Source: Akkermansiaceae bacterium
GTDB lineage: Bacteria; Verrucomicrobiota; Verrucomicrobiia; Verrucomicrobiales; Akkermansiaceae
Assembly (NCBI GenBank): GCA_028822935.1
Contig: JAPKCM010000012.1
Span: forward strand, 1-64,000
Length of the DNA stretch: 64,000 nucleotides
Reading direction: 5' to 3'
Position 1 is the first letter of the stretch, and each line of letters begins with the position of its first letter. Of this stretch, positions 1 to 64,000 are shown piece after piece. Position numbers and translations under genes: made by a program. The notes under the pieces were generated by a model. The model saw only the letters and a list, made by a program, of their open reading frames with translations, was not told where the DNA came from and did no database searches.

Positions 1-24
1 GGCGGAAGGCGGAAGGCGGAAGGC
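1..24. repeat. Short tandem repeat, unit GGCGGAA
   Basis: Just over three head-to-tail copies of the heptamer GGCGGAA open the window. The array is too short and has no spacers, so it is not a CRISPR. GGCGGAAG-like words also occur in other gaps of this window, so it may be part of a degenerate intergenic repeat. The true start may lie outside the window. Confidence 0.6.
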
Positions 25-63
25 ACACACCCGATTAGCGGCTACAGCTACCTTCAACTCTAG

Positions 64-372
64 ATCATTGGTGACGACCCACGGGCAGATTGCACGGAAA
101 TCCCAGCCGTCCCCATCGCAACCTTCGCACCGGATAAAATGACCATCATCGAACTCCCCAGCGGGAACTACGCCTTCAGATTCATTTTCTCCGACACCTA
201 CTTCTCCTCCTTTTAATTTAATGTGAAAGACACCGCCACACTCATGAATTTTCAATCTTTGACCACAGGTATCCCAGTAAGCGTAGGCGTGGATACCTAT
301 CAAATCGACCTTGGCAGCGCCGCTTCATCCCTCCCTGCTAACTTTTTCCGCATGTTCATGTCACTTCCCTAA
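64..372 (+). pseudogene. Decayed 3' end of a secreted protein gene
   Basis: One frame reads as protein-like text from about 64 to the TAA at 370-372, but TAG at 61-63 and TAA at 214-216 interrupt it and no start codon with a ribosome site is visible. The last residues, PANFFRMFMSLP, resemble the C-terminal FFR/FYR ending of many verrucomicrobial exported proteins, and the preceding stretch is beta-rich. I read this as the remnant of the tail domain of a large exported protein. The parent family cannot be named from what is left. Non-coding sequence with chance open frames is the alternative. Confidence 0.4.
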
Positions 373-465
373 GTTGGGGATGAATCGACTTCTCGATTCT
401 CGGAATAATTGTGGCCGAATTGACATCGTGTCGTAGATGCATTGTTCGACTAAAAATCAGACACC

Positions 466-1974
466 CTATTTTGCTTTTCCTTTTTTCTTAATCTTTGCCG
501 GTTTGGCCTCGGCAATTTTCTTGGCAGAAGCCGGAAGATGCCGATCAAAAAGCGTAATGTATTTTTCATAGCCCTTCCCCTTTACCACCTCTTTCTTCCA
601 ATGCACCAGTTGCCCATCATACGTCTCGCGTAACATCGCCAAAATTTTCGACTGATCATCGAGCGCGACTAGATTGGTCAGTTCCTCAGGATCGTTTTTG
701 AGGTCGAATAATTCCTCTGCAGGTTTCATCTCCTCGTCTTCATACCACCAATAGGTGTATTTCAATTCCTTGGTTACAATGCTCATGCACGTCGTCGGAG
801 CAGGAGGAAAGGTATTCATGAGCGCCAAATGGGAGTGACCGCCCTTTCCCGGGTTCTTCAAAAGAGGAAGGAGGCTTTTGCCATCTGTTCCCTCCACCGG
901 CTCCAGTTCGGCCAGATCTATCATGGTGGGAGCGAAGTCGATGTTTCCCGTCAGCTGACCACAACGAATCTGGCGGCCTGAATTCTTACTACGCGGATCA
1001 AAAATAATTAGCGGCACCCGGGAGGATTCCTCCATCGGGAGCACCTTAGATCCGTATCCGTGTGAGCCACAGATGAAACCGTTGTCGCTCGTATAAATGA
1101 TGACGGTATTGTCACTGACACCTTGAGCCTTGAGCTCTTTACGAATCATTCCCAGAGCCACGTCGATGGCGTAGATCTGCTGGTAGTAGACCGCCATGAC
1201 CGCGTCATATTTCGTGTCGTATCCCCATTCGTGATGACGGACAAACTGACGACCCTGTTTGCTCTGAGCCGAGAGATGCTCGCCGTATCTCCGACCATAA
1301 TTCGAGGGCTTCAGAAACGTCTTCCCCTTGTAAACGTGATCGAACTTAGGATCAGGAGTGGTCGGTCGATGCGGTGCTTTAAAGCTGATCGAAAGACAAA
1401 AGGGCTTCTCTTGTTTCACCGACTCCTTGATGACATTCCGCCCAAATTCCCCATACGAGAGAGTCGAATGAGGAAACTCCTTGGCGTAATCCTTCATCAA
1501 GGGATTCTGCGCGGTCTTGTAATTACTCTGACCTTTAGCCCCGCCATAAAGATCGAAGTCATTTTCGCAAATCCCCTTTCCATCGACCACGATCCCGAAC
1601 TTCCCGGCAAAAGCCGTCAGGTATCCGGCCTCGCGAAGCTTCATCGGGTAGGATTTTTCCCAAAGCTCGGGACTGAGATTGCCGTGAACGAAATTGCAGC
1701 CCGTCTTATATTCATATCTCCCCGTGAAAACATTCGCCCGACTCCCCATGCAAATTGCGGTGGTGACATAGTGCCGATCAAAGATCATCCCGTCGCGTCC
1801 GAGCTGGTCCATGTTCGGAGTCAGCACATCCTTGTTGCCATAACAACCCACTGAATAGGTGCTCTGGTCGTCTGCCATCAGGTAGACGATATTGGGTCGG
1901 GGAGCAGGATCCTGCTTGGCCTCGTCGGCCAAGCATGGGTGAGAAAAAACAGCCAAAAAGAGAAAATTTTTCAT
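466..1974 (-). CDS. Secreted sulfatase, S1 family
   Basis: 502 aa. Residues 1-16 look like a signal peptide ([16 protein letters not shown]), so the enzyme probably acts in the periplasm or outside the cell, removing sulfate from polysaccharides or other sulfate esters. The metal-binding start [10 protein letters not shown] (about residues 28-37) and the late motif YTSDNGF are typical of type I sulfatases. The site converted to formylglycine reads C75-M-G-S-R, with Gly where CxPSR/CxASR is usual; this may be a subfamily trait or may affect maturation. Length is normal for iduronate-2-sulfatase-like members. The C-terminus is Lys-rich. No neighbour forms an operon with it and no maturase gene is in the window. 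The substrate cannot be told from sequence. Confidence 0.88.
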
Positions 1975-2046
1975 GAAAATGTCTCCTGCTTTGTCGCAGG
2001 TTCACTAAAGTCCGCCAAGCTACTTTTGCGCTTCCTCGTGAGATTC

Positions 2047-2145
2047 CTACCAGCGTTCAGCGACCGCCTTCAAAAAGCGGAAACGACCCTCGGCAGCATC
2101 TTCACGCAAGCAAACGAGGAATTCTTCGAGCCCACCCTCGCGCAT
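2047..2145 (-). CDS. Possible 32-residue ORF
   Basis: A short frame (MREGGLEEFLVCLREDAAEG..., ending AERW) starts 3 bases after a perfect hairpin that contains a GGAGGAG ribosome site. The amino-acid composition looks like a real amphipathic helix protein, and the open frame continues upstream without a stop for about 30 codons. I do not recognise it. It may be a small protein, the remnant of a longer gene, or chance. Confidence 0.25.
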   Translation of the reverse strand: MREGGLEEFLVCLREDAAEGRFRFLKAVAERW

Positions 2146-2148
2146 GCG

Positions 2149-2173
2149 CCGATCTCCTCCCGTTGGAGATCGG
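2149..2173 (-). promoter_or_regulatory. Hairpin overlapping a ribosome binding site
   Basis: CCGATCTCC and GGAGATCGG are perfect 9-bp arms around a 7-base loop. On the minus strand the right arm holds the GGAGG of the ribosome site of the small ORF at 2047-2145, so folding would hide it. A related hairpin (34796-34815) sits just before another start codon. It could be a translational control element or a copy of a dispersed repeat. Confidence 0.4.
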
Positions 2174-2372
2174 GATTTTGATCTTTCGTTGAGATCAGAA
2201 GGGGAAGATCTACATCGATTTAATCAATGTTGTGCTTCCCTTAATTGTATTTTGGGAAATTGCAGACTCCTCCTAAGAGTTGTGACTGTTTGAGAGCCAC
2301 TTCGGGTGGCCTGCAACAAATCTCACCAGAGCTATCTCAAACCACTTAGCCAAAAACCAAAAAAAGATAACA

Positions 2373-2633
2373 ATGAAAAAGCACTTAATCACCCAAGCCA
2401 TCGTCCTTACCGGCATCAGCCTCTTTACGACGGGATGTGTCTCGCCCCGACAAACAGCGACGGCGGGGGCGGTGGTGGGACGCGTGATTGCCATACCTCT
2501 CGGCTTCGCATTCTCCACCCTGAATGAAACTGGCCTCCAGACCGTGGACATCGTGGAAGAGAATCCCCGATACGACAAGGAATTGAATAGCTCACAAAAA
2601 AAAGGCGAGCCCTGGTATGGCCTTGAGCAATAG
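2373..2633 (+). CDS. Small lipoprotein, unknown function
   Basis: 86 aa. A positively charged start (MKKH), a hydrophobic stretch and the lipobox FTTGC (Cys at residue 22) mark a lipoprotein, probably anchored in the outer membrane. A glycine/alanine-rich segment (TAGAVVGRVIAIPLGFAF) follows and may insert in or lie on a membrane; the rest is polar. No known domain is recognised. The approximately 400-base gap upstream holds a possible 5' hairpin near 2293-2310 (GCCAC/GTGGC) and an A-rich stretch in place of a strong Shine-Dalgarno sequence. Confidence 0.65.
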   Translation: MKKHLITQAIVLTGISLFTTGCVSPRQTATAGAVVGRVIAIPLGFAFSTLNETGLQTVDIVEENPRYDKELNSSQKKGEPWYGLEQ

Positions 2634-2738
2634 AACCGTCCCCTGTTCTTCGAGTCAGTCGTTCGTAATACGGGGTCACCAAGACGCCTGAGACATGAAT
2701 CCTGCGTGAGTCGACGCGAGTGAACCCGACCATTCAGC

Positions 2739-2990
2739 CTAGGGTCGCTTTTTCTTCTTCGGCGGCATTTCACCATCCTCCACCCGATAAAAAACGTTCT
2801 TCCAGATCGCCAAATTTCTCGGATTCTTCGGGTCAAATTTCAAATCCAAGAGATTCAAATCTCCCTCTGCATCGAAGTCATCGTGACAATCATAACAATG
2901 TTGCTCCAAAAACGGCTCCAGTTGCGCACGCACGTCACCAAAAGCCGCTCCCACAAGGGCGGCGAAAATCAACAAGGAGCGAACGATCAT
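2739..2990 (-). CDS. Truncated planctomycete-type cytochrome c domain protein
   Basis: 83 aa from ATG at 2990 (an in-frame ATG at 3002 would add four residues). Signal peptide MIVRSLLIFAALVGAAFG, then a haem-binding C-Y-D-C-H motif and the stretch ending VEDGEMPPKKKKRP. This matches the N-terminal cytochrome-like domain (PF07635 type) that normally begins proteins of 700-1000 residues with DUF1592-like modules. Here a TAG follows directly after the KKKKRP segment, and the next codons in frame do not resemble the usual continuation. Most likely a truncated relic; a free-standing small exported cytochrome is possible. The strand, position and divergence from the hydrolase at 3068 suggest its own promoter. 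Confidence 0.55.
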   Translation of the reverse strand: MIVRSLLIFAALVGAAFGDVRAQLEPFLEQHCYDCHDDFDAEGDLNLLDLKFDPKNPRNLAIWKNVFYRVEDGEMPPKKKKRP

Positions 2991-3067
2991 AGGCGGAACC
3001 AACTACGAAATGTCTCCGCCAAAAAATTCATGCAATTCTTCACCTAAAACAACATAGAATTTTTCTC

Positions 3068-3931
3068 ATGCTCCTCCGAATCCTCAACCTCCTCCTGACG
3101 ACCATCGTGATCCATGCCGAGCCGCTGAAACTCCCCGCAACCTCAATCGGACACCCCGCAGCAGGCAAGCGTGTCGCCGCCACTCCCTCCGAATACCAGA
3201 GGACCAAGGTCCACCACATGCTTTACCTTCCCTCTGACTGGGAAGCAGGGAAATCCTACCCCCTCATCGTCGAGTTCACCGGTAACTACTCCCCCGCATC
3301 CGGCTCTACCGGCGAAGTAAAAGACGCCGCCCTCGGCTTCGGCCTCACCGGAGGCAAAGCGATCTGGCTCACCCTCCCCTATATTTCAAAAGACGGCCTC
3401 AAAAACGAAGTCACCTGGTGGGGCAATACCCAGGCCACCATCGACTACGCCCTCAAAAACGTCCCGCGCGTCTGCCAGCAATTCGGGGCTGACCCCAAAC
3501 GCATCATCCTCTGCGGCTTCTCCCGCGGCGCCATCGGCGTAAGCTACCTCGGCCTCCACAACGACAATATCTCCAAGCTCTGGTCCGGCTTCGTCACCCA
3601 CGACCACTTCGACGGCGTCAGACAATGGCGCAAGCCCTGGGGTTCCCCCCTCGCCAAGTATCAAAAGGAAGCCACCGCACGCCTCTCCCGCCTCAACGGC
3701 CGCCCCGTCCTCATCTGCCAAAACAACTCCACCAAGGAAACCCGCAACTTCCTCTCGGGACGAATCCCCCTGCAAAACGTCACCTTCCTCGACATTCCCA
3801 TCTCAACGATCTTCCCCCCTTTCCCCAATCCCATCGCCCCACACCCACACACCGACCGCTGGCCCCTCCTCCCCTCACCCGCCCGTGACACCGCTCGCCA
3901 GTGGTTTCAAAAGGCCACTCAGACAAAGTAA
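3068..3931 (+). CDS. Secreted alpha/beta hydrolase
   Basis: 287 aa. Signal peptide about residues 1-17 (MLLRILNLLLTTIVIHA). A nucleophile elbow G-F-S-R-G (GxSxG) lies near residue 150 and follows the strand KRIILC, as in alpha/beta-hydrolase esterases. A histidine in APHPHTDRW near the C-terminus is a candidate catalytic His. The middle (LPSDWEAGKSYPLIVEF) resembles exported esterases and feruloyl/acetyl-esterase-like proteins of polysaccharide degraders. Substrate unknown. The 3' end overlaps, in another frame, the start of a broken glycoside hydrolase frame (see 3901-4130), so the locus may once have been a carbohydrate-use cluster. Confidence 0.75.
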   Translation: MLLRILNLLLTTIVIHAEPLKLPATSIGHPAAGKRVAATPSEYQRTKVHHMLYLPSDWEAGKSYPLIVEFTGNYSPASGSTGEVKDAALGFGLTGGKAIWLTLPYISKDGLKNEVTWWGNTQATIDYALKNVPRVCQQFGADPKRIILCGFSRGAIGVSYLGLHNDNISKLWSGFVTHDHFDGVRQWRKPWGSPLAKYQKEATARLSRLNGRPVLICQNNSTKETRNFLSGRIPLQNVTFLDIPISTIFPPFPNPIAPHPHTDRWPLLPSPARDTARQWFQKATQTK

Positions 3932-4130
3932 TCCTCTCTTTCCTCCTTCTCATCCTCCTGTTCCTCCCCCTCGTCCTCAGGGCTGCATCACTCCGGCAGA
4001 CCACCGCTTTCTCCTCCGAAAACGGCGTTTCCAAAAACGGCACCCAAACCGACAAAGGCGGCTACTACTCCGGCGGGATCGCTTGGTATCGTAAAACCTT
4101 CACAACGCTAGTAAGCGATGCACTGGGCCT
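3901..4130 (+). pseudogene. N-terminal remnant of a GH2 glycoside hydrolase
   Basis: The frame has a hydrophobic signal-like segment (VILSFLLLILLFLPLVLRA) and then reads TDKGGYYSGGIAWYRKTFT, close to the GGYxPGGIGWYRKTF signature of the N-terminal sugar-binding domain of family 2 beta-galactosidases. Similarity stops about 4113. The frame then runs antisense through the metallo-hydrolase gene that ends at 4129. About 60 of the usual 700-900 residues are left, so this is a deletion relic. Confidence 0.45.
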
Positions 4131-4944
4131 AACCTCCAAAAAGCTCCCCGTAAAAAGCCGGATCAAGGGGCGGAATGAGACTTTGCCATACGGTCACTTC
4201 GTCCTGATCCGCACAACAAAGCTCCAGTTCGCAATCGCCGCCAATTCGTCCTCGCACCACTTCGATGGCAACCTCCGGCGTATTGCAGTCGCTGCTGAGA
4301 TGCCCCAAGATCACCGTCTTCAACCCTTCGGGAACGAGCTCCGCAATCAAATCCGCTGCCTGCTCATTCGAAAGGTGACCGTGTTGCGATGAAATTCGCT
4401 GCTTGGTGCTAAAAGGACGTTTGGTGTCCGCCTCCAGAAGCTTCCATTCGTAGTTCGCTTCCAGAACCAAACCTTCGACCCCTTTCAAGGCATTCAGCAC
4501 TCCGGTATCGACATGACCAAGATCAGTCGCCACCCCCATTTTTCTGTCCCCATTGGAAATGACATAACCCACCGGCTCCACCGCATCGTGAGGGAGCGCG
4601 AAAGTCTCCAAATCGAAGCCCTCCCAAGTAAACCGCTGCCCACTCTCAAAGGAGACCCATTCGGCCGGCTGCCGAAGTCCTTCCTGGACCACTCGGGCCG
4701 TCATGATGCTCGCAACCAGCGGCACCTTCCACTTCGTTAAAAAAACGTCGAGCCCACGAACGTGATCTCCGTGCTCGTGAGTCAGAAGAATTCCCGTTAG
4801 CGAGCCCGGCGATACACCCAGCGCTTCCAGCCGGAGACACAGTTGTTTCGAACTCAATCCAGCATCCACCAGGAGATACTTTCCCTCGCTCTCCACAAGG
4901 GTCGCATTTCCTCCACTTCCACTACCAAGAACCGCGAATCGCAT
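4129..4944 (-). CDS. MBL-fold metal-dependent hydrolase, WalJ/YycJ-like
   Basis: 271 aa from the ATG at 4944, where the conserved start MRFAVLGSGSGGNATLVE begins; an ATG at 4974 would add ten residues lacking family similarity. The zinc-binding motif T-H-E-H-G-D-H (residues about 61-67) and later histidines (FALPHDAV, GHLSSDCN) define a metallo-beta-lactamase fold. The overall pattern (SGSGGN, DAG, HEHGDH, SNGDRKMGVATDLGH) is that of the cytoplasmic YycJ/WalJ family, linked in Firmicutes to cell-wall control and to nuclease-like activity. Cytoplasmic, no signal peptide. It stands alone between oppositely oriented genes. Confidence 0.82.
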   Translation of the reverse strand: MRFAVLGSGSGGNATLVESEGKYLLVDAGLSSKQLCLRLEALGVSPGSLTGILLTHEHGDHVRGLDVFLTKWKVPLVASIMTARVVQEGLRQPAEWVSFESGQRFTWEGFDLETFALPHDAVEPVGYVISNGDRKMGVATDLGHVDTGVLNALKGVEGLVLEANYEWKLLEADTKRPFSTKQRISSQHGHLSNEQAADLIAELVPEGLKTVILGHLSSDCNTPEVAIEVVRGRIGGDCELELCCADQDEVTVWQSLIPPLDPAFYGELFGG

Positions 4945-5086
4945 CTGGCCCCAGAAATGCCTCAATTCCGACATCGAAGCAAACTATTCAAAAAATTGCC
5001 CTAAACCACTGGACGGACCACAGCATGACATTTATGGGCAGTTTGCCTCAGTCACACCATGTCGTAAAAAAAACACTTTTCCTATC

Positions 5087-6745
5087 ATGTCCTTTCTACC
5101 ACAAGAATTCGCTCATCCCTACGAGATCAATCCAGATTACTCGAAAAGCGTCGCTTATTTCTCCTCCGAATTCGCCATCGATCAAAGCCTCAAGATTTAC
5201 TCGGGAGGTCTCGGATTCCTCGCCGGATCCCACATGCGCTCTGCCCATGACCTAAAGCAAAACATGATCGGTATCGGAATTCTCTGGTCCTATGGATACT
5301 ACAATCAGGTCCGCGGCGAGGATCGCCAAATGGCCGTTGCTCTCCGCCGAAAGGCTCCTCATTTCCTCCGCGACACTGGGGTGAAATTCTCAATCCAGAT
5401 CGAAAATAAAGAAGTCTGGGTCAAAGCCAAGTATCTTTCAGCCGACACCTTCGGAACTTGCCCAATGTTCTTCCTCACGACCGACTTCGAGGACAACGAT
5501 GACCACGCCCGCGCCATCTCCCGCTGTCTCTACGACGACGACCATAAGATGCGCATCGCTCAATACATGCTTCTTGGCATCGGCGGGGCCAAGCTCCTCG
5601 ACGAACTCAATTGCGCCCCGGAGATCTACCACCTCAATGAAGCCCACGCCCTCTCGGCAGCCTTCTACCTCAAGTCAAAAGGAGATGATAAGGAAAGCCT
5701 CAAGAAGAAGCTCATCTTCACCACCCACACCCCAGAAGCCGCCGGTAACGAAAGACACGATTTCAACGAACTCGTCCGCTTCGGTTTCTTCTCCGGCGCC
5801 GACCGCCACCAAGTCCAGGAGTTCACCGATATCCACAATGATTCCTTCTCCCATTCCCTCGCGGCCCTTCGCCTCGCCCGAATTTCCAATGGCGTCTCCA
5901 AGCTTCATGGCGAGGTTTCCCGTGAAATGTGGGGCGTCTACCCGGACATTTGTGAGATCACGCACATCACAAACTCTCAGAACAAGAAATATTGGGCCGA
6001 CCGCAAGCTCGAGGTGGCCCGATTGAAATCCGACAAAGAAACGATCGCGCTTCGCAAAAAGAAACTCAAAGCAGACCTCTTCCGAACCGTCGCCGACCAA
6101 ACAGGAAAAATCTTCGATCCCGAAGTCCTCACAGTTGTTTGGGCACGACGTTTCGCAGGCTACAAACGAGCCGATCTCATCGCAAACGATCTAGAACGTT
6201 TTTCCGCGCTCCTCGCCGACCACCAGCGCCCGATCCAGATCATCTGGGCCGGAAAGCCCTACCCTTACGATTACGGTGCCATCGAAACCTTCAATCATCT
6301 CATTGAGGTCACCAAGCCCTTCGCGAACGCCACCGTCCTTGTCGGTTACGAACTCGATCTCTCACGCCTCATGAAAGCGGGTTCCGACGTTTGGCTCAAT
6401 AACCCCGTCGTCACCCGTGAGGCTTCCGGAACCTCTGGCATGACCGCTTCCATGAATGCTTCGGTCAACTTCTCAACCTATGATGGCTGGGTCTGCGAAT
6501 ACGCAAAAGACGGCGAAAACTCCTTCATCGTTCCGCCGGCAGATCCCAACTGCTCACCAGAAGCGCGCGATCAGCATGACTTGGACGCCCTCTACCACAT
6601 CCTCGATCATAAAATTAAGCCTCTCTACTACGATAACCCCGATGGCTGGGGCGACATGGTCCTCAACTCAATGAACGACGTCGCCCCCTTCTTTGACTCC
6701 GATCGCATGGCAGACGAGTACTACACCAAACTCTTCAACGCATAG
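5087..6745 (+). CDS. GT35 alpha-glucan phosphorylase-like enzyme lacking the PLP lysine
   Basis: 552 aa, cytoplasmic. The sequence is alpha-glucan-phosphorylase-like throughout: SVAYFSSEFAI near residue 22, IYSGGLGFLAGSHMRSA, TTHTPEAAGNERHDF, RRFAGYKRADLI, and EASGTSGM near residue 445. In active phosphorylases the last motif continues with the lysine that binds pyridoxal phosphate (GTGNMK or GTSGMK). Here residue 453 is Thr (GMTASMNAS). Proteins of the same length with GMTA occur, as I recall, in Bacteroidetes, so this is probably a subfamily trait rather than damage. It may be a glycosyltransferase or a glucan-binding protein rather than a true phosphorylase. Glycogen synthase is encoded at 45.9 kb. 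A strong terminator follows. Confidence 0.85.
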   Translation: MSFLPQEFAHPYEINPDYSKSVAYFSSEFAIDQSLKIYSGGLGFLAGSHMRSAHDLKQNMIGIGILWSYGYYNQVRGEDRQMAVALRRKAPHFLRDTGVKFSIQIENKEVWVKAKYLSADTFGTCPMFFLTTDFEDNDDHARAISRCLYDDDHKMRIAQYMLLGIGGAKLLDELNCAPEIYHLNEAHALSAAFYLKSKGDDKESLKKKLIFTTHTPEAAGNERHDFNELVRFGFFSGADRHQVQEFTDIHNDSFSHSLAALRLARISNGVSKLHGEVSREMWGVYPDICEITHITNSQNKKYWADRKLEVARLKSDKETIALRKKKLKADLFRTVADQTGKIFDPEVLTVVWARRFAGYKRADLIANDLERFSALLADHQRPIQIIWAGKPYPYDYGAIETFNHLIEVTKPFANATVLVGYELDLSRLMKAGSDVWLNNPVVTREASGTSGMTASMNASVNFSTYDGWVCEYAKDGENSFIVPPADPNCSPEARDQHDLDALYHILDHKIKPLYYDNPDGWGDMVLNSMNDVAPFFDSDRMADEYYTKLFNA

Positions 6746-6762
6746 ATCGTAGATCCCTTCAC

Positions 6763-6799
6763 AAAAAAGCGGAGTTCCCCATGGAGCTCCGCTTTTTTT
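6763..6799. terminator. Bidirectional intrinsic terminator
   Basis: AAGCGGAG and CTCCGCTT arms with a short middle, flanked by A6 on the left and T7 on the right. It lies between convergent genes (GT35 enzyme and DUF4250 protein) and can serve both. Confidence 0.85.
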
Positions 6800-6810
6800 G
6801 TCCCGTATCC

Positions 6811-6999
6811 CTACCGAAATGTCTTTTGATCCTCTACAAAGTGATAATCGGCATCAGCAAGCCTCGCCACCAAGGCCCTCTCCTCCAGCCCGTGGGTTTT
6901 GCATAGATCCTCGAGAGAACTCGCATTATTCCTTAGCTCCGTATTCACCAAGCCCACCAGCAAATGCGGATCCATCGTTTCAAATGACGTCAATTTCAC
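6811..6999 (-). CDS. DUF4250 family small protein
   Basis: 62 aa if started at GTG 6999; an ATG at 7044 would give 77 aa. The core (FETMDPHLLVGLVNTELRNN, then LEDLCKTHGLEERALVARL and a closing YHF-EDQKTFR) fits the DUF4250 pattern (F..MDP..L...VN.KLRD...L.EL...). Family members begin a few residues before the MDP, which favours the GTG, though its GGTGGAG ribosome site is very close (2 bases). Function unknown; the fold resembles a small helical DNA-binding-like domain. Cytoplasmic. It diverges from the L31 gene. Confidence 0.7.
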   Translation of the reverse strand: MKLTSFETMDPHLLVGLVNTELRNNASSLEDLCKTHGLEERALVARLADADYHFVEDQKTFR

Positions 7000-7081
7000 A
7001 ACTCCACCGTTCCCGAACTGCAAAAAACTGTCAATCGCCTTCATTTCAATCCCGGAATCACTTTTTGAGGTCCAAATCCCA

Positions 7082-7110
7082 TTGACAGCTGGGCCATTTT
7101 AGGGAATGAC
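7082..7110 (+). promoter_or_regulatory. Candidate promoter of the L31 gene
   Basis: A perfect TTGACA (7082-7087) sits 72 bases before the L31 start. The -10 is weak: AATGAC at a 17-base spacing, or ATTTTA slightly closer. No Zur-type palindrome is seen, although type B L31 genes are often Zur-controlled. Confidence 0.35.
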
Positions 7111-7158
7111 CCCGTCTGCGGCGTCGGAAATGTCGCAACCCCAATCTTAGGGAATCCC

Positions 7159-7431
7159 ATGAAAAAAGATATTCATCCAGTTTACAACCGGGTCGCGTTC
7201 CAGGACATGACCACGGGAAAACGCTACTTAACCCGCTCGACGGCCAAGTCTTCCAAGACTGAGGAGATCGACGGAGTAGAGCACTTTATTATCTCCGTTG
7301 GTCTCACGGCAGATTCTCACCCCTTCTACACGGGTCAGAATCAGTTTGTCGACACCGAAGGACGCATCGACAAGTTCCAAAAGCGTTTTGGATCTGTGCG
7401 TCGCGCGAAGAAGCCTACCCGCTCTGCGTAG
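7159..7431 (+). CDS. rpmE2: 50S ribosomal protein L31, type B
   Basis: 90 aa. Starts MKKDIHPVYNRVAFQDMTTG, with SSKTEEIDG and the closing HPFYTGQNQFVDTEGR...KFQKRFG typical of L31. The zinc-binding cysteines of type A are absent, so this is the zinc-independent type B form. It binds the large ribosomal subunit at the central protuberance. AGGGA upstream of ATG is the ribosome site. In many bacteria type B replaces type A under zinc shortage; whether a second L31 exists is not visible here. Transcribed alone, with its own terminator. Confidence 0.95.
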   Translation: MKKDIHPVYNRVAFQDMTTGKRYLTRSTAKSSKTEEIDGVEHFIISVGLTADSHPFYTGQNQFVDTEGRIDKFQKRFGSVRRAKKPTRSA

Positions 7432-7463
7432 ACCGCACCCCCTGGACATCTTTTCCAGTTTTT

Positions 7464-7497
7464 CAAAAGGCGATCCTTTCCCGGGTCGTCTTTTTTG
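7464..7497 (+). terminator. Intrinsic terminator after L31
   Basis: GGCGATCC pairs with GGGTCGTC (8 bp, two G-U pairs) around a short loop, followed by T6. Confidence 0.75.
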
Positions 7498-7515
7498 TGT
7501 TCACTAATCACTGTT

Positions 7516-7767
7516 ATGGATGAGATCGTCGTCGCACTTCTTCCCGCCATCGAGGACCAACTCGCTTCGCCTGAAACAGCTTATGTGAAGGAAGCTTTCG
7601 AGCGCCTTATCTCCGACTCCGAAATCGACGATGAAGAGGCCCGGCACATGATCGCCTTTTGTCTCGCCGACGAAGTTGAGACCATGGAAAATGAAGATCG
7701 GCAGTTCAATGCCGACCGGTATCAAATGCTCCTCAATCTTCTCCCTGCCCTTCCGGAAGGACGATGA
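7516..7767 (+). CDS. Small acidic protein, unknown function
   Basis: 83 aa from ATG 7516 (MDEIVVALLPAIEDQL); the longer frame from 7495 runs through the terminator T-tract and is unlikely. Predicted all-helical and acidic, with the conserved-looking segment TAYVKEAFERLISDSEIDDE and then ARHMIAFCLADE. Similar 'TxYVKExxxRL...G/D.xxEEA..LIA..LA.E' proteins occur in many bacteria without known function. Cytoplasmic. Confidence 0.65.
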   Translation: MDEIVVALLPAIEDQLASPETAYVKEAFERLISDSEIDDEEARHMIAFCLADEVETMENEDRQFNADRYQMLLNLLPALPEGR

Positions 7768-7859
7768 TTACAAAGAGCATCACAAATTCTCATCACTCGC
7801 GCAAATAGATGGACCCCTTGGTCTCGTTATAGGAGTAAGAACAACCTCCTTTAAACACT

Positions 7860-8447
7860 ATGACCGACTCTCCCGTCCTCCCTCAGCGCAATTTTTGGCG
7901 CCCCGTTATCATCGTAACCCTAATCTTCCTCGCCGTCGGCCTCACCGCCGGTGGAGCGAAGTGGTATATAAACAAGCAGAATACCCCAGTCGTTCTCACC
8001 ACCGCGGAAAAAGACGCCGTTGAACTGCGAATCGAAGCAGCCCAATACGAACCCGGCATCAACTCCCTCGTTCTCACCGAACGCGAGATCAATGGCCTCA
8101 TCAATGAGCACACCAATCTCGGAGAAGAACTCAAAATTAAATTGGCCAAGGGCGCACTCCATGCCCGCGTGAATACCACCTTGGATCAAGATTTCCCCAT
8201 ACTCGGAGGAAAGACCGTAAAAGCCCGCGCTCGCTTCCTTGTCGAAGCCAATGAAATCAATCCCACTTTCGTCCTCGACGATCTCACCGTCTACGGCGTT
8301 TCCGTCCCCAACGCCTGGCTTGGTGAACTCAAGGGCAAAAACCTCCTCGCTTCCCTCACCGGCGGAGTGGAAGACAACGCCTTCTCTCGTGGAATCGAGG
8401 ACATCAAAATCGAAAACGGACTCATCGAAATCAAGCTCGCCAAATAA
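7860..8447 (+). CDS. Membrane-anchored protein, paralogue of the 19979 gene
   Basis: 195 aa. A single transmembrane helix near residues 13-33 (PVIIVTLIFLAVGLTAGGA) follows a short cytoplasmic N-terminus, leaving about 160 residues in the periplasm. The exported part has LTEREINGLIN (near residue 78), beta-strand-rich repeats, DLTVYGVSVPN and a closing KIENGLIEIKL. The gene at 19979-20833 has the same plan (MTD start, one helix, 'LTxxELN/EIN', amphipathic strands, 'LRDGKFVLGF' end), so the two are probably distant paralogues. The exported fold may be a lipid-transfer/BPI-like curved sheet, but that is a guess. A strong terminator follows. Confidence 0.65.
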   Translation: MTDSPVLPQRNFWRPVIIVTLIFLAVGLTAGGAKWYINKQNTPVVLTTAEKDAVELRIEAAQYEPGINSLVLTEREINGLINEHTNLGEELKIKLAKGALHARVNTTLDQDFPILGGKTVKARARFLVEANEINPTFVLDDLTVYGVSVPNAWLGELKGKNLLASLTGGVEDNAFSRGIEDIKIENGLIEIKLAK

Positions 8448-8470
8448 AGGCAACCTCAACGCTTTCAAAA

Positions 8471-8502
8471 AGCGGAGTGGCAATGCCACTCCGCTTTTTT
8501 TG
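8471..8502 (+). terminator. Intrinsic terminator
   Basis: Perfect 11-bp stem AGCGGAGTGGC/GCCACTCCGCT, loop AAT, followed by a T7 tract. Confidence 0.92.
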
Positions 8503-8621
8503 TCTCCGTAGCAGAAGCTCTTAGCATCTGACTTCAAGTCCCAAGCTTTTCAAATCAATCCCCTTCACGCTTGCCCTCCTCACCCGTCCTTCTAGGCTCC
8601 GATGACTGCCACAGCCCAGCT

Positions 8622-11600
8622 ATGCACCGTCTCTACGTCGAAAAAAATCCCGAATTCGCCAGCGAATCGCTCCACCTCATCGCGGACCTCCGCAGCAACC
8701 TCGCGATCGACTCCATCACAGCCGCACGCGTCGTGCAGCGCTATGACCTCGATGAACTCAGCGCCGATGAATTCGCGCAAGCAACCCAGCTCATTCTCTC
8801 CGAGCCTCAGGTCGAGTCATCTTCCCACAAACTCACTTTAGCCAGAGGCGAACACGCCTTCGCCATCGAGTATCTCCCCGGCCAATTTGACCAACGCGCC
8901 GACTCCGCGGCCCAGTGCGTCCAGATTCTCACCGGCAAGGATCGTCCCTTTGTTTCCTCGGCTCGCGTCATCGTTCTAAAAGGCGACCTCTCCAAAAAGG
9001 ACCTCAAGCGCATCAAGAAATACCTCATCAATCCCGTCGATTCCCATGAGGTTCCCGTCAGCGATCCCGCCAAACGACAAAGCTCTCCCACTCCCGGAAA
9101 AGTAGCCGTCCTCGATGGCTTCAATCAGCGCTCCAAGTCTACCCTCCCTGCATTCCGCTCGGAGATGGGGCTCGCCATGTCCACCGCCGACCTCGCCCAC
9201 ACCCAGGAATATTTCCGCAGCGAAGGCCGTGAGCCCACCATCACCGAGCTTCGCATGCTCGACACCTATTGGTCCGATCACTGCCGCCACACCACCTTCC
9301 TTTCAAAAATCGATAAAGTAGAGTTCGATCCCGGCACCGAAACCATCGAAGAAACCTACCAGACCTACCTGCGCACCCGCAAAAATGTCTACGGCGAGGA
9401 CACCGACCGACCCGTGACCCTCATGGACATCGCCCTCGTTGCGATGAAGGACCTCCGCAAATCCGGCGAACTCGATAACCTAGAAATCTCGAATGAGATC
9501 AACGCCGCCTCCATCGTCGTCAACGTCCCCCTTCCCCAATCTGAACACCGCCCTCAGACCGACGACCTCCCTCTCGAGGAAGAGTGGCTCATTCAGTTCA
9601 AAAACGAGACCCACAACCACCCCACCGAAATTGAACCCTTCGGTGGCGCAGCGACCTGCCTTGGCGGTTGTATCCGCGACCCCCTTTCCGGCCGCTCTTA
9701 CGTCTATCAGGCCATGCGGGTCAGCGGAGCCGCCGATCCTCGGACACCCTACGCCGACACCATTCCCGGAAAACTTCCCCAGCGCAAAATCTGTCAGGAA
9801 GCCGCTCACGGATACTCCTCTTACGGAAACCAGATCGGTCTCGCCACCGGGAAAGTCTCCGAAGTCTACCACCCGAACTACGCCGCCAAGCGCATGGAAA
9901 TTGGAGCAGTCGTTTCCGCATCTCCACGCCAGAATGTCTTCCGCGGTGGACCGGACACCGGCGACCACATCCTCCTGATTGGCGGACGCACCGGACGCGA
10001 TGGCGTCGGCGGAGCCACCGGCTCCTCGAAAGAACACACCGATACCGCTCTAGAAAATTCAGCGGAAGTTCAAAAAGGGGACGCGCCCACCGAGCGCAAG
10101 ATCCAACGCCTCTTCCGCAATCCCGAACTCGCTCCCAAAATTAAGATCTGTAACGATTTCGGTGCCGGAGGAGTTTCAGTCGCCATCGGGGAGATTGCCG
10201 ACAGCCTTGAGATCAATCTCGATGCCGTCCCTAAAAAGTATGACGGCCTTGATGGCACCGAACTCGCCATCTCCGAATCACAGGAACGCATGGCCATCTG
10301 TGTCGATCCATCCGACGTCCCCTATTTCATCGCCGAGTCCGAAAAGGAAAATCTCGAGTGCGTCCACGTCGCCACCGTGACTGACACCAACCGCCTCATC
10401 ATCACTTGGAGAGGCGACAAGATCGTCGATCTTTCCCGCGAATTCCTCGAGACCAATGGCGTGCAGCAAAACGCCCAGGTCATGATCAGTGCCCCGGATG
10501 ACAATTGCCCTCTCAACCACGCCATCCCTGCGGTGAACGAACAAGAAGAGCTCGACGACAAATTCCGCTCCGCTCTTTCTGATCTCAACTCCGCCTCGCA
10601 AAAAGGCCTCGGCGAACGCTTCGACTCCTCTGTCGGCGCGGGCACCGTCCTCTCACCCTTCGGCGGACAGCATCAGCGCACCCCCGTCGATGCCATGGTC
10701 GCTACCCTGCCCTTCCTCGAAGGCTACAGCACGACCACCACGCACATGGCCTGGGGATTCGATCCCTACCTCGCCAGCTGGAGTCCCTACCACGGCGCCC
10801 TTTATGCCGTCACCCAATCCGCCTGCCGCATTGTCGCTTCCGGCGCGAAACTTTCCGAAATCCGCCTCACCCTACAGGAATATTTTCCAAAGCTCGGTAG
10901 TGATCCACGCCGCTGGGGGCTCCCCTTCGCGGCTCTCCTCGGTGCCTTCCGCGCGCAAAACGAACTCCGACTCGCCGCCATCGGTGGAAAAGATTCCATG
11001 TCAGGATCCTTCAACGAGATGGATGTGCCCCCCACCCTCGTTTCCTTCGCCGTCGCTCCTGGAACGACCGACTCCGTCATCTCGCCAGAGTTTAAGAAAA
11101 CCGGATCAACCATCTCTCTCATCAAAGTTCCGCGCGACGCCGACCACCTCCCTGATTTCGGATTCCTCAAGAAAACAGCCAAGCGACTTCACGAAGAGAT
11201 CGCAAAAGGGAGCATCCACGCCATCCACAGTCTCGACCACGGCGGCATCGCCACCGGTCTCGCCAAAATGGCCTTCGGAAACGGCATCGGCTTCCACGCC
11301 ACCGCGAGCATCGACCTCTTCCGCGAGCGCTTCATCTGCTTCCTCGTAGAATCTGACACCCCCCTCCCCGAGGCTTTCGCCGCTAAGACCATCGGCAAAA
11401 CGCAAGAAAAACCACAGTTCGATTTCGGCGAAGTCACCCTCACTCTCGACGAACTCCTCGACACCTGGGTCGCCCCCCTCGATGACGTCTTCCCCGAGTC
11501 CGCCGACCCCTCCTCCAGCGAAGCTGCAAACTTCACTTCAACTTTCAATATTGGATGTTCAAAGTTGCACGTTCCAAAACCGAAGGTTTTGATCCCCGCT

Positions 11601-12380
11601 TTCCCGGGCACTAACTCGGAATACGACACCGCCAAAGCCTTCGATCTTGCCGGCGCCTCCACCGAGATTCCCGTCTTCCGAAATCTCACCCCGCAAGCCG
11701 TCGAGGAGTCACTCATCGCTCTCGCTCAAAAGATTTCCCAATCGCAGATCCTCGCCATCCCGGGTGGATTCAGCGCCGGAGACGAACCCGCAGGCTCCGG
11801 AAAATTCATCGCCACCATCTTGCGTAGTCCCCGCGTCGCCGACGCCGTCATGGACCTTCTCAAGAACCGCGATGGCCTCATCCTCGGAATCTGCAATGGC
11901 TTCCAGGCCCTCATCAAAACCGGCCTCGTCCCCCACGGAGAAATCCGCGAACCCGCTCCCGGCCAACCGACGCTCACCTACAACGACATCGGCCGCCACA
12001 TCGCGCGCTACGCCACCACCCGGATTTCATCCAACCTTTCCCCCTGGCTCGCAGGCTGCCAAGTCGGTGATCTCCACAACATCCCCTTCTCCCATGGCGA
12101 AGGAAAGTTCTACGCCGCCGAGACCGACATCCGCGCCCTCGCCAAAGCCGGACAGATTGCCACGCAATACACCGATCTCGATGGCGAAGCTTCGATGGAC
12201 CCCGCGTTCAACCCAAACAGCTCCGTCTACGCCATCGAAGGCATCACCAGCCCCTGCGGTCACGTTCTAGGAAAAATGGGCCACACCGAACGCCGCGGCC
12301 CCGCCGTCGGACTCAACATCTCAGGAAACCTCCATCAGCCCCTCTTCAAGGCCGGCGTCGACTACTTTACAAATTCATAA
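8622..12380 (+). CDS. purL: Phosphoribosylformylglycinamidine synthase, single chain
   Basis: 1252 aa from ATG 8622 (MHRLYVEKNPEF...), the usual start of this clade; the frame opening at TTG 8571 lacks family similarity. It converts FGAR, glutamine and ATP to FGAM in purine synthesis. The N-terminal PurS-like and linker part reaches about residue 200. The AIR-synthase-type domains contain LDTYWSDHCRHTTF, FKNETHNHPTEIEPFGGAAT and GGKDSMSGSF. The C-terminal glutaminase carries IPAFPGTNSEYDTAKAF, the nucleophile in LILGICNGFQAL and a late HxE (SHGEGKF). Length and motifs match the clostridial-type (clade II) single-chain enzyme. Coding-like text continues in frame for 27 codons after the TAA (12381-12464). 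Confidence 0.95.
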   Translation: MHRLYVEKNPEFASESLHLIADLRSNLAIDSITAARVVQRYDLDELSADEFAQATQLILSEPQVESSSHKLTLARGEHAFAIEYLPGQFDQRADSAAQCVQILTGKDRPFVSSARVIVLKGDLSKKDLKRIKKYLINPVDSHEVPVSDPAKRQSSPTPGKVAVLDGFNQRSKSTLPAFRSEMGLAMSTADLAHTQEYFRSEGREPTITELRMLDTYWSDHCRHTTFLSKIDKVEFDPGTETIEETYQTYLRTRKNVYGEDTDRPVTLMDIALVAMKDLRKSGELDNLEISNEINAASIVVNVPLPQSEHRPQTDDLPLEEEWLIQFKNETHNHPTEIEPFGGAATCLGGCIRDPLSGRSYVYQAMRVSGAADPRTPYADTIPGKLPQRKICQEAAHGYSSYGNQIGLATGKVSEVYHPNYAAKRMEIGAVVSASPRQNVFRGGPDTGDHILLIGGRTGRDGVGGATGSSKEHTDTALENSAEVQKGDAPTERKIQRLFRNPELAPKIKICNDFGAGGVSVAIGEIADSLEINLDAVPKKYDGLDGTELAISESQERMAICVDPSDVPYFIAESEKENLECVHVATVTDTNRLIITWRGDKIVDLSREFLETNGVQQNAQVMISAPDDNCPLNHAIPAVNEQEELDDKFRSALSDLNSASQKGLGERFDSSVGAGTVLSPFGGQHQRTPVDAMVATLPFLEGYSTTTTHMAWGFDPYLASWSPYHGALYAVTQSACRIVASGAKLSEIRLTLQEYFPKLGSDPRRWGLPFAALLGAFRAQNELRLAAIGGKDSMSGSFNEMDVPPTLVSFAVAPGTTDSVISPEFKKTGSTISLIKVPRDADHLPDFGFLKKTAKRLHEEIAKGSIHAIHSLDHGGIATGLAKMAFGNGIGFHATASIDLFRERFICFLVESDTPLPEAFAAKTIGKTQEKPQFDFGEVTLTLDELLDTWVAPLDDVFPESADPSSSEAANFTSTFNIGCSKLHVPKPKVLIPAFPGTNSEYDTAKAFDLAGASTEIPVFRNLTPQAVEESLIALAQKISQSQILAIPGGFSAGDEPAGSGKFIATILRSPRVADAVMDLLKNRDGLILGICNGFQALIKTGLVPHGEIREPAPGQPTLTYNDIGRHIARYATTRISSNLSPWLAGCQVGDLHNIPFSHGEGKFYAAETDIRALAKAGQIATQYTDLDGEASMDPAFNPNSSVYAIEGITSPCGHVLGKMGHTERRGPAVGLNISGNLHQPLFKAGVDYFTNS

Positions 12381-12469
12381 ATCCTCAAATCCACCGAGTG
12401 GTCCAAAGAGCACGCCCAAATCGACTCCGTCGAAATCACCAAGCTCCAAAAGCGAGGCGAATAAGCCCC

Positions 12470-13681
12470 CTAACCAAACGGCCAGATGCTCTTAATAATC
12501 CCTTTCATCTTCCCCACCCGCGCACCGGGCCGTTCTTGATCAAGAATCTGGGCATAACGAATCAACCCCAACGCGGTGGCATACTGGGGATCTTTGAAAT
12601 AGGCATGCACCCCACTCACTTCCGGCTGCTCAGGTCGGTAAACCGGGAGCCCAAAGATATCGAAAGCCAGCTCACCAAATCCTCGCATCTGACTCGCTCC
12701 TCCAGTCAAAAACACTCCCGTGCCAATATGACGAAGTGAGTCTTCCGGAAGTCGCCCAAGGACCAGCTCCAGGGTCTCCTCGAGACGTCCACGAATGACA
12801 TCATTCAAAAGCTGACGATTTAGCTCAATATCAGGAAAACCTTTTTCATCCTTCACCTGAATCGTGCCCACCGAGTGAACGGGATCAGCGGAAGCATTCC
12901 CCTCGGCAATCTTCACTTTCTCTGCCTTGCTGAAAGGAATATGAGTCACCAGGTGAATATCGTTGGTGATATGATCACCTCCCACTGGAACACAACCGGA
13001 AGCCGCGATCGCGCCATCGAGATAAAGCACGTAATCCGTCGTTCCACCACCCATATCGATCACGAGCGCACCCGCTTCCTTCCGCTCCGCATTGAGCGCA
13101 ATCTGCGCCGAAGCAATCGGTGCAAAAACAACATCATCAACATCCAGCGGGATTTCACGAACGCACTTAATGCTATTCTGAATCCGGGTCCGGATCCCGT
13201 GCACGATGTGATAATCCGCCTCGAGTTGCTTCCCTAAAAGTCCGTAAGGCACCTTGCTATGCGTCTGCCCATCGAGATTGAAATGGCGCGGCAAGTGATG
13301 CAGGTAAACGTGATCACTCGGGATCGCGATATCCTTGGCAATCTCACGCACCTCATCAAGGTGCCCGTAATCGACCTCCTCTTCATCATCCGGAAGGCGG
13401 AAAGTTCCCACATTGTTGACCCCGGCGATATGAGCACCAGTCACCGAAAGAAAAACACTCTTGATCACAACGTCACTGACATCCTCCGCTTCAAGAAGCG
13501 CCGCTTTTACGCAAGCTCTCACCTGCTTGTAGTCGGCGATCTCCCCCTTCCGCACTCCGGCAGAACGAGTCTCACCGAGGCCTAGGATTTTCACCGACTG
13601 ATCCTGTTTGATTTCCGCCACGACCATCACGGTCTTGGTAGAACCAATTTCGAGTCCAACGTGAATTTTAGAACGGGCCAT
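12470..13681 (-). CDS. ftsA: Cell division protein FtsA
   Basis: 403 aa. Actin-fold ATPase that tethers FtsZ to the membrane: phosphate-1 motif LEIGSTKTVMVVAE near residue 9, ALVIDMGGGTTDY near residue 205, GVFLTGGASQMRG near 325. The C-terminus ends KMKGIIKSIWPFG, an amphipathic membrane-targeting helix with terminal Trp/Phe as in FtsA. Third gene of ddl-ftsQ-ftsA (4-base gap to ftsQ). ftsZ normally follows but is absent; the next gene is purL in the opposite direction. Confidence 0.95.
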   Translation of the reverse strand: MARSKIHVGLEIGSTKTVMVVAEIKQDQSVKILGLGETRSAGVRKGEIADYKQVRACVKAALLEAEDVSDVVIKSVFLSVTGAHIAGVNNVGTFRLPDDEEEVDYGHLDEVREIAKDIAIPSDHVYLHHLPRHFNLDGQTHSKVPYGLLGKQLEADYHIVHGIRTRIQNSIKCVREIPLDVDDVVFAPIASAQIALNAERKEAGALVIDMGGGTTDYVLYLDGAIAASGCVPVGGDHITNDIHLVTHIPFSKAEKVKIAEGNASADPVHSVGTIQVKDEKGFPDIELNRQLLNDVIRGRLEETLELVLGRLPEDSLRHIGTGVFLTGGASQMRGFGELAFDIFGLPVYRPEQPEVSGVHAYFKDPQYATALGLIRYAQILDQERPGARVGKMKGIIKSIWPFG

Positions 13682-13685
13682 AGTC

Positions 13686-14588
13686 TTAATTCCTTCCGCG
13701 GTAGGTCACCGGGAGATAGCGATTCGGGATGAGATTGATCGTGGCCAATTCACGCCCGCTCTCACGGGCATGTCCAACTGATTTGCTAAACTTACTGAGC
13801 TGATGTTCTTGTTCGAAGTAGGAAAAGGTCGCGCGAGTTCCGCCGATGGTCATCACTTCCAAGGTAATCTCGTCTCGCACCATCACCCAACTTGGAAGAT
13901 CATCACCCTCGAGCGCCGCGTCCGCATTCTGAGCCAACTCTAGGGCATACGATAAGCCCTCATGATCAATCTTCTCTCCGGCGACAATCGCGCCCGCCGG
14001 AAGTTCTTCGGCGAAAACGACAGGGAGCTCCGCCGCAAATTCAGCCAACGGTTTCGTGATGCAAGGAAAGGCGACTCCGGAAGCATCCACTAAAAGCCCT
14101 TTTTCAATACTCCGCTCTTCAATTCCCAGGGACGGACAAGCAAGCCACGCCACTGGAATTCGCTCGCTCAATTGAATCTTGAGAATATCCGGCAAGCGCC
14201 GCGTCACCTGCGCCGACGACGTTTCCGGAAGATTCGCAATCACTGCTGCGACCTCATCGACATCAAAAGTAAAGATACTCGCACCCGGATCGATCCCCGT
14301 CATTTCGAGAATGCGCTGATTCGTCATAAATTGAGGCTCATCCCCCGCTTCATTCGTGAGATCAATCCGTTTGAGCGCAAACTCCTCGTTTTCAATAAAC
14401 ATCTTCTGGTAACCCAGAAACATCCCGAATCCCAGAGCCACGACGATTGCTCCAAAAACAGAGGACTTAAAAAGACGCGCCGTCAGCTTCACCGCATCAA
14501 AAAGAAAGATGCGGGGCGAACGAACACGAAGCTCCAACATCCTGTCACGGGACTTGCTGGTTCTTCGAGATGTGTGTTTTGAAAACAT
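13686..14588 (-). CDS. ftsQ: Cell division protein FtsQ
   Basis: 300 aa. Basic cytoplasmic N-terminus, one transmembrane helix near residues 43-63 (VFGAIVVALGFGMFLGYQ), then a POTRA domain (ALKRIDLTNEAGD..., NQRILEMTGIDPGASIFTFD, IANLPETSSAQVTRRLPDIL, LSERIPVAWL) and a beta domain. It links early and late divisome proteins in the periplasm. Located between ddl (5-base gap) and ftsA, the standard dcw order. Confidence 0.9.
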   Translation of the reverse strand: MFSKHTSRRTSKSRDRMLELRVRSPRIFLFDAVKLTARLFKSSVFGAIVVALGFGMFLGYQKMFIENEEFALKRIDLTNEAGDEPQFMTNQRILEMTGIDPGASIFTFDVDEVAAVIANLPETSSAQVTRRLPDILKIQLSERIPVAWLACPSLGIEERSIEKGLLVDASGVAFPCITKPLAEFAAELPVVFAEELPAGAIVAGEKIDHEGLSYALELAQNADAALEGDDLPSWVMVRDEITLEVMTIGGTRATFSYFEQEHQLSKFSKSVGHARESGRELATINLIPNRYLPVTYRGRN

Positions 14589-14593
14589 GGGGA

Positions 14594-15523
14594 CTAGCCC
14601 CGTTCTTCGAGGGACAATTCAGCAATCCGGACGCAAAGGTCGCCAAATGAATACCCAGCTTCCGCACCCGCCATTGGTAAAAGGCTGGTTTCGGTCATGC
14701 CGGGAATAGTATTGGCTTCTAAGACATATGGAATTCCGGACGAATTTAACAACACATCGACCCGCGAGTAAACTTCTATTCCTAGGGCATCGTAAGCTTT
14801 CTTGGCCGCTTCATTGACCGCAACCAACTCCTCAGGCGTCAAATTCGCGGGGCAAACATACTGACTGCCCCCGCATTTGCCGCTCAACCAAGGGTATTTT
14901 GTCGCCATATCATACCATTCTCCATCGGGAGGAATGATCTCCACCACCGGCAAAAGCTCTCCGCCCATGATTCCTACCGTAAGCTCTCGACCTTCGATAA
15001 ACTGCTCCACCAAAATGTCCGGACTAAATTTCGCTCCGTGCTCCATCGCCGACAACGCCTCGGATTGCTCCTTTACCACCTTGATCCCCACGCTCGAACC
15101 TTCCCGGGGTGGTTTCACCACAAAAGGCGCCACCATTTTTGGTAAGCAAGCCCCGTTGGAACAATCGATCGTCTCCGAAAGCGGCGTTGGCACCTCGTGC
15201 TGAAGAAATATTTCCTTACTCAGCACCTTGTCGAACGCGACCCGGCTCGTCTCCTCCCCGGCTCCGGTATAGGCAATCCCCTTGTCTCCAAGATATTTCT
15301 GCAGCCCACCATCCTCGCCGTAAGTGCCGTGGATGGCATTAAAGACAAGATCGACCTCGTCTGGAAGCTCCGGCGAGTCACCACTCACCTGAACCCCGAC
15401 GGCCTTATAGCCCTTCTCTAGCAGGGCCTTGAGCACCGCTTTGCCCGATGCCAAGGAAACTTTCCGTTCCGCTCCGGGTCCCCCCATCAGCACCGCAATT
15501 ACCATTTCCTTGTCCAAGCTCAT
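14594..15523 (-). CDS. ddl: D-alanine--D-alanine ligase
   Basis: 309 aa from ATG 15523 (MSLDKEMVIAVLMGGPGAER); an upstream ATG at 15562 would overlap the divergent sulfatase leader. ATP-grasp enzyme making D-Ala-D-Ala for peptidoglycan. Visible motifs: VFNAIHGTYGEDG (residues about 60-72), PFVVKPPREGSSVGIKVV, EQFIEGRELTVGIMG, and LEANTIPGMTETSLLP with the metal-binding Asn/Glu. First gene of the ddl-ftsQ-ftsA operon; its promoter must lie in the short divergent gap shared with the sulfatase gene. Confidence 0.94.
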   Translation of the reverse strand: MSLDKEMVIAVLMGGPGAERKVSLASGKAVLKALLEKGYKAVGVQVSGDSPELPDEVDLVFNAIHGTYGEDGGLQKYLGDKGIAYTGAGEETSRVAFDKVLSKEIFLQHEVPTPLSETIDCSNGACLPKMVAPFVVKPPREGSSVGIKVVKEQSEALSAMEHGAKFSPDILVEQFIEGRELTVGIMGGELLPVVEIIPPDGEWYDMATKYPWLSGKCGGSQYVCPANLTPEELVAVNEAAKKAYDALGIEVYSRVDVLLNSSGIPYVLEANTIPGMTETSLLPMAGAEAGYSFGDLCVRIAELSLEERG

Positions 15524-15590
15524 TTCTACCCAAACTCTCTCTTCTGAAATGGAAACTTTCAATTTTCAAATTAACCATTTGAATCAATTC

Positions 15591-17402
15591 ATGCAATTCT
15601 ACCAGAAAACCAAGCCGCAACGCTTGATCTCTTGCTTGGGGCTTCTCATTTCGAGTTTAGGGTTTTCCGCAGAGCGACCAAACGTCGTTATTGTAATCAC
15701 AGACGACCAAGGCTACGGCGACCTCGCCTGCCACGGAAACCCCGTCATTAAGACCCCCCACATCGACAAGCTCTACTCCGAATCCACCGTCCTCACCGAC
15801 TACCACGTCGCTCCCACCTGCTCACCCACCCGCGCCGCACTTCTTTCTGGACACTGGACCAATCGCACCGGCGTCTGGCACACTATCATGGGCCGCTCCA
15901 TGATCCGCGAAAACGAAGTCACCCTCGGCCAGCACTTCTCCAATCACTACGCCACCGCCATGTTTGGAAAATGGCATCTCGGCGATAACTACCCCTACCG
16001 TCCCGAGGACCGCGGCTTTGAAGAAGTTTATCGCCACGGCGGAGGCGGCGTTGGTCAAACCCCCGACCTCTGGGACAATTCCTACTTCGATGGCAACTAT
16101 TTCCACAATGGCGAAATCGTGCCCGCCAAAGGATTCTGCACCGACGTTTTCTTCAGCAAGGCTCACGACTTTATCAAAGAAAAAGCGGCCGCTAAAGAGC
16201 CCTTCCTCGCCTACATCTCGCTCAACGCCCCCCACGGCCCCCTCCACTGCCCGCAGAAATACCTGGACCTCTACAAGGACCAGAAGCCGAACGTCGCAGC
16301 CTTCTTCGGCATGATTAGTAACATCGACACCAACGTTGGCGCCACCCGCAAGCTCCTCGCCGATCTCGGCATCTCTGACAACACCATCTTCATCTTCACC
16401 ACCGACAACGGAACGGCCGGCGGCGACAAAGTATTCAACGCTGGCATGCGCGGTAAAAAAGGCTCCCCATATGATGGTGGCCACCGCGTTCCCATGTTCA
16501 TCCACTGGCCCGACGCCGGACTCAATCAACACCGGGAAATCGACACCCTCTGCCACGCAGTCGATGTCGTCCCAACCCTCCTCAAAGCCGGCAAAGTCCC
16601 CAACTCCGCCGGCGTCAAATTCGATGGCACCTCGCTCTTCGATCTCCTCGATCCCAACACGGATGTCGAAGGGGAAGATCGCTTCCTCGTCACCGATTCC
16701 CAGCGCGTCGTCGATCCCATCAAATGGAAATCGTCCTCCGTCATGTCCACCCAATATCGCCTCATCAACGGCAAGGAACTCTACGACATCAAAGCTGACC
16801 CCGGTCAGAAAAAAGACATCGCGAAAAAGAATCCCGAGCAAGTCGCCAAGATGCGCGACTTCTACGACAAGTGGTGGGCCGACATCTCCCCCTCCTTTTC
16901 CCAAACCACCGAAATCTACCTCGGCCACCCCAACGACCCCGTCTCCACTTTGACCGCTCACGACTGGCTCAACACCGGACCTCCATGGAACCAGGGCCAC
17001 ATCCGCAGAGGAGACGCCTACGACAGGAAAAAAGCGACCACCCAAAAGAAACACACCGGTCACTGGGCCGTCAAAGTGGTCACCGATGGCACCTACGAGA
17101 TCTCTGCCCTCCGCTGGCCTGCTGAAGCGAATCACCCCATCAACGCCGGACTTCCCGCAGGTAAGAACGTCCCGGGATCCTCCAAAGCCTTCCGCACCAA
17201 CGTCGGCCAGGCCCTCCCCATCACCCAAGCCGCCCTCCGTCTCAACGGTAAGGACATCGAAACGAAGCCAGTCACCGACAAGGACACCCGCATCACCTTC
17301 ACCGCCAAACTCACCAAAGGCTCCCACCAACTCGCCCCCGTCTTCCTCCACGACAAAGGCGAAGTCGGGGCCTACTACGTAGTCGTCAAAAAACTCCCGT
17401 AA
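15591..17402 (+). CDS. Secreted arylsulfatase, S1 family
   Basis: 603 aa from ATG 15591, which gives a good signal peptide (MQFYQKTKPQRLISCLGLLI, cut near SLGFSA); ATG 15549 is also possible. Metal-binding start NVVIVITDDQGYGD, formylglycine motif C77-S-P-T-R followed by A-ALLSGH, then GKWHLGDN, TTDNGT and HGPLH. This is the standard PVC arylsulfatase layout. Residues after about 450 form an extra C-terminal beta domain (HTGHWAVKVVTDGTYEISAL...) seen in long members, possibly carbohydrate-binding. Acts outside the cytoplasm on sulfated substrates, probably glycans. Needs a formylglycine-generating enzyme, not in the window. Divergent from ddl; a GC-hairpin repeat follows its stop. Confidence 0.92.
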   Translation: MQFYQKTKPQRLISCLGLLISSLGFSAERPNVVIVITDDQGYGDLACHGNPVIKTPHIDKLYSESTVLTDYHVAPTCSPTRAALLSGHWTNRTGVWHTIMGRSMIRENEVTLGQHFSNHYATAMFGKWHLGDNYPYRPEDRGFEEVYRHGGGGVGQTPDLWDNSYFDGNYFHNGEIVPAKGFCTDVFFSKAHDFIKEKAAAKEPFLAYISLNAPHGPLHCPQKYLDLYKDQKPNVAAFFGMISNIDTNVGATRKLLADLGISDNTIFIFTTDNGTAGGDKVFNAGMRGKKGSPYDGGHRVPMFIHWPDAGLNQHREIDTLCHAVDVVPTLLKAGKVPNSAGVKFDGTSLFDLLDPNTDVEGEDRFLVTDSQRVVDPIKWKSSSVMSTQYRLINGKELYDIKADPGQKKDIAKKNPEQVAKMRDFYDKWWADISPSFSQTTEIYLGHPNDPVSTLTAHDWLNTGPPWNQGHIRRGDAYDRKKATTQKKHTGHWAVKVVTDGTYEISALRWPAEANHPINAGLPAGKNVPGSSKAFRTNVGQALPITQAALRLNGKDIETKPVTDKDTRITFTAKLTKGSHQLAPVFLHDKGEVGAYYVVVKKLP

Positions 17403-17411
17403 CAAAATAGC

Positions 17412-17443
17412 AAAGGAGCCGCGGCGCCCCGCCGCTTAGCTTC
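17412..17443. repeat. Dispersed GC-hairpin repeat, copy A
   Basis: AAAGGAGCCGCGGCGCC... with internal hairpin GCGGCG-CCC-CGCCGC, then TTAGCTTC. Copies occur at 30685-30716 and 61859-61890, each within 30 bases after a stop codon. It could work as a 3' stabilising hairpin. Confidence 0.7.
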
Positions 17444-17509
17444 ACAGGTCTCTCCACAATATGGAGCATCGGCATCTCCGCCCTTCACTGTTCAAATCTC
17501 AAAGCTCAA

Positions 17510-18457
17510 ATGCTTTCCTTCTCAACCTGCTGGAACAACTCCCGCCACACTGATGGCGAGGAAATGATCGATGAAATCCTCGCCATGGGCTTCGATACCC
17601 TCGAACTCTCCCACGGCATGACCATCGCCAAGCTCCCCGGAATTCAGCGAGCCTTCGCTGCGGGGAAGTTCAAATGCGTGGGCGTCCACAACTACTTCCC
17701 CTCGCCCACCGAGGTCATAATCGATGCCCCGGACGCTTACGAATTCGGATCCGATGACCCACGCGAGCGAGCCCGTGCCATGGACCACACCCTGCGCACT
17801 CTTGAAGTCGCCTCAGAATTCCACGCCAAGTATGTCGTCCTCCACATGGGCTCCGTGCGCAGCATGCCCCACAAAAAGTGGACCAAGCTCCTCACCGACA
17901 AACTCGGCGCCGGACTCCAACTCACCGGCGAATATGCCGATGACAAACTCGCTTGCGTCAAAAAACGTGAAAAGAGCGGCCCAAAATATTATCAACGCGC
18001 CATCGACACCCTCGAACGACTCATCGAGCCAGCCAAAGAAGCAGGCGTCGTCCTCGCCGTCGAATCCCGCTCGAAGTACGAAGACGTCCCCGACGAGCGC
18101 GAAATGATTGCCCTTCAGGAGCATTTCAAGGAGTGTCCCCAAATCGGCTACTGGCACGACTTCGGCCACGTCGGACTCAAGCACAATCTCGGTCTTCTCG
18201 ACCACGACCAGTGGCTCAAAAAAATGGCCCCCTACCTCATCGGCTCGCACCTCCACGACGTTCAATGGCCCAAGCGCGACCATCGCGTCCCCTTCACCGG
18301 CTCTCTCCCCTACGACCAGCTCCTCCGCCATTTCAAACCCGAAATGCCCTTCACCTGGGAACTCTCTCCCACCCGAAAAACCGAGCAGATCCTCACCGCC
18401 TTCGGCCTCTGGAAACGCAAATACCCCGAGACCCTCGCCCTCCCAGCACAAACGTAG
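17510..18457 (+). CDS. Sugar phosphate isomerase/epimerase-like TIM barrel
   Basis: 315 aa, no signal peptide. An AP-endonuclease-2/xylose-isomerase-like TIM barrel: MLSFSTCWNNSRH at the first strand, GFDTLELSHGM, VGVHNYFPSP, KYVVLHMGSV, LAVESRSKYEDVPDE, IGYWHDFGHVGLK and LIGSHLHDVQW. The conserved His, Glu and Asp of these segments are placed to bind a divalent metal. Members isomerise or epimerise sugars and inositols; the substrate cannot be assigned. It follows the secreted sulfatase on the same strand by about 100 bases, so a link to sulfated glycan breakdown is possible, but a repeat lies between them. Confidence 0.78.
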   Translation: MLSFSTCWNNSRHTDGEEMIDEILAMGFDTLELSHGMTIAKLPGIQRAFAAGKFKCVGVHNYFPSPTEVIIDAPDAYEFGSDDPRERARAMDHTLRTLEVASEFHAKYVVLHMGSVRSMPHKKWTKLLTDKLGAGLQLTGEYADDKLACVKKREKSGPKYYQRAIDTLERLIEPAKEAGVVLAVESRSKYEDVPDEREMIALQEHFKECPQIGYWHDFGHVGLKHNLGLLDHDQWLKKMAPYLIGSHLHDVQWPKRDHRVPFTGSLPYDQLLRHFKPEMPFTWELSPTRKTEQILTAFGLWKRKYPETLALPAQT

Positions 18458-18589
18458 CAGAGGCCTCTCAAGCCGAGCCTTACCGTGGCCGCGACCTCCG
18501 GTCGCGTAGCCAACCCATCGGCGAAATCTGCGGAAAGACCTCCACAACCCAAACCCTTCCCCATCGAATTCATCCCATCCACTTTTGGT

Positions 18590-19678
18590 TCAACACTCCT
18601 CCCCCAGAACCTTCTCAAACACCCCACCCCCGAGCATCTTCCCGCCCTCATAAAAAGCACAAATTTGCCCAGGCGTGAGCGCTCGCTGTGGCCTCGAAAA
18701 CTCCACTTCAAACTTCCCATCCTCCAGCTCCGTCACCTGCACCGGCTCACTCTTCGCACGATACCTCGGCTGAGCATCTAATCTCCCACCTCGAATCGGA
18801 TCATTTGTCGATGACACCGATCCCACGACACACTTCGTGGCATAAAGCTGGTGACCACCCATCTCATCCCATCCCACGACAAGCTGGTTCGCCTCCGCAT
18901 TTTTACCCACCACAACATAGGCCATCCCTTCGCGCGGCGACGCCACCCCATGCCCCTTCCGCTGACCTAAAGTATAAAAGTGAAGTCCATCGTGCTTCCC
19001 CATCACCTTGCCATCGAGATCAACAATCTCACCCGGCGAATCCGGCACGTAGTGACGTAAAAAATCACTCATCTTGATATTACCAATAAAGCAAATCCCC
19101 TGGCTATCCTTCTTCTCCGCATTCGGAAGATCAAACCGTCGCGCCACCTCACGCACCTCCGGCTTCAGCATCTCACCCGCCGGAAAAAGCCCATGCTTCA
19201 CCTGATGCTGCGTCATCATCGCCAGAAAATACGACTGATCCTTATTCGGATCCGCCCCCCGCAATAAATCCGCCGAGCCATCCGCCCGCACCCTTCGTCG
19301 CACATAGTGCCCCGTCGCCACCGACTCAAACCCCTGGTCCAGTGCGTAGTCCAAGAAGACGCCAAACTTCATCTCCCGATTGCACATCACATCAGGATTC
19401 GGAGTCACCCCGCTGCGATAACCCTCCAAAAGGTAATCCACGATCCGCTCGCGATACTGCTCGATCAAATCCACCACTCGCAACTCGACCCCCAACTTTT
19501 TAGCAACCGCATACGCATCATCCAGATCGCTCTCCCATGGGCAATCACCCGGGAGGCCATCCTCGTTGATCCAGTTCTTCATGTAGCCACCCACCACCTC
19601 ATGCCCCTGCTCAATGAGCAAAGCCGCCGCCGCCGCCGAGTCCACCCCGCCGGAAAGTCCTACCAAAATTCGTGCCAC
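18590..19678 (-). CDS. mnmA: tRNA-specific 2-thiouridylase MnmA
   Basis: 362 aa, cytoplasmic. Adds sulfur to U34 of tRNA-Lys, -Glu and -Gln. PP-loop ATP motif SGGVDSAAAAALL at residue 9; the two catalytic cysteines are in NPDVMCNREMKF and DSQGICFIGN; GHYVRR and the C-terminal beta barrel (RALTPGQICAFYEGGKMLGG) are typical. Full length for the family. Stands alone, convergent with the isomerase-like gene. Confidence 0.95.
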   Translation of the reverse strand: MARILVGLSGGVDSAAAAALLIEQGHEVVGGYMKNWINEDGLPGDCPWESDLDDAYAVAKKLGVELRVVDLIEQYRERIVDYLLEGYRSGVTPNPDVMCNREMKFGVFLDYALDQGFESVATGHYVRRRVRADGSADLLRGADPNKDQSYFLAMMTQHQVKHGLFPAGEMLKPEVREVARRFDLPNAEKKDSQGICFIGNIKMSDFLRHYVPDSPGEIVDLDGKVMGKHDGLHFYTLGQRKGHGVASPREGMAYVVVGKNAEANQLVVGWDEMGGHQLYATKCVVGSVSSTNDPIRGGRLDAQPRYRAKSEPVQVTELEDGKFEVEFSRPQRALTPGQICAFYEGGKMLGGGVFEKVLGEEC

Positions 19679-19978
19679 CCATAAAACCTAATCCCCCTTC
19701 GAAAAAAATCCAGCCCAACCAAGTTTCGTATATTAAGTGCTTCGCCCCCTTGTCCGCCGCAGTTCGCAGAACGAAGGAGCAAGCCCGTTCGGATCTCAAA
19801 TCTCAAATCTCCCAACCAATCAGCGTAATCTGCGGATACCCTTCCCAACCAATCCCATTCATCCTCCTGTATTTTCCTAGCGCCTATCTCCACTTCGTTC
19901 CGGTTGTGGTTTCCTCCTCTTCATCAACCATCTCAATTCAGAATTTCCAATTCTGATTTCTCTCATTATCATCTACCC
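19679..19978. other. Intergenic region with degenerate repeat words
   Basis: No gene seen. It holds TGTCCGCCGCAGTTCGCAGA, the tandem words ATCTCAAATCTCAAATCTC (19793-19811) and CCAACCAATCAGCGTAATCT followed by GCGG (19812-19835). The last aligns with 18510-18533 at about 20 of 24 bases. These look like remains of dispersed intergenic repeats. The divergent promoters of mnmA and the gene at 19979 must also lie here but are not clear. Confidence 0.4.
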
Positions 19979-20833
19979 GTGACCGACCCAAAAGACTCTC
20001 CCGATCAGAACCAACCACCGCGCTCCGCCTTCGCCGGATGCCTCATTCTGATCACTATGGCCGTGGTTGTCTTGATCCTCATTGCCTCCGCCGCTTGGGC
20101 CCTGAAAAAGCAATCAACTTCTCTTGCCTCCTTCACCGATCTCGACCCCCTGCCGACTCCCATCGCTTCCGCCGTCGATCACCAAGCCGGGTTCAATTCC
20201 CTCGTCAGCCGCCTTGAGGCTTTCAAACACGAAGTAGAAAACGGCCGCACCATTGAACTCGCCCTCACCCCCACCGAGCTCAATCTGGCAATTTCCCAAT
20301 ATGATTCTTTAAAGAGCTTCCGCGGAATGCTCTCGGCCGATTCCATTTCCGAATCGACCCTCAGTGGCCGTATCCATCTCCCCCTCAACTCCACCGAAAA
20401 GCTTCCCTCGGTTGTCTGTTCTATCCTCAAGATCGAGCAACGTCCCAATAACCTCAACGGCACGTACACCGCCAAACCCACCCTCACCGACGGAAAGCTC
20501 ATCCTCACGCTGAAGTCGCTCAATCCCACGCAGGGCGCAATCCCCGATCCCTTCCTTCAAGGGATCTCCCGAATTCTCGTCTCTGGCGATCTCGAAGAAG
20601 ATACACCTCTTCAAGCCCTCCTCTCAAAGCTTACCTCGGCCGAACTCCGCGACGGGAAATTCGTCCTCGGATTCAACCCCGCTGCCGAAGCTCCCAGCGC
20701 CAAGGAAGAAGCAGATGAAATGGCCAACAAAGCCAAGCAGTTCGCCGCTTTGGGAGCGGTGATCCTCATCCTCACGATGATCCTCCTCTTCATCGTCATC
20801 AGTAGGTGGAGGAAGAGTCGAAGGACTCAATAA
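19979..20833 (+). CDS. Membrane-anchored protein, paralogue of the 7860 gene
   Basis: 284 aa from GTG 19979 (reads MTDPKDSPDQNQ), chosen because its relative at 7860 starts MTDSPVL; the upstream ATG at 19904 lies in repeat-like sequence. Two transmembrane helices: residues about 19-42 (CLILITMAVVVLILIASAAW) and 255-277 (FAALGAVILILTMILLFIVI), with basic RWRKSRR after the second, so about 210 residues lie between them in the periplasm. The exported part has LALTPTELNLAIS and a closing LRDGKFVLGFNP. Function unknown. The second helix is missing from the relative. Confidence 0.6.
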   Translation: MTDPKDSPDQNQPPRSAFAGCLILITMAVVVLILIASAAWALKKQSTSLASFTDLDPLPTPIASAVDHQAGFNSLVSRLEAFKHEVENGRTIELALTPTELNLAISQYDSLKSFRGMLSADSISESTLSGRIHLPLNSTEKLPSVVCSILKIEQRPNNLNGTYTAKPTLTDGKLILTLKSLNPTQGAIPDPFLQGISRILVSGDLEEDTPLQALLSKLTSAELRDGKFVLGFNPAAEAPSAKEEADEMANKAKQFAALGAVILILTMILLFIVISRWRKSRRTQ

Positions 20834-20902
20834 TAGGGGAATTTGAGCCCGCTTGCAGAAATTTCAAAATTATTGAAGTTTGCTCCGGTTTAGAGTGTAA
20901 TC

Positions 20903-22198
20903 ATGCCCATGCTGAAATACCCTCTTACAATTGCAGCGAGTTTCATCCTTGCACTGTCCTCTTTCGGTCAGTCCCCTGCAGCTCCCCCTAAAGCAACCGC
21001 CACCCAGTCCGTCGTGGAATCGTTCCCGGCCGCCAAAGCAGAGGAAGCAAAAGCTTCTCCAGCCAGCGCCGACACAAAGGAACTCGAACGCCTCACTCTC
21101 GCCAACAGCCTCGCTGCCGAGAAACACAAGAACGAGACCAACCAGCTCCAGGAAGAAATCACCAAGCTAAAGCTCGAAAAGGAACTCTTTGTTGAAAAAC
21201 TCGCTTCTGCCTCTCTCAAGAAGAGCGCCAAACACATGGAAGAGCTCGTCGAACACGAAGCTCAAAAGGAAAAGCTTACTCGCGAAGCCACCGTCGCAAA
21301 ACTAGAACTCGAAACCATCAGCGCCCGCCTAAAAATGGTCCAAACGAAAGCCTCTCTCGAAACAACCGAACTCGAAGGCGAGATCCGCGAGATCGAGACC
21401 CGCAAAAAGCGCGATGCCTACGCCGACGCCGCCCCACAGTATCTCGACAATCCCCTTAAGGAGGACGGCACTCTCGTCATTTCCGACCGTCGCATCCCCT
21501 TCAATGGCCCCGTAACCTCCAGCCTCGCCAATGCCGTCACCACGAAGATCAATTACTACAATAACAAGGATCCGAAGAATCCCATCTTCATCGTCATCGA
21601 CGACTCCCCGGGCGGTTCTGTCATGGCTGGCTACCGCATCCTCAAGGCCATGGAAGGCTCCCAAGCTCCTGTCTATGTTGTCGTGAAATCATTCGCCGCT
21701 TCCATGGCAGCCTGCATCACCACTCTGGCCGAGAGATCCTTTGCCTACCCAAATGCCGTCATCCTGCACCACCAGATTTCCTCGTCCTACATGTTCACCA
21801 GCATGAACCTCACGGATCACAAGGAAGCCTACGATGACATGAAGCGCTGGTGGCACCGCCTCGCCGACCCCATTTCCGCAAAGATGGGCATCACCTCCGA
21901 CGAGTTCATCGAGCAAATGTATGAAAAAACCAAGTCAGGCGATTGGAGCGAATTCGGCGACGAAGCCAAAAAGCTGAAGTGGGTCGACACCATCGTTTCC
22001 CGCATTCACGAAACCTCACTTCTGGTCAACCCTGATGCCAAACATCCCTCCACCACCGAACGCAAAACGTCTGAACTCAACTCGGACCTCACTCCCGGTG
22101 TAGATGAAAAAGGACATCCCGTCATGTTCCTCCCACGTCGCAATCCCAAGGACGTCTACTTCATGCACAATCCAGACGGTTACTACCGCTTCCGCTAA
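20903..22198 (+). CDS. Exported coiled-coil protein with ClpP-like protease domain
   Basis: 431 aa (ATG 20903; a second ATG at 20909 is as good). Signal peptide about residues 1-22 (ending SSFGQ). Residues 55-170 are a Lys/Glu-rich coiled coil. Residues about 185-370 match the ClpP/crotonase fold: IFIVIDDSPGGSVMAGYRIL, then VVVKSFAASMAACITTLA with candidate nucleophile Ser267 in A-S-M, and AVILHHQIS with candidate His290. These correspond to the ClpP oxyanion PGG, Ser and His segments. The third catalytic residue is not obvious (D302-D312 region). Unlike cytosolic ClpP it is exported and carries its own coiled coil, which may drive assembly. The C-terminus ends in a Tyr-rich tail (DGYYRFR). 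It may degrade envelope proteins. Confidence 0.78.
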   Translation: MPMLKYPLTIAASFILALSSFGQSPAAPPKATATQSVVESFPAAKAEEAKASPASADTKELERLTLANSLAAEKHKNETNQLQEEITKLKLEKELFVEKLASASLKKSAKHMEELVEHEAQKEKLTREATVAKLELETISARLKMVQTKASLETTELEGEIREIETRKKRDAYADAAPQYLDNPLKEDGTLVISDRRIPFNGPVTSSLANAVTTKINYYNNKDPKNPIFIVIDDSPGGSVMAGYRILKAMEGSQAPVYVVVKSFAASMAACITTLAERSFAYPNAVILHHQISSSYMFTSMNLTDHKEAYDDMKRWWHRLADPISAKMGITSDEFIEQMYEKTKSGDWSEFGDEAKKLKWVDTIVSRIHETSLLVNPDAKHPSTTERKTSELNSDLTPGVDEKGHPVMFLPRRNPKDVYFMHNPDGYYRFR

Positions 22199-22225
22199 GC
22201 CTGCATCAAAAGGATCAAAACAATC

Positions 22226-22259
22226 AGCCCGCCGCTCCCCAAAAGAGCCCGGGCTTTTT
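22226..22259 (+). terminator. Intrinsic terminator
   Basis: AGCCCG pairs with CGGGCT over an 18-base loop, followed by T5. It ends the ClpP-like gene. Confidence 0.65.
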
Positions 22260-22444
22260 CGTCCCCTAATACCACCCCGCATTTTGCTGTCATTCAAATC
22301 GCAAAAAATTCCCCCAATTCACAGTTCACCTTATCTCCATTCCATTCTATTTTCCACCCGAAGGGGGTGAGAAATCTTCAACCGTTCCAGACGCCCCTTC
22401 GACAAACCCTCTCGCGCTTCCAAAAACTCAAGTAATTTCCCAAT

Positions 22445-25213
22445 ATGAGCCTCTATCAAGATTACCTTCAAGAGATCGCAGACCGTAAAGAAAACGGCCT
22501 GCACCCCAAGCCCATTGACGGCGCCGAGCTCACATCCGAGATCATCGCTCAGATCAAAAATCTCGACCACGAACACCGGAAAGGCTCTCTCGATTTCTTG
22601 ATCTACAACACCCTCCCGGGCACCACCAGCGCTGCCGGAGAAAAGGCGCACTTCCTCAAGGAAATCATCCTAGGAAGCACCGTCGTCGAGGAGATCAGCC
22701 CCACCTTCGCCTTCGAGCTCCTCTCCCACATGAAAGGCGGCTCATCAATCGGAGTCCTCCTCGACCTCGCCCTCAGTAGCGATCTCGAAGTTGCCCTAGA
22801 AGCAGCCAAGGTCCTCAAAACCCAGGTCTTCCTCTACGAAGCCGACATGGAGCAACTCAAGACCGCCTACGAAAGCGGAAACTCCATCGCTAAAGACCTT
22901 CTCGAAAGCTACGCCAAAGCCGAATTCTTCACCTCACTCCCGGAGGCCCCGGAAGAAATTAAAGTCGTCACCTACATCGCCGGAGAAGGAGACATCTCCA
23001 CCGACCTCCTTTCGCCCGGTAATCAAGCCCACTCCCGCGCCGACCGCGAACTCCATGGAAAATGCCTGATCTCCGAAACCGCTCAGAAGGAAATCAAGGC
23101 CCTTCAGAAGATCCACCCCGACAAGAGCGTCATGCTCATCGCCGAAAAAGGCACCATGGGCGTTGGCTCCTCACGCATGTCCGGTATTAACAACGTCGCC
23201 CTCTGGACCGGAAAACCAGGCAGCCCTTACGTCCCCTTCGTCAATATCTTCCCCATCGTCGCCGGCACCAATGGCATCTCCCCCATCTTCCTCACCACCG
23301 TCAGCGTGACCGGCGGGATCGGCATCGACCTCAAAAACTGGGTCAAAAAGAAGGACGCCGATGGCAAGACCATCCTCAACGACAACGGAGACCCCGTCCT
23401 CGAACAAACCTACTCGGTCGAAACAGGCTCCGTCCTCACCATCAACACCAAGGACAAAAAGCTCTACCAAGACGGTAAGGAACTCGTCGACATCTCATCC
23501 GCCCTCAGCGCGCAAAAAGTCGAATTCATCAAAGCGAAAGGCTCCTATGCCATCGTCTTCGGTAAAAAACTCCAAAGCTTCGCCGCCACCACCCTCGGCA
23601 CCGAACTCATCCCCGTCTTCGCTCCTTCCAAAGAAATCTCGCACGAAGGCCAAGGCCTCACCGCCGTCGAAAAGATTTTCAACAAGAACGCCGTCGGCAC
23701 CACTCCCGGCCTCACCCTGCACGCCGGCTCAGATGTCCGCGTCGAGGTCAACATTGTCGGCTCTCAGGACACCACCGGACTCATGACCTCGCAGGAGCTC
23801 GAGGCCATGGCCGCCACCATCATTTCGCCCATCGTCGATGGCGCTTACCAATCAGGCTGCCACACCGCCTCCGTCTGGGATAATAAATCCAAAGCCAACA
23901 TTCCGAAGCTCATGTCCTTCATGAACAACTTCGGCCTCATCACCGCTCGCGATCCCGATGAAAAATACCCCGCCATGACCGATGTCATTCACAAGGTCCT
24001 CAACGACCTCACCGTGAACGACTGGGCCATCATCATCGGCGGAGACTCCCACACCCGCATGTCAAAAGGCGTCGCCTTCGGAGCCGATTCCGGAACCGTC
24101 GCCCTCGCCCTCGCCACGGGCGAAGCGACCATGCCCATCCCGGAGTCCGTCAAAGTCACCTTCAAGGGCAACCTCAAATCGCACATGGATTTCCGTGACG
24201 TCGTCCACGCCACCCAGTCTCAGATGTTGAAAAAATTCGGTGACAACGTCTTCCAAGGACGCGTCATCGAAGTCCACATCGGCACCCTCCCCGCCGACCA
24301 AGCCTTCACCTTCACCGACTGGACTGCCGAAATGAAGGCCAAGGCCTCCATCTGCATCTCCCAGGACGACACCCTCATCGAGTCCCTCGAGACCGCCAAG
24401 AGCCGTATCCAGATCATGATCAACAAGGGCATGGACAACAAAGGACAAGTCCTCCAAGGCCTCATCGACATCGCCAACCAGCGCATTGCCGAAATCCAAT
24501 CCGGCGAAAAACCCGCCCTCACCCCAGACGCCAACGCAAAATACAGCGCTGAATTCGTGGTCGACCTCGACATCATCAACGAGCCCATGATCGCCGACCC
24601 CGACGTCCACAACGATGACGTCTCAAAGCGCTACACCCACGACGTCATCCGCGCCCTCTCCTACTACGAAGGAGCAAAAGAAATCGACCTCGGATTCGTC
24701 GGCTCCTGCATGGTCCACAAAGGCGACTTCAAGATCGTTTCCAAAATGCTCCGCAACCTCGAAGCCCAACAAGGCACCGTCGTCTTCAAAGCCCCCCTCA
24801 TCGTCGCCGCCCCCACCTACAACATCATCGACGAACTCAAAGCCGAAGGAGACTGGGACATGCTCCAAAAATACTCCGGCTTCGAATTCAACGACACCGA
24901 CCCAAAAGGCACCGCCCGCACCGAATACCAAAACATGATGTATCTCGAGCGACCCGGCTGTAACCTCTGTATGGGCAACCAGGAAAAGGCCGCCAAAGGC
25001 GACACCGTCATGGCCACCTCCACCCGCCTCTTCCAAGGCCGAGTCGTCGAAGACTCCGACCGCAAAAAAGGAGAATCCCTCCTCTCCTCCACCCCGGTCG
25101 TCGTCCTCTCCTCCGTCCTAGGCCGCACCCCAACCATCGACGAATACAAGGCAGCCGTGAATGGCATCGACCTCACCAAATTTGCACCACCCCTCGCCGC
25201 GATGACCTCCTAA
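22445..25213 (+). CDS. acnB: Aconitate hydratase B
   Basis: 922 aa. TCA-cycle enzyme converting citrate to isocitrate, often also 2-methylisocitrate dehydratase. HEAT-like N-terminal domain (DYLQEIADRKENGL, GTTSAAGEKAHFL), followed by the swivel domain (ISTDLLSPGNQAHSRADREL, KGTMGVGSSRMSG). The iron-sulfur cluster ligands are in YQSGCHTASVWDN and the C-terminal PGCNLCMGNQ; MSKGVAFGADSGTVALALAT is the typical active-site stretch. About 55 residues longer than the E. coli enzyme, mainly through insertions in the swivel region (KDADGKTILNDNGDPV). Stands alone with its own terminator. Confidence 0.96.
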   Translation: MSLYQDYLQEIADRKENGLHPKPIDGAELTSEIIAQIKNLDHEHRKGSLDFLIYNTLPGTTSAAGEKAHFLKEIILGSTVVEEISPTFAFELLSHMKGGSSIGVLLDLALSSDLEVALEAAKVLKTQVFLYEADMEQLKTAYESGNSIAKDLLESYAKAEFFTSLPEAPEEIKVVTYIAGEGDISTDLLSPGNQAHSRADRELHGKCLISETAQKEIKALQKIHPDKSVMLIAEKGTMGVGSSRMSGINNVALWTGKPGSPYVPFVNIFPIVAGTNGISPIFLTTVSVTGGIGIDLKNWVKKKDADGKTILNDNGDPVLEQTYSVETGSVLTINTKDKKLYQDGKELVDISSALSAQKVEFIKAKGSYAIVFGKKLQSFAATTLGTELIPVFAPSKEISHEGQGLTAVEKIFNKNAVGTTPGLTLHAGSDVRVEVNIVGSQDTTGLMTSQELEAMAATIISPIVDGAYQSGCHTASVWDNKSKANIPKLMSFMNNFGLITARDPDEKYPAMTDVIHKVLNDLTVNDWAIIIGGDSHTRMSKGVAFGADSGTVALALATGEATMPIPESVKVTFKGNLKSHMDFRDVVHATQSQMLKKFGDNVFQGRVIEVHIGTLPADQAFTFTDWTAEMKAKASICISQDDTLIESLETAKSRIQIMINKGMDNKGQVLQGLIDIANQRIAEIQSGEKPALTPDANAKYSAEFVVDLDIINEPMIADPDVHNDDVSKRYTHDVIRALSYYEGAKEIDLGFVGSCMVHKGDFKIVSKMLRNLEAQQGTVVFKAPLIVAAPTYNIIDELKAEGDWDMLQKYSGFEFNDTDPKGTARTEYQNMMYLERPGCNLCMGNQEKAAKGDTVMATSTRLFQGRVVEDSDRKKGESLLSSTPVVVLSSVLGRTPTIDEYKAAVNGIDLTKFAPPLAAMTS

Positions 25214-25214
25214 A

Positions 25215-25230
25215 AAGGCTTCGGAGCCTT
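25215..25230 (+). other. Small hairpin after the acnB stop
   Basis: AAGGCT-TCGG-AGCCTT forms a perfect 6-bp stem two bases after the stop codon. No T-tract follows; it could protect the 3' end. The following 100 bases carry GAGATCGGG (25303-25311), a word shared with hairpins at 2149 and 34796. Confidence 0.45.
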
Positions 25231-25340
25231 GGTGAAATGCCCTCGGGTGCTTCCAGCCTAACGTCCCTCAACCAAGTTCTCGACAACGCGGAAGCGTCCT
25301 AGGGAGATCGGGCGTTCTTGCCCCTCCATCAATCACTCTC

Positions 25341-25375
25341 AAAACGCCCGTTGCCATTCGCATCGGGCGTTTTTT
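25341..25375 (+). terminator. Intrinsic terminator
   Basis: AAAACGCCCG pairs perfectly with CGGGCGTTTT around 12-13 bases, ending in T6. It separates acnB from the export operon. Confidence 0.9.
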
Positions 25376-25466
25376 GACATTTTGGTGACAAAACAAGATT
25401 TCCAACACGTTAACCTTTTAGGTTCCTTCCCTCCACAGACCTATCCTTCTTTGATCATCACCACAA

Positions 25467-27176
25467 ATGCCCATTTTTGCTCCTTTTATTAGTGCTTGTC
25501 TCGCGATCCTCTTTCTGGGTGGCTGCAGCACCGGTTTTTACAAAAAACGGGCAGACAAGGACGTCTACGACATCTTAAAAAAAGTCGAAAATGACATCTT
25601 CGGGGAATCCTCTGATTTCTCCATCGACACCCCCACTTCCGGGACGAAGACCAAAGACGTCACCGCCCTAAAGCTTCTCAAATCCCGCAATAAGGGTGGG
25701 AAAATCACCCTCTCACTCGACCAAGCCCTCGGCTACGCCATCAAAAACAGCCGGGAGTATCAGTCGGAAAAAGAAAAACTCTACCTCACCGCCCTCACCC
25801 TCACGGGCGAGCGACACAATTTCCGCCCCAGTTTCTTCGGACGCACCCGCGCCGAATCCAATCGCCTCAGCGATGGCGAACGCAGCGGCACCGCCTCGAC
25901 AGACCTTGGAGTCAATCAAGCCCTCCGCACCGGCGGCAGCCTCGGCATCAGCATTGCCAATGACCTCCTGAGATATTTCAGCGGAGATCCCCGGCGCTCC
26001 GCAGCCTCCGTTCTTAATCTGAACGTGGCCCAACCACTCCTCCGGGGAGCCGGCAGCAAGATCGCCGCCGAACGACTCACGCAAGCCAACCGAAACGTCG
26101 TCTATGCCGTGCGCGACTTCTCCCATTTCCAAGACACCTTCTCGGTCAAAATCGTCAACGACTACTTCGATCTCCTCCAGCTTAAGAACGTCATCTTCAA
26201 CGAATACAACAACTACGAGTCCCGCAGAGCCAACAAGGAATACCTCACCGCCCGGGTCGACCGGGAATCACCCGAAGCCCAAGGCGATGCCAAGCAAGAT
26301 GAACTCCAGGCCAAAAACCGCTACATCAGTTCTATCACGGGCTATCGAAACGCCCTCGATCGATTCAAGATTACCCTCGGCCTCCCACAGACCACCGACC
26401 TGCGACTCGACGATCAGGAGATCGATCTCATCCGCGCCGCCGGTGCCAAGTCACTCTACCTCGGAAGCCAGGAAGGCTTCCTCGTCGCCCTCGACAGCCG
26501 CCTTCCCCTCTTCAACCAAATCGACCGCTTCGAGGACAACAAGCGCCAAGTCGCCATCGCCGCCAACCAACTCAAGGCCGACCTCAATATCATCGGCAGC
26601 GGTTCCCTGAACAGCGACGGCGGACCCACCGACTACACGAATTTTGACTTCAAAAACGTCCGCACCTCCATCGGACTCCAGCTCAATCTCCCCCTCGACC
26701 GACTTCGCGAACGCAACGACTACCGCGCCACCCTCATCAACTTCGAATCCGCCACCCGCACTCTCAGGCAAAACTTCGACGAACTCCGCAACCTCCTCGA
26801 CCGCCGCATCCGTGAGCTCGAGCAATTCCGACAGTCTTACGAGATCCAGCAAAACGCCGTCGCCTTGGCCAAAAATCGCGTCGAAGGCAACCAACTCCGA
26901 CTCAAGGCCGGCACCGTCATCTTCCGTCGCCTTAGTGAATCCCAGGACGCCCTCATCTCAGCTCAAAATGCCGAAACCCGGGCTCTCGTCGATTACCTCG
27001 GAGCCCGTCTCAATCTCCTCATTGATCTTGGTGTCCTTCAATCCGACCAAAAGCGCTACTGGCTTAAGGAGAACCCATCCAACATCAAGTTCAAGAAAGC
27101 GCCCCCTTCCCTTGAAAAAAGTCTCCCTCTTGAAGTGGGCGGCACTGTCATCTCCCCCAGCCGATTGTTCCAATGA
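25467..27176 (+). CDS. TolC-family outer-membrane efflux lipoprotein
   Basis: 569 aa. Lipobox LGGC (Cys at about residue 20) marks an outer-membrane lipoprotein. The rest is an outer-membrane-efflux-protein pattern: repeats of long helices (KITLSLDQALGYAIKNSREY, NVVYAVRDFSHFQDTFSVKI, FEDNKRQVAIAANQLKADL) and barrel strands (VLNLNVAQPLLRGAG). Forms the trimeric exit duct of a tripartite exporter. First of four genes; its stop overlaps the adaptor start (ATGA), showing tight translational coupling. Confidence 0.88.
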   Translation: MPIFAPFISACLAILFLGGCSTGFYKKRADKDVYDILKKVENDIFGESSDFSIDTPTSGTKTKDVTALKLLKSRNKGGKITLSLDQALGYAIKNSREYQSEKEKLYLTALTLTGERHNFRPSFFGRTRAESNRLSDGERSGTASTDLGVNQALRTGGSLGISIANDLLRYFSGDPRRSAASVLNLNVAQPLLRGAGSKIAAERLTQANRNVVYAVRDFSHFQDTFSVKIVNDYFDLLQLKNVIFNEYNNYESRRANKEYLTARVDRESPEAQGDAKQDELQAKNRYISSITGYRNALDRFKITLGLPQTTDLRLDDQEIDLIRAAGAKSLYLGSQEGFLVALDSRLPLFNQIDRFEDNKRQVAIAANQLKADLNIIGSGSLNSDGGPTDYTNFDFKNVRTSIGLQLNLPLDRLRERNDYRATLINFESATRTLRQNFDELRNLLDRRIRELEQFRQSYEIQQNAVALAKNRVEGNQLRLKAGTVIFRRLSESQDALISAQNAETRALVDYLGARLNLLIDLGVLQSDQKRYWLKENPSNIKFKKAPPSLEKSLPLEVGGTVISPSRLFQ

Positions 27177-28657
27177 AAGCTCTCCTTCAAAAACGAATTC
27201 TCATCCCCCTTTCCGCAGTCCTCCTGATCATCGCCTTGATCGTCGGTAGCGGGAACAGCGATGCTGACACCACCCTCAATCATACCGTGAAGCGGGGCGA
27301 TTTTGTCATCTCCATTGTCGAAGGAGGAACACTGGAAGCCGTCAACGAGGTCGTCGTCAAAAACACCATCGATGGCGATTCACGCATCATCTGGCTCATC
27401 CCCGAAGGAACATACGTCAAAAAGGACGACCTCCTTGTTGAGTTCGACACCGGCGAAGCTGAAAAAAATGTCGAAGAACAACGCGTCGAATTTGAGTCCC
27501 GCCAGGCCGCCCTCGTCAAGGCCGAGAACGACCTCATCATCACCAGGAGCACCTCGGAAAGTGACATCAGCACAGCCAAGCTGGACGTCGAATTCGCCAC
27601 CATGGACCTGGAGAAATTTGAGAAGCTCGAACGCATCCACAAGGTCCGTGAAGCAGAACTTAAAATCGACACCGCCGAGGAAGCCCTTAAGCTCGCCCAG
27701 CAGCGCTACGAATGGTCGATCAAACTCTCCGATAAAGGATACGAAACCAAAAGCCAGGTCGATCGTGACAAGCTGGATGTCAGCCTGAAATCAAAGGAAT
27801 TCGAAACAGCCAAAAGCACCCACCAGATGCTTGAAACCTTCGACCTTCAAAAAGAATACGCCGAATTTGTCTCAAATAAAAAGGAAACGATCGCCAGCCT
27901 CGACCGCGTCATCAAGCAAGGTGAAAGTAAAATCGCCCAGGACGAAGCCGCCGTGAGCTCCTCCAAGATCACTCTCAAGCTCACCGAGAGCAGTCTGGCC
28001 AAACGCATCGCACAACTCAAGGCCACCAAAGTCAAAGCCCCGCAGGACGGGCTCGTCATTTACGCAAAACCCCGCAGCCGCTGGGGCGATGATGCCCAAA
28101 TCGCCGAGGGCTCGACCGTCCGCAACCGGGCCACCCTCATCTCCATTCCCGATGTCTCCTCGATGAAGGTTTCGGTCAAGATTCACGAATCCATGATCAG
28201 CCAGATCAAGAAAGGCCAAAAAGCCTACATCGTTCTGGATTCCCTCCCCGACCAACGCTTCGACGGAGAAGTCACCAAGGTCGCCATCCTCCCCGACAGC
28301 GACCGAAACTGGTCTAATCCAGACCTCAAGGTCTACGCCACCGAAATCACCATCGGCGGCACCATCGAGGGCGTGAAACCCGGCATTTCCGCCAAGGTCG
28401 AAATCGTGATCGAGGAACTCACCAACGTCCTCACCGTCCCCATCCAGGCCGTCACCAGCGTCGATGGCAAACAGCTCTGCTACCGCAACAACGGAGGGGA
28501 CCTCGAACCCCTCGAAGTGGAGGTTGGCAAGTTCAACACCAAATACATCGAGATCAGATCCGGCCTCGAAGAAGATCAGGAAATCATCCTCAACCCGCCT
28601 CTCGACAACCGGATCAACCTTACCGGAGAAACCACCGACGACAACTCCTCGGAGTAA
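27173..28657 (+). CDS. MacA/HlyD-type periplasmic adaptor
   Basis: 494 aa. N-terminal membrane anchor near residues 7-23 (ILIPLSAVLLIIALIVG). Lipoyl half-motifs flank a long coiled coil (NVEEQRVEFESRQAALVKAE to KRIAQLKATKVKAPQDGLVI), then beta-barrel (KVSVKIHESMISQIKKGQKA) and membrane-proximal domains (TNVLTVPIQAVTSVDGK). Connects the ABC transporter to the TolC-like duct. Overlaps the duct gene by 4 bases and precedes the ATPase gene by 5 bases. Confidence 0.9.
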   Translation: MKALLQKRILIPLSAVLLIIALIVGSGNSDADTTLNHTVKRGDFVISIVEGGTLEAVNEVVVKNTIDGDSRIIWLIPEGTYVKKDDLLVEFDTGEAEKNVEEQRVEFESRQAALVKAENDLIITRSTSESDISTAKLDVEFATMDLEKFEKLERIHKVREAELKIDTAEEALKLAQQRYEWSIKLSDKGYETKSQVDRDKLDVSLKSKEFETAKSTHQMLETFDLQKEYAEFVSNKKETIASLDRVIKQGESKIAQDEAAVSSSKITLKLTESSLAKRIAQLKATKVKAPQDGLVIYAKPRSRWGDDAQIAEGSTVRNRATLISIPDVSSMKVSVKIHESMISQIKKGQKAYIVLDSLPDQRFDGEVTKVAILPDSDRNWSNPDLKVYATEITIGGTIEGVKPGISAKVEIVIEELTNVLTVPIQAVTSVDGKQLCYRNNGGDLEPLEVEVGKFNTKYIEIRSGLEEDQEIILNPPLDNRINLTGETTDDNSSE

Positions 28658-28662
28658 CGCCC

Positions 28663-29382
28663 ATGTCCGATTCCGACCCAGCAGCCGAGACCACCGAAGT
28701 CATTCGCATCCGGAACGTCGAAAAGATTTTTCAAGTCGGCGAAGTCCAGGTCCACGCTCTTCGCGGCATCAACCTCACGATTCAACAAGGCGAATTCGTA
28801 GCCATCATGGGACCCTCAGGCTCCGGGAAATCAACCCTCCTTAATATCCTCGGCTGCCTCGACCGCCCCACCACCGGTGAGTATCACCTCGGAGGCGAGG
28901 ATGTCGCACAAATGAATGACGACACCCTTTCCGCGGCCCGGGGAAAGCGACTCGGTTTCATCTTCCAGTCCTACAATCTCATCGCCCAACTCACCGTTCT
29001 CGAAAATATCCAAGTTCCTCTCATCTACCAACAGGAGGATCTCGAAAAACACAAGGAACGCTGCATCGAACTCGGAAACCTCGTCGGCCTCAACGATCGC
29101 CTCGACCACCGGCCCAATCAACTCTCAGGGGGACAACAACAACGAGTCGCCATCGCCCGCTCACTCGTCAACGAACCCCTCATGATTCTCGCCGACGAAC
29201 CGACCGGAAATCTCGATTCACAAACCGAAATCGAGGTCCTCAACATCATTGATGACCTCAATAAGCAGGGCCGCACCATCGTGCTCGTCACACACGACGA
29301 CAGCGTTTCCCACCATGCCCACCGCGTCATCCACATGAAGGACGGTGTGATAGCGCGTGAGGTTATCAACCAAAAGCCGTGA
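28663..29382 (+). CDS. MacB-type ABC transporter ATPase
   Basis: 239 aa. Walker A GPSGSGKSTLLNILG (near residue 47), Q-loop FIFQSYNLIAQLTV, signature LSGGQQQRVAIARSL, Walker B MILADEPTGNLDS, H-loop VTHD. This is the LolD/MacB class of ATPase that powers mechanotransmission rather than pumping through its own channel. Overlaps the permease gene by 4 bases (GTGA). Confidence 0.95.
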   Translation: MSDSDPAAETTEVIRIRNVEKIFQVGEVQVHALRGINLTIQQGEFVAIMGPSGSGKSTLLNILGCLDRPTTGEYHLGGEDVAQMNDDTLSAARGKRLGFIFQSYNLIAQLTVLENIQVPLIYQQEDLEKHKERCIELGNLVGLNDRLDHRPNQLSGGQQQRVAIARSLVNEPLMILADEPTGNLDSQTEIEVLNIIDDLNKQGRTIVLVTHDDSVSHHAHRVIHMKDGVIAREVINQKP

Positions 29383-30665
29383 TCTCCTCCCACTTCCTCA
29401 ACACCGTCCAGCTCGGCATCAAAAGCCTCCTGCTGCACAAGCTCCGCTCGGGGCTCACCATGCTGGGCATCATCTTTGGCGTCTGCTCCGTCATCGCCAT
29501 GCTCGCGATTGGCGAAGGCGCCTCCTACGAAGCTCAGGAACGGATCAAACGACTCGGCAGCGAGAACATCATCGTCAACAGCATCAAGCCACCCGAGGAC
29601 AACCAACAAAACTCCGGCGGCCGATCCTTCTCGGTCGAATACGGCATCACCTACAAGGACGTCACCCGCATTCAAGACACCATCCCCGGCGTCGAGCGCG
29701 TCGTCCCCATGCGCATCATCCGCGAGAACATCCGCTTCGACCGAAGCCAGGAATCAGGACAAGTCATTGGCACCCTTCCCGCCTATGCCCTCGTGCAGAA
29801 TGTCGACCTCGTGGCCGGCCGCTTTCTCACCCCGACCGATGAACGATTCCAACGCAACGTCTGCGTCATCACCGAGGATCTCGTCCGAAAACTCTTCCCC
29901 TATCAAGACCCGCTCAAATCCGCCGTCCGCGTTAAAGAAAGCTACTACAATATCGTCGGAATCGTGGATGAAACCGGCACCTCCAAACAACGCCCCCAAA
30001 TGGGCGATAGCCAAGGGGAAGCCGTCGATAACAACATCTACATTCCCCTCTCCACCGCCCGCTCCCGCTTCGGCGAGACACTTGTCAAGCGAAGCTCCGG
30101 CAGCATAAGCGCGGAGCGTGTCGAGCTCCACCGCCTCATCGTCCGAATGACCGATCCCAAGGCCGTCATCTCGGGTGAGCAGCAGATCCAGCACCTCTTA
30201 AATCACTTCCACGAAAAAAAGGACTTCGAACTCATCGTCCCCCTTCAGCTCCTCCGCGAAGCCGAGGCCACCAAGCGCATGTTCAACATTGTTCTCGGCT
30301 CCATCGCCGCCATCTCGCTTCTCGTCGGCGGCATCGGCATCATGAACATTATGCTCGCCACTGTCACCGAACGCACCCGCGAGATCGGCGTCCGCCGTGC
30401 TCTCGGCGCAAAGCGCAAGGACATCATCGTTCAGTTCCTCATCGAAACGATCGTCCTCTCCGTCGGCGGCGGAATCATCGGAGTCCTCCTCGGAATCCTT
30501 GTCCCTTTGTGCGTCTCCTACTTTACCGAAATGAAGACCATCATCACCGCCTGGTCCGTCTTTCTCGCCTTCGGCATCTCAGGCCTTACCGGCATCATCT
30601 TCGGCATCTACCCCGCCTCCCAAGCCGCCAAGCTCGACCCCATCGACGCCCTCCGCCAAGAGTAA
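29379..30665 (+). CDS. MacB-type ABC permease, FtsX family
   Basis: 428 aa from GTG 29379, overlapping the ATPase stop. First transmembrane helix near residues 20-42 (LRSGLTMLGIIFGVCSVIAM), a large periplasmic MacB core domain (residues about 50-300), then three helices with the signature ERTREIGVRRALGAKRKDI near 340 and GISGLTGIIFGIYPASQAAK at the end. Together with the preceding three genes it makes a MacAB-TolC-type exporter for peptides, lipids or antibiotics; the cargo is unknown. A GC-hairpin repeat follows the stop. Confidence 0.93.
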   Translation: MISSHFLNTVQLGIKSLLLHKLRSGLTMLGIIFGVCSVIAMLAIGEGASYEAQERIKRLGSENIIVNSIKPPEDNQQNSGGRSFSVEYGITYKDVTRIQDTIPGVERVVPMRIIRENIRFDRSQESGQVIGTLPAYALVQNVDLVAGRFLTPTDERFQRNVCVITEDLVRKLFPYQDPLKSAVRVKESYYNIVGIVDETGTSKQRPQMGDSQGEAVDNNIYIPLSTARSRFGETLVKRSSGSISAERVELHRLIVRMTDPKAVISGEQQIQHLLNHFHEKKDFELIVPLQLLREAEATKRMFNIVLGSIAAISLLVGGIGIMNIMLATVTERTREIGVRRALGAKRKDIIVQFLIETIVLSVGGGIIGVLLGILVPLCVSYFTEMKTIITAWSVFLAFGISGLTGIIFGIYPASQAAKLDPIDALRQE

Positions 30666-30684
30666 GACGGAAGACCTCTCAAGG

Positions 30685-30716
30685 AAAGGAGCCGCGGCGC
30701 CTCGCCGCTCAGCTTC
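30685..30716. repeat. Dispersed GC-hairpin repeat, copy B
   Basis: AAAGGAGCCGCGGCGCC... with hairpin GCGGCG-CCT-CGCCGC, then TCAGCTTC. Same element as at 17412 and 61859. The loop change keeps the stem intact. The rest of the gap to 30925 holds TCTCAAGGAAAG twice and GTTGAACGTTCA, but no gene. Confidence 0.7.
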
Positions 30717-30925
30717 GCATGCCCCACAACCACCTGTCCGCCTTCTCAAGGAAAGAAGCCTGAAAGGCGAAGGAGGAAACCTTCGACGTTGAACGTTCAC
30801 TCCCTCCCCTCAAGCAGGAAACCCATTCAAACCTCAACGTCTCCCCAACAAATACAATGGGTCGTGAACCCGGAAGTCATCCCTTCTAAGAGAGAATATT
30901 TACAAAGAATCCAGCCATCAGAACT

Positions 30926-31981
30926 TTAAAGCTCTTCGACGATATAAAACCGACGACTCTCGGCTGAGGTATCAGTAAATGATGTTTCCTCTCCCTCGCT
31001 GGCCAATCCATCTTCCAGGTCCGGCCAGCTCTGGGGAGCTCCGCGAAGGTCATCGGAGGCACGGATCACATAAATTTTCCCAGGCTTGGAGTTCCAGGTT
31101 AACTCCACTTCGCCATTCTCGGGGTTACGCTCAACCTTCGTAATTACCAGACCACGGACACTTGAGGCATCTCCCTGCTCGAGCTTAAAACCATTCAAGC
31201 CAACGAATTCGCCATGCACTGCCGACCCCTTGGATAGTGCGGCAATCCGCAAGACCAATTCTTCGCCATCAAGCGAATCAAACGAGAAAACCTGGGTTGA
31301 ACTCAATTCCAGTGGGTCACCCCCTTCCAAATTGGGAGCAGTGCCAGAGAGCACTTCATTCTCGGCAGGATTCCCGCCGGAGAGACTGTTGGTCATACGC
31401 CCCAAGATTGGCTCTCCAAAAGTAGTCCCTCCATCCGACGAGACCTCGATCGTAAAATCTGAATTCATGTGTTCCACATCATGAAAAAAGGCTGTCATCT
31501 CGTAACTGGCCTGAGGCAGCCCCGCGAAACGAAGTTGAAAATAAGTCGGAGTTCCAGTCGTTCCGTCCCAAGCTCCATTGCCACTCTGGGCCCTGCGGGC
31601 ATCCGCACCGATCCAGTCGCGGAGAAGATTAACATTGTTCCCAATCCAGGTGGCTGCTTGCCCGGCTGCCCTGCTAATCGATTGCTGCACGCTAGCTGCA
31701 TCGGTATTTGGCCATTCAGGCGTCATCGTCACCGTGGTCATTCCAGTCTCGGCAAAATCCACCTCGTAACTGGCTGTTATTTGAGTCGTCGGATCCTCGT
31801 GCGCGGCATGGTAACACATGAACCCGGATTCCTGATAAAGAGCATTCGTGGGATCAGCCGGATCATCCAGAACAGGCGATCCACCACCCCCTTGGGCGCT
31901 ATTAAAATCCACCCAAAACTGGGCAGATAAAACCGATTGGCTGGCAATGAAAACAGCAAGGGCAGAGGATATTGTGCGCAT
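30926..31981 (-). CDS. Exported protein, unknown function
   Basis: 351 aa from ATG 31981, which yields a signal peptide (MRTISSALAVFIASQSVLSA); the longer frame from 32065 adds 28 residues that do not fit. Residues about 25-260 are a beta-rich domain starting FWVDFNSAQGGGGSPV, resembling PEP-CTERM-associated and other secreted PVC proteins, with FAGLPQASYEMTAFFHDVEH and FVGLNGFKLEQ. A C-terminal module (VELTWNSKPGKIYVIRASDD to RRFYIVEEL) has the fibronectin-like pattern common at the ends of verrucomicrobial exported proteins. Possibly cell-surface. Single gene. Confidence 0.7.
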   Translation of the reverse strand: MRTISSALAVFIASQSVLSAQFWVDFNSAQGGGGSPVLDDPADPTNALYQESGFMCYHAAHEDPTTQITASYEVDFAETGMTTVTMTPEWPNTDAASVQQSISRAAGQAATWIGNNVNLLRDWIGADARRAQSGNGAWDGTTGTPTYFQLRFAGLPQASYEMTAFFHDVEHMNSDFTIEVSSDGGTTFGEPILGRMTNSLSGGNPAENEVLSGTAPNLEGGDPLELSSTQVFSFDSLDGEELVLRIAALSKGSAVHGEFVGLNGFKLEQGDASSVRGLVITKVERNPENGEVELTWNSKPGKIYVIRASDDLRGAPQSWPDLEDGLASEGEETSFTDTSAESRRFYIVEEL

Positions 31982-32211
31982 ACATGATGCTTTTAAAACA
32001 TTCCCCCCAGTCAACAAGCTCGTATCACCCAGCCAACACGGCTCCAAAGACGATGCAATATTCAATGATCCTGCTCGTAAAAATCACCGCAACCAAGCAA
32101 TCCCCAGCGCCTCTGCGTGAGCCCCCTCCCCCCAACCAAGCTCACAAAACGGAGGTCGAGTTGGGAAAGCAGTCCCAGCTTTCTGAGTGAAAAGATCATC
32201 TGGGAGCAGTG

Positions 32212-32493
32212 ATGAGCTCGCAGACCATATTATCCCTGGAAAAGACCGATGTCCATCGCACCAACTCAGCAGAAAGTCGATCAAACTACGTGGCAGTCAG
32301 TTGTACTTGGTCGGAGATTTTGGAAGAACAGTTGCAGGCTCGCAAGGTTGATACTCGGAGTTGAAAGCTTCCCGCGCCCGCTTGCAAAATCTTCGACAAG
32401 ATCTGGGATTATGATGATTGGATCAAAGAAGCGGGGATTTTTTACACCGATTTTCGGAGACTCATGGAGGAATGGAAAGCCGGGCGCTTTTGA
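32212..32493 (+). pseudogene. Small ORF interrupted by one in-frame TGA
   Basis: ATG 32212 has a GGGAG ribosome site (32202-32206). It reads 50 codons (MSSQTILSLEKTDVHRTNSA... to KVDTRS), meets TGA at 32362-32364, and continues in the same frame for 42 codons, including KIFDKIWDYDDWIKEAGIFY and RRLMEEWKAGRF, to TGA 32491-32493. Both halves look like protein, so one 94-residue gene with a nonsense mutation is the simplest reading. I do not recognise the family. Two separate tiny genes, or recoding of the TGA, are less likely. Confidence 0.4.
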
Positions 32494-32621
32494 AGCACTA
32501 CTTGATATGACTTCCTGGTCCAAGCTCCTGAAAGCCAAGTCCACTGGCATCAGAGCCAGTAGACTCGCTTAGCCGTCGTCCCATCGAGCGTCCATCGGTT
32601 GATCGCCCAAATTCCAGACAC

Positions 32622-32656
32622 AAAAAAACCGGGCGGGGATTGCTCCCCGACCGGTT
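32622..32656 (-). terminator. Intrinsic terminator of rpsA
   Basis: On the minus strand ACCGGTCGGGGA pairs with TCCCCGCCCGGT (one mismatch) over a GCAA tetraloop, followed by T7. Confidence 0.9.
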
Positions 32657-32678
32657 GTGATTTTTGTCAGTCCGAGGA

Positions 32679-34394
32679 CTACTCGGAGGGGCTCCACTCC
32701 TCGGATTCGTCGTTGGAGGTCGATGCGAGGTTGAATGCCTGCTCGAGTCCAACGAGGTCGCTGGATGGACGAAGCGTCTCGAAGCTTGCGGACTCCTTCT
32801 TGAGCTCCTCTTCGGTGTAAGCAACGGCCTTGATGGAGAGACCAATGCGGCGCTCGATCTTGTCGACCTTGATGACGCGGGCGTCGACATCGTCGCCCAC
32901 CTTGATGACATCCTTGACTTTCTCCACGTGCTCTTCGCTAAGCTGCGAGATGTGGATGAGTCCGTCGATATCGCCATCGAGGCTGACGAATGCTCCGAAG
33001 GAAGCAATCTTGGCAACCGTTCCTTTGACGAGATCGCCAACCTTGAACTTACCGTCGATGTCTGACCATGGATCGTTATCAAGCTGCTTGATACCGAGGG
33101 AAACACGCTGGTTTTCCTTGTCGATCGAGAGCACCACTGCTTCCACTTCTTCGTTCTTCTTGAGAATCTCGGATGGGTGGTTGATCTTGCGGGTCCAGGA
33201 AAGGTCGGAGACGTGGATCATGCCATCGATACCCTCTTCCAGGCCAACGAAGGCACCGTAAGCGGTAAGGTTGCGCACCTCGCCTTTGATTTCCTTGCCG
33301 ATTGGGTAACGCGCTTCGATGGCGTCCCATGGATTCTCTTCGAGCTGGCGAACGCCAAGGGAGATTTTCTGCTCCTCGATGCTGATGCCAAGAACGACGG
33401 CCTTGATCTCTTGATCGAGTTCGAGCACGTCGGATGGGCGCGTGATGCGCTTGACCCAGGAGAGCTCGGAAACGTGAACGAGACCTTCGACACCCTTCTC
33501 GATTTCGATAAAGGCTCCGTAAGGAAGAAGCTTGGTGACTTTTCCAGCAACCTCGGCCCCGATTGGGAAACGAGCTTCGATGTCCGCCCATGGGTTGTCG
33601 GTCATCTGCTTGAAGCCAAGTGAGACGCGCTCTTTCTCGCGGTCCACATCGAGAATCTGTACTTCGACCATTTGGCCGATGCGGAGCATCTCGGATGGGT
33701 GAGAAATACGACCCCAGCTCATGTCAGTGATGTGGAGGAGTCCGTCCATGCCCTGGAGATCGACGAAGGCACCGAAATCGGTGATATTCTTGACCTGACC
33801 TTCGACCTTATCACCAACAGTGACGGTACGGAGGAATTCCTGACGGAGTTCGGCGCGCTCGGCTTCGATCACTTCACGGCGACTAAGAACGAGATTCTTG
33901 CGGTCGTCGTTGACCTTGACGATTTTAAATTCGTAAACGTTACCAACATATTCCTGAAGGTCGCGTGGTGGGATAATATCCACTTGTGAGCCTGGGAGGA
34001 AAGCTTCCACACCGACGTTGACCATGAGGCCACCTTTGACGGCTGATTTGACTTTTCCTTTGACGAGACCACCGGCTTCGTAGACGGCCATGATCTTGTC
34101 CCAGTTCTGCTTGTGAGCTGCTTTCTCTTTGGAGAGGACGATCAGTCCTTCATCATCTTCGAGACGCTCGAGGAGAACTTCGACTTCGTCACCGACTTCG
34201 ATCTCTTCGTCTTCGAACTCTGAAACTGGAATTGCTCCTTCGGATTTGTATCCGATATCCACCACAACAACTTGTGGGCGGATGTCTAGGATCGTGCCAT
34301 TGACAATCGATCCTTCATTAAATTCGCGGAAGTGCTCATCGATGAGGGCTGAAAGCTCTTCATTGATTGGCGCCGCAACGGCGGGGTTACTCAT
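32679..34394 (-). CDS. rpsA: 30S ribosomal protein S1
   Basis: 571 aa. Six S1 RNA-binding repeats at about residues 28-95, 112-180, 195-265, 280-350, 367-437 and 453-522, recognisable by GxxVxGxVxxxxxxGAFVxL and HVS/HIS-ELSW. The first two are more diverged, as in other S1 proteins, and bind the ribosome; the rest bind mRNA. Acidic C-terminal tail (SNDESEEWSPSE). No strong Shine-Dalgarno, as usual for rpsA. A tandem 11-bp repeat upstream and a good terminator downstream frame a single-gene unit. Confidence 0.96.
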   Translation of the reverse strand: MSNPAVAAPINEELSALIDEHFREFNEGSIVNGTILDIRPQVVVVDIGYKSEGAIPVSEFEDEEIEVGDEVEVLLERLEDDEGLIVLSKEKAAHKQNWDKIMAVYEAGGLVKGKVKSAVKGGLMVNVGVEAFLPGSQVDIIPPRDLQEYVGNVYEFKIVKVNDDRKNLVLSRREVIEAERAELRQEFLRTVTVGDKVEGQVKNITDFGAFVDLQGMDGLLHITDMSWGRISHPSEMLRIGQMVEVQILDVDREKERVSLGFKQMTDNPWADIEARFPIGAEVAGKVTKLLPYGAFIEIEKGVEGLVHVSELSWVKRITRPSDVLELDQEIKAVVLGISIEEQKISLGVRQLEENPWDAIEARYPIGKEIKGEVRNLTAYGAFVGLEEGIDGMIHVSDLSWTRKINHPSEILKKNEEVEAVVLSIDKENQRVSLGIKQLDNDPWSDIDGKFKVGDLVKGTVAKIASFGAFVSLDGDIDGLIHISQLSEEHVEKVKDVIKVGDDVDARVIKVDKIERRIGLSIKAVAYTEEELKKESASFETLRPSSDLVGLEQAFNLASTSNDESEEWSPSE

Positions 34395-34476
34395 AACTGT
34401 AGGTTAAGGTTGGGTTGGTTTGGTTAATCGTCCAGACGACAAGTTGCCCCACTGGATAAAACAAACATTGCGGGGC

Positions 34477-34507
34477 GCTGACCTGCTTGCTTTTCCGCTG
34501 ACCTGCC
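34477..34507 (-). promoter_or_regulatory. Direct repeat upstream of rpsA
   Basis: CGCTGACCTGC occurs at 34477-34487 and 34497-34507, 20 bases start to start, near two helical turns. It lies 83-113 bases before rpsA. It could bind a dimeric regulator, but no regulator is known to me for it. Confidence 0.25.
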
Positions 34508-34569
34508 CTTGATCGATCAATGGCTGGCCCTAACCTAAAGAGGCCCCGAAGGGCTTCCGAAGGTGAGAA

Positions 34570-34646
<77 letters not shown>

Positions 34647-34663
34647 TTTATTCGCGGACCGGC

Positions 34664-34691
34664 ACTCTAGTGATCGCGCCCCAGCTGTCAA
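34664..34691 (-). promoter_or_regulatory. Promoter of tRNA-Arg
   Basis: On the minus strand TTGACA (34691-34686) and TAGAGT (34669-34664) are spaced by 16 bases, placing the start about 10 bases before the tRNA. A GC-rich discriminator (GTCCGCG) follows, as in stringently controlled genes. Confidence 0.6.
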
Positions 34692-34795
34692 GACTCCGGA
34701 GGAATATTTTGGAGAAAGTTAAATCGCCCTGAAAGCGCCCTCTCCAAGGCCTCGAGGTGAGAAAGAGGGCTCCTCTTTGTAATCGCAGAAATATC

Positions 34796-34815
34796 CCCGA
34801 TCTCCCAAGATCGGG
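34796..34815 (+). promoter_or_regulatory. Hairpin directly before a start codon
   Basis: CCCGATC-TCCCAA-GATCGGG, a perfect 7-bp stem, ends 4 bases before ATG 34820 and leaves no free Shine-Dalgarno. Resembles the hairpin at 2149-2173 (shared CCGATCTCC). Either a translational control element or an insertion of a dispersed repeat. Confidence 0.4.
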
Positions 34816-34819
34816 ACAG

Positions 34820-35134
34820 ATGAAAAATGAAACCTATCTCGGCATTAAGGGACACGTTATTTGTATCGATCCAGTCACAGGCCAGGAGCGCTGGCGCCGC
34901 CCTTTGAAAGGCGGTCACCTTACCACCCTAAATGTAATGGAAGAGACGATCATCGCCCATACAAAGGGGGAACTCTTTGGCCTGAGACGCTCGACCGGGG
35001 AAATTCTCTGGTGCAATCCCCTCACCGGGTTGGGTTATGGGAACTGCATCATCGCATCCAACGACCCCAACACCGATGTCGTGATCGCTGCGCAGCAGCA
35101 AGATGCTTCAGGAGCGGGCGCTGGAGCATATTAG
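34820..35134 (+). CDS. Small PQQ-like beta-propeller protein
   Basis: 104 aa from ATG 34820; upstream in-frame codons run through a hairpin. It reads ETYLGIKGHVICIDPVTGQE, WRRPLKG, then AHTKGELFGLRRSTGEILW and GLGYGNCII. These are repeats of the PQQ/quinoprotein propeller strand pattern (G.L.ALD..TG..LW), but there is sequence for only about two blades where a full propeller needs six to eight. Small conserved proteins of this size exist, so it may assemble as an oligomer. No signal peptide, so cytoplasmic. Function unknown. Confidence 0.65.
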   Translation: MKNETYLGIKGHVICIDPVTGQERWRRPLKGGHLTTLNVMEETIIAHTKGELFGLRRSTGEILWCNPLTGLGYGNCIIASNDPNTDVVIAAQQQDASGAGAGAY

Positions 35135-35212
35135 CCCCCAGATTTTTCTTCTAATTTGCTCTCCGGAAGTTTTTATGGAATAAATCCAACCCTCCAGACG
35201 CTTATTTATCAG

Positions 35213-35617
35213 ATGCCTCGCCAACTTTCAGCCTCCATCTTCCTTCTGGGAATGGTGCTGCTTGTGCTCCTGAAGCAACCACTACTGGCTTACTGTCCCT
35301 GTTCGGAGAACTTTTTCGTCGAGGAATGTGGCTGCGCTGAAGTCGTGCAAGATGTCTGCCCCTGTCAACAGACAGAAAAGGCCCCCTGCGATGACTGCGG
35401 AAAAGTCATCTTGCTCGATCTCGATGAGCTTTTCTGGTCCTCCATCGAGGTTCCCAATGGCTCGGAGGTAAAAGTGAGCGCGACCGCTCAGGGCAAAACT
35501 CCGGGAAAGGCTCAGGCCATTTCCTCTCGAACCTTTTCTTACGTTCTGCCCGAGACCCGGCCACCGTCCCCCGGCGGCCTGCCGCTCTATCTTTCTCTCG
35601 GTGTGCTCAGACTGTGA
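35213..35617 (+). CDS. Exported cysteine-rich protein, likely partner of the 35786 gene
   Basis: 134 aa from ATG 35213 (the frame open from 35156 lacks a sensible start). Residues 7-26 are a signal peptide or anchor (ASIFLLGMVLLVLLKQPLLA). Directly after it eight cysteines fall into four pairs within 35 residues: CPC (28, 30), CGC (39, 41), CPC (49, 51) and CDDC (59, 62). The rest is beta-like (LDLDELFWSSIEVPNGSEVKV) with a Pro-rich tail. Such pairs suggest binding of copper, zinc or another soft metal, or disulfide chemistry. No family recognised. A terminator separates it from the downstream barrel gene, which carries TGA codons where cysteines are expected. Confidence 0.65.
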   Translation: MPRQLSASIFLLGMVLLVLLKQPLLAYCPCSENFFVEECGCAEVVQDVCPCQQTEKAPCDDCGKVILLDLDELFWSSIEVPNGSEVKVSATAQGKTPGKAQAISSRTFSYVLPETRPPSPGGLPLYLSLGVLRL

Positions 35618-35693
35618 TTTGTGGCGTGATCCTTTGATCTCGTTCCAAGCAATTTCACATCTCTGCTTCTAGCCAACCTCGGCCGAAGCGCGC

Positions 35694-35721
35694 GTGAAGT
35701 CTCTCATGACTTCACTTTTTC
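35694..35721 (+). terminator. Intrinsic terminator
   Basis: GTGAAGTC pairs perfectly with GACTTCAC over a 6-base loop, followed by T5. It lies 77 bases after the Cys-rich gene and 65 bases before the barrel gene, so it either ends the first transcript or lets only part of it read through. Confidence 0.85.
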
Positions 35722-35785
35722 TTAAAACCTCAGCGGACAAAATGTCGCCAAAGGCCATTTCATCCGCCCTTTCTCTTCTCTAATC

Positions 35786-36679
35786 ATGAAAAAAATCACT
35801 TCTATCTTCTTCGCTCTCCCTCTCGCCGCTTTCGGATGAGACGGTTGAAAACTCACCACCCCGCCAGTTGGCGGATCAGACCAACTCGAATCCACCGGAC
35901 TCAGCCTCTCTCTCGACTACACGTATCGAAAAAGCGACGAAATCTACCAAGGCTCCAACGAAATCGCGAACCCGAACCAGGTCGCTACGATCTTCGAGCG
36001 CATTAATTTCAGTGCGGCCTATCGAATCAGCGATCAAGTGATCTTGCGCGCGTCCCTGCCTTACACCCACGCCACGCGCGAGGAGCTGGGGCTTGCCGAC
36101 AAGACGATCGAAGGCCTCGCTGACATCACCCTTTCCGCCCTCTGGTATCCCTGGATCGGCGAGACAAGTGCGTTGCGGAGTCTCGGATTCTCCACCGGGC
36201 TCATTCTCCCCACGGGTAACTCCAGTAACACTCCGAATGTCGGCGTCGCGATCCCATCCGTTTTCCAACTCGGAACAGGCTCTTACCAAGGGACACTGGG
36301 AGTTCGCTATTCGAGGTTGATCGATGATTGGAGCCTCGCAACCTCGGCCGATATCATCGCCCCACTCGATGACTCCTCCGCAGGCTTCCGCCCCGCCACG
36401 ACCTACTTCTGGTCCGGCAGCGCGGCCCACCCGCTCAGCGAATCATTTACTGGCAAAATGACCCTCTCTCTCAGTCACGGAACTCGGGATGAATTCCAAG
36501 GTGTCGCTTATGCCAATACCGGCTCGACGACCTTCGCCATCTCGCCCTCCTTGATCTGGGATATCGGGGAGAGCTACTCGGCCTCCGCCTCGGTCTCCAT
36601 CCCTCTTCACCGGGATGTCAATGCCACCGCGATCGCCGCCGGTCCCTTTTTCCGGATCGGGGTGAGTCGGAGCTTCTAG
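35786..36679 (+). CDS. Candidate selenoprotein: outer-membrane beta-barrel with two in-frame TGA (UDGU)
   Basis: 297 codons from ATG 35786 to TAG 36677-36679. Signal peptide MKKITSIFFALPLAAFG, then TGA (35837-35839, codon 18), Asp-Gly, TGA (35846-35848, codon 21), and an unbroken frame of alternating strands ending in GPFFRIGVSRSF with a terminal Phe, as in outer-membrane barrels. Internal strands (LSLSLDYTYRKSD, INFSAAYRISDQVILRASLP, GFSTGLILPTGNSS) resemble the phenol-pathway/transporter porin group. Members of that group, as I recall, often have CxxC-type cysteines right after the signal peptide, so TGA here may encode selenocysteine. Ending the gene at the TGA, or starting at GTG 36038 inside a strand, makes little sense. 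A pseudogene with two nonsense changes is the alternative. Confidence 0.6.
35861..35874 (+). promoter_or_regulatory. Candidate bacterial SECIS hairpin
   Basis: CCGCC-AGTT-GGCGG, a perfect 5-bp stem with a G-T in the apical loop. The loop G (35867) is 19 bases after the second TGA and 28 after the first; bacterial SECIS loops normally sit about 16-37 bases downstream. GTTG (35844-35847) and CAAC (35882-35885) could close a lower stem. It is also part of the coding sequence, so it may be coincidence. Confidence 0.4.
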
Positions 36680-36740
36680 ATGAAAAGATTCTCCCGCCGC
36701 TGGATTCGAAAATACTTCGGTCCAGCGGTTGGGTCTTCTT

Positions 36741-36842
36741 CGTGTGGAGCGTGGTGAAGTCCCCATTTTATCAGAATCCCTCAAATCCAGAGAAAGGTTT
36801 GCCTACGAATTTTGAGGGAATCCTGATTTCCACCTCCACACG
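36741..36842. repeat. 102-base imperfect inverted repeat
   Basis: Outer arms CGTGTGGAGCGTGG (36741-36754) and CCACCTCCACACG (36830-36842) pair with one extra base. Inner arms TCAGAATCCCTCAAA (36771-36785) and TTTGAGGGAATCCTGA (36811-36826) pair with one extra base and one mismatch. It lies between the barrel gene and rlpA, and may be a structured RNA, a terminator-like element or a miniature mobile-element remnant. The rest of the 36680-36897 gap shows nothing else. Confidence 0.55.
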
Positions 36843-36897
36843 CAGCTAGATTCTTTCCTTCTCACGAAATCTACCAAGTGCTAAATAATTGCCCCTC

Positions 36898-37335
36898 ATG
36901 AAATTGATTCCGACATTCATCATTGCGGGAGTTCTTTCGTCGTGCAGCGAGCTGATCCCGCCAAAAATCAGTCCTAAACCGGCGTCCAAGAAGGTCGAAA
37001 AGACCAAGGTTCTTTCCACGGAATACGGGCTCTCTTCTTGGTATAGCATTAAGACCAACCACGGACGCAGGACCGCCAGTGGACGCCTCCTTTCCAATGG
37101 AGCCCGCACCGCTGCCCACAAAAAACTCCCGATGGGATCCAGAGTGCGTGTCACTTGTCTCTTTAATGGAAAATCAGAGATTCTTCATATCACCGATCGC
37201 GGGCCTTACACCAAAGGCCGCATCATCGATCTCACCATCGGCAGCGCCCAACGTCTCGGCTTCTACTCTCGCGGAATCACCAGGGTGAAGGTCGAGGTTC
37301 TCAGCAGAGGAAACTGGAAATACAAGCACTCGTGA
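36898..37335 (+). CDS. rlpA: RlpA-like double-psi beta-barrel lipoprotein
   Basis: 145 aa from ATG 36898 (a TTG at 36889 would add three residues). Lipobox LSSC (Cys about residue 16). The domain YGLSSWYSIKTNHGRRTASG to RTAAHKKLPMGSRVRVT, then ITDRGPYTKGRIIDLTIGSA and AQRLGFYSRGITRVKVEVL, is the RlpA DPBB fold that binds or cleaves glycan strands lacking stem peptides at septa. The C-terminal SPOR domain of E. coli RlpA is missing, as in many short homologues. Outer-membrane lipoprotein. Single gene. Confidence 0.88.
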   Translation: MKLIPTFIIAGVLSSCSELIPPKISPKPASKKVEKTKVLSTEYGLSSWYSIKTNHGRRTASGRLLSNGARTAAHKKLPMGSRVRVTCLFNGKSEILHITDRGPYTKGRIIDLTIGSAQRLGFYSRGITRVKVEVLSRGNWKYKHS

Positions 37336-37356
37336 CCTTCCCATTCCTCGAATCGT

Positions 37357-38997
37357 TCAAACGAGCGTTGCTTGCACGGCATCTGAAATGAAGGTGCTTT
37401 CCGTCGCTTCATCGACCGCAAGGCGCATCTGAAACTTAAGAGTCTCGACCGGGATCGGCGGGCGACTCGTCTCGAAGACATGAAGCAGGGCATCCGCCGG
37501 TTCGTGGCTCCCGGTTTTCACCAAACGGACTGCTTTGACAGCGAGTGCTTCCGCTCCGCCAGCAGTGACCAGTTCGGGAAAGAGAGGCAGTAGCTTCTGC
37601 CATTCTTCGGCACTCAGTTTGAGTCCGCGCTTACCACAGAGGGCGTTGAAAAGGCCCAACGCTTCGTCCGACTCGACCGCGGGGAAAATTGGAATTTTCA
37701 CATCGATCCTTCCGGGACGTTTCAGATCGACCTCGATGAGGTCAGGGCGGCTCGACGCGAGAATCCAGACAATGCGACCACGATTGCGCGGGTTCGACAT
37801 TTCCTTGGCCATCATGGAATAAACACGACTAGAGACGCCGGAATCACCCGAGCCTCCCGCCCGCTTTCCGAGGGCTTGGTCGGCTTCATCGACAAAGACC
37901 ATACAGCGGCCCAAGGCATGCAGGAGGGAAAAGATCTTTTCAAGATTGGCCTCGGTGCTTCCCACCCAGCGATCCCGGAAATTTTTAAGAACCACCACCG
38001 GAACCCCCGCGGATCCCGCGAGACACTCGGCAAGGTAGGTCTTTCCGGTGCCGACCGGACCGCAGAAAAGGTAGCCCATGGGCATGGCGGAGAGTTCATC
38101 ACGACGCCAGAGTTCCAGATCCTGCTTGAGCCACGCTTTGACACCATCGAGTCCGATCACATCATCAAGTGAGCGATCCGGCTCGACAAATTCGATGAGT
38201 CCGCCGCAGTCGCGCTCGACGAGTTCTTTTTTTAAACGACCAAAGTCGGATTCGCTAATCGGCTTGTTGTCGTAGTGCCTCCGGCGAAGAAGTTCTTCGA
38301 CCGCACTCACCGTCGCTCCGCGGAGTCGACTGGCAGCCCAAGCAGGGCGATCACCAAGCTCGGTAAGCGCAGCCGAACAGCTTTTGGCGAGACAGGAAAT
38401 GACACCCGTAAGATGAGTTTGATCAGGCAGAGGCACTTCGATCTCAGCCACCGCTGGATGATTCGCAACAAGGGGGTGAAGATCATTCAAACTCTCGGAA
38501 AGGAGAAAGACCGCTTCATTATGTGCCGGAAGATCGACCTCGGAAGCCCAGGCTCGCCAGATGTTGGCGAGGGCGTGGAGATCGTAGTTCAGCGCATTGG
38601 GAAGAGAGGGACAAACCAGATGGGCGCTCTTGATGATGACCGCGACCTTGGGCGAGGCCGCACCAATCGCCTGGAGGTTTCGAACGTAGATGAGGTAGCT
38701 ATTGAGAAAACGAATCGCGGCAAGCGGCGCGAGCGGGTAGTCACCATCGCTCCACTTCGCGAATTCTTCGCGGCCCCGCTCAACCCGGATTCCGGCTCCC
38801 AGGTCGTAACTCAGAACGACATTAAAACGGGGCACGAGCACTTCGCTGAGATAGTCCCCCAGCGTCCCAAGCCGCGCTTCCTTGAGATCTAGGAGCATCC
38901 GGTCATTCACGTTTCCATGAAGGACGAAGCAGCCGGCTGAGCCGCTGCTATAGCGATCAACAACTTCCTTGGACCAAGCTGGGAGGCGGGAGCTCAT
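37357..38997 (-). CDS. AAA+ ATPase encoded with PspA
   Basis: 546 aa, cytoplasmic. N-terminal half (residues 1-270) is a diverged AAA-like module without a clear Walker A (RYSSGSAGCFVLHGNVNDRM at the start, VAVIIKSAHLVCPSLP). The C-terminal half is a classical AAA domain: IGLDGVKAWLKQDLELW, Walker A CGPVGTGKTYLAECLAG near residue 320, Walker B RCMVFVDEADQALG, sensor ILASSRPDLIEVDLKRPGRID. The design resembles Cdc48/ycf46-like proteins (inactive N-module, active C-module). Last gene of pspA-membrane protein-AAA, overlapping the membrane protein by 4 bases. It probably remodels or removes the PspA complex. Partner is inferred from the operon only. Confidence 0.8.
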   Translation of the reverse strand: MSSRLPAWSKEVVDRYSSGSAGCFVLHGNVNDRMLLDLKEARLGTLGDYLSEVLVPRFNVVLSYDLGAGIRVERGREEFAKWSDGDYPLAPLAAIRFLNSYLIYVRNLQAIGAASPKVAVIIKSAHLVCPSLPNALNYDLHALANIWRAWASEVDLPAHNEAVFLLSESLNDLHPLVANHPAVAEIEVPLPDQTHLTGVISCLAKSCSAALTELGDRPAWAASRLRGATVSAVEELLRRRHYDNKPISESDFGRLKKELVERDCGGLIEFVEPDRSLDDVIGLDGVKAWLKQDLELWRRDELSAMPMGYLFCGPVGTGKTYLAECLAGSAGVPVVVLKNFRDRWVGSTEANLEKIFSLLHALGRCMVFVDEADQALGKRAGGSGDSGVSSRVYSMMAKEMSNPRNRGRIVWILASSRPDLIEVDLKRPGRIDVKIPIFPAVESDEALGLFNALCGKRGLKLSAEEWQKLLPLFPELVTAGGAEALAVKAVRLVKTGSHEPADALLHVFETSRPPIPVETLKFQMRLAVDEATESTFISDAVQATLV

Positions 38998-39377
38998 TCC
39001 GGCGGAATTTCGTCAGAGAGACCGTCAGGGAGGCCGTCAGGATCTAACGGGACTTCGATTCCCTCCATCAAGTTCTCAATACCCGGATCCTCAAGATTTT
39101 CGACTACTGGAGTAACAATGGCACTCGAAATGATCGGGGCGAAAAAGGCCCAGAGCGGAAGAACAAAGACGCTAATAAGAATTAGGAAAATACCCTGCGC
39201 GGTGCCACCTCGAGTTAGGATGACAATCGCCACGATCAGCACGATCAGCACGATGGGCCAGACGAGAAACCAGCTGAGAAACCCGAGGAAGGGAATGACG
39301 GCAAAAATGAGAAAGGCGACGACAAGGACCCAGCTGGTCCAGGCGAGTCCACGGTAGGATTGCTTTTCGGCGGACAT
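38994..39377 (-). CDS. Small membrane protein in the pspA operon
   Basis: 127 aa. Two or three transmembrane segments: about 12-33 (WVLVVAFLIFAVIPFLGFLSW), 38-54 (VWPIVLIVLIVAIVILTRG) and 58-78 (AQGIFLILISVFVLPLWAF), then an acidic tail (VENLEDPGIENLMEGIE...). No known domain; it may be the membrane anchor or signal partner of PspA, like PspB/PspC elsewhere but without their sequence. It lies 3 bases after pspA and overlaps the ATPase gene by 4, so the three genes form one unit. Confidence 0.7.
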   Translation of the reverse strand: MSAEKQSYRGLAWTSWVLVVAFLIFAVIPFLGFLSWFLVWPIVLIVLIVAIVILTRGGTAQGIFLILISVFVLPLWAFFAPIISSAIVTPVVENLEDPGIENLMEGIEVPLDPDGLPDGLSDEIPPE

Positions 39378-39380
39378 CTT

Positions 39381-40145
39381 TTAGACGGATTCGCTTTCGG
39401 GGCCCATCGATGACTTGGTCGTCTCGCTGGGCTCACTCGTTTCTGCTTCAGCTGAAGGTGCCTTTTCCAGCTCCATTCCTTCTGCTGCGGCAAACTCCGC
39501 CAAAGCCATGTCGGCAAGAGCATCCTGCTCGGATTCCTTGGCATGAATTTCGGTCATATCGACCTGATCACGAGCGACCCGGGCACGTCCAGCGGCCTTG
39601 GTGCGCTCTTCTTCGACAATATCCTCGAGGCGATTCAAGGTATCCCCTGCTCCTCCGATACTGGTGACCATGCCGGAAGCCATCTCGTTGAGATCAGCCA
39701 TCGCTTTGGTCACTTTCATTTCGTCAACATTGCGCACAAGGCCCTCGATGCGTTCCTTGGCCGTCTTCACGCTTACGTCGCGAGCCTTGACCAGTTCTTT
39801 ATAGCGGACATCTGCCTGCTCCATCTGCTCCTTCACCTCGTCATGCTCGGCATCGACGGCTTTGAGCTTAAGAGCAAGTTGACCCGCAAGCTCGCGGTTT
39901 CCCGCTTTGAGGTTGGCGGCCGTCTTCGTCCGAAGTTCCGTTTCCTCTTTATCGAGCTTTCTGACCTGTGAGATCAACTTTTCCACCAGTCCAGCGTGGG
40001 CCGCGAGGCCTTTGTTGAACTCGGCGATCTGAGCACGGAGGTTTTCCTTTTCGACCTCAAGAAGAGCTTCCGGATTTTTCTTTTCCATTCCGCTCACGAA
40101 GAGCCCGAAAAAACCCCTGACCAAATTACTTAATCTTTTGAACAT
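39381..40145 (-). CDS. pspA: PspA/IM30-family envelope stress protein
   Basis: 254 aa from ATG 40145 (MFKRLSNLVRGFFGLFVSG), the typical amphipathic membrane-binding start; the longer frame from 40238 is upstream sequence. Residues 20-190 are a long coiled coil with NPEALLEVEKENLRAQIAEF and KARDVSVKTAKERIEGL in the ESCRT-III-like PspA fold. An acidic Ala/Glu-rich tail (LADMALAEFAAAEGMELEKA...) follows. It forms rods or rings that stabilise the inner membrane under proton-leak or envelope stress. Followed in the same operon by a membrane protein and an AAA ATPase. No sigma-54 PspF gene is in the window. Confidence 0.88.
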   Translation of the reverse strand: MFKRLSNLVRGFFGLFVSGMEKKNPEALLEVEKENLRAQIAEFNKGLAAHAGLVEKLISQVRKLDKEETELRTKTAANLKAGNRELAGQLALKLKAVDAEHDEVKEQMEQADVRYKELVKARDVSVKTAKERIEGLVRNVDEMKVTKAMADLNEMASGMVTSIGGAGDTLNRLEDIVEEERTKAAGRARVARDQVDMTEIHAKESEQDALADMALAEFAAAEGMELEKAPSAEAETSEPSETTKSSMGPESESV

Positions 40146-40213
40146 GTTTTTAAATTTACCTCCCCAGTGTGGGGAAGGAGCATCGCTGGCGCAAGTATAA
40201 GACCTCGCTTGTT

Positions 40214-40858
40214 TTATAAAGCATCGGGTCGGTCCCAAGGGACCCGATGCCCGGCTCCGGGAACAATTTCGAGGCTTCCCTGCGGAATCAGATCAATGAC
40301 CTCACGCGCAAGATCGAGAAACTTCAGATCGTATTCACCCACGAGCCAGCGAACGGGACAAGAGATTTGCGAAAGGCGCGGGCGCAGGTCGTCTTGAGCG
40401 CCGAGGGACCAGAGACGAAAACTCTTGCCGACCTCAGAAGCTCGAGGCGCCAGTTGAGAACGATCGCCCCATTGAGGAGGCTTCCCCTCCAGGACGGGTT
40501 GAGAATTCCACTTTTCGAGAAACAAAGGCCAGTCGGATTCCGCGAGCCGGGCCCATCTCTCATCGGCAACGAGACGCTCTTCACGCCCCGCAGAGAGGCC
40601 CGGATGAGCGGAAATGATGACTGCCTCACCGAAATCGCACGCCCCACTGAGCAGGGCATGAAGCGCGAGCCGCCCTCCCATCGAGTAGCCCACCAGGGTG
40701 TCTCCGGGGCGAGAATCCTGCGCCATTTTTTGACCCGCTTCTTCCAGCGTGAGGTCGTCCTTTTCCAAATAGCACCAGAGATCGACACCCTCATAACGAG
40801 GACCAAAGCGTGCCCAGTCATCCGCCATCCCAACGGCCCCATGAAGACAGCGAATCAT
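40214..40858 (-). CDS. MenH-like alpha/beta hydrolase
   Basis: 214 aa from ATG 40858, which overlaps the HAD stop as ATGA. HGAVGMADDW gives the oxyanion region, LVGYSMGGRLALHAL the nucleophile elbow G-Y-S-M-G-G, WLVGEYD the acid, and VPGAGHRVPWDRP the His. The pattern and size are those of MenH (SHCHC synthase) and related small hydrolases; VIISAHPGL and RWARLAESDWPLFLEKW also match. No other menaquinone gene is nearby, so the substrate is open. Translated with the HAD gene. Confidence 0.78.
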   Translation of the reverse strand: MIRCLHGAVGMADDWARFGPRYEGVDLWCYLEKDDLTLEEAGQKMAQDSRPGDTLVGYSMGGRLALHALLSGACDFGEAVIISAHPGLSAGREERLVADERWARLAESDWPLFLEKWNSQPVLEGKPPQWGDRSQLAPRASEVGKSFRLWSLGAQDDLRPRLSQISCPVRWLVGEYDLKFLDLAREVIDLIPQGSLEIVPGAGHRVPWDRPDAL

Positions 40859-41568
40859 GGCTTCCAGATTCCAAAGAGTTGCAAGGCGCAGCCCCAGCCA
40901 AAGGCAAATCGGTTCTTCCAGGGTTTCGCAGGCTCCAGGAGACGCCATCCACGATCAGCGCCTTCCGCTTTGATCGAGGGCAGCGGATTGACAAGCGTCT
41001 GCTTCTGACAGAGTTCCAGAAGCGGAACGTCTGCACGGGAGTCGCTGTAGCCTTCGATGCCCTCCGTGATTCCAAGGTCGGCGAGTCGGACAACTTTGGC
41101 CCCCCCTTTGTGATTCTCCCCGATCAGATCCGGAAAAAACTCCACCTGATCGCCCCACTCAAAAAGGGTTCCAAGACTGAGATCAAAACCAAGCGCTTTT
41201 CCAATGTGCTGAACCCAAAGCTCCGGGCTCGCGGAGGAGAGAACGAGTCGTCGCCCGGCCGCACGATGTTCCTCAATTTCGGAAATGATTTCGGGATAGG
41301 TGAGCCGCGGGAGCCATTCTTTCACAAATTGAGCGGCCAGCTCTTCGAGTCTTTCCCGCTTCATCCCCCAGAGATAACAGTGAAAAACCCGCTTCATCCC
41401 TCCCGCTCCCAACAGCTTATTGAGAGGAAGAAACAGGAGAAACACGAGAGTCAAAACTCGTCTCCATCCCTCTTCTTGAAGGACATAGCTCCGGAAGACT
41501 AGTTGGGTATCCCAAGGGACAATGGTTTGATCGAGATCAAAAAGGACGGTCTCCGGCACGTTGCTCAC
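40855..41568 (-). CDS. HAD-family phosphatase (subclass IB)
   Basis: 237 aa. Motif I FDLDQTIVPWDT (nucleophile D11, acid D13) near the N-terminus, motif II LVLSSASPELWV near residue 112, motif III/IV IEGYSDSRADVPLL with conserved Asp. The alpha-helical cap and overall layout match SerB-like HAD-IB phosphatases. Cytoplasmic; a hydrophobic stretch LTLVFLLFLPLNKLLGAGG is the cap helix of this class. Substrate unknown. First gene of a two-gene unit with the MenH-like hydrolase. Confidence 0.85.
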   Translation of the reverse strand: MSNVPETVLFDLDQTIVPWDTQLVFRSYVLQEEGWRRVLTLVFLLFLPLNKLLGAGGMKRVFHCYLWGMKRERLEELAAQFVKEWLPRLTYPEIISEIEEHRAAGRRLVLSSASPELWVQHIGKALGFDLSLGTLFEWGDQVEFFPDLIGENHKGGAKVVRLADLGITEGIEGYSDSRADVPLLELCQKQTLVNPLPSIKAEGADRGWRLLEPAKPWKNRFAFGWGCALQLFGIWKP

Positions 41569-41639
41569 GGTATTCTGGGTAGCGGATTGGCAAAAAAATG
41601 GAATTTCAATCTCTTCCAGCTTCTGCGCAGAGTGAAGTT

Positions 41640-42803
41640 ATGAAATTCCTCACCGGATTGATGCTCTGCGCCGCCCCCCTGCAGGCACAAATCTATGCTG
41701 ATGTTTCCACGACAATGGGGGGATTCACGGTAGAACTCTATTACGAGGACTCCCCCATGACGGTTGCCAATTTTATTGGCCTCGCGGAAGGCTCCAAAAA
41801 TTGGATCGATTCTACCACGGGAGAGGTCAAAAAAAATCAGCCCTATTACAATGGCATTATTTTTCACCGGGTCATTGCCGGCTTCATGAACCAAGTGGGT
41901 TCACGAAAGGGCGATGGCACCGACGGTCCCGGTTACACTTTTCCTGATGAAGTTTCAAACGGCGTCCTCCACGATGAAGCCTACCTTCTCTCCTCTGCCA
42001 ATTCAGGACCAAACACCAACGGGTCGCAGATGTTCATCACAGTGGACGCGACTTCCTGGCTCGATGGAGTTCATACTGTTTTTGGGAAAGTCACCGTGGG
42101 CACTGACATCATTGATTCCATCAATCAGGTCGCAGTTTCAGGCGACACTCCCGTCACCGAGGTGTCGATCACAGACGTCCAGGTCCGCAGAGTTGGTCCC
42201 GAGGCAAATGCCTTCGACGTTTCTGCCCAAGGTGTCCCTGAAGTGAGCGAAGCATCCATTCAAATTGAACTTTCGAGCGAGGGAACGCCCCAGATTTCCT
42301 TTGATCAACAACCAGGGACCTCTCTCAACTTCTTAAGCAGCCCCGATCTGATCTCTTGGGACTCGTCCTCTCGCTACCTTTCGGAGCAAAACCCCAGCAT
42401 CAGTGAACATCCGCTTGAGAATTTAAGCACTCGTTCATTTTTCCATCAGCCCTCGATTATCACTTGGGGATCGAAAGCCATCTTTCCGAGCGCGCTTGAA
42501 AATTTCATTATTACCATCAATTCAAACATAGTGGGGATCGTCATCGATCTCGGAGATCCTGCAACGATCAAAGTTGTCGATGGCGAACCTAGCCTCATCG
42601 ATCTGAGCCGGAGCACCATCACAACAGATGGATTCGGAGCATCCTTTCTCATCTTCTCAGAGGAACTTGTCCCATTTCGCTTCCGTCTAGGTGCTGATCT
42701 TCCAATCACTTCTGAACCCACGGGCCGTATGACCGGCACCGCCTTCATACCTCTGAATACGCGTTCTTTGACAGGAACATTTTTATTCACCCAAAAGCGA
42801 TGA
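41640..42803 (+). CDS. Exported cyclophilin-type peptidyl-prolyl isomerase
   Basis: 387 aa from ATG 41640, the start of a signal peptide (MKFLTGLMLCAAPLQAQ). Cyclophilin domain residues about 20-195: GGFTVELYYEDSPMTVANF, GIIFHRVIAGFMNQVG with the catalytic Arg, ANSGPNTNGSQMFIT and LDGVHTVFGKV. It helps fold exported proteins. The second half (about 190 residues) is a beta-rich domain with no known family (STITTDGFGASFLIF, GRMTGTAFIPLNTRSLTGTF). The stop overlaps the next cyclophilin-like gene (ATGA), so both are made together. Confidence 0.88.
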   Translation: MKFLTGLMLCAAPLQAQIYADVSTTMGGFTVELYYEDSPMTVANFIGLAEGSKNWIDSTTGEVKKNQPYYNGIIFHRVIAGFMNQVGSRKGDGTDGPGYTFPDEVSNGVLHDEAYLLSSANSGPNTNGSQMFITVDATSWLDGVHTVFGKVTVGTDIIDSINQVAVSGDTPVTEVSITDVQVRRVGPEANAFDVSAQGVPEVSEASIQIELSSEGTPQISFDQQPGTSLNFLSSPDLISWDSSSRYLSEQNPSISEHPLENLSTRSFFHQPSIITWGSKAIFPSALENFIITINSNIVGIVIDLGDPATIKVVDGEPSLIDLSRSTITTDGFGASFLIFSEELVPFRFRLGADLPITSEPTGRMTGTAFIPLNTRSLTGTFLFTQKR

Positions 42804-44473
42804 AACTCTTCCTTCTATGCTTCCTCTTAAGTGTCTGCGCCGCCTCCGCACAGATCGACGCTTTATTTAAAACCAGCGTCGGTGATTTCACCGTCCGTCT
42901 CGACCAGCACAACGCCCCTCTGGCAACCGCCAACTTTATGCTTCTCGCCGGCATTCCCGACGACAGCTGGGAAGAACAATCCGCTCTCGCCTTTCCGGCG
43001 GATCCAGAATTACTTTACGCCGAAGGTCGACTCGGGATCCCATACCGTCGGCTTGGTCGCCTCAAACTGAATGTTCTCCACCAAGAATCACAAGGACCAA
43101 GAGGCGTCGCTACCTATGTCGTTCGCCAAGGGCAATCAATTCTTGGCCGCACCAAGGACACCGCCAATGCGCAGGGAATCTTCGAGGATGTCTCAGGCAA
43201 AGGGATCGTCGAAATTCATCAAGAGCCCCTAACAAATAATTTCAGCATCCACATTAAGCACCAACGAAAGTGGTTGGATAACCGCCCGGGCTTTCGAGTC
43301 CTGAGAGATGCTCCCATGTATTTGAACATCCCGGTGACTCAGATCGACAATGGCCGACGCTTCTTTGCCGGAACGGTCACCAACGATCCTAACGAAACGG
43401 TGGGCTATCGTTTCCCCGATGAAATTGCTAAGAACCACCCCACCATTCCGCCTTGGGGTAACAACTTCAGCCAAGGCTGGGTCCTCGCGATGGACAACCA
43501 TCTGCGAAACGCCAACGGAAGCCGCTTTTTCATCACCGGCCTTCCCCTGCCAGGCGACTTCCTGCTCATGAAAGAGTGGAACAAGCGCTACACCGCATTC
43601 GGGCTGGTTCTCACGACTGGAGGAGGACGCAATGTCATCAATACCATCTTGGGACTCGGTGAACCGGACGGCACTCCAAGAACAGACGTCAACATTCAGT
43701 CCATCGAAATTAAGAGACTCTCTGACGGAGACCTGGGATTCTTTCCCCACCTGATCCAGGAACACCTTCCCGGTGAAACCAATTCCCTGCCACTTAGAAT
43801 TGAGAAGACCGAGTCAACTTTCGAGCTGATCACTCTGCTGACTCCGAAATCCCAGCGTATTTTCCTGACCTCCTCCGACTTGCAATCAGATCGGACGGTC
43901 TTTTTCTCTTCCATCTCTCCCTTCGACTTTGAAGAAAATCGCGTAGATCTTCTTCCCTTTGTCGAGCGGCAACCGAAGAGCTTTTTTGAAGCCTACTGGA
44001 CCCAAATTCCAGAATGGCCTTCCAAGGAATTTTCAGCCTCGGGAGCCCGCATTCAATGTCACAACCTTAACGAAAATGGATTAGCAAGCGGCTCAGTAGA
44101 ACTGACTTTTAACACCGTCCCTCAACCCAACCCGAACGAAATTCTCCCCTTCACCTCGGGAACCTTCCGCGTCATTCTCCCGGCTAAGACAATCCAATTT
44201 CCCGACGGAACCTCTACTTTCTTCCCTCAGATGAACAGCCTCGGCACCTTCACCTCGACTTATGAGGCCGACACCGACCCTTTTCGCGGAGTTATCTCAA
44301 TTATAGCTAGTCAGACAACCGCGGGCAGCCCGGCCACCTTCCCCTTCGAATTCTTTAATTTGAATTTTGATTACCGTCGCGGCACCGTCCTCGATCAAAG
44401 AATCAGCCGCTTTGCCGCCGCAAGCGACGCCACCGGCTACCAAATCGACGGAGTGTGGCAAAAAACGAACTAA
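42800..44473 (+). CDS. Exported diverged cyclophilin with a large insertion
   Basis: 557 aa. Signal peptide MKLFLLCFLLSVCAASA. It begins like a cyclophilin (FKTSVGDFTVRLDQHNAPLA), then carries about 120 residues of foreign beta-rich sequence, and resumes at about 165-290 with NGRRFFAGTV (in place of FHRVI), GWVLAMDNHLRNANGSRFFIT and YTAFGLVL. The C-terminal 250 residues match the plan of its neighbour's tail (GSVELTFN, GTFRVILPAKTI). The catalytic Arg may be in GRRFF. Probably a chaperone-like or reduced-activity isomerase. Overlaps the upstream gene by 4 bases; trmB follows after 2 bases. Confidence 0.7.
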   Translation: MKLFLLCFLLSVCAASAQIDALFKTSVGDFTVRLDQHNAPLATANFMLLAGIPDDSWEEQSALAFPADPELLYAEGRLGIPYRRLGRLKLNVLHQESQGPRGVATYVVRQGQSILGRTKDTANAQGIFEDVSGKGIVEIHQEPLTNNFSIHIKHQRKWLDNRPGFRVLRDAPMYLNIPVTQIDNGRRFFAGTVTNDPNETVGYRFPDEIAKNHPTIPPWGNNFSQGWVLAMDNHLRNANGSRFFITGLPLPGDFLLMKEWNKRYTAFGLVLTTGGGRNVINTILGLGEPDGTPRTDVNIQSIEIKRLSDGDLGFFPHLIQEHLPGETNSLPLRIEKTESTFELITLLTPKSQRIFLTSSDLQSDRTVFFSSISPFDFEENRVDLLPFVERQPKSFFEAYWTQIPEWPSKEFSASGARIQCHNLNENGLASGSVELTFNTVPQPNPNEILPFTSGTFRVILPAKTIQFPDGTSTFFPQMNSLGTFTSTYEADTDPFRGVISIIASQTTAGSPATFPFEFFNLNFDYRRGTVLDQRISRFAAASDATGYQIDGVWQKTN

Positions 44474-44475
44474 CA

Positions 44476-45096
44476 ATGGAATCCCCTAAAACGTTCACCC
44501 GCCCGCAGGAACCCAACGAGCTCATCCCGGAGGATTACTTTTGCGAACTCCCTCTCGCTGATCACTTTTTACAGGATGCGCCCTTGGAAATTGATCTGGG
44601 CTGCGGCGATGGTTCGTTCCTTCTCGCAATGGCTGAAAAACACCCCGAAAGGAACTTCATCGGGGTCGAGCGCCTTCTTGGACGAGTGAGAAAAGTGTGC
44701 CGAAAAGGAGACCGCATGGGGCTCACCAACTTACGCGTTCTCCGTCTTGAGAGCCTTTACACCCTTGAGTGGCTTCTCCCACCTGAGTCCGTGAGTCGAC
44801 TTCACCTTCTCTGCCCGGACCCTTGGCCGAAGGCGAAGCACCATCGCAGACGCCTCTTTCAGGAACCCTTCCTCAAAGCAGCCATGCGAATTCTTATTCC
44901 TGACGGTGAACTTCTCTTTAAAACAGATCACACGGAATACTTCGAGTGGTCCGAAGAGCAGCTCGATAACTTCCCGGCCCTGGAAAAAATGGCCTGGCCT
45001 GAAGATGCCTTCTTTTACCCAAAAACAGACTTCCAGCTCCAGTGGGAAGCCGAGGGCAAAACCTTGCAGGGACTACGGGCAAGGAAGCCTTCCTAA
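44476..45096 (+). CDS. trmB: tRNA (guanine-N7-)-methyltransferase
   Basis: 206 aa from ATG 44476. SAM-binding motif EIDLGCGDGSFLLAMAEKHP, then NFIGVERLLGRVRKVCRK, LRVLRLESLYTLEWLL, and the family signature LLCPDPWPKAKHHRRRLFQ with GELLFKTDHTEYFEW. It methylates G46 of the variable loop of tRNAs. Normal length. Convergent with the DUF502 gene, their stops overlapping. Confidence 0.94.
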   Translation: MESPKTFTRPQEPNELIPEDYFCELPLADHFLQDAPLEIDLGCGDGSFLLAMAEKHPERNFIGVERLLGRVRKVCRKGDRMGLTNLRVLRLESLYTLEWLLPPESVSRLHLLCPDPWPKAKHHRRRLFQEPFLKAAMRILIPDGELLFKTDHTEYFEWSEEQLDNFPALEKMAWPEDAFFYPKTDFQLQWEAEGKTLQGLRARKPS

Positions 45097-45812
45097 CTCG
45101 AATACGTTTCCAATTCTTCGTAGGATTCGGGAGCCACGAGACCCGCAGAAAGCACCATCTTCCCTGCCTCCTCCAGGGTCATATCGCTGTTGAAGACCTT
45201 GTCATCATCGATCAAAATCACGAATCCAGTCATGGGATTGGGCGAAGTGGGAATGAATACCGCAGTGGTGTCCTTCTTCGTTTGGGGATCACGAAAGTGT
45301 CCTGTGATGAATCCAATCATGCGGCAGCCCGGGCTAGGATACTCGACGTAGGCCACGCCTTTGAACTTTTTCGGTCCACCCAAGTTCTTCACGGCATCCA
45401 CGAACTGCTTGATGGTAGAGTAAATGAACCCAAAAAGAGGAACGCGGGTCATCGCGCCATCGATCCAGGCCACCATTCTTTTTCCCGGACGGTTCATTAC
45501 CGTCAGACCCATCAGAAAGAGAAGAACCAAGGGAATGAGCAGAGGCAAAAATGCATCCCCTGGAAAATATTCCACCTTCCAGGAATCCGGAGATGTATCG
45601 CCCACTCCTCTGAGAAAATTGAGCCCCTTCAGGACAAGATCGATAATCGCAAGGCCGATCCGATGAAGGAGCTTGAAGACCATCAAGATGATCCAGCCCG
45701 TTGCCAGAATTGGAATCACCGTCGCCATTCCAGCAAGGAATGGTTTCAGGACCTGACGGACGCGCGGGTGTTTCGACTCGACGGTTTCTCCAGTGACGGA
45801 CTCTTTTGACAT
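45093..45812 (-). CDS. DUF502 family membrane protein
   Basis: 239 aa from ATG 45812 (MSKESVTG...). Two transmembrane helices about residues 28-50 (FLAGMATVIPILATGWIIL) and 92-112 (FLPLLIPLVLLFLMGLTVM), followed by the DUF502 core: RVPLFGFIYSTIKQFVDAV, PGCRMIGFITGHF, TTAVFIPTSPNPMTGFVILI. Function unknown; plant homologues (LCV-like) sit in membranes. Divergent from glycogen synthase. Confidence 0.88.
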   Translation of the reverse strand: MSKESVTGETVESKHPRVRQVLKPFLAGMATVIPILATGWIILMVFKLLHRIGLAIIDLVLKGLNFLRGVGDTSPDSWKVEYFPGDAFLPLLIPLVLLFLMGLTVMNRPGKRMVAWIDGAMTRVPLFGFIYSTIKQFVDAVKNLGGPKKFKGVAYVEYPSPGCRMIGFITGHFRDPQTKKDTTAVFIPTSPNPMTGFVILIDDDKVFNSDMTLEEAGKMVLSAGLVAPESYEELETYSS

Positions 45813-45921
45813 CAGGAAAATAGAACGCTGGGAATCCCTTCCTGACAATCTTCTCTTTTCATTTCTCTTCCTTGTGAATGGGCACGGATCTTGTTACCCT
45901 TATGCCCTACACTTTTTTATC

Positions 45922-47421
45922 GTGCCCCCTAAATCCAGAAAGCCCCGCATTCTTGTTGTCACCCCGGAAATCACTTACCTTCCGGATGGCATGGGGAACT
46001 TGGCCCAGCGCCTTTCTGCAAAAGCCGGGGGAATGGCCGACGTTTCCGCTTCGCTCGTCAATGCCCTCCATGCACAAGGCGCAGATGTCCACGTAGCACT
46101 TCCTAATTTCCGCCGGATGTTCAATTTGGGGAGCCAAAGTGTCTTCAAGACGGAGTATGAAAAAGTGGATCGGAATCTGCCGGAACAACACATTCACCTC
46201 GCCCAGGATCGTATTTTCTTCCACCGCAACAGAGTCTACAGCGCGAAAGACAACCACAATATTGCCCTCGCCTTTCAACGCGAAGTCATCAACCACACGA
46301 TCCCTCAGGTCCGCCCGGACCTAATCCACTGCAATGACTGGATGACAGGCCTCATCCCTGCGGTTGCAAAGCGATACAATATCAAATCGCTTTTCACCCT
46401 TCACAACATTCACACCGAGAGAATCTCCCTTGCTAAAATTGAAGACCGGGGAATTGACGCCGCAGACTTCTGGAAGGAGTGCTACTATCTTCGCCCCCCT
46501 CACCACTACGAAGAGACTCGTGATCACAATCCTGTTGATCTCCTCACCACCGGCATCTTTGCCTCGGATCACGTGAACTCGGTGAGCCCGACATTCCTCT
46601 CGGAGATCGTCGACGGCAAACATTCGTTTGTCCCCAGCCACATCAATCACGAGCTTTGGCAAAAGTGTAATTCAGGGAATGCGAGCGGGATTCTAAACGC
46701 CCCCGATGCGAGCTTCAATCCACAGACAGACCCTCATCTGGAGCACCACTTCTCAGCAAAAGACCATTCCGAGGGAAAGGCCAAGAATAAAGCCGCCCTG
46801 CAGCACGCACTTGGGTTGAAGATCGACCCAAGTGCGCCCGTTTTACTTTGGCCCTCCCGACTTGATCCAGTGCAGAAGGGAACCGAGATCTTCAGCCACA
46901 TCATTCAACGTCTTACTGAGGAGCACTCAGATCTTCAGATCGCCATCGTGGCCAGCGGTGAATTCAAGAAAGACTTCCTCGAGATCATCGAAATACATCA
47001 ACTCCAAGGCCGCGTCGCGCTAGTCGACTTCACCGAACCCCTCTCACGTCTTGGCTACGCGGGATCTGATTTCATGATCATGCCATCCCGCTTCGAGCCT
47101 TGTGGCCTCCCGCAAATGGTCAGCCCCATGTATGGCACCCTCCCGGTCGCACATGATACGGGTGGTATTCATGATACCGTGGATCCGTTCAACTATGACC
47201 TTAATTCTGGAAACGGTTTCCTCTTTGGGCACTACACCTCTGATGGACTTCACTGGGCCATCACCGAAGCACTCAACTTCCACCGCCAGCCTGCTGAGGT
47301 CAAAGAGCACCATATCCGCCGTATCATGATTGATTCGATCAGCCGTTTCAATCATGAGAATACCGCTCGCGATTACATCAAGCTTTACGAGCAGATCCTC
47401 GGATGCCCAGTGACCGACTAA
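45922..47421 (+). CDS. glgA: Glycogen synthase (GT5)
   Basis: 499 aa from GTG 45922 (reads MPPKSRKPRILVVTPEI), chosen as the last start before conserved sequence; other upstream GTG/ATG starts are possible. Adds glucose from ADP- or UDP-glucose to glycogen. N-domain has AKAGGMADVSASLVNALHAQ with the K-x-G-G sugar-nucleotide site (here A-K-A-G-G), IHCNDWMTGLIP and LFTLHNIHTERIS. C-domain has LLWPSRLDPVQKGTEI and FMIMPSRFEPCGLPQMV with the catalytic Glu, then DTGGIHDTVDPF. The GT35 enzyme at 5.1 kb is its possible degradative counterpart. Confidence 0.88.
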   Translation: MPPKSRKPRILVVTPEITYLPDGMGNLAQRLSAKAGGMADVSASLVNALHAQGADVHVALPNFRRMFNLGSQSVFKTEYEKVDRNLPEQHIHLAQDRIFFHRNRVYSAKDNHNIALAFQREVINHTIPQVRPDLIHCNDWMTGLIPAVAKRYNIKSLFTLHNIHTERISLAKIEDRGIDAADFWKECYYLRPPHHYEETRDHNPVDLLTTGIFASDHVNSVSPTFLSEIVDGKHSFVPSHINHELWQKCNSGNASGILNAPDASFNPQTDPHLEHHFSAKDHSEGKAKNKAALQHALGLKIDPSAPVLLWPSRLDPVQKGTEIFSHIIQRLTEEHSDLQIAIVASGEFKKDFLEIIEIHQLQGRVALVDFTEPLSRLGYAGSDFMIMPSRFEPCGLPQMVSPMYGTLPVAHDTGGIHDTVDPFNYDLNSGNGFLFGHYTSDGLHWAITEALNFHRQPAEVKEHHIRRIMIDSISRFNHENTARDYIKLYEQILGCPVTD

Positions 47422-47482
47422 GCCGTCTATTTTTAGAGATGACGGACTCAGAGAATGATAAAATCATATCCCTGTCTCATCC

Positions 47483-50400
47483 ATGACTCGAATTTTACCA
47501 CTCGCTCTACCCCTTCTATGCCTGGGTTTTTTCTGGTGCAGCGATCAACAAGGGATTTCAGAGACGCCGCGCCAAGTTGAGAAATCCACGTTCTCCGCTC
47601 GATCTGAAAAGACGGATCCCACTCCGCCACCCTTCGCCAACGGAAAGCACTTTAGCGAGAGCCTGCGACCTCCGCTGCCGTTTTCTATTTCAGCTCGTCC
47701 CCTCACAGAGGATTTCTCGCCCCTCCCGTCGTTGGAAACTTTTCCAAGCCCCTCCCTATCCGGTCGAGCGCAAAAAATTTGGCAAAGCCTCCCTCCGGAA
47801 ACGTTTAGCGAACTCAGTAAACCTCAACTGGAATCGTTAGCAGATCTCCTTGAAACTCGCTTGGTAGAAAGCGATAAAGGAGCGCTGCCCTGGATTTGCC
47901 GGGATCGAACTACTCCCCGCGCAATGGCGACGGCCCTTCATCAGATCGAACAAGCCATCGCCCAAAATTCGGTGGGAATCCTTGCAACTCAATTTCTGGG
48001 TTCGGGTAAATGGACGAAAGTCGCGAGCGGAACTCCAAAGGCCAACAAACAGGGAAACCCGGTCACGGTCACATGGAGTATCGTTCCCGATGGCACTTCA
48101 GCTCCGGGCTTGGGAACGACCCCGTCCGCACCTTCCGATTTGCGAGCTTGGCTGAGCGGAATCTACGGTAACAATCCCTCCGGCATCCCCTCGGAACAAC
48201 CCTGGTTCCAGTTGGTGAGTCGCGTTTTCGAAGCGATGGAAGAGAACTCCGGGCTCAGCTTCGTTTACGAAGAAAACGACGACGGAGCATCCATCATCAC
48301 GAGCAATCAAGGTCAACTGGGACTCCGTGGTGACATCCGAATTTCTGCACGCGCCATCGATGGAAGCGGAAACCCCGACGACCAAAGCAATACTCTTGGA
48401 TTCGCCTATGCTCCGAATTTTGGCGACATCATTCTCGATTCCACCGATCCTTTTTACGACGACACTATTCTCAATTCAATTGGTTTTTTCAATGCGCTCA
48501 CTCATGAGTTGGGACACGCCTTGGGTCTTTCCCACGTCTGTCCTCTGAACGAGACCAAACTGATGGAGCCCCTGATCTCGAGAGCTTTCAGAGGCCCGCA
48601 ATATGACGAATTCTACTCGCTGCAACGTCAATACGGCGATGAGTTGGAAGGAGCATCTGGCGGAAATGACAACGATGCAGCGACGCGTGCAACCGCTCTT
48701 ACTCTCGACGCTGAAGGTTTCCTGGAGCGCGCTTGGCTCAGTATCGACGATAATAAGGACATCGACTACTATTCCTTCTCGGCGAAACGTTTGGATCAAA
48801 TTCAAGTCGCCGTGAATCCAGGATCGGAGAACTACGCCGAAGGCCCTGCAACGCAAAATTGCAACACCAGCGCAACCTTCAACGCTTCGTCCCAGCAAAA
48901 CCTCACAATCGACCTGTTAGATGTGAATGGTCGCACCATCCTGGCCTCCGCCGTCGCGGCAGAGATCGGAGAAATCGAAATCCTTTCGGGATACCAATTT
49001 GAAGCTGATGGCACCTACTTTCTTCGGGTCAACGGTGGGAACACGAACTCGTCGCAAATCTACACCCTTTTTCTGAATGTTTCCGGCGCCCCCGCCTTCC
49101 CGGAGATCAATTTAATCCGTCAGGATATCGTCGCCGAATCGGGAATTGTCAAAAACTCCCGTCTCGACGACGGAGAAACGATCAAAGTTCAACTTGAGCT
49201 TTCCAACACCGGTGAGGTGGCGACCACAAATTTCACCGCTAACCTTTCTGGCCCGGATGGCGTCACCTTTTTTCCATCTCAAATCGACCTGGAAGATATC
49301 CCTCTCAACGGAGCGCGCAACGCCGAGATCATCTTCGCCGTCGAGGGGGCTTGCGGCGTTGAGATTCCCATCACGGTAGAACTTCTCGATGAGAGCGGCT
49401 ATCGCAAGACCTTCACCCTCGATTACTTCGTCGGAGAATCGCTTAAAGCGACACTTCTCGCTGAAGGGTTCGAAGCATCAAGCAACCTGCCTGCAGGCTG
49501 GTCCGCCGGCACGACCGGTGACGGTATCGCGTGGCAGACTTCGACCGCCGAGAGGCAGTCTGGAACCCGTTCGCTCTTTGCCGAAGGAGCTCCCTCAAGA
49601 TCAACGTCCACTCTGACAAGCTCCCTGTTTACCCTCGGAAACTTTGGATCTACTCTCAGCTTCTTCCATCGCCACGACAGCGAAGAACGCTGGGACGGAG
49701 GAGTTTTGGAAGCTTCGCTCGACAGCGGCCCTTGGTTTGATCTTCCCGAACACAACGCCGTCTCCGTGGCCAGCGGCGACTACTCCGCCACAATGCGCAG
49801 ATCCGCCAACAACGACCTCGCAGGCCGGCGCGCTTGGACGGGCGATTCGGGAGGATTCATCGAGTCAATCTTTGACCTTCCTGCAGCATGGAGCGACCAG
49901 AGTATCCGTTTCCGCTGGATCCTTGCACACGATGCTTCCACCTCAGGCGGAGGCTGGTTTATCGACGATGTGACGCTCACAACAATTCAAAGCACTTGTG
50001 AGCCCCACCGTCCAGAGCTCGAAATCTTGCTATCTGAAACGACACTCAGTGAAGTGAGTCCAACTCTTGGCCTCTCCCTGCAACTCACCAGCGCCCTTCC
50101 TCTGCTAAACAAGGTCACCGTAAATCTCTCTCTCAGTGGGACCGGAGAAGCCGCTGATCTAGTCGGACTTGTTCCTTTGACGCTTCCTCCCGGAGAGACC
50201 GGGATTCTCGCCATCCTTACGCCAGTTGATGATTTACTGACCGAGGGAGAAGAATCCATTACCCTAACAATTCCAAATGACGCCGCGGAATTTGCTCCAG
50301 GGGCTCAATCCACCGCGACCTTAATCATTTCAGATCAGGAAACTTACCAGAGATGGGCTGATCACTTTTTCCCCACGACCCGCCCGTCAAATGAAGATAG

Positions 50401-50680
50401 CGATGGTGACGGGTGGAGCAATTTGGCAGAATATTTTTTAGCAACCGACCCTGCTAATCCCGCGATCGCTCCTTCGCTCGATATCTCCGTGACTGATGAG
50501 TCGACAACTCTCTCCTTTAGCCCCTCCCCCGATCGAAGCGATGCGGTACTGGGACTGGAGCAATCTCCCGACCTGCAAAACTGGTCTCCGGTTGGATTCA
50601 GGAGAACAATTCACGGCCTCAAGCTCCCTAGGGAATCTGTCGAAAATTTTCTCCGTCTCACTTTCTCCCTGAACCCGTGA
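47483..50680 (+). CDS. Large exported matrixin-like metalloprotease
   Basis: 1065 aa. Signal peptide about 1-18 (ending FFWCSDQQG, a possible lipoprotein Cys). Residues about 150-400 form a zinc protease: H341-E-L-G-H345-A-L-G-L-S-H351 (HExxHxxGxxH) and a Met-turn in TKLMEPLISR. After this come a pre-peptidase C-terminal-like domain (IDYYSFSAKRLDQIQVAVNP), a domain near 550-650 like CARDB, a MAM/jelly-roll-like segment (FEASSNLPAGWSAG...GWFIDDVTL), a Calx-beta-like segment (DDLLTEGEESITLTIPNDA), SNEDSDGDGWSNLAEYFLAT (calcium-binding EF-hand-like/type 3 repeat) and a short C-terminal beta tail. Probably surface or secreted, digesting proteins. Single gene. Confidence 0.85.
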   Translation: MTRILPLALPLLCLGFFWCSDQQGISETPRQVEKSTFSARSEKTDPTPPPFANGKHFSESLRPPLPFSISARPLTEDFSPLPSLETFPSPSLSGRAQKIWQSLPPETFSELSKPQLESLADLLETRLVESDKGALPWICRDRTTPRAMATALHQIEQAIAQNSVGILATQFLGSGKWTKVASGTPKANKQGNPVTVTWSIVPDGTSAPGLGTTPSAPSDLRAWLSGIYGNNPSGIPSEQPWFQLVSRVFEAMEENSGLSFVYEENDDGASIITSNQGQLGLRGDIRISARAIDGSGNPDDQSNTLGFAYAPNFGDIILDSTDPFYDDTILNSIGFFNALTHELGHALGLSHVCPLNETKLMEPLISRAFRGPQYDEFYSLQRQYGDELEGASGGNDNDAATRATALTLDAEGFLERAWLSIDDNKDIDYYSFSAKRLDQIQVAVNPGSENYAEGPATQNCNTSATFNASSQQNLTIDLLDVNGRTILASAVAAEIGEIEILSGYQFEADGTYFLRVNGGNTNSSQIYTLFLNVSGAPAFPEINLIRQDIVAESGIVKNSRLDDGETIKVQLELSNTGEVATTNFTANLSGPDGVTFFPSQIDLEDIPLNGARNAEIIFAVEGACGVEIPITVELLDESGYRKTFTLDYFVGESLKATLLAEGFEASSNLPAGWSAGTTGDGIAWQTSTAERQSGTRSLFAEGAPSRSTSTLTSSLFTLGNFGSTLSFFHRHDSEERWDGGVLEASLDSGPWFDLPEHNAVSVASGDYSATMRRSANNDLAGRRAWTGDSGGFIESIFDLPAAWSDQSIRFRWILAHDASTSGGGWFIDDVTLTTIQSTCEPHRPELEILLSETTLSEVSPTLGLSLQLTSALPLLNKVTVNLSLSGTGEAADLVGLVPLTLPPGETGILAILTPVDDLLTEGEESITLTIPNDAAEFAPGAQSTATLIISDQETYQRWADHFFPTTRPSNEDSDGDGWSNLAEYFLATDPANPAIAPSLDISVTDESTTLSFSPSPDRSDAVLGLEQSPDLQNWSPVGFRRTIHGLKLPRESVENFLRLTFSLNP

Positions 50681-50726
50681 GCGTTCCGCCTTTCTTCTTG
50701 AGGAGATTCCGCTAGATACTCCTCTC

Positions 50727-51020
50727 ATGACCACTGCCGATCTCGCCAGATCCGCCCAAGCCGATGATTCCCCACCTGCAGGAATCACATCGGCCCAAAA
50801 AGCTCTTTGGCTCGTCAAAGCCGGACGCTGGCACGATTCTCATGAACTTTGTAACGACATCCCCGGAACTGCCGGTTCATGGATCCACGCCTACCTCCAT
50901 CGGGAAGAAGGCGACCTTGGCAATGCCGCATACTGGTATCACCGTGCCGATAAAGATGTCCCCGACCAGAGCCTGTCCCTCGAAGACGAATGGGTTCAAA
51001 TCACCTCTGCTCTTTCCTGA
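50727..51020 (+). CDS. Small conserved protein, TPR-like
   Basis: 97 aa. Two or three helices with a TPR-like pattern: ALWLVKAGRWHDSHELCNDI, then SWIHAYLHREEGDLGNAAYW and YHRADKDVPDQSL. Similar short proteins are frequent next to housekeeping genes in proteobacteria and PVC bacteria, but the function is unknown. The stop overlaps the ATG of the rRNA methyltransferase (TGATG), so the two are co-translated. Confidence 0.65.
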   Translation: MTTADLARSAQADDSPPAGITSAQKALWLVKAGRWHDSHELCNDIPGTAGSWIHAYLHREEGDLGNAAYWYHRADKDVPDQSLSLEDEWVQITSALS

Positions 51021-52225
51021 TGAACAAACCCGATAAAAATGTGCGCCGTGCCGCCGTCTCAGCCCTACGCGCCTGGTCCAAGGGGCACGTCTACGCCGAC
51101 TCCCTCATTGAGCGGCACTCCGAACGCAATCACCTCTCATCAAAGGACCGTGCTTTTCTCCAAGCCATCCTCATGGCAGTCCTGAGACACCGAAGCCTTC
51201 TCGATCACTGGATCGGACGATTCAGAAAGGGCAAACTCGACCCCGAGGTCCGGGACATTCTGCGCGTCGGGTTTTGTCAACTCCTCATTCTCCACATTCC
51301 TGACCACGCCGCGATCAATGAAACAGTGAACTGCGCCCGCAAGCCGGTCCGCGGCCTCATCAATGCCGTCCTCCGCAAAGCAGCAACATCTCGGGCGCGC
51401 CTCTTGCGAGAAATGGGCGAGCTTGATCCAGTCACCCTTTATTCTCATCCCGGTTGGCTATTCAAACGATGGAAAAAGACCTACGGCAAGGATATGGCCA
51501 TCGCTCTCATGGACTGGAACAACCAGCCAGCCGAGACCTTCTATCGCCCGAACCTCCTCTCACCGCCCCCGGAAGGTGCTCCCGAACCAGAGAATGCTCG
51601 CGAAGCAATTTCATCGAGTTACTACTACATCACCGACCCCTCCACCGCTCGTGCCCCGGAGATGCTCGCTCCAAAACCCGGAGAGACCGTCCTCGACGCT
51701 TGCGCCGCTCCCGGAGGAAAGGCGATCCACATGGCGGGCCTGATGGAAAACAAGGGGCTCCTTGTTTGCACCGACTCGAACGAAAAACGGCTCCCTCGAC
51801 TCGAAGAAAATCTCACTCGTTGCCAGGTCGAGATTGCCGAAATGCACACCCATGACTGGCTGGAGAAAGCGCCCCCTGACTGGCTCAATCACTTTGATGC
51901 CATTCTCCTGGATGTCCCCTGCTCAAACACGGGCGTTTTGCGGCGCCGGGTCGATGCCCGTTGGCGGATCCAGCTCTCGGACATCACTGATCTCGTCGAG
52001 CTCCAGAGCAAGATTCTCGAAAATGCCATCCCTTGCCTCAAACCCGGCGGACGTCTTGTTTACTCCACCTGCTCGATCGATGCGGAAGAAAACAGCAAGC
52101 TTGTTCAACGTGTTGCGCAGGCCCATCCCCATCTCCTTCTCTCAGAAACTCATCAAAATCTCCCCTTTGTGGATCAGAGCGATGGAGCCTTCGCGGCCCT
52201 CCTTCTTGACCAACGGGAGATGTAA
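51020..52225 (+). CDS. rsmB: 16S rRNA (cytosine-C5) methyltransferase, RsmB-like
   Basis: 401 aa from ATG 51020 overlapping the upstream stop. N-terminal NusB-like helical RNA-binding domain (residues 10-150). C-terminal SAM domain: VLDACAAPGGKAIHMAGLM (motif I), LLDVPCSNTGVLRRRVDARW with the first catalytic Cys, and LVYSTCSIDAEEN with the second Cys that attacks C6 of the target base. It methylates C967 of 16S rRNA in E. coli. Full length. Confidence 0.9.
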   Translation: MNKPDKNVRRAAVSALRAWSKGHVYADSLIERHSERNHLSSKDRAFLQAILMAVLRHRSLLDHWIGRFRKGKLDPEVRDILRVGFCQLLILHIPDHAAINETVNCARKPVRGLINAVLRKAATSRARLLREMGELDPVTLYSHPGWLFKRWKKTYGKDMAIALMDWNNQPAETFYRPNLLSPPPEGAPEPENAREAISSSYYYITDPSTARAPEMLAPKPGETVLDACAAPGGKAIHMAGLMENKGLLVCTDSNEKRLPRLEENLTRCQVEIAEMHTHDWLEKAPPDWLNHFDAILLDVPCSNTGVLRRRVDARWRIQLSDITDLVELQSKILENAIPCLKPGGRLVYSTCSIDAEENSKLVQRVAQAHPHLLLSETHQNLPFVDQSDGAFAALLLDQREM

Positions 52226-52240
52226 ATTACTGTCCGTCTC

Positions 52241-52840
52241 ATGAAATTACTTCTCGCGCTTCCCTTGGTCGCCATCTTCCTCAGTTCCTGCGGTTCCGTC
52301 GCCCCAGATACCGGCCCCCCTGGAAGTGGTTACCTCGCCGCCTTCAGAGCAACCGCTCCTCCAAAAGACCAAGATCCCCTGCACACCCGAGGTTACTGGG
52401 ATGGCGATGGCGTCGAAGGAGCTTCCTCCATCACCATCATGAGGGATGAGCAAAAAGCATACTTTTACAAAGGAAATCATCTCGTCGGAATGAGCCCGAT
52501 CGCCACCGGAAAGACCACTCACACCACTCCATCGGGCAATTTTAAAATTACTCAAAAAAACATAGACCACAAATCTTCTCTCTACGGAGTCATCCGGGAC
52601 ACCGCTACGGGGCAAGTAATCAACGATGATGCAGACACCCGCAAGCACCGCACCGGTCCCGGACAGGTCTTCGAAAATGCCCCCATGCCCTACTTCATGC
52701 GCTTCAATAACGGCATCGGCATGCATGTCGGCCATCTCCCGGGTTATGCTGCTTCCCATGGATGTGTGCGGATGCCTGAACCGATGGCGACAAAATTCTT
52801 CAAAAACGTCATTCTCGGAACTCCCGTCATCGTCCAGTAA
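52241..52840 (+). CDS. L,D-transpeptidase lipoprotein (YkuD)
   Basis: 199 aa. Lipobox LSSC (Cys at about residue 17). The YkuD domain ITIMRDEQKAYFYKGNHLVG, IATGKTTHTTPSGNFKI and the catalytic block GIGMHVGHLPGYAASHGCVR (H...SHGCVR, Cys nucleophile) form 3-3 cross-links in peptidoglycan or attach proteins to it. The middle residues (VIRDTATGQVINDDADTRKH) are a family-specific insertion. It follows the methyltransferase by 15 bases and precedes the ACT gene by 3. Confidence 0.9.
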   Translation: MKLLLALPLVAIFLSSCGSVAPDTGPPGSGYLAAFRATAPPKDQDPLHTRGYWDGDGVEGASSITIMRDEQKAYFYKGNHLVGMSPIATGKTTHTTPSGNFKITQKNIDHKSSLYGVIRDTATGQVINDDADTRKHRTGPGQVFENAPMPYFMRFNNGIGMHVGHLPGYAASHGCVRMPEPMATKFFKNVILGTPVIVQ

Positions 52841-52843
52841 ATC

Positions 52844-53347
52844 ATGCTCCGCTCTCTCATCATCACTCTTGTCGGATCGGATCGCCCCTGTTTGGTGGAA
52901 TCTCTTGCCGAAGTCGTCGCCCGAAACGGAGGAAGCTGGCAGGAGAGCAAAATGGCTCGACTTTCTGGTCAGTTTGCCGGAATTCTCCGAATCGAATGTC
53001 CTCCTGATTCTGTCGGTGCTCTCGAAGCGGAACTCGCTCAAATCAGCGGCCTTCATCTCACCGTCATCCCCGAGGAAGCGGCCATTACTCCTGCGGGAAA
53101 AGTAATCTCATTGGAAATCGTCGGCCACGATCAACCCGGGATTGTCAAGCGCATCGCTTCCACCCTTTCCGCACACGGAGCGAATGTCGAAGAACTCGAG
53201 ACCTCGCTCGAATCAGCCCCCATGGCCGGGCACCTCCTTTTCCGGACCCGCGGCTCGGTCCGTCTTTCTTTGGAAGCCGACTCCTCGACTTTGATCGATG
53301 CCCTCGAAGAATTGGGTCCTGATCTGACTGTGGACCTTCACTCCTAA
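52844..53347 (+). CDS. ACT-domain protein, GcvR-like
   Basis: 167 aa. Two ACT domains (residues 5-75 and 85-160) with SDRPCLVESLAEVVARNGGS and GHDQPGIVKRIASTLSAHGA, like the glycine cleavage repressor GcvR. It probably senses an amino acid and binds a partner regulator; no DNA-binding domain. The partner is not identifiable here. Lies 3 bases after the L,D-transpeptidase and 3 before trmD. Confidence 0.8.
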   Translation: MLRSLIITLVGSDRPCLVESLAEVVARNGGSWQESKMARLSGQFAGILRIECPPDSVGALEAELAQISGLHLTVIPEEAAITPAGKVISLEIVGHDQPGIVKRIASTLSAHGANVEELETSLESAPMAGHLLFRTRGSVRLSLEADSSTLIDALEELGPDLTVDLHS

Positions 53348-53350
53348 GTC

Positions 53351-54031
53351 ATGCGCATCGACATCCTCACCCTCTTCCCGGAAATTGCTCTCGCGCCACT
53401 CGGAGAGAGCATGATGAAACGCGCTCAAGCAGCCGGCATCGTGACCATCGCAGCGCACAACCTGCGAGACTGGGCCAGCGACAAACATCGAAAGACCGAT
53501 GACGCCCTTTGCGGAGGCGGCCAAGGAATGCTCCTCAAGCCCGACCCGATTTTCGCAGCCATCGAAGACCTCCGCACCGATGACTCCCAAGTAATTCTCC
53601 TAACCCCTCAAGGAAGCGTCTTCAAGCAGGCCACCGCTCAAGAACTCTCCCGCTTCGGGCATCTCATCTTCATTTGTGGTCACTACGAAGGAGTCGACCA
53701 TCGCGTGATCGAAAATCTCGTCGATCTTGAACTCTCCATCGGAGATTACATCCTCACAAACGGAGCCATCGCGGCCGCCGTCGTAACCGATGCCATTGTT
53801 CGACTTCTTCCGGGAGCTCTCGGCGATGCGCGTTCATCCGAAGAAGAATCCTTCTCCAATCCCAACCTCCTCGAAGCCCCAGCCTATACCAAGCCAAACG
53901 AATTTCGTGGCCTCAAGGTTCCTGAAATCCTCCTTTCCGGGCACCATCTGAATATTGAGAAGTGGAAAAAAGAGAAAGCCTTGGAGCGCACTCGGGAAAA
54001 TCGCCCGGACCTGCTCTCGCCGAATCACTGA
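53351..54031 (+). CDS. trmD: tRNA (guanine-N1-)-methyltransferase
   Basis: 226 aa. SPOUT methyltransferase that makes m1G37. MRIDILTLFPEIALAPLGES, the knot loop LIFICGHYEGVDHRVIE and LSIGDYILTNGAIAAAVVTD, and RTRENRPDLL near the end are family signatures. No rpsP-rimM-trmD-rplS operon here; instead it is last in a run with the L,D-transpeptidase and ACT genes. Converges with the kinase gene, overlapping it by 7 bases. Confidence 0.95.
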   Translation: MRIDILTLFPEIALAPLGESMMKRAQAAGIVTIAAHNLRDWASDKHRKTDDALCGGGQGMLLKPDPIFAAIEDLRTDDSQVILLTPQGSVFKQATAQELSRFGHLIFICGHYEGVDHRVIENLVDLELSIGDYILTNGAIAAAVVTDAIVRLLPGALGDARSSEEESFSNPNLLEAPAYTKPNEFRGLKVPEILLSGHHLNIEKWKKEKALERTRENRPDLLSPNH

Positions 54032-56361
54032 GAAATCCCAACGAGGACCTGACGCCAGATCTTGCTGAAATCTTCACTTGCCCCGGCAAGCTCCTCAGCT
54101 TCCTGTTCGGCTTGATCTTCAAATCCCGCTAACCAGGCAAAGGCGATCTCCTGCTCCCGCATCGCCAGTCGGGCCGTGACACTCTCTTTCGAATCACGAA
54201 GCTCCTTGTGCACCGTAAGCAATGAACTTGTCTTGAGTTCGGTCCACTCCAGTTGACCACCGCTCGCAAGCTTTACCCCTTCTTGATTTGCACTCACACA
54301 TTTCACCACCTCACCCCTCGTGCTCTCAAACTCCCACTCTGGAAGCATCGCAAATTCATTGAGAAATCCCTGCCCTTGTTCCAGCAGATACTTCCATGCA
54401 ACTACCGCAGCAGGCTTGCTCTCAATGTCCTTGGGATCGATCAGCTCGGCGGCGAGATCAAAGCGACGCTCACCCGCACGTTCCCGAATCTCCTCGAGGC
54501 GTTCCGCCCAAGTATTTTTAGGACTGGTTTCCGGTCGGAGTTCAAATCCTTTGCGCAAGCGCCTTAGATAAATTTGCTTTGCTCGAATATTAAAGCGCAT
54601 CCTTCCTTTTGTCTCCAGGAGGCTCATCCGCTCGTTCAGATCATCCAGCTGATACTGCGCTTCCTCTTCGCTCGTCGGCAGTGGCATGGTATCCGCCTTG
54701 GTCATTAAGGCCGCATCCTTGAGATACTTCTCAGCCTGTTTTTGATAAACAGAATACCACTCAAAATCTCGATTAATGGAAGAGTCGCGCACTTTCTCCA
54801 GCCAAGGCCTCGCCTCCACAATCAGTCCCTGCTCCCATAGCTTCAGCGCCAAAGCAGTCACCCCCATCCAATCGATAATCCCTTTTGGATTCTCGGGAAA
54901 GTCTGATTGAGACGGAGGCCTCGTCTTGCTCAAAGTGAGAGCCAGTTCTTCAAGAGTTCCGGTTGCCTGATTCTTCTTTCTCAACTTTTTCAAGTGCGCA
55001 TAGATCTCTTCTGCTCTCTCCCGCGCCTCACCCGCTCTGCCATCGAGACAGGCATTAATCCCCGCCTCGATTCTCGCGAACGAACTCGTCGGCTCATGGA
55101 GCACTTCATCTTCGCCCAGTTCCAGCAACTTACCTTCGGCTCTTTTAAATTCGCCTTTTCCAACCAAGCCTCTCGCAAACGACCACGACTCGGTGAGATG
55201 CCGATTGGCATCAAAAGATTCCTCCACAGGAACCATCTCGATCGGAGTTGGCTCGATCACCTGACGATTCTCTTTCTCAACCTTGTTCTCCCAGGGCTTC
55301 CAAACAAAAGACGCCACCACCCCTCCTACCAGGATCAGGCCTACCGCTGCGGGGAGCACCCAACGATTTTCTTTCGATCGCCGTATCGCGCGTCCGCCAT
55401 CGAATTTAAGCCCGCAGGCACTGGTCGCACCACTCCGTGCCCGATGTAAAATCTCAAGAACTTCCTCATAGGAAGCCCACCGATGCTTGGGTTGATAGGC
55501 CATCATCCCATCAATCGCATCACAGGTGGCGTCCGTAAGCCACGGGGCCACTTTCCCCAAGCGAGGAATCGTTTGCTTGGCCCTCCGAAGAACCTTCGTC
55601 CCGTTCGACGTCGATTCAAAAGGCGGCTTCCCCGTCAAGCCATGGTAGAGAGTCGCTCCGAAGGCATAAAGATCACTTCGAAAATCCTCGATCCCCTTCT
55701 CAAGGGCCTCAGGCGGCACATAATAGGGAGTCGCCCAAATTTCCTCCGCCTTGGTTGAACCAGCTTGGGTGATTAAGGCCAATCCAAAATCGAGCAATTT
55801 GGCTTGGCCATTCTCATTCAAGAGAATGTTTCCAGGCTTCACATCACGATGAAGAACGCCGGAGTCATTGGCCGCGCGGAGTCCCTTGGTGACTTGCAGC
55901 GCGATCTCCAGCACTTCATCCTCCGGAAGAGCACCCCGCTCTGCCATCAGAGCTTCGAAGCTTTGTCCCCTCAAGAGTTCCATCACAAGGTAGAAACGAC
56001 CGTAAGCCCGTCCCACGGTGTAAACCTGAACCACGTTCGGGTGATTGACTGCCGCAGTCAATTGCGCCTCTTGCTCAAAGGCCGCCACGCGAACTTCATC
56101 CACGCTGTATTGCTCGTTGAGAACCTTGACCGCAACTTCACGGTTTAGAGTCTCATCGGTGGCGAGATAAACCACGCTCATTCCCCCGGTGGCATAGCAC
56201 CGCTCAAGAAAATACTTCCCTAATTGCCGTTTCACCCGGGTCTCGACCCCACACATGGGACAGATGACCTCTGCAAAGGGTTCAAAGGTGGTGACATCAA
56301 GATCCTCCTGACATCCTGAACAAACATCCAGGATCAATGGGGGAAGATCGGAATCACTCAC
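54025..56361 (-). CDS. Membrane Ser/Thr protein kinase with zinc ribbon
   Basis: 778 aa. N-terminal zinc ribbon CSGCQEDLDVTT...CPMCG (residues 14-37). Kinase domain about 45-320: YATGGMSVVYLATDETLNRE (Gly loop), AVKVL Lys, VLHRDVKPGNILL catalytic loop, LLDFGLAL (DFG), ATPYYVPPEAL activation segment. One transmembrane helix near 345-365 (WVLPAAVGLILVGGVVASFV), then about 400 periplasmic residues, helical and TPR-like (WSFARGLVGKGEFKRAEGKL, ALKLWEQGLIVEARPWLEKV). PASTA repeats are absent. It probably transduces an envelope signal; no partner phosphatase in the window. A palindrome lies directly upstream. Confidence 0.9.
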   Translation of the reverse strand: MSDSDLPPLILDVCSGCQEDLDVTTFEPFAEVICPMCGVETRVKRQLGKYFLERCYATGGMSVVYLATDETLNREVAVKVLNEQYSVDEVRVAAFEQEAQLTAAVNHPNVVQVYTVGRAYGRFYLVMELLRGQSFEALMAERGALPEDEVLEIALQVTKGLRAANDSGVLHRDVKPGNILLNENGQAKLLDFGLALITQAGSTKAEEIWATPYYVPPEALEKGIEDFRSDLYAFGATLYHGLTGKPPFESTSNGTKVLRRAKQTIPRLGKVAPWLTDATCDAIDGMMAYQPKHRWASYEEVLEILHRARSGATSACGLKFDGGRAIRRSKENRWVLPAAVGLILVGGVVASFVWKPWENKVEKENRQVIEPTPIEMVPVEESFDANRHLTESWSFARGLVGKGEFKRAEGKLLELGEDEVLHEPTSSFARIEAGINACLDGRAGEARERAEEIYAHLKKLRKKNQATGTLEELALTLSKTRPPSQSDFPENPKGIIDWMGVTALALKLWEQGLIVEARPWLEKVRDSSINRDFEWYSVYQKQAEKYLKDAALMTKADTMPLPTSEEEAQYQLDDLNERMSLLETKGRMRFNIRAKQIYLRRLRKGFELRPETSPKNTWAERLEEIRERAGERRFDLAAELIDPKDIESKPAAVVAWKYLLEQGQGFLNEFAMLPEWEFESTRGEVVKCVSANQEGVKLASGGQLEWTELKTSSLLTVHKELRDSKESVTARLAMREQEIAFAWLAGFEDQAEQEAEELAGASEDFSKIWRQVLVGISQ

Positions 56362-56369
56362 TGCTAAAT

Positions 56370-56389
56370 TTAAGAGAGCTCTCTCTTAA
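56370..56389. promoter_or_regulatory. Palindrome before the kinase gene
   Basis: TTAAGAGAG and CTCTCTTAA are perfect 9-base arms separated by CT, ending 9 bases upstream of the kinase start and including the stop codon of the small lipoprotein gene. It could be an operator for the kinase gene or a terminator-like hairpin of the lipoprotein transcript. Confidence 0.4.
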
Positions 56390-56562
56390 CGGCCTTCATT
56401 CATTCCTTGGAACGCCCCTTGGCTCGATCCCTCACCAGGAACATTCCATGGCATGTTGGAATCATCGGACCCCGGGGGTGGGACGGCCTTACGTTCTTCG
56501 GCCACCTTATTGCTGGCACAGGAAAAAAGGGCGAGAGAAAGGAAAGAAAGAAGAAGCTTCAT
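56386..56562 (-). CDS. Tiny lipoprotein with MPWN motif, copy 1
   Basis: 58 aa. ATG 56562 starts MKLLLSFLSLALFSCASNKV with a lipobox (Cys15). The mature part contains DDSNMPWNVPGEGSSQGAFQ and ends GMNEGR. The next gene upstream (56681-56833) has the same plan (DDQMPWNRPGENAYQG...GM), so the two are tandem paralogues. The mature peptides are 44 and about 36 residues. Function unknown; they may decorate or anchor an outer-membrane complex. Both are too short for usual ORF cut-offs. Lies upstream of the kinase in the same direction. Confidence 0.65.
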   Translation of the reverse strand: MKLLLSFLSLALFSCASNKVAEERKAVPPPGSDDSNMPWNVPGEGSSQGAFQGMNEGR

Positions 56563-56680
56563 TGCTAGAAAACCTACATCAGGAAGAATATTTGAAAAGA
56601 CTACATTTTCGCAGAACTCCGATTAAAAATAGTCTCCCCCAGCACAAAAAAAGTTCGCCCTTCTCTGAAGCCGCTGAAAT

Positions 56681-56833
56681 TCATCGGCGGTCCATTCCCA
56701 ATCCTCCCTGATAAGCATTTTCTCCGGGGCGATTCCACGGCATCTGGTCATCCAAATTTTCGGACCCAAACGCCCGAGGTGCTGAACTGCAGGAACAAAC
56801 AATCAAAGTGACGAGGAGCAGGAGTGTTTTCAT
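56681..56833 (-). CDS. Tiny lipoprotein with MPWN motif, copy 2
   Basis: 50 aa. ATG 56833, MKTLLLLVTLIVCSCSSAPR with lipobox (Cys13 or Cys15). Mature part AFGSENLDDQMPWNRPGENA ends YQGGLGMDRR. Related to copy 1 by DD-x(1,2)-MPWN-x-PGE-x(2,3)-QG-x(2,3)-GM. The 118-base gap between the copies has no other gene. The codons after MPWN show the same order of residues with different bases, which suggests protein-level constraint. Confidence 0.62.
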   Translation of the reverse strand: MKTLLLLVTLIVCSCSSAPRAFGSENLDDQMPWNRPGENAYQGGLGMDRR

Positions 56834-56914
56834 CCCGATTCACTCTATCTGGGAAAGCGCTCCCCATCCAGCTCCGGATCACCACAAAAACAGACTGACG
56901 ATCAAATCCGTGAC

Positions 56915-56949
56915 ACAAAAAAAAGCGGCTCGTTAAGAGCCGCTTTTTG
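56915..56949 (-). terminator. Intrinsic terminator
   Basis: GCGGCTC-TTAAC-GAGCCGC on the minus strand followed by T9; the other strand has T5. It ends the transcript of the two coiled-coil genes. Confidence 0.9.
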
Positions 56950-56968
56950 AAAATTATTGAAGCAGAAC

Positions 56969-57769
56969 CTAGTTTGCCGCGGTGTCAGCGAGGATGACAG
57001 AATCACCTGGCTGAGCGCGCACTCCGACAGCCATGCTGTCAGGAATAATTTCAGCAATCGCTTGGTTTGCTTCGAGAGAGGAAATAAGAACATTGCCCAA
57101 ATGACGTCCATCACGGACGAGGAGAAGTTTGGAATCTCCCGCAAGTCCCGATTTTTCACCGGCGGCAATCACAAGGAAGCCCCACTCGTTGTTCACCGAT
57201 GTGACGGTAGCGCTGAATGTATTGCCACGAACCCGGGCTATACTCTCATCGATCTTGGTCGTGACACGAGCGATCTCTGCTTTGGACTTCGCGACACTCT
57301 TTTCGAGATTCTCACGAACAAGCTCCAGCTCCGCAAGCTGTTTATCCTTACTCTTCTTCTGCTCTTCGAGATCTTTAACGATTCCAGGAATGTCTTCGAG
57401 TTTCACATCTGGGCCCGCGCTCTTCTTGATCTCATCGATCAGCTTGTCGATATCAGCGATACGACCTTGTTCCTCCTCAAGACGAGCAGCCTCTACAGCG
57501 AGAGTCTTTTGAAGTTCGCCCTGCTTGCCGACTTCGGTCTCCAGCGAGGCAACGGCTTCGTCCTTGGCCGAACGAGCTTCTTTGTTGGAAGCTGTAGAAT
57601 CAGTTTTTACACCTTCTTTGTCGGTGATGGTCTTACTGAGATTAGAAGTTTCTCTTTTGAGAGTGTCGAGATCGGCCAACTGAATTTCGGTCTTATCTTT
57701 GAGCTGCCAGCCAAAGATGGCTCCTGCTCCGATGGCGACAACAGCGAGAATGTAGAGAATGTTTTTCAT
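56969..57769 (-). CDS. Membrane-anchored coiled-coil protein, tandem paralogue 1
   Basis: 266 aa. N-terminal anchor (NILYILAVVAIGAGAIFGWQ). Residues about 30-180 are a coiled coil rich in Lys/Glu/Asp (LDTLKRETSNLSKTITDKEG, LEEQKKSKDKQLAEL). The last 85 residues form a beta domain: VTSVNNEWGFLVIAAGEKSG, LLLVRDGRHLGNVLISSLEA, AIAEIIPDS, VQPGDSVI-like end. The neighbour at 57810 has the same layout and the same end. The beta domain resembles the strands of MreC or a flagellar-assembly T-ring-like 'GxxVGxxLxVxRxGxxIGxxxV' domain seen in many envelope proteins. Function unknown. Confidence 0.7.
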   Translation of the reverse strand: MKNILYILAVVAIGAGAIFGWQLKDKTEIQLADLDTLKRETSNLSKTITDKEGVKTDSTASNKEARSAKDEAVASLETEVGKQGELQKTLAVEAARLEEEQGRIADIDKLIDEIKKSAGPDVKLEDIPGIVKDLEEQKKSKDKQLAELELVRENLEKSVAKSKAEIARVTTKIDESIARVRGNTFSATVTSVNNEWGFLVIAAGEKSGLAGDSKLLLVRDGRHLGNVLISSLEANQAIAEIIPDSMAVGVRAQPGDSVILADTAAN

Positions 57770-57809
57770 AGTAAAATAGTGATCGTAGGTTGGTGTATTT
57801 CAGAGTCGC

Positions 57810-58595
57810 TTACTTAGCTTCTCCTCCTTCTTCTATGAGAGGGACAACTTTGTCTCCGGGAGAGACAGTCACGTCACCTTTCACGCTGCTGGGAATGATA
57901 TTTGCTGCTGAAGTGTTGGCTTCCACTCCAGTAACGATGAGCTTAGCGATTTCCTCCCCATCGCGAAGAACGGACAATTTGGACTTTTTGACAACTCCGA
58001 TGTTGTCGCCTCCGGTTAAAGTAACGAAGCCCCACTGACGGAAGATCGAGCGAACGCTAGTACTTTCGAAGTAGGAAGAACCACTAACGCGGTCCCCCAG
58101 TTTCTTAGCAAGATTCTTGGCGGTGTCTGCGGTGCTACTCTCGGTTCCTGTCAGGCGATCAACTTGAGCCGAATTAATGGAGATCTCATCTTCAAGATCT
58201 CTCACTGCAGCACGAAGAGCTTTCATTCTTGGAACTAGGGTAACAACATCTCCCAGCTCCTTCAGAGTTTCATCAGCGGCATCCGCTTTAGCTTGAGCTG
58301 AATCAGCATCGCCTTTCTTAGAGTCGATACTGTCTTGGGTTTTCTCGTTGCCAGCGACTTGCTCGTCGAGCTTCTCCTGAGTCTCATCACGAACCGTGTT
58401 GAATTGCTCGCTCTCCGTATCAAGCGCCGTGATGTCACTGGTAAGAGAGTTGAATTTAGTCGTGAGCGTTGTTTTTTTGCCATCTTCCGACTGAGTGTCG
58501 GCGATAGTATCTTCAAGAAAGCCCTTATTTTTATGGGCGACGAATGCCCCGATGAGGAGGGCGACAGCTGCTAGGATTCCAAAGGTGTTTGCCAT
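57810..58595 (-). CDS. Membrane-anchored coiled-coil protein, tandem paralogue 2
   Basis: 261 aa. N-terminal anchor (FGILAAVALLIGAFVAH), coiled coil about 45-170 (FNSLTSDITALDTESEQFNT, DSIDSKKGDADSAQAKADAA), then the shared beta domain: IFRQWGFVTLTGGDNIGVVK, KLSVLRDGEEIAKLIVTGVE, ANIIPSSVKGDVTVSPGDKV. It precedes paralogue 1 by 40 bases on the same strand, so they share a transcript, and the two may form a hetero-oligomer. Start overlaps nothing; the divergent ABC transporter begins at 58757. Confidence 0.7.
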   Translation of the reverse strand: MANTFGILAAVALLIGAFVAHKNKGFLEDTIADTQSEDGKKTTLTTKFNSLTSDITALDTESEQFNTVRDETQEKLDEQVAGNEKTQDSIDSKKGDADSAQAKADAADETLKELGDVVTLVPRMKALRAAVRDLEDEISINSAQVDRLTGTESSTADTAKNLAKKLGDRVSGSSYFESTSVRSIFRQWGFVTLTGGDNIGVVKKSKLSVLRDGEEIAKLIVTGVEANTSAANIIPSSVKGDVTVSPGDKVVPLIEEGGEAK

Positions 58596-58756
58596 TGTAT
58601 TAAAGGATCGTTCCGGTGTGGTTTCGAATAAGCTACCGATTGTCGGAGAGGTCCGGCAATCCTAAAGTTCACCGAATCTGCTCTTTCCCTATATTTTCGA
58701 CAAGAATAAGGGACCTTGCCGCTTGCATCCTGTTTGACTACGGGCAAATTGGGCCT

Positions 58757-60475
58757 GTGAAGAGCGTTTTGCGGGTTCTTGCTTATTTACGCCGATATCC
58801 CGAATTAGGGGCGGCTCAGCTGCTGTGTGCCACCATCATGGCACTTTCGGTCATCATTTTCCCATGGATTACTGGCTATGTTGTCGATAAAATTATTCCG
58901 AATCCGGGACGTCACGGCGAGTTTTTCTTCTGGGTAGCGGCAGCATTGGGAGGATTTTTCGCCAAAGATGGTCTCAATTGCGCTCGCATCATCCTCAATA
59001 ATCACTTTGAGCAAAAAGTGATCTTCGATATCCGCTCGGATCTTTATCAGAAGATTCAGCGACTTCCCCTCCGCTGGTTCGATACCCGGCGCACCGGCGA
59101 TATTATGACCCGCGTGGTCGAGGATGTCACCGCAATGGAGCGAGTCCTCATTGACGGCATCGAGCTCGGCCTCGTCTCCTTCTTCCAGATCGGAATCGTG
59201 GCAACTTGGATGTACTTCACCAATTGGGAGGTCGCTCTCTGGGCCACCCTGCCTGTTCCCTTTCTCGTTATCGGTGCCTATTTCTACACCAAGGACGCCC
59301 GTTCAAGATACCGCGAGCAACGAGAATCTTCCTCGGACCTCAACGCATTCCTGCACGACAACATCGCCGGCATCCGCCAGATCAAAGCCTACGCCGCCGA
59401 GAAAGAAGAGCATCGTAATTTCAACAAGCTCTCGAAGAAGCTCCAGGACGCGACCTTGAAGCTCATGAGATACTGGGCCTTCTACTCACCCGGAATGTCC
59501 TTCATCGGCATGATCGGCTACGTCCTTGTTCTCGGATCAGGTGGTTTGGCCGTAATGAATGGCTCCATGGCACTCGGTGAATTTCTTTCCTATTTCCTCA
59601 TGCTTTCGCTCTTCTATGAGCCTGTTGGGAAACTACACCAGCTCAATCAAATGGCACTCTCGTCCCGTGCCGCCGCCGATCGCGTCTTCGAGGTCCTCGA
59701 TTCGGAAGACGAGCCCGACGCCGCGAGCGGAAACCCCCTTCCACGGCCTGTCAAAGGAGCAGTCTCCTTTGAAAACGTGAGCTTCGCTTACGACGACGAC
59801 CAACCGACGCTCCACAGTATCACCATCAAGGCCGCGCCCGGCGAAACGATCGCCCTCGCCGGCACCACGGGCGCGGGGAAATCCACCATCGTCAATCTCC
59901 TCTGCCGTTTCTACGAATACGACTCCGGCAGTCTCAGCATTGATGGCCACGAATTAAATTCCCTCTCAAAAACTTCTCTCCGCGAAGCCATCGGTTACGT
60001 CACCCAGGAAGCCTTCCTTTTCAATGGCTCCGTCCGTGAAAATCTCATCCTCGCCAAACGAAGCGCGACCGATGAGGAAATCTGGCGGGCCCTCGACGCC
60101 GCGAAGGCCGACTTCGTCAAGGAACTCCCCGAAAAACTCGAAACCAATGTCGGTGAACGCGGCGTGAAACTTTCAGGAGGAGAAAAACAGCGCCTCTCCA
60201 TCGCGCGCGCCCTCCTCAAAGACCCACCCATCCTTCTCCTTGATGAAGCCACCGCTTCGGTCGACAATAAGACCGAGCTTTCCATCCAGCAAGCCCTCGA
60301 TGAACTGATGAAAAATCGCACCAGCATCGTCATCGCCCACCGCCTCTCCACCATCCAAAATGCCGACCGCATTTACGTCATGGAAAAAGGCCGCATCGTT
60401 GAAGAAGGAAATTACAATGAGTTGATTCAGCGAGACGGCAAGTTCGCCGAACTCGCCAGCACCATTCAGGAGTAA
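58757..60475 (+). CDS. MsbA-like ABC exporter
   Basis: 572 aa from GTG 58757 (reads MKSVLRVLAYLRRYPELGAA); the frame open from 58616 extends 47 residues that do not fit and would cover the promoter region. Six transmembrane helices in residues 1-300, then the ATPase: Walker A ALAGTTGAGKSTIVNLLCRF, Q-loop YVTQEAFLFNG, signature LSGGEKQRLSIARALL, Walker B LLLDEATASVD, H-loop IAHRLST. Flips lipid A or other lipids, or exports drugs. Full-length half-transporter that should act as a homodimer. serS follows after 90 bases. Confidence 0.9.
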   Translation: MKSVLRVLAYLRRYPELGAAQLLCATIMALSVIIFPWITGYVVDKIIPNPGRHGEFFFWVAAALGGFFAKDGLNCARIILNNHFEQKVIFDIRSDLYQKIQRLPLRWFDTRRTGDIMTRVVEDVTAMERVLIDGIELGLVSFFQIGIVATWMYFTNWEVALWATLPVPFLVIGAYFYTKDARSRYREQRESSSDLNAFLHDNIAGIRQIKAYAAEKEEHRNFNKLSKKLQDATLKLMRYWAFYSPGMSFIGMIGYVLVLGSGGLAVMNGSMALGEFLSYFLMLSLFYEPVGKLHQLNQMALSSRAAADRVFEVLDSEDEPDAASGNPLPRPVKGAVSFENVSFAYDDDQPTLHSITIKAAPGETIALAGTTGAGKSTIVNLLCRFYEYDSGSLSIDGHELNSLSKTSLREAIGYVTQEAFLFNGSVRENLILAKRSATDEEIWRALDAAKADFVKELPEKLETNVGERGVKLSGGEKQRLSIARALLKDPPILLLDEATASVDNKTELSIQQALDELMKNRTSIVIAHRLSTIQNADRIYVMEKGRIVEEGNYNELIQRDGKFAELASTIQE

Positions 60476-60565
60476 AAGGAGCCCTTTTAGAATTCTAAAT
60501 CATCCTTTGCCTTGTGCTCCGGAATGCGGTAACCGCTCGGCAGCGCAATAACTGCCCGCATCTCT

Positions 60566-61831
60566 ATGCTCGATATCAAACTCATTCGCGAAACTCCCGA
60601 TCTCGTCAAGGAACGTCTAGCCACCCGGCACGATGATTCCGCATCCATGATCGATGAAGTTCTTTCCTGCGATGAAACCCGCCGCAAGGCCGAGACCGAC
60701 AAGCAGCAGCTCCAGTCACAGCGCAAAAGCACCTCAAAGGAAATCGGCAAGCTCCGCGCCAACGGCGAAGACTCCTCTGGCATCGAGACCGAGGTCAAGA
60801 AACTCGGCGATCAAATCAAAGCCCTCGACGAAGTTGGAGGTAAGGCCGGAGCCCGCCAGAGCGAACTCCTCCTCACCATCCCCAATCTTCCTCACGAAAG
60901 CGCCCCCATCGGTGCTGACGAAGACGCGAACCCAGTTCTACGTAGCTGGGGGGGAAAGCCCGCTCTCCTGAAGGCTCGCGACCACCTCAATCTCGCCGAG
61001 AAACACGGCATGATCAGCTTCGAGGACGGCGCCCGCCTCTCCGGCTCCGGCTTCGCCGTCTATCGAGGCAAAGGGGCCCGCCTCCAGCGCGCCCTGATCC
61101 AATTTCTCCTCGACCTGCAGACCCAGGAACACGGCTACGAAGAAGTCAACGTCCCCCACCTCATCCAACGTCAATGCATGGAAGGCACCGGACAGCTTCC
61201 TAAGTTTGAAGACGACATGTATGGCACCAGTGACGGCGAATTTTTCCTCGCTCCCACCGCCGAAGTCCCTGTCACCAACCTTTACCGCGAACAGCTTCTC
61301 GCTGACGCCGATCTCCCGATCAAAATGACCGCCCACACGCCCTGCTTTCGTCGGGAAGCCGGGAGCGCCGGTCGTGACAACCGCGGCATCATCCGCATGC
61401 ACCAGTTTGACAAAGTCGAACTCGTCCAAATCGCCCGTCCCGAAGAATCACTCGCACTTCTGGAAGAACTCACCGGCCATGCCGAAGCCGTTCTCCAGAA
61501 ACTCGGCCTCCACTACCAAGTCATCGAACTCTGCACTGGCGACATCGGCTTCAGCTCCTGCAAGACCTATGACCTCGAAGTATGGTCACCTGGTCAGGAC
61601 AAATTCCTGGAAGTCTCCAGCTGCTCAAACTTCGGCGACTACCAGGCCCGACGCATGAAGCTCCGCTATAAGGACGCCGAAGGAAACAATACCTTCTGCC
61701 ACACCATAAATGGTTCCGGCACCGCGCTACCGCGCCTCCTCGTCGCTCTTCTCGAGCAGTATCAGACTCCCGAAGGCGACGTGAAAATCCCCCAAGTCCT
61801 CGTCCCCTACTACGGCTCCGAAATGCTCTAA
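60566..61831 (+). CDS. serS: Seryl-tRNA synthetase
   Basis: 421 aa. MLDIKLIRETPDLVKERLA and a long N-terminal coiled coil (residues 30-100) that binds the tRNA variable arm; catalytic motif 2 FRREAGSAGRDNRGIIRMHQ-like block with FDKVELVQI and motif 3 NGSGTALPRLLVALLEQYQ. Class II synthetase. Typical length. A GC-hairpin repeat follows the stop. Confidence 0.96.
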   Translation: MLDIKLIRETPDLVKERLATRHDDSASMIDEVLSCDETRRKAETDKQQLQSQRKSTSKEIGKLRANGEDSSGIETEVKKLGDQIKALDEVGGKAGARQSELLLTIPNLPHESAPIGADEDANPVLRSWGGKPALLKARDHLNLAEKHGMISFEDGARLSGSGFAVYRGKGARLQRALIQFLLDLQTQEHGYEEVNVPHLIQRQCMEGTGQLPKFEDDMYGTSDGEFFLAPTAEVPVTNLYREQLLADADLPIKMTAHTPCFRREAGSAGRDNRGIIRMHQFDKVELVQIARPEESLALLEELTGHAEAVLQKLGLHYQVIELCTGDIGFSSCKTYDLEVWSPGQDKFLEVSSCSNFGDYQARRMKLRYKDAEGNNTFCHTINGSGTALPRLLVALLEQYQTPEGDVKIPQVLVPYYGSEML

Positions 61832-61858
61832 AAAGGGCCCAACCTACCAAGCTCAAAG

Positions 61859-61890
61859 AAAGGAGTCGCGGCGCCCCTCCGCTTAGTTTT
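61859..61890. repeat. Dispersed GC-hairpin repeat, copy C
   Basis: AAAGGAGTCGCGGCGCCC... with hairpin GCGGCG-CCC-CTCCGC (one mismatch), then TTAGTTTT. Third copy of the element at 17412 and 30685, again right after a CDS. The remaining bases to 62011 hold nothing I recognise. Confidence 0.65.
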
Positions 61891-62011
61891 TTAGGCGTGC
61901 CCCGAGGGACTGACTTAAGCTAACCTCGTGCCGCAACTCAAAGAGCGAAGGCTGACCGCCTCAGATCTAGCTCTCCGGTCCGGCGCATAAGCTTCAGGGA
62001 ACACCTCAAGG

Positions 62012-62566
62012 CTACCTCGGCCAAGCCGCGTGAACATGCCTTGAGTGCCCGCTATCTCCTGGTCCCTTTGTTTCAGTAGCACCAAGCTCTCGACAGCGAT
62101 TGAGAAATCTTCGCCAATAAGGACTGCCATAACTCACTTTGATTCCATTGATGCGATCAACATCAAAGGCGAGCCCCGCGTAGTGTCGTGAACCCCGGCT
62201 GTGCGATGCTCCGGCAATCGATGTGACATGGAAACTGTATCCTTGCTTCGCGAGGATCTTCATCGCCCGGAGCATCCGGGGATTGAGGTTCGCGTATCCG
62301 CCTGGAGCATTGCCATACCAACTGCGCCTGGCGCTTCCGCCACGGGCAGTCGAGTCGATGTTATCCCAAGACGATGCTCCGTCGTAGTGCCCACTCACCT
62401 GTCGGCGCATGAGCGAGATTTTGGGACACTTTTTGATCCACGAGGCATGAGATTTTCGCGCAGCCGCAAGCGCAGCAGGGCTGGAGGAATTGAATCCGCA
62501 ACTCACAAGGCCAACTGCAAACACGAAACATAAGAGGGGCAGAGCAAGAACAAGACGGCGATTCAT
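62012..62566 (-). CDS. M15-like peptidase lipoprotein
   Basis: 184 aa from ATG 62566 (MNRRLVLALPLLCF...); upstream ATGs lie in the leader. Lipobox LVSC (Cys about 23). The zinc-binding pattern H-S-R-G-S-R-H-Y-A-G-L-A-F-D (SxHxxGxAxD-like) and the final GHSRHVHAAW (HxH) are those of D-Ala-D-Ala peptidases/endolysin-like M15 family enzymes. It probably trims peptidoglycan peptides at the outer membrane. Divergent from recQ with a 64-base gap. Confidence 0.75.
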   Translation of the reverse strand: MNRRLVLALPLLCFVFAVGLVSCGFNSSSPAALAAARKSHASWIKKCPKISLMRRQVSGHYDGASSWDNIDSTARGGSARRSWYGNAPGGYANLNPRMLRAMKILAKQGYSFHVTSIAGASHSRGSRHYAGLAFDVDRINGIKVSYGSPYWRRFLNRCRELGATETKGPGDSGHSRHVHAAWPR

Positions 62567-62630
62567 GAAGGGCAATGATGGCAAAACCCCCACCCTTGGC
62601 AAGACCATCATCTTCGCCATAGTCTCTCTC

Positions 62631-64000
62631 ATGTCAGTGATTCACGAAGAACTTGAACGCTCCTTCGGCCATACAGAGTTCCGGGATGGGCAGGAAGCAG
62701 TGATCCAGTCTCTTTTAGCGAAGCGCTCGGCTCTCGCGATCTTTCCTACCGGAGGAGGAAAATCACTTTGCTATCAACTCCCTGCTCTCCTCCTCGAGGG
62801 GCTCACTCTCGTGATCTCGCCTCTCATCGCCCTCATGAAAGATCAGGTGGATTCCCTTCAGCGAAAAGGAATCGCCGCCGCACGACTCGATTCGACACTC
62901 TCCGCAGACGAGGCAATGGCGGTCTATCAGGACCTCGAAAACGGCCGCTTAAAACTTCTCTACGTCGCTCCCGAGCGCCTCGCGAATGAAAAATTCCGCG
63001 CCCGCCTCAAGAACATCACGATCTCCCTCCTCGCCATCGATGAAGCTCATTGCATTTCCGAGTGGGGTCACAATTTTCGCCCCGATTACCTCAAGCTCAC
63101 CCAGTTCGCAAAAGAACTCCTCATTGAGCGCGTTCTTGGTCTCACCGCGACCGCCACTCCGGCAGTCGCCGCAGACATTTGTCGGCATTTCCAAATCGCC
63201 GGGGAAGACCATCACCAGCTCACTTTCTACCGGCCCAATTTGAACCTCTCAGTCGCTCCTCTCCCGGGAAGAGAAAGGCGCGCCCACCTATTAAAAAAGC
63301 TCCAAGAAGGTTCCGTCGAGCCCACCATTATCTACACTACCCTTCAGCACACCGCCGAATCACTTGCCTCCTTTCTCAAACAAAACGGCTTCAACGCCCG
63401 GCCCTACCACGCAGGACTCCGACCAGAGGCACGCTCGGAAATCCAGGATCAATTCATGGAGGGAGAGACACCCATCATTTGCGCCACCATCGCCTTCGGT
63501 ATGGGAATCGACAAATCGAATATCCGGAACATTTTCCACTACAACCTTCCAAAATCTCTCGAAAACTACACCCAAGAAATCGGCCGGGCCGGGCGTGATG
63601 GAGAACCCGCTACCTGTGAACTCCTCGCCTGCCAGGATGACATCCGCACCTTGGCAAACTTCACCTACGGCGACACTCCACAACCCGATGGACTGCGCGC
63701 CATTCTCCGCATCCTTCTCGATCAACCCGGTGAGTTCGACATTTCAACTTACGAACTCTCCCGCTCTCACGACATCCGCCCCTTGGTCATCAACACCCTC
63801 CTGACCTACTTGGAGCTCGAGGGATTTCTCAAAGCGACCTCCCCCTTTTATTCCACCTACAAGGTCAAGTTCGTGCGCTCATTGGAGCACCTGCTCAATG
63901 GATTCGATTCCGATCGCAAAGAATTCCTCACCAAGCTCTTCGACACAGGAAAGGCCGGTTATCAATGGCACGAAATCAATCCCACCGATGCCGCCGAAAG
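62631..64000 (+). CDS. recQ: ATP-dependent DNA helicase RecQ (partial, runs off the window)
   Basis: 456 codons visible from ATG 62631; the 3' end is outside the window. Motif 0 FGHTEFRDGQEAVIQSL, Walker A IFPTGGGKSLCYQLPAL, DEAH box AIDEAHCISEWGHNFRPDYL, motif III LTATATPAV, motif IV-VI YHAGLRPEARSEIQ, ATIAFGMGIDKSNIRN and QEIGRAGRDGEPA. This is a superfamily 2 3'-5' helicase for recombination and repair. The zinc-binding cysteines expected after the helicase core were not clearly seen in the visible part. Its promoter must lie in the short gap shared with the M15 peptidase gene. Confidence 0.92.
   Translation, partial: MSVIHEELERSFGHTEFRDGQEAVIQSLLAKRSALAIFPTGGGKSLCYQLPALLLEGLTLVISPLIALMKDQVDSLQRKGIAAARLDSTLSADEAMAVYQDLENGRLKLLYVAPERLANEKFRARLKNITISLLAIDEAHCISEWGHNFRPDYLKLTQFAKELLIERVLGLTATATPAVAADICRHFQIAGEDHHQLTFYRPNLNLSVAPLPGRERRAHLLKKLQEGSVEPTIIYTTLQHTAESLASFLKQNGFNARPYHAGLRPEARSEIQDQFMEGETPIICATIAFGMGIDKSNIRNIFHYNLPKSLENYTQEIGRAGRDGEPATCELLACQDDIRTLANFTYGDTPQPDGLRAILRILLDQPGEFDISTYELSRSHDIRPLVINTLLTYLELEGFLKATSPFYSTYKVKFVRSLEHLLNGFDSDRKEFLTKLFDTGKAGYQWHEINPTDAAE

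Follow-up and report, generated by a model that had tools for sequence, protein, structure and literature searches.

The window, by which is meant the whole 64,000-nucleotide stretch of DNA that was analyzed and which comes from a marine bacterium, contains a gene of the PF13557/COG4313 channel type that is interrupted twice by TGA close to its 5' end (Table 1). Re-reading of the frame bore out a sequence-only reading of this DNA, in which the gene was proposed to have a start codon and a good signal peptide, to carry TGA at codons 18 and 21 and to remain open, without frameshift, for 276 codons thereafter. The frame runs from ATG at 35786 through 276 sense codons after the second TGA to TAG at 36677–36679, with no in-frame stops or frameshifts in the gene besides the TGA pair. 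The residues before the first TGA were mostly AFG, AYG or SFG among orthologues, and signal peptidase I (AxG/AxA type) probably cuts after AFG in the window protein, an inferred cleavage that would leave selenocysteine (Sec) as residue 1 of the mature protein. A small gene of the DPBB/RlpA-like lytic transglycosylase type (PF03330; 36889–37335, + strand) was noted downstream.

Table 1. Positions in the window of the putative double-Sec channel gene and associated features.
Feature	Position	Strand	Remarks
Small Cys-rich protein with signal peptide, likely functional partner	35213..35617	+	Recurs upstream of barrel gene
Terminator-like hairpin between Cys-rich gene and barrel gene	35694..35715	+	8-bp stem and T run
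Putative double-Sec outer-membrane channel gene	35786..36679	+	297 residues, TAG stop, PF13557/COG4313 type
Predicted signal peptide MKKITSIFFALPLAAFG	35786..35836	+	17 residues; cut after AFG inferred
TGA codon 18, predicted Sec1 of mature protein	35837..35839	+	TGA in 21/21 full-length members; Cys in distant homologues
TGA codon 21, predicted Sec4 of mature protein	35846..35848	+	TGA in 21/21 full-length members; Cys in distant homologues
SECIS-like hairpin, stem CCGCC/GGCGG, loop AGUU (35866–35869)	35861..35874	+	Covariation; invariant GTT codon

In a search of 58 related genomes, 17 more full-length copies were detected; they came from 16 genomes of the same genus, not counting that of the window, and each had exactly two internal TGAs. 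Profile searches at the class and family levels brought in copies from three more genera (genomes G399, G559 and G578), again with two TGAs each. A contig scan performed with the single protein returned no relatives while a scan performed with the alignment did. Altogether, 21 full-length members were identified in 20 genomes of 4 genera, the named records among them being metagenome-assembled genomes (MAGs) of Akkermansiaceae/Verrucomicrobiales, and TGA was present at 42 of 42 codons, with no sense codon at either position. The motif was U-D-G-U in most members and U-D-A-U, U-A-G-U or U-G-G-U in the rest, followed by K-L and then P-P-V-G, for which the sole exception was P-S-V-G in L015. Pairwise dN/dS values after the second TGA were approximately 0.1–0.2, and values below 1 were obtained on both sides of the TGAs, i.e., in the signal peptide as well as downstream, wherever both rates could be estimated. 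One genome (G019) contained two double-Sec channel copies (L013 and L023) on two contigs; this genome has 6% contamination and the second copy may be foreign.

The hairpin that follows the second TGA folds alone as CCGCC/AGUU/GGCGG, and its loop starts 17 nt past the TGA of codon 21 and 26 nt past that of codon 18. The distances of 19 and 28 bases given in the sequence-only reading, which placed this hairpin within the range of a bacterial SECIS, fit the midpoint of the loop. With only 5 bp, the hairpin is short, and its local folding energy is by itself only mildly unusual (z = -1.93); the strong evidence for it is comparative rather than energetic. In an alignment of 19 distinct sequences, pairing was found in 98.9% of the stem cells, 14 sequences had G-C as the central stem pair and 5 had A-U, and a covariation score as high as that observed was reached in 0 of 500 shuffles, with the same outcome for 18 sequences. 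The switch from G-C to A-U involves two synonymous third positions, Pro26 (CCG/CCA) together with Gly29 (GGC/GGT), and on the protein tree at least three changes are required to explain the A-U state. All 18 aligned sequences had GTT for Val28, whereas each of the four Val codons occurs at the invariant Val159. The invariance of the Val28 codon and the joint switch of Pro26 and Gly29 indicate that the codons of the hairpin are constrained as RNA. The AGUU loop was also invariant, and the loop of the E. coli fdhF SECIS (A18 G19), checked against E. coli genomes, lies at an equal distance from its UGA. All of the suggested checks that could be carried out spoke for the proposal; the one for a bacterial SECIS gave a SECIS-like hairpin with synonymous covariation at the E. 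coli fdhF spacing, in the absence of SelB-binding data. No family for the hairpin was identified in an Rfam scan of the loci, which returned nothing beyond ordinary tRNA, tRNA-Sec and chance matches below the threshold. A genome-wide exact search for the same loop and spacing gave 5 matches compared with 3 in the reversed control; the four matches outside the channel gene sit in short frames, and no second gene with the same SECIS was found among them. Two near-adjacent UGAs are apparently served by this single short element.

The machinery for Sec insertion, absence of which would have counted against the proposal, was found in the same genome. SelA (485.6 bits), SelB (278 bits, above cut-off), SelD (386.5 bits) and tRNA-Sec with anticodon TCA were all detected, which answered the check for selA, selB, selC and selD. 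The SelD gene (L046, G000:C53:6429-7358) contains an in-frame TGA (CGGUASK) and is itself a UGA-containing selenoprotein gene; its hairpin, with a different loop, is unlike that of the channel gene. In the 88% complete MAG G007, which carries the channel gene and SelA, neither SelB nor a confident tRNA-Sec was detected. Since nearly all genomes of the genus have SelB, the presence or absence of this protein does not discriminate within the genus. Sequence comparison shows that the TGA pair and the hairpin have been selected together with the frame on either side, in organisms that contain Sec machinery. The recurrence of the TGA pair and the hairpin in 21/21 members is far beyond chance.

Cysteine was present at both Sec columns in seven homologues from the same class (L095–L100 and L104), which are 20–23% identical to the channel and carry ACSxCGC or CACGC straight after the signal peptide. 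No close orthologue with Cys was identified. The alignment of homologues has TGA or Cys in both columns, in agreement with the statement in the sequence-only reading that related porin-like proteins often carry Cys at these positions. These PF13557-like Cys barrels resemble the channel in the homologous barrel, in the placement of the motif right after the signal peptide and, for some, in a Cys-rich gene upstream or adjoining copper genes, and differ from it in having Cys for Sec, additional Cys (CxxCGC or CxCGC) and low identity. A Cys-rich gene was noted upstream of the barrel in L096 and L104, the latter of which also contains a cation-efflux gene, and SCO1 and CusF/SCO1 genes were noted downstream in L099 and L100. 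Paralogues of the PF13557 type with HAPIGVMGDHTHK motifs (e.g., L018 and L024) were set aside as a different subfamily, having no stops and no N-terminal CxxC. The paralogues with HAPIGVMGDHTHK-like motifs (L018, L024, L026, L027, L057, L061 and L062) have Met-rich first strands and may represent another metal-related subfamily.

The outer-membrane beta-barrel that had been read from the translation was supported by a Pfam match to PF13557 (40.5 bits, cut-off 22) and by a predicted structure; the score against Pfam MtrB_PioB was only 12.6 bits, below the cut-off of 23. The AlphaFold2 model was a beta-barrel of the 4rl8/FapF type, a 12-strand fold, with a mean pLDDT of 74.9 and without an established strand count of its own, and the best solved folds were FapF (5o67) and the COG4313 channel Pput2725 (4rl8), with TM of approximately 0.7. 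Approximately 21 mature residues, starting with Sec-x-x-Sec, precede the first predicted strand, and this N-terminal segment is of low confidence in the model (pLDDT below 50 for residues 1–36). A segment before the first strand is shared, along with the predicted fold and the PF13557 match, with the known COG4313/PF13557 channels (Pput2725, 4rl8; FapF, 5o65/5o67), which differ from the present protein in lacking two Sec at the mature N-terminus and a SECIS, are only 12–15% identical to it and are linked to hydrophobic-molecule uptake or amyloid export rather than to metal genes. In 4rl8, the first 14 or so residues occupy the barrel lumen, which they enter from the periplasmic side (PMC4493636). 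Since the N-terminus plugs the lumen of this solved COG4313 channel, Sec-x-x-Sec is, by analogy, plausibly a metal-binding or redox plug.

A homologue of the Cys-rich gene in the window, or a Cys-rich analogue, was found 96–213 nt upstream of the barrel gene in 10 loci, one of them that of the window, out of the 12 whose upstream sequence was long enough, and a Cys-rich gene also precedes the channel in the G559 and G578 loci. Besides the window, the loci noted for such a gene upstream of the channel are L079, L081–L085, L091–L093, L119 and L120, from several genera, and in some forms MCCC occurs close to where the signal peptide ends. The Cys-rich protein of the window had no Pfam or NCBIfam match. 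In the two exceptions, L089 and L090, CusB and CusA lie directly upstream instead, the start of the channel gene being approximately 10 nt from CusA; the genes in L089 (1–9641), all on one strand, are in the order CusB, CusA, channel, YHS/TRASH protein and CopA-type P-type ATPase. No metal transporter adjoins the channel gene in the window. Co-transcription of the Cys-rich gene and the channel gene in the window is uncertain because a terminator-like hairpin separates them; no comparable hairpin was present in nine other intergenic stretches examined. Gene context points to soft metals. Neither the metal-efflux and Cys-rich neighbors nor a hypothesis on function had been part of the sequence-only reading.

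On the evidence above, and in the absence of any protein or selenium measurement, we consider it very probable that the gene encodes a genuine double-Sec outer-membrane channel. Concerning its function, we lean towards a metal-related role, without great assurance. The main rival is a redox role, in which the N-terminal Sec-x-x-Sec would form a diselenide and act as an oxidoreductase or as a redox switch of the channel rather than as a metal binder, with electrons passing between it and the upstream Cys-rich protein or other periplasmic thiols. Redox-type motifs (UxxC, CxxU) are noted for many uncharacterized selenoproteins in a 2026 review (PMC13188914), the Cys-rich neighbor could serve as the partner, and a glutaredoxin-like ORF, identified by eye, lies beside the channel in L090. 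On the other hand, there is no thioredoxin-like fold, the motif is located in a flexible tail at the N-terminus of a barrel, and the neighboring genes that family searches could assign are concerned with metal efflux and copper. A redox role is on balance unlikely, while remaining a possibility to be reckoned with.

Three other explanations were rejected. The position of Sec, or of Cys in the homologues, directly after the signal peptide would be that expected if Sec1 replaced the Cys of a lipobox, giving a lipid-anchored barrel modified at Sec. However, the residues from -3 to -1 (AFG and AYG in the Sec proteins; AxA, AFG or AFA, including ASA and AVA, in the Cys homologues) are a better fit to signal peptidase I, and a transmembrane barrel requires no lipid anchor. 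Phe or Tyr at -2 is unusual in a lipobox. This lipoprotein reading was judged highly improbable. Even less credit was given to the idea that UGA has been reassigned throughout the genome, or is generally read through by insertion of a common amino acid rather than Sec, on which view the frame would simply be open with TGA specifying any residue. Such a reading is contradicted by the use of TGA as a terminator for the Cys-rich gene of the window, as had been inferred from neighboring genes in the sequence-only reading, and for two orthologues of the channel gene (L003 and L017; TAA or TAG in the others), as well as by selection on the hairpin, the presence of Sec machinery and the occurrence of Cys at both columns in distant homologues. 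Since L003 and L017 end at TGA, recoding of UGA is local and its meaning as a stop is kept in the channel gene itself. Finally, that both TGAs are true stops, leaving a pseudogene or translation from a downstream start only, deserves practically no credence, for while there are two in-frame TGAs and the longest conventional ORF begins only at GTG 36038, translation from a late start would omit the signal peptide, which is required for an outer-membrane protein, purifying selection is evident on the signal peptide and downstream of the TGAs, and both TGAs are retained in every full-length member.

In the preferred reading of a double-Sec channel with a metal-related role, SelB and Sec-tRNA(UCA) would read both UGAs by means of the single hairpin, as inferred from established biology in the absence of data on SelB binding. 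The precursor would then be exported and cut after AxG so that the mature protein starts Sec-Asp-Gly-Sec-Lys, and this protein is inferred to fold into a COG4313-like barrel with the N-terminal segment of about 21 residues located in the lumen or bordering it on the periplasmic side. Of these steps, dual UGA recoding at one SECIS, export and the barrel fold have support from the sequence. Less certain are the suggestions that the two selenolates, perhaps aided by the free amine of the N-terminus, act as ligands of a soft metal, with Cu(I)/Ag(I) the most likely, that the plug thereby captures the metal at the outer membrane, gates it or lets it pass, and that the channel works with the small Cys-rich protein of the upstream gene and, in some genomes, with CusBA/CopA efflux. 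The broader notion of a channel class with a lumenal Sec-x-x-Sec chelate plug that begins at mature residue 1 and acts, with a Cys-rich periplasmic partner, as a metal-capturing or redox gate is put forward tentatively and could well prove wrong.

An inventory of 119 prokaryotic selenoprotein families from May 2026 includes two outer-membrane barrels, of the MtrB/PioB and TonB receptor types, and several metal-handling selenoproteins, and does not include a PF13557/COG4313 channel with U-x-x-U (PMC13188914). The MtrB/PioB-family selenoprotein (NF041027) is, like the channel, an outer-membrane beta-barrel with Sec (PMC13188914) but has one Sec, with no U-x-x-U listed, and the NCBIfam model for this family did not match the channel protein. 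The TonB-dependent receptor of the FCYXU motif type (NF049945) is likewise an outer-membrane transport selenoprotein but belongs to a different family, has one Sec in CxxU and gave no NCBIfam match to the channel. Sec in soft-metal handling is also a feature of the E1-E2 cation ATPase with UxxC, the SO_0444 Cu/Zn efflux transporter with UxC and the metal-binding protein NF041115, which shares U-x-x-U with the channel; these proteins are unrelated to it, however, none is listed as an outer-membrane channel, and NF041115 gave no match. No selenoprotein model in NCBIfam release 20.0 matched the channel, and no selenoprotein paper on the channel family was found in a literature search, the poorly described GOS_A of the 2008 GOS study not being comparable by sequence. 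Because the channel is absent from the inventory and matches no NCBIfam selenoprotein model, it represents, by these sources, a new selenoprotein family that conforms to a known principle, the replacement of Cys by Sec. This is in keeping with the earlier statement that no described selenoprotein family of such a kind is known.

Standard annotation would truncate such genes at codon 17 or begin them late, and the channel family is for this reason probably misannotated. The present findings add a strongly supported family that is among the few outer-membrane and the few two-Sec selenoproteins. If the proposed reading is true, selenium is located where the mature chain of a channel begins, a site at which distant homologues already have Cys, and Sec would be tied to soft-metal handling in marine Verrucomicrobia.
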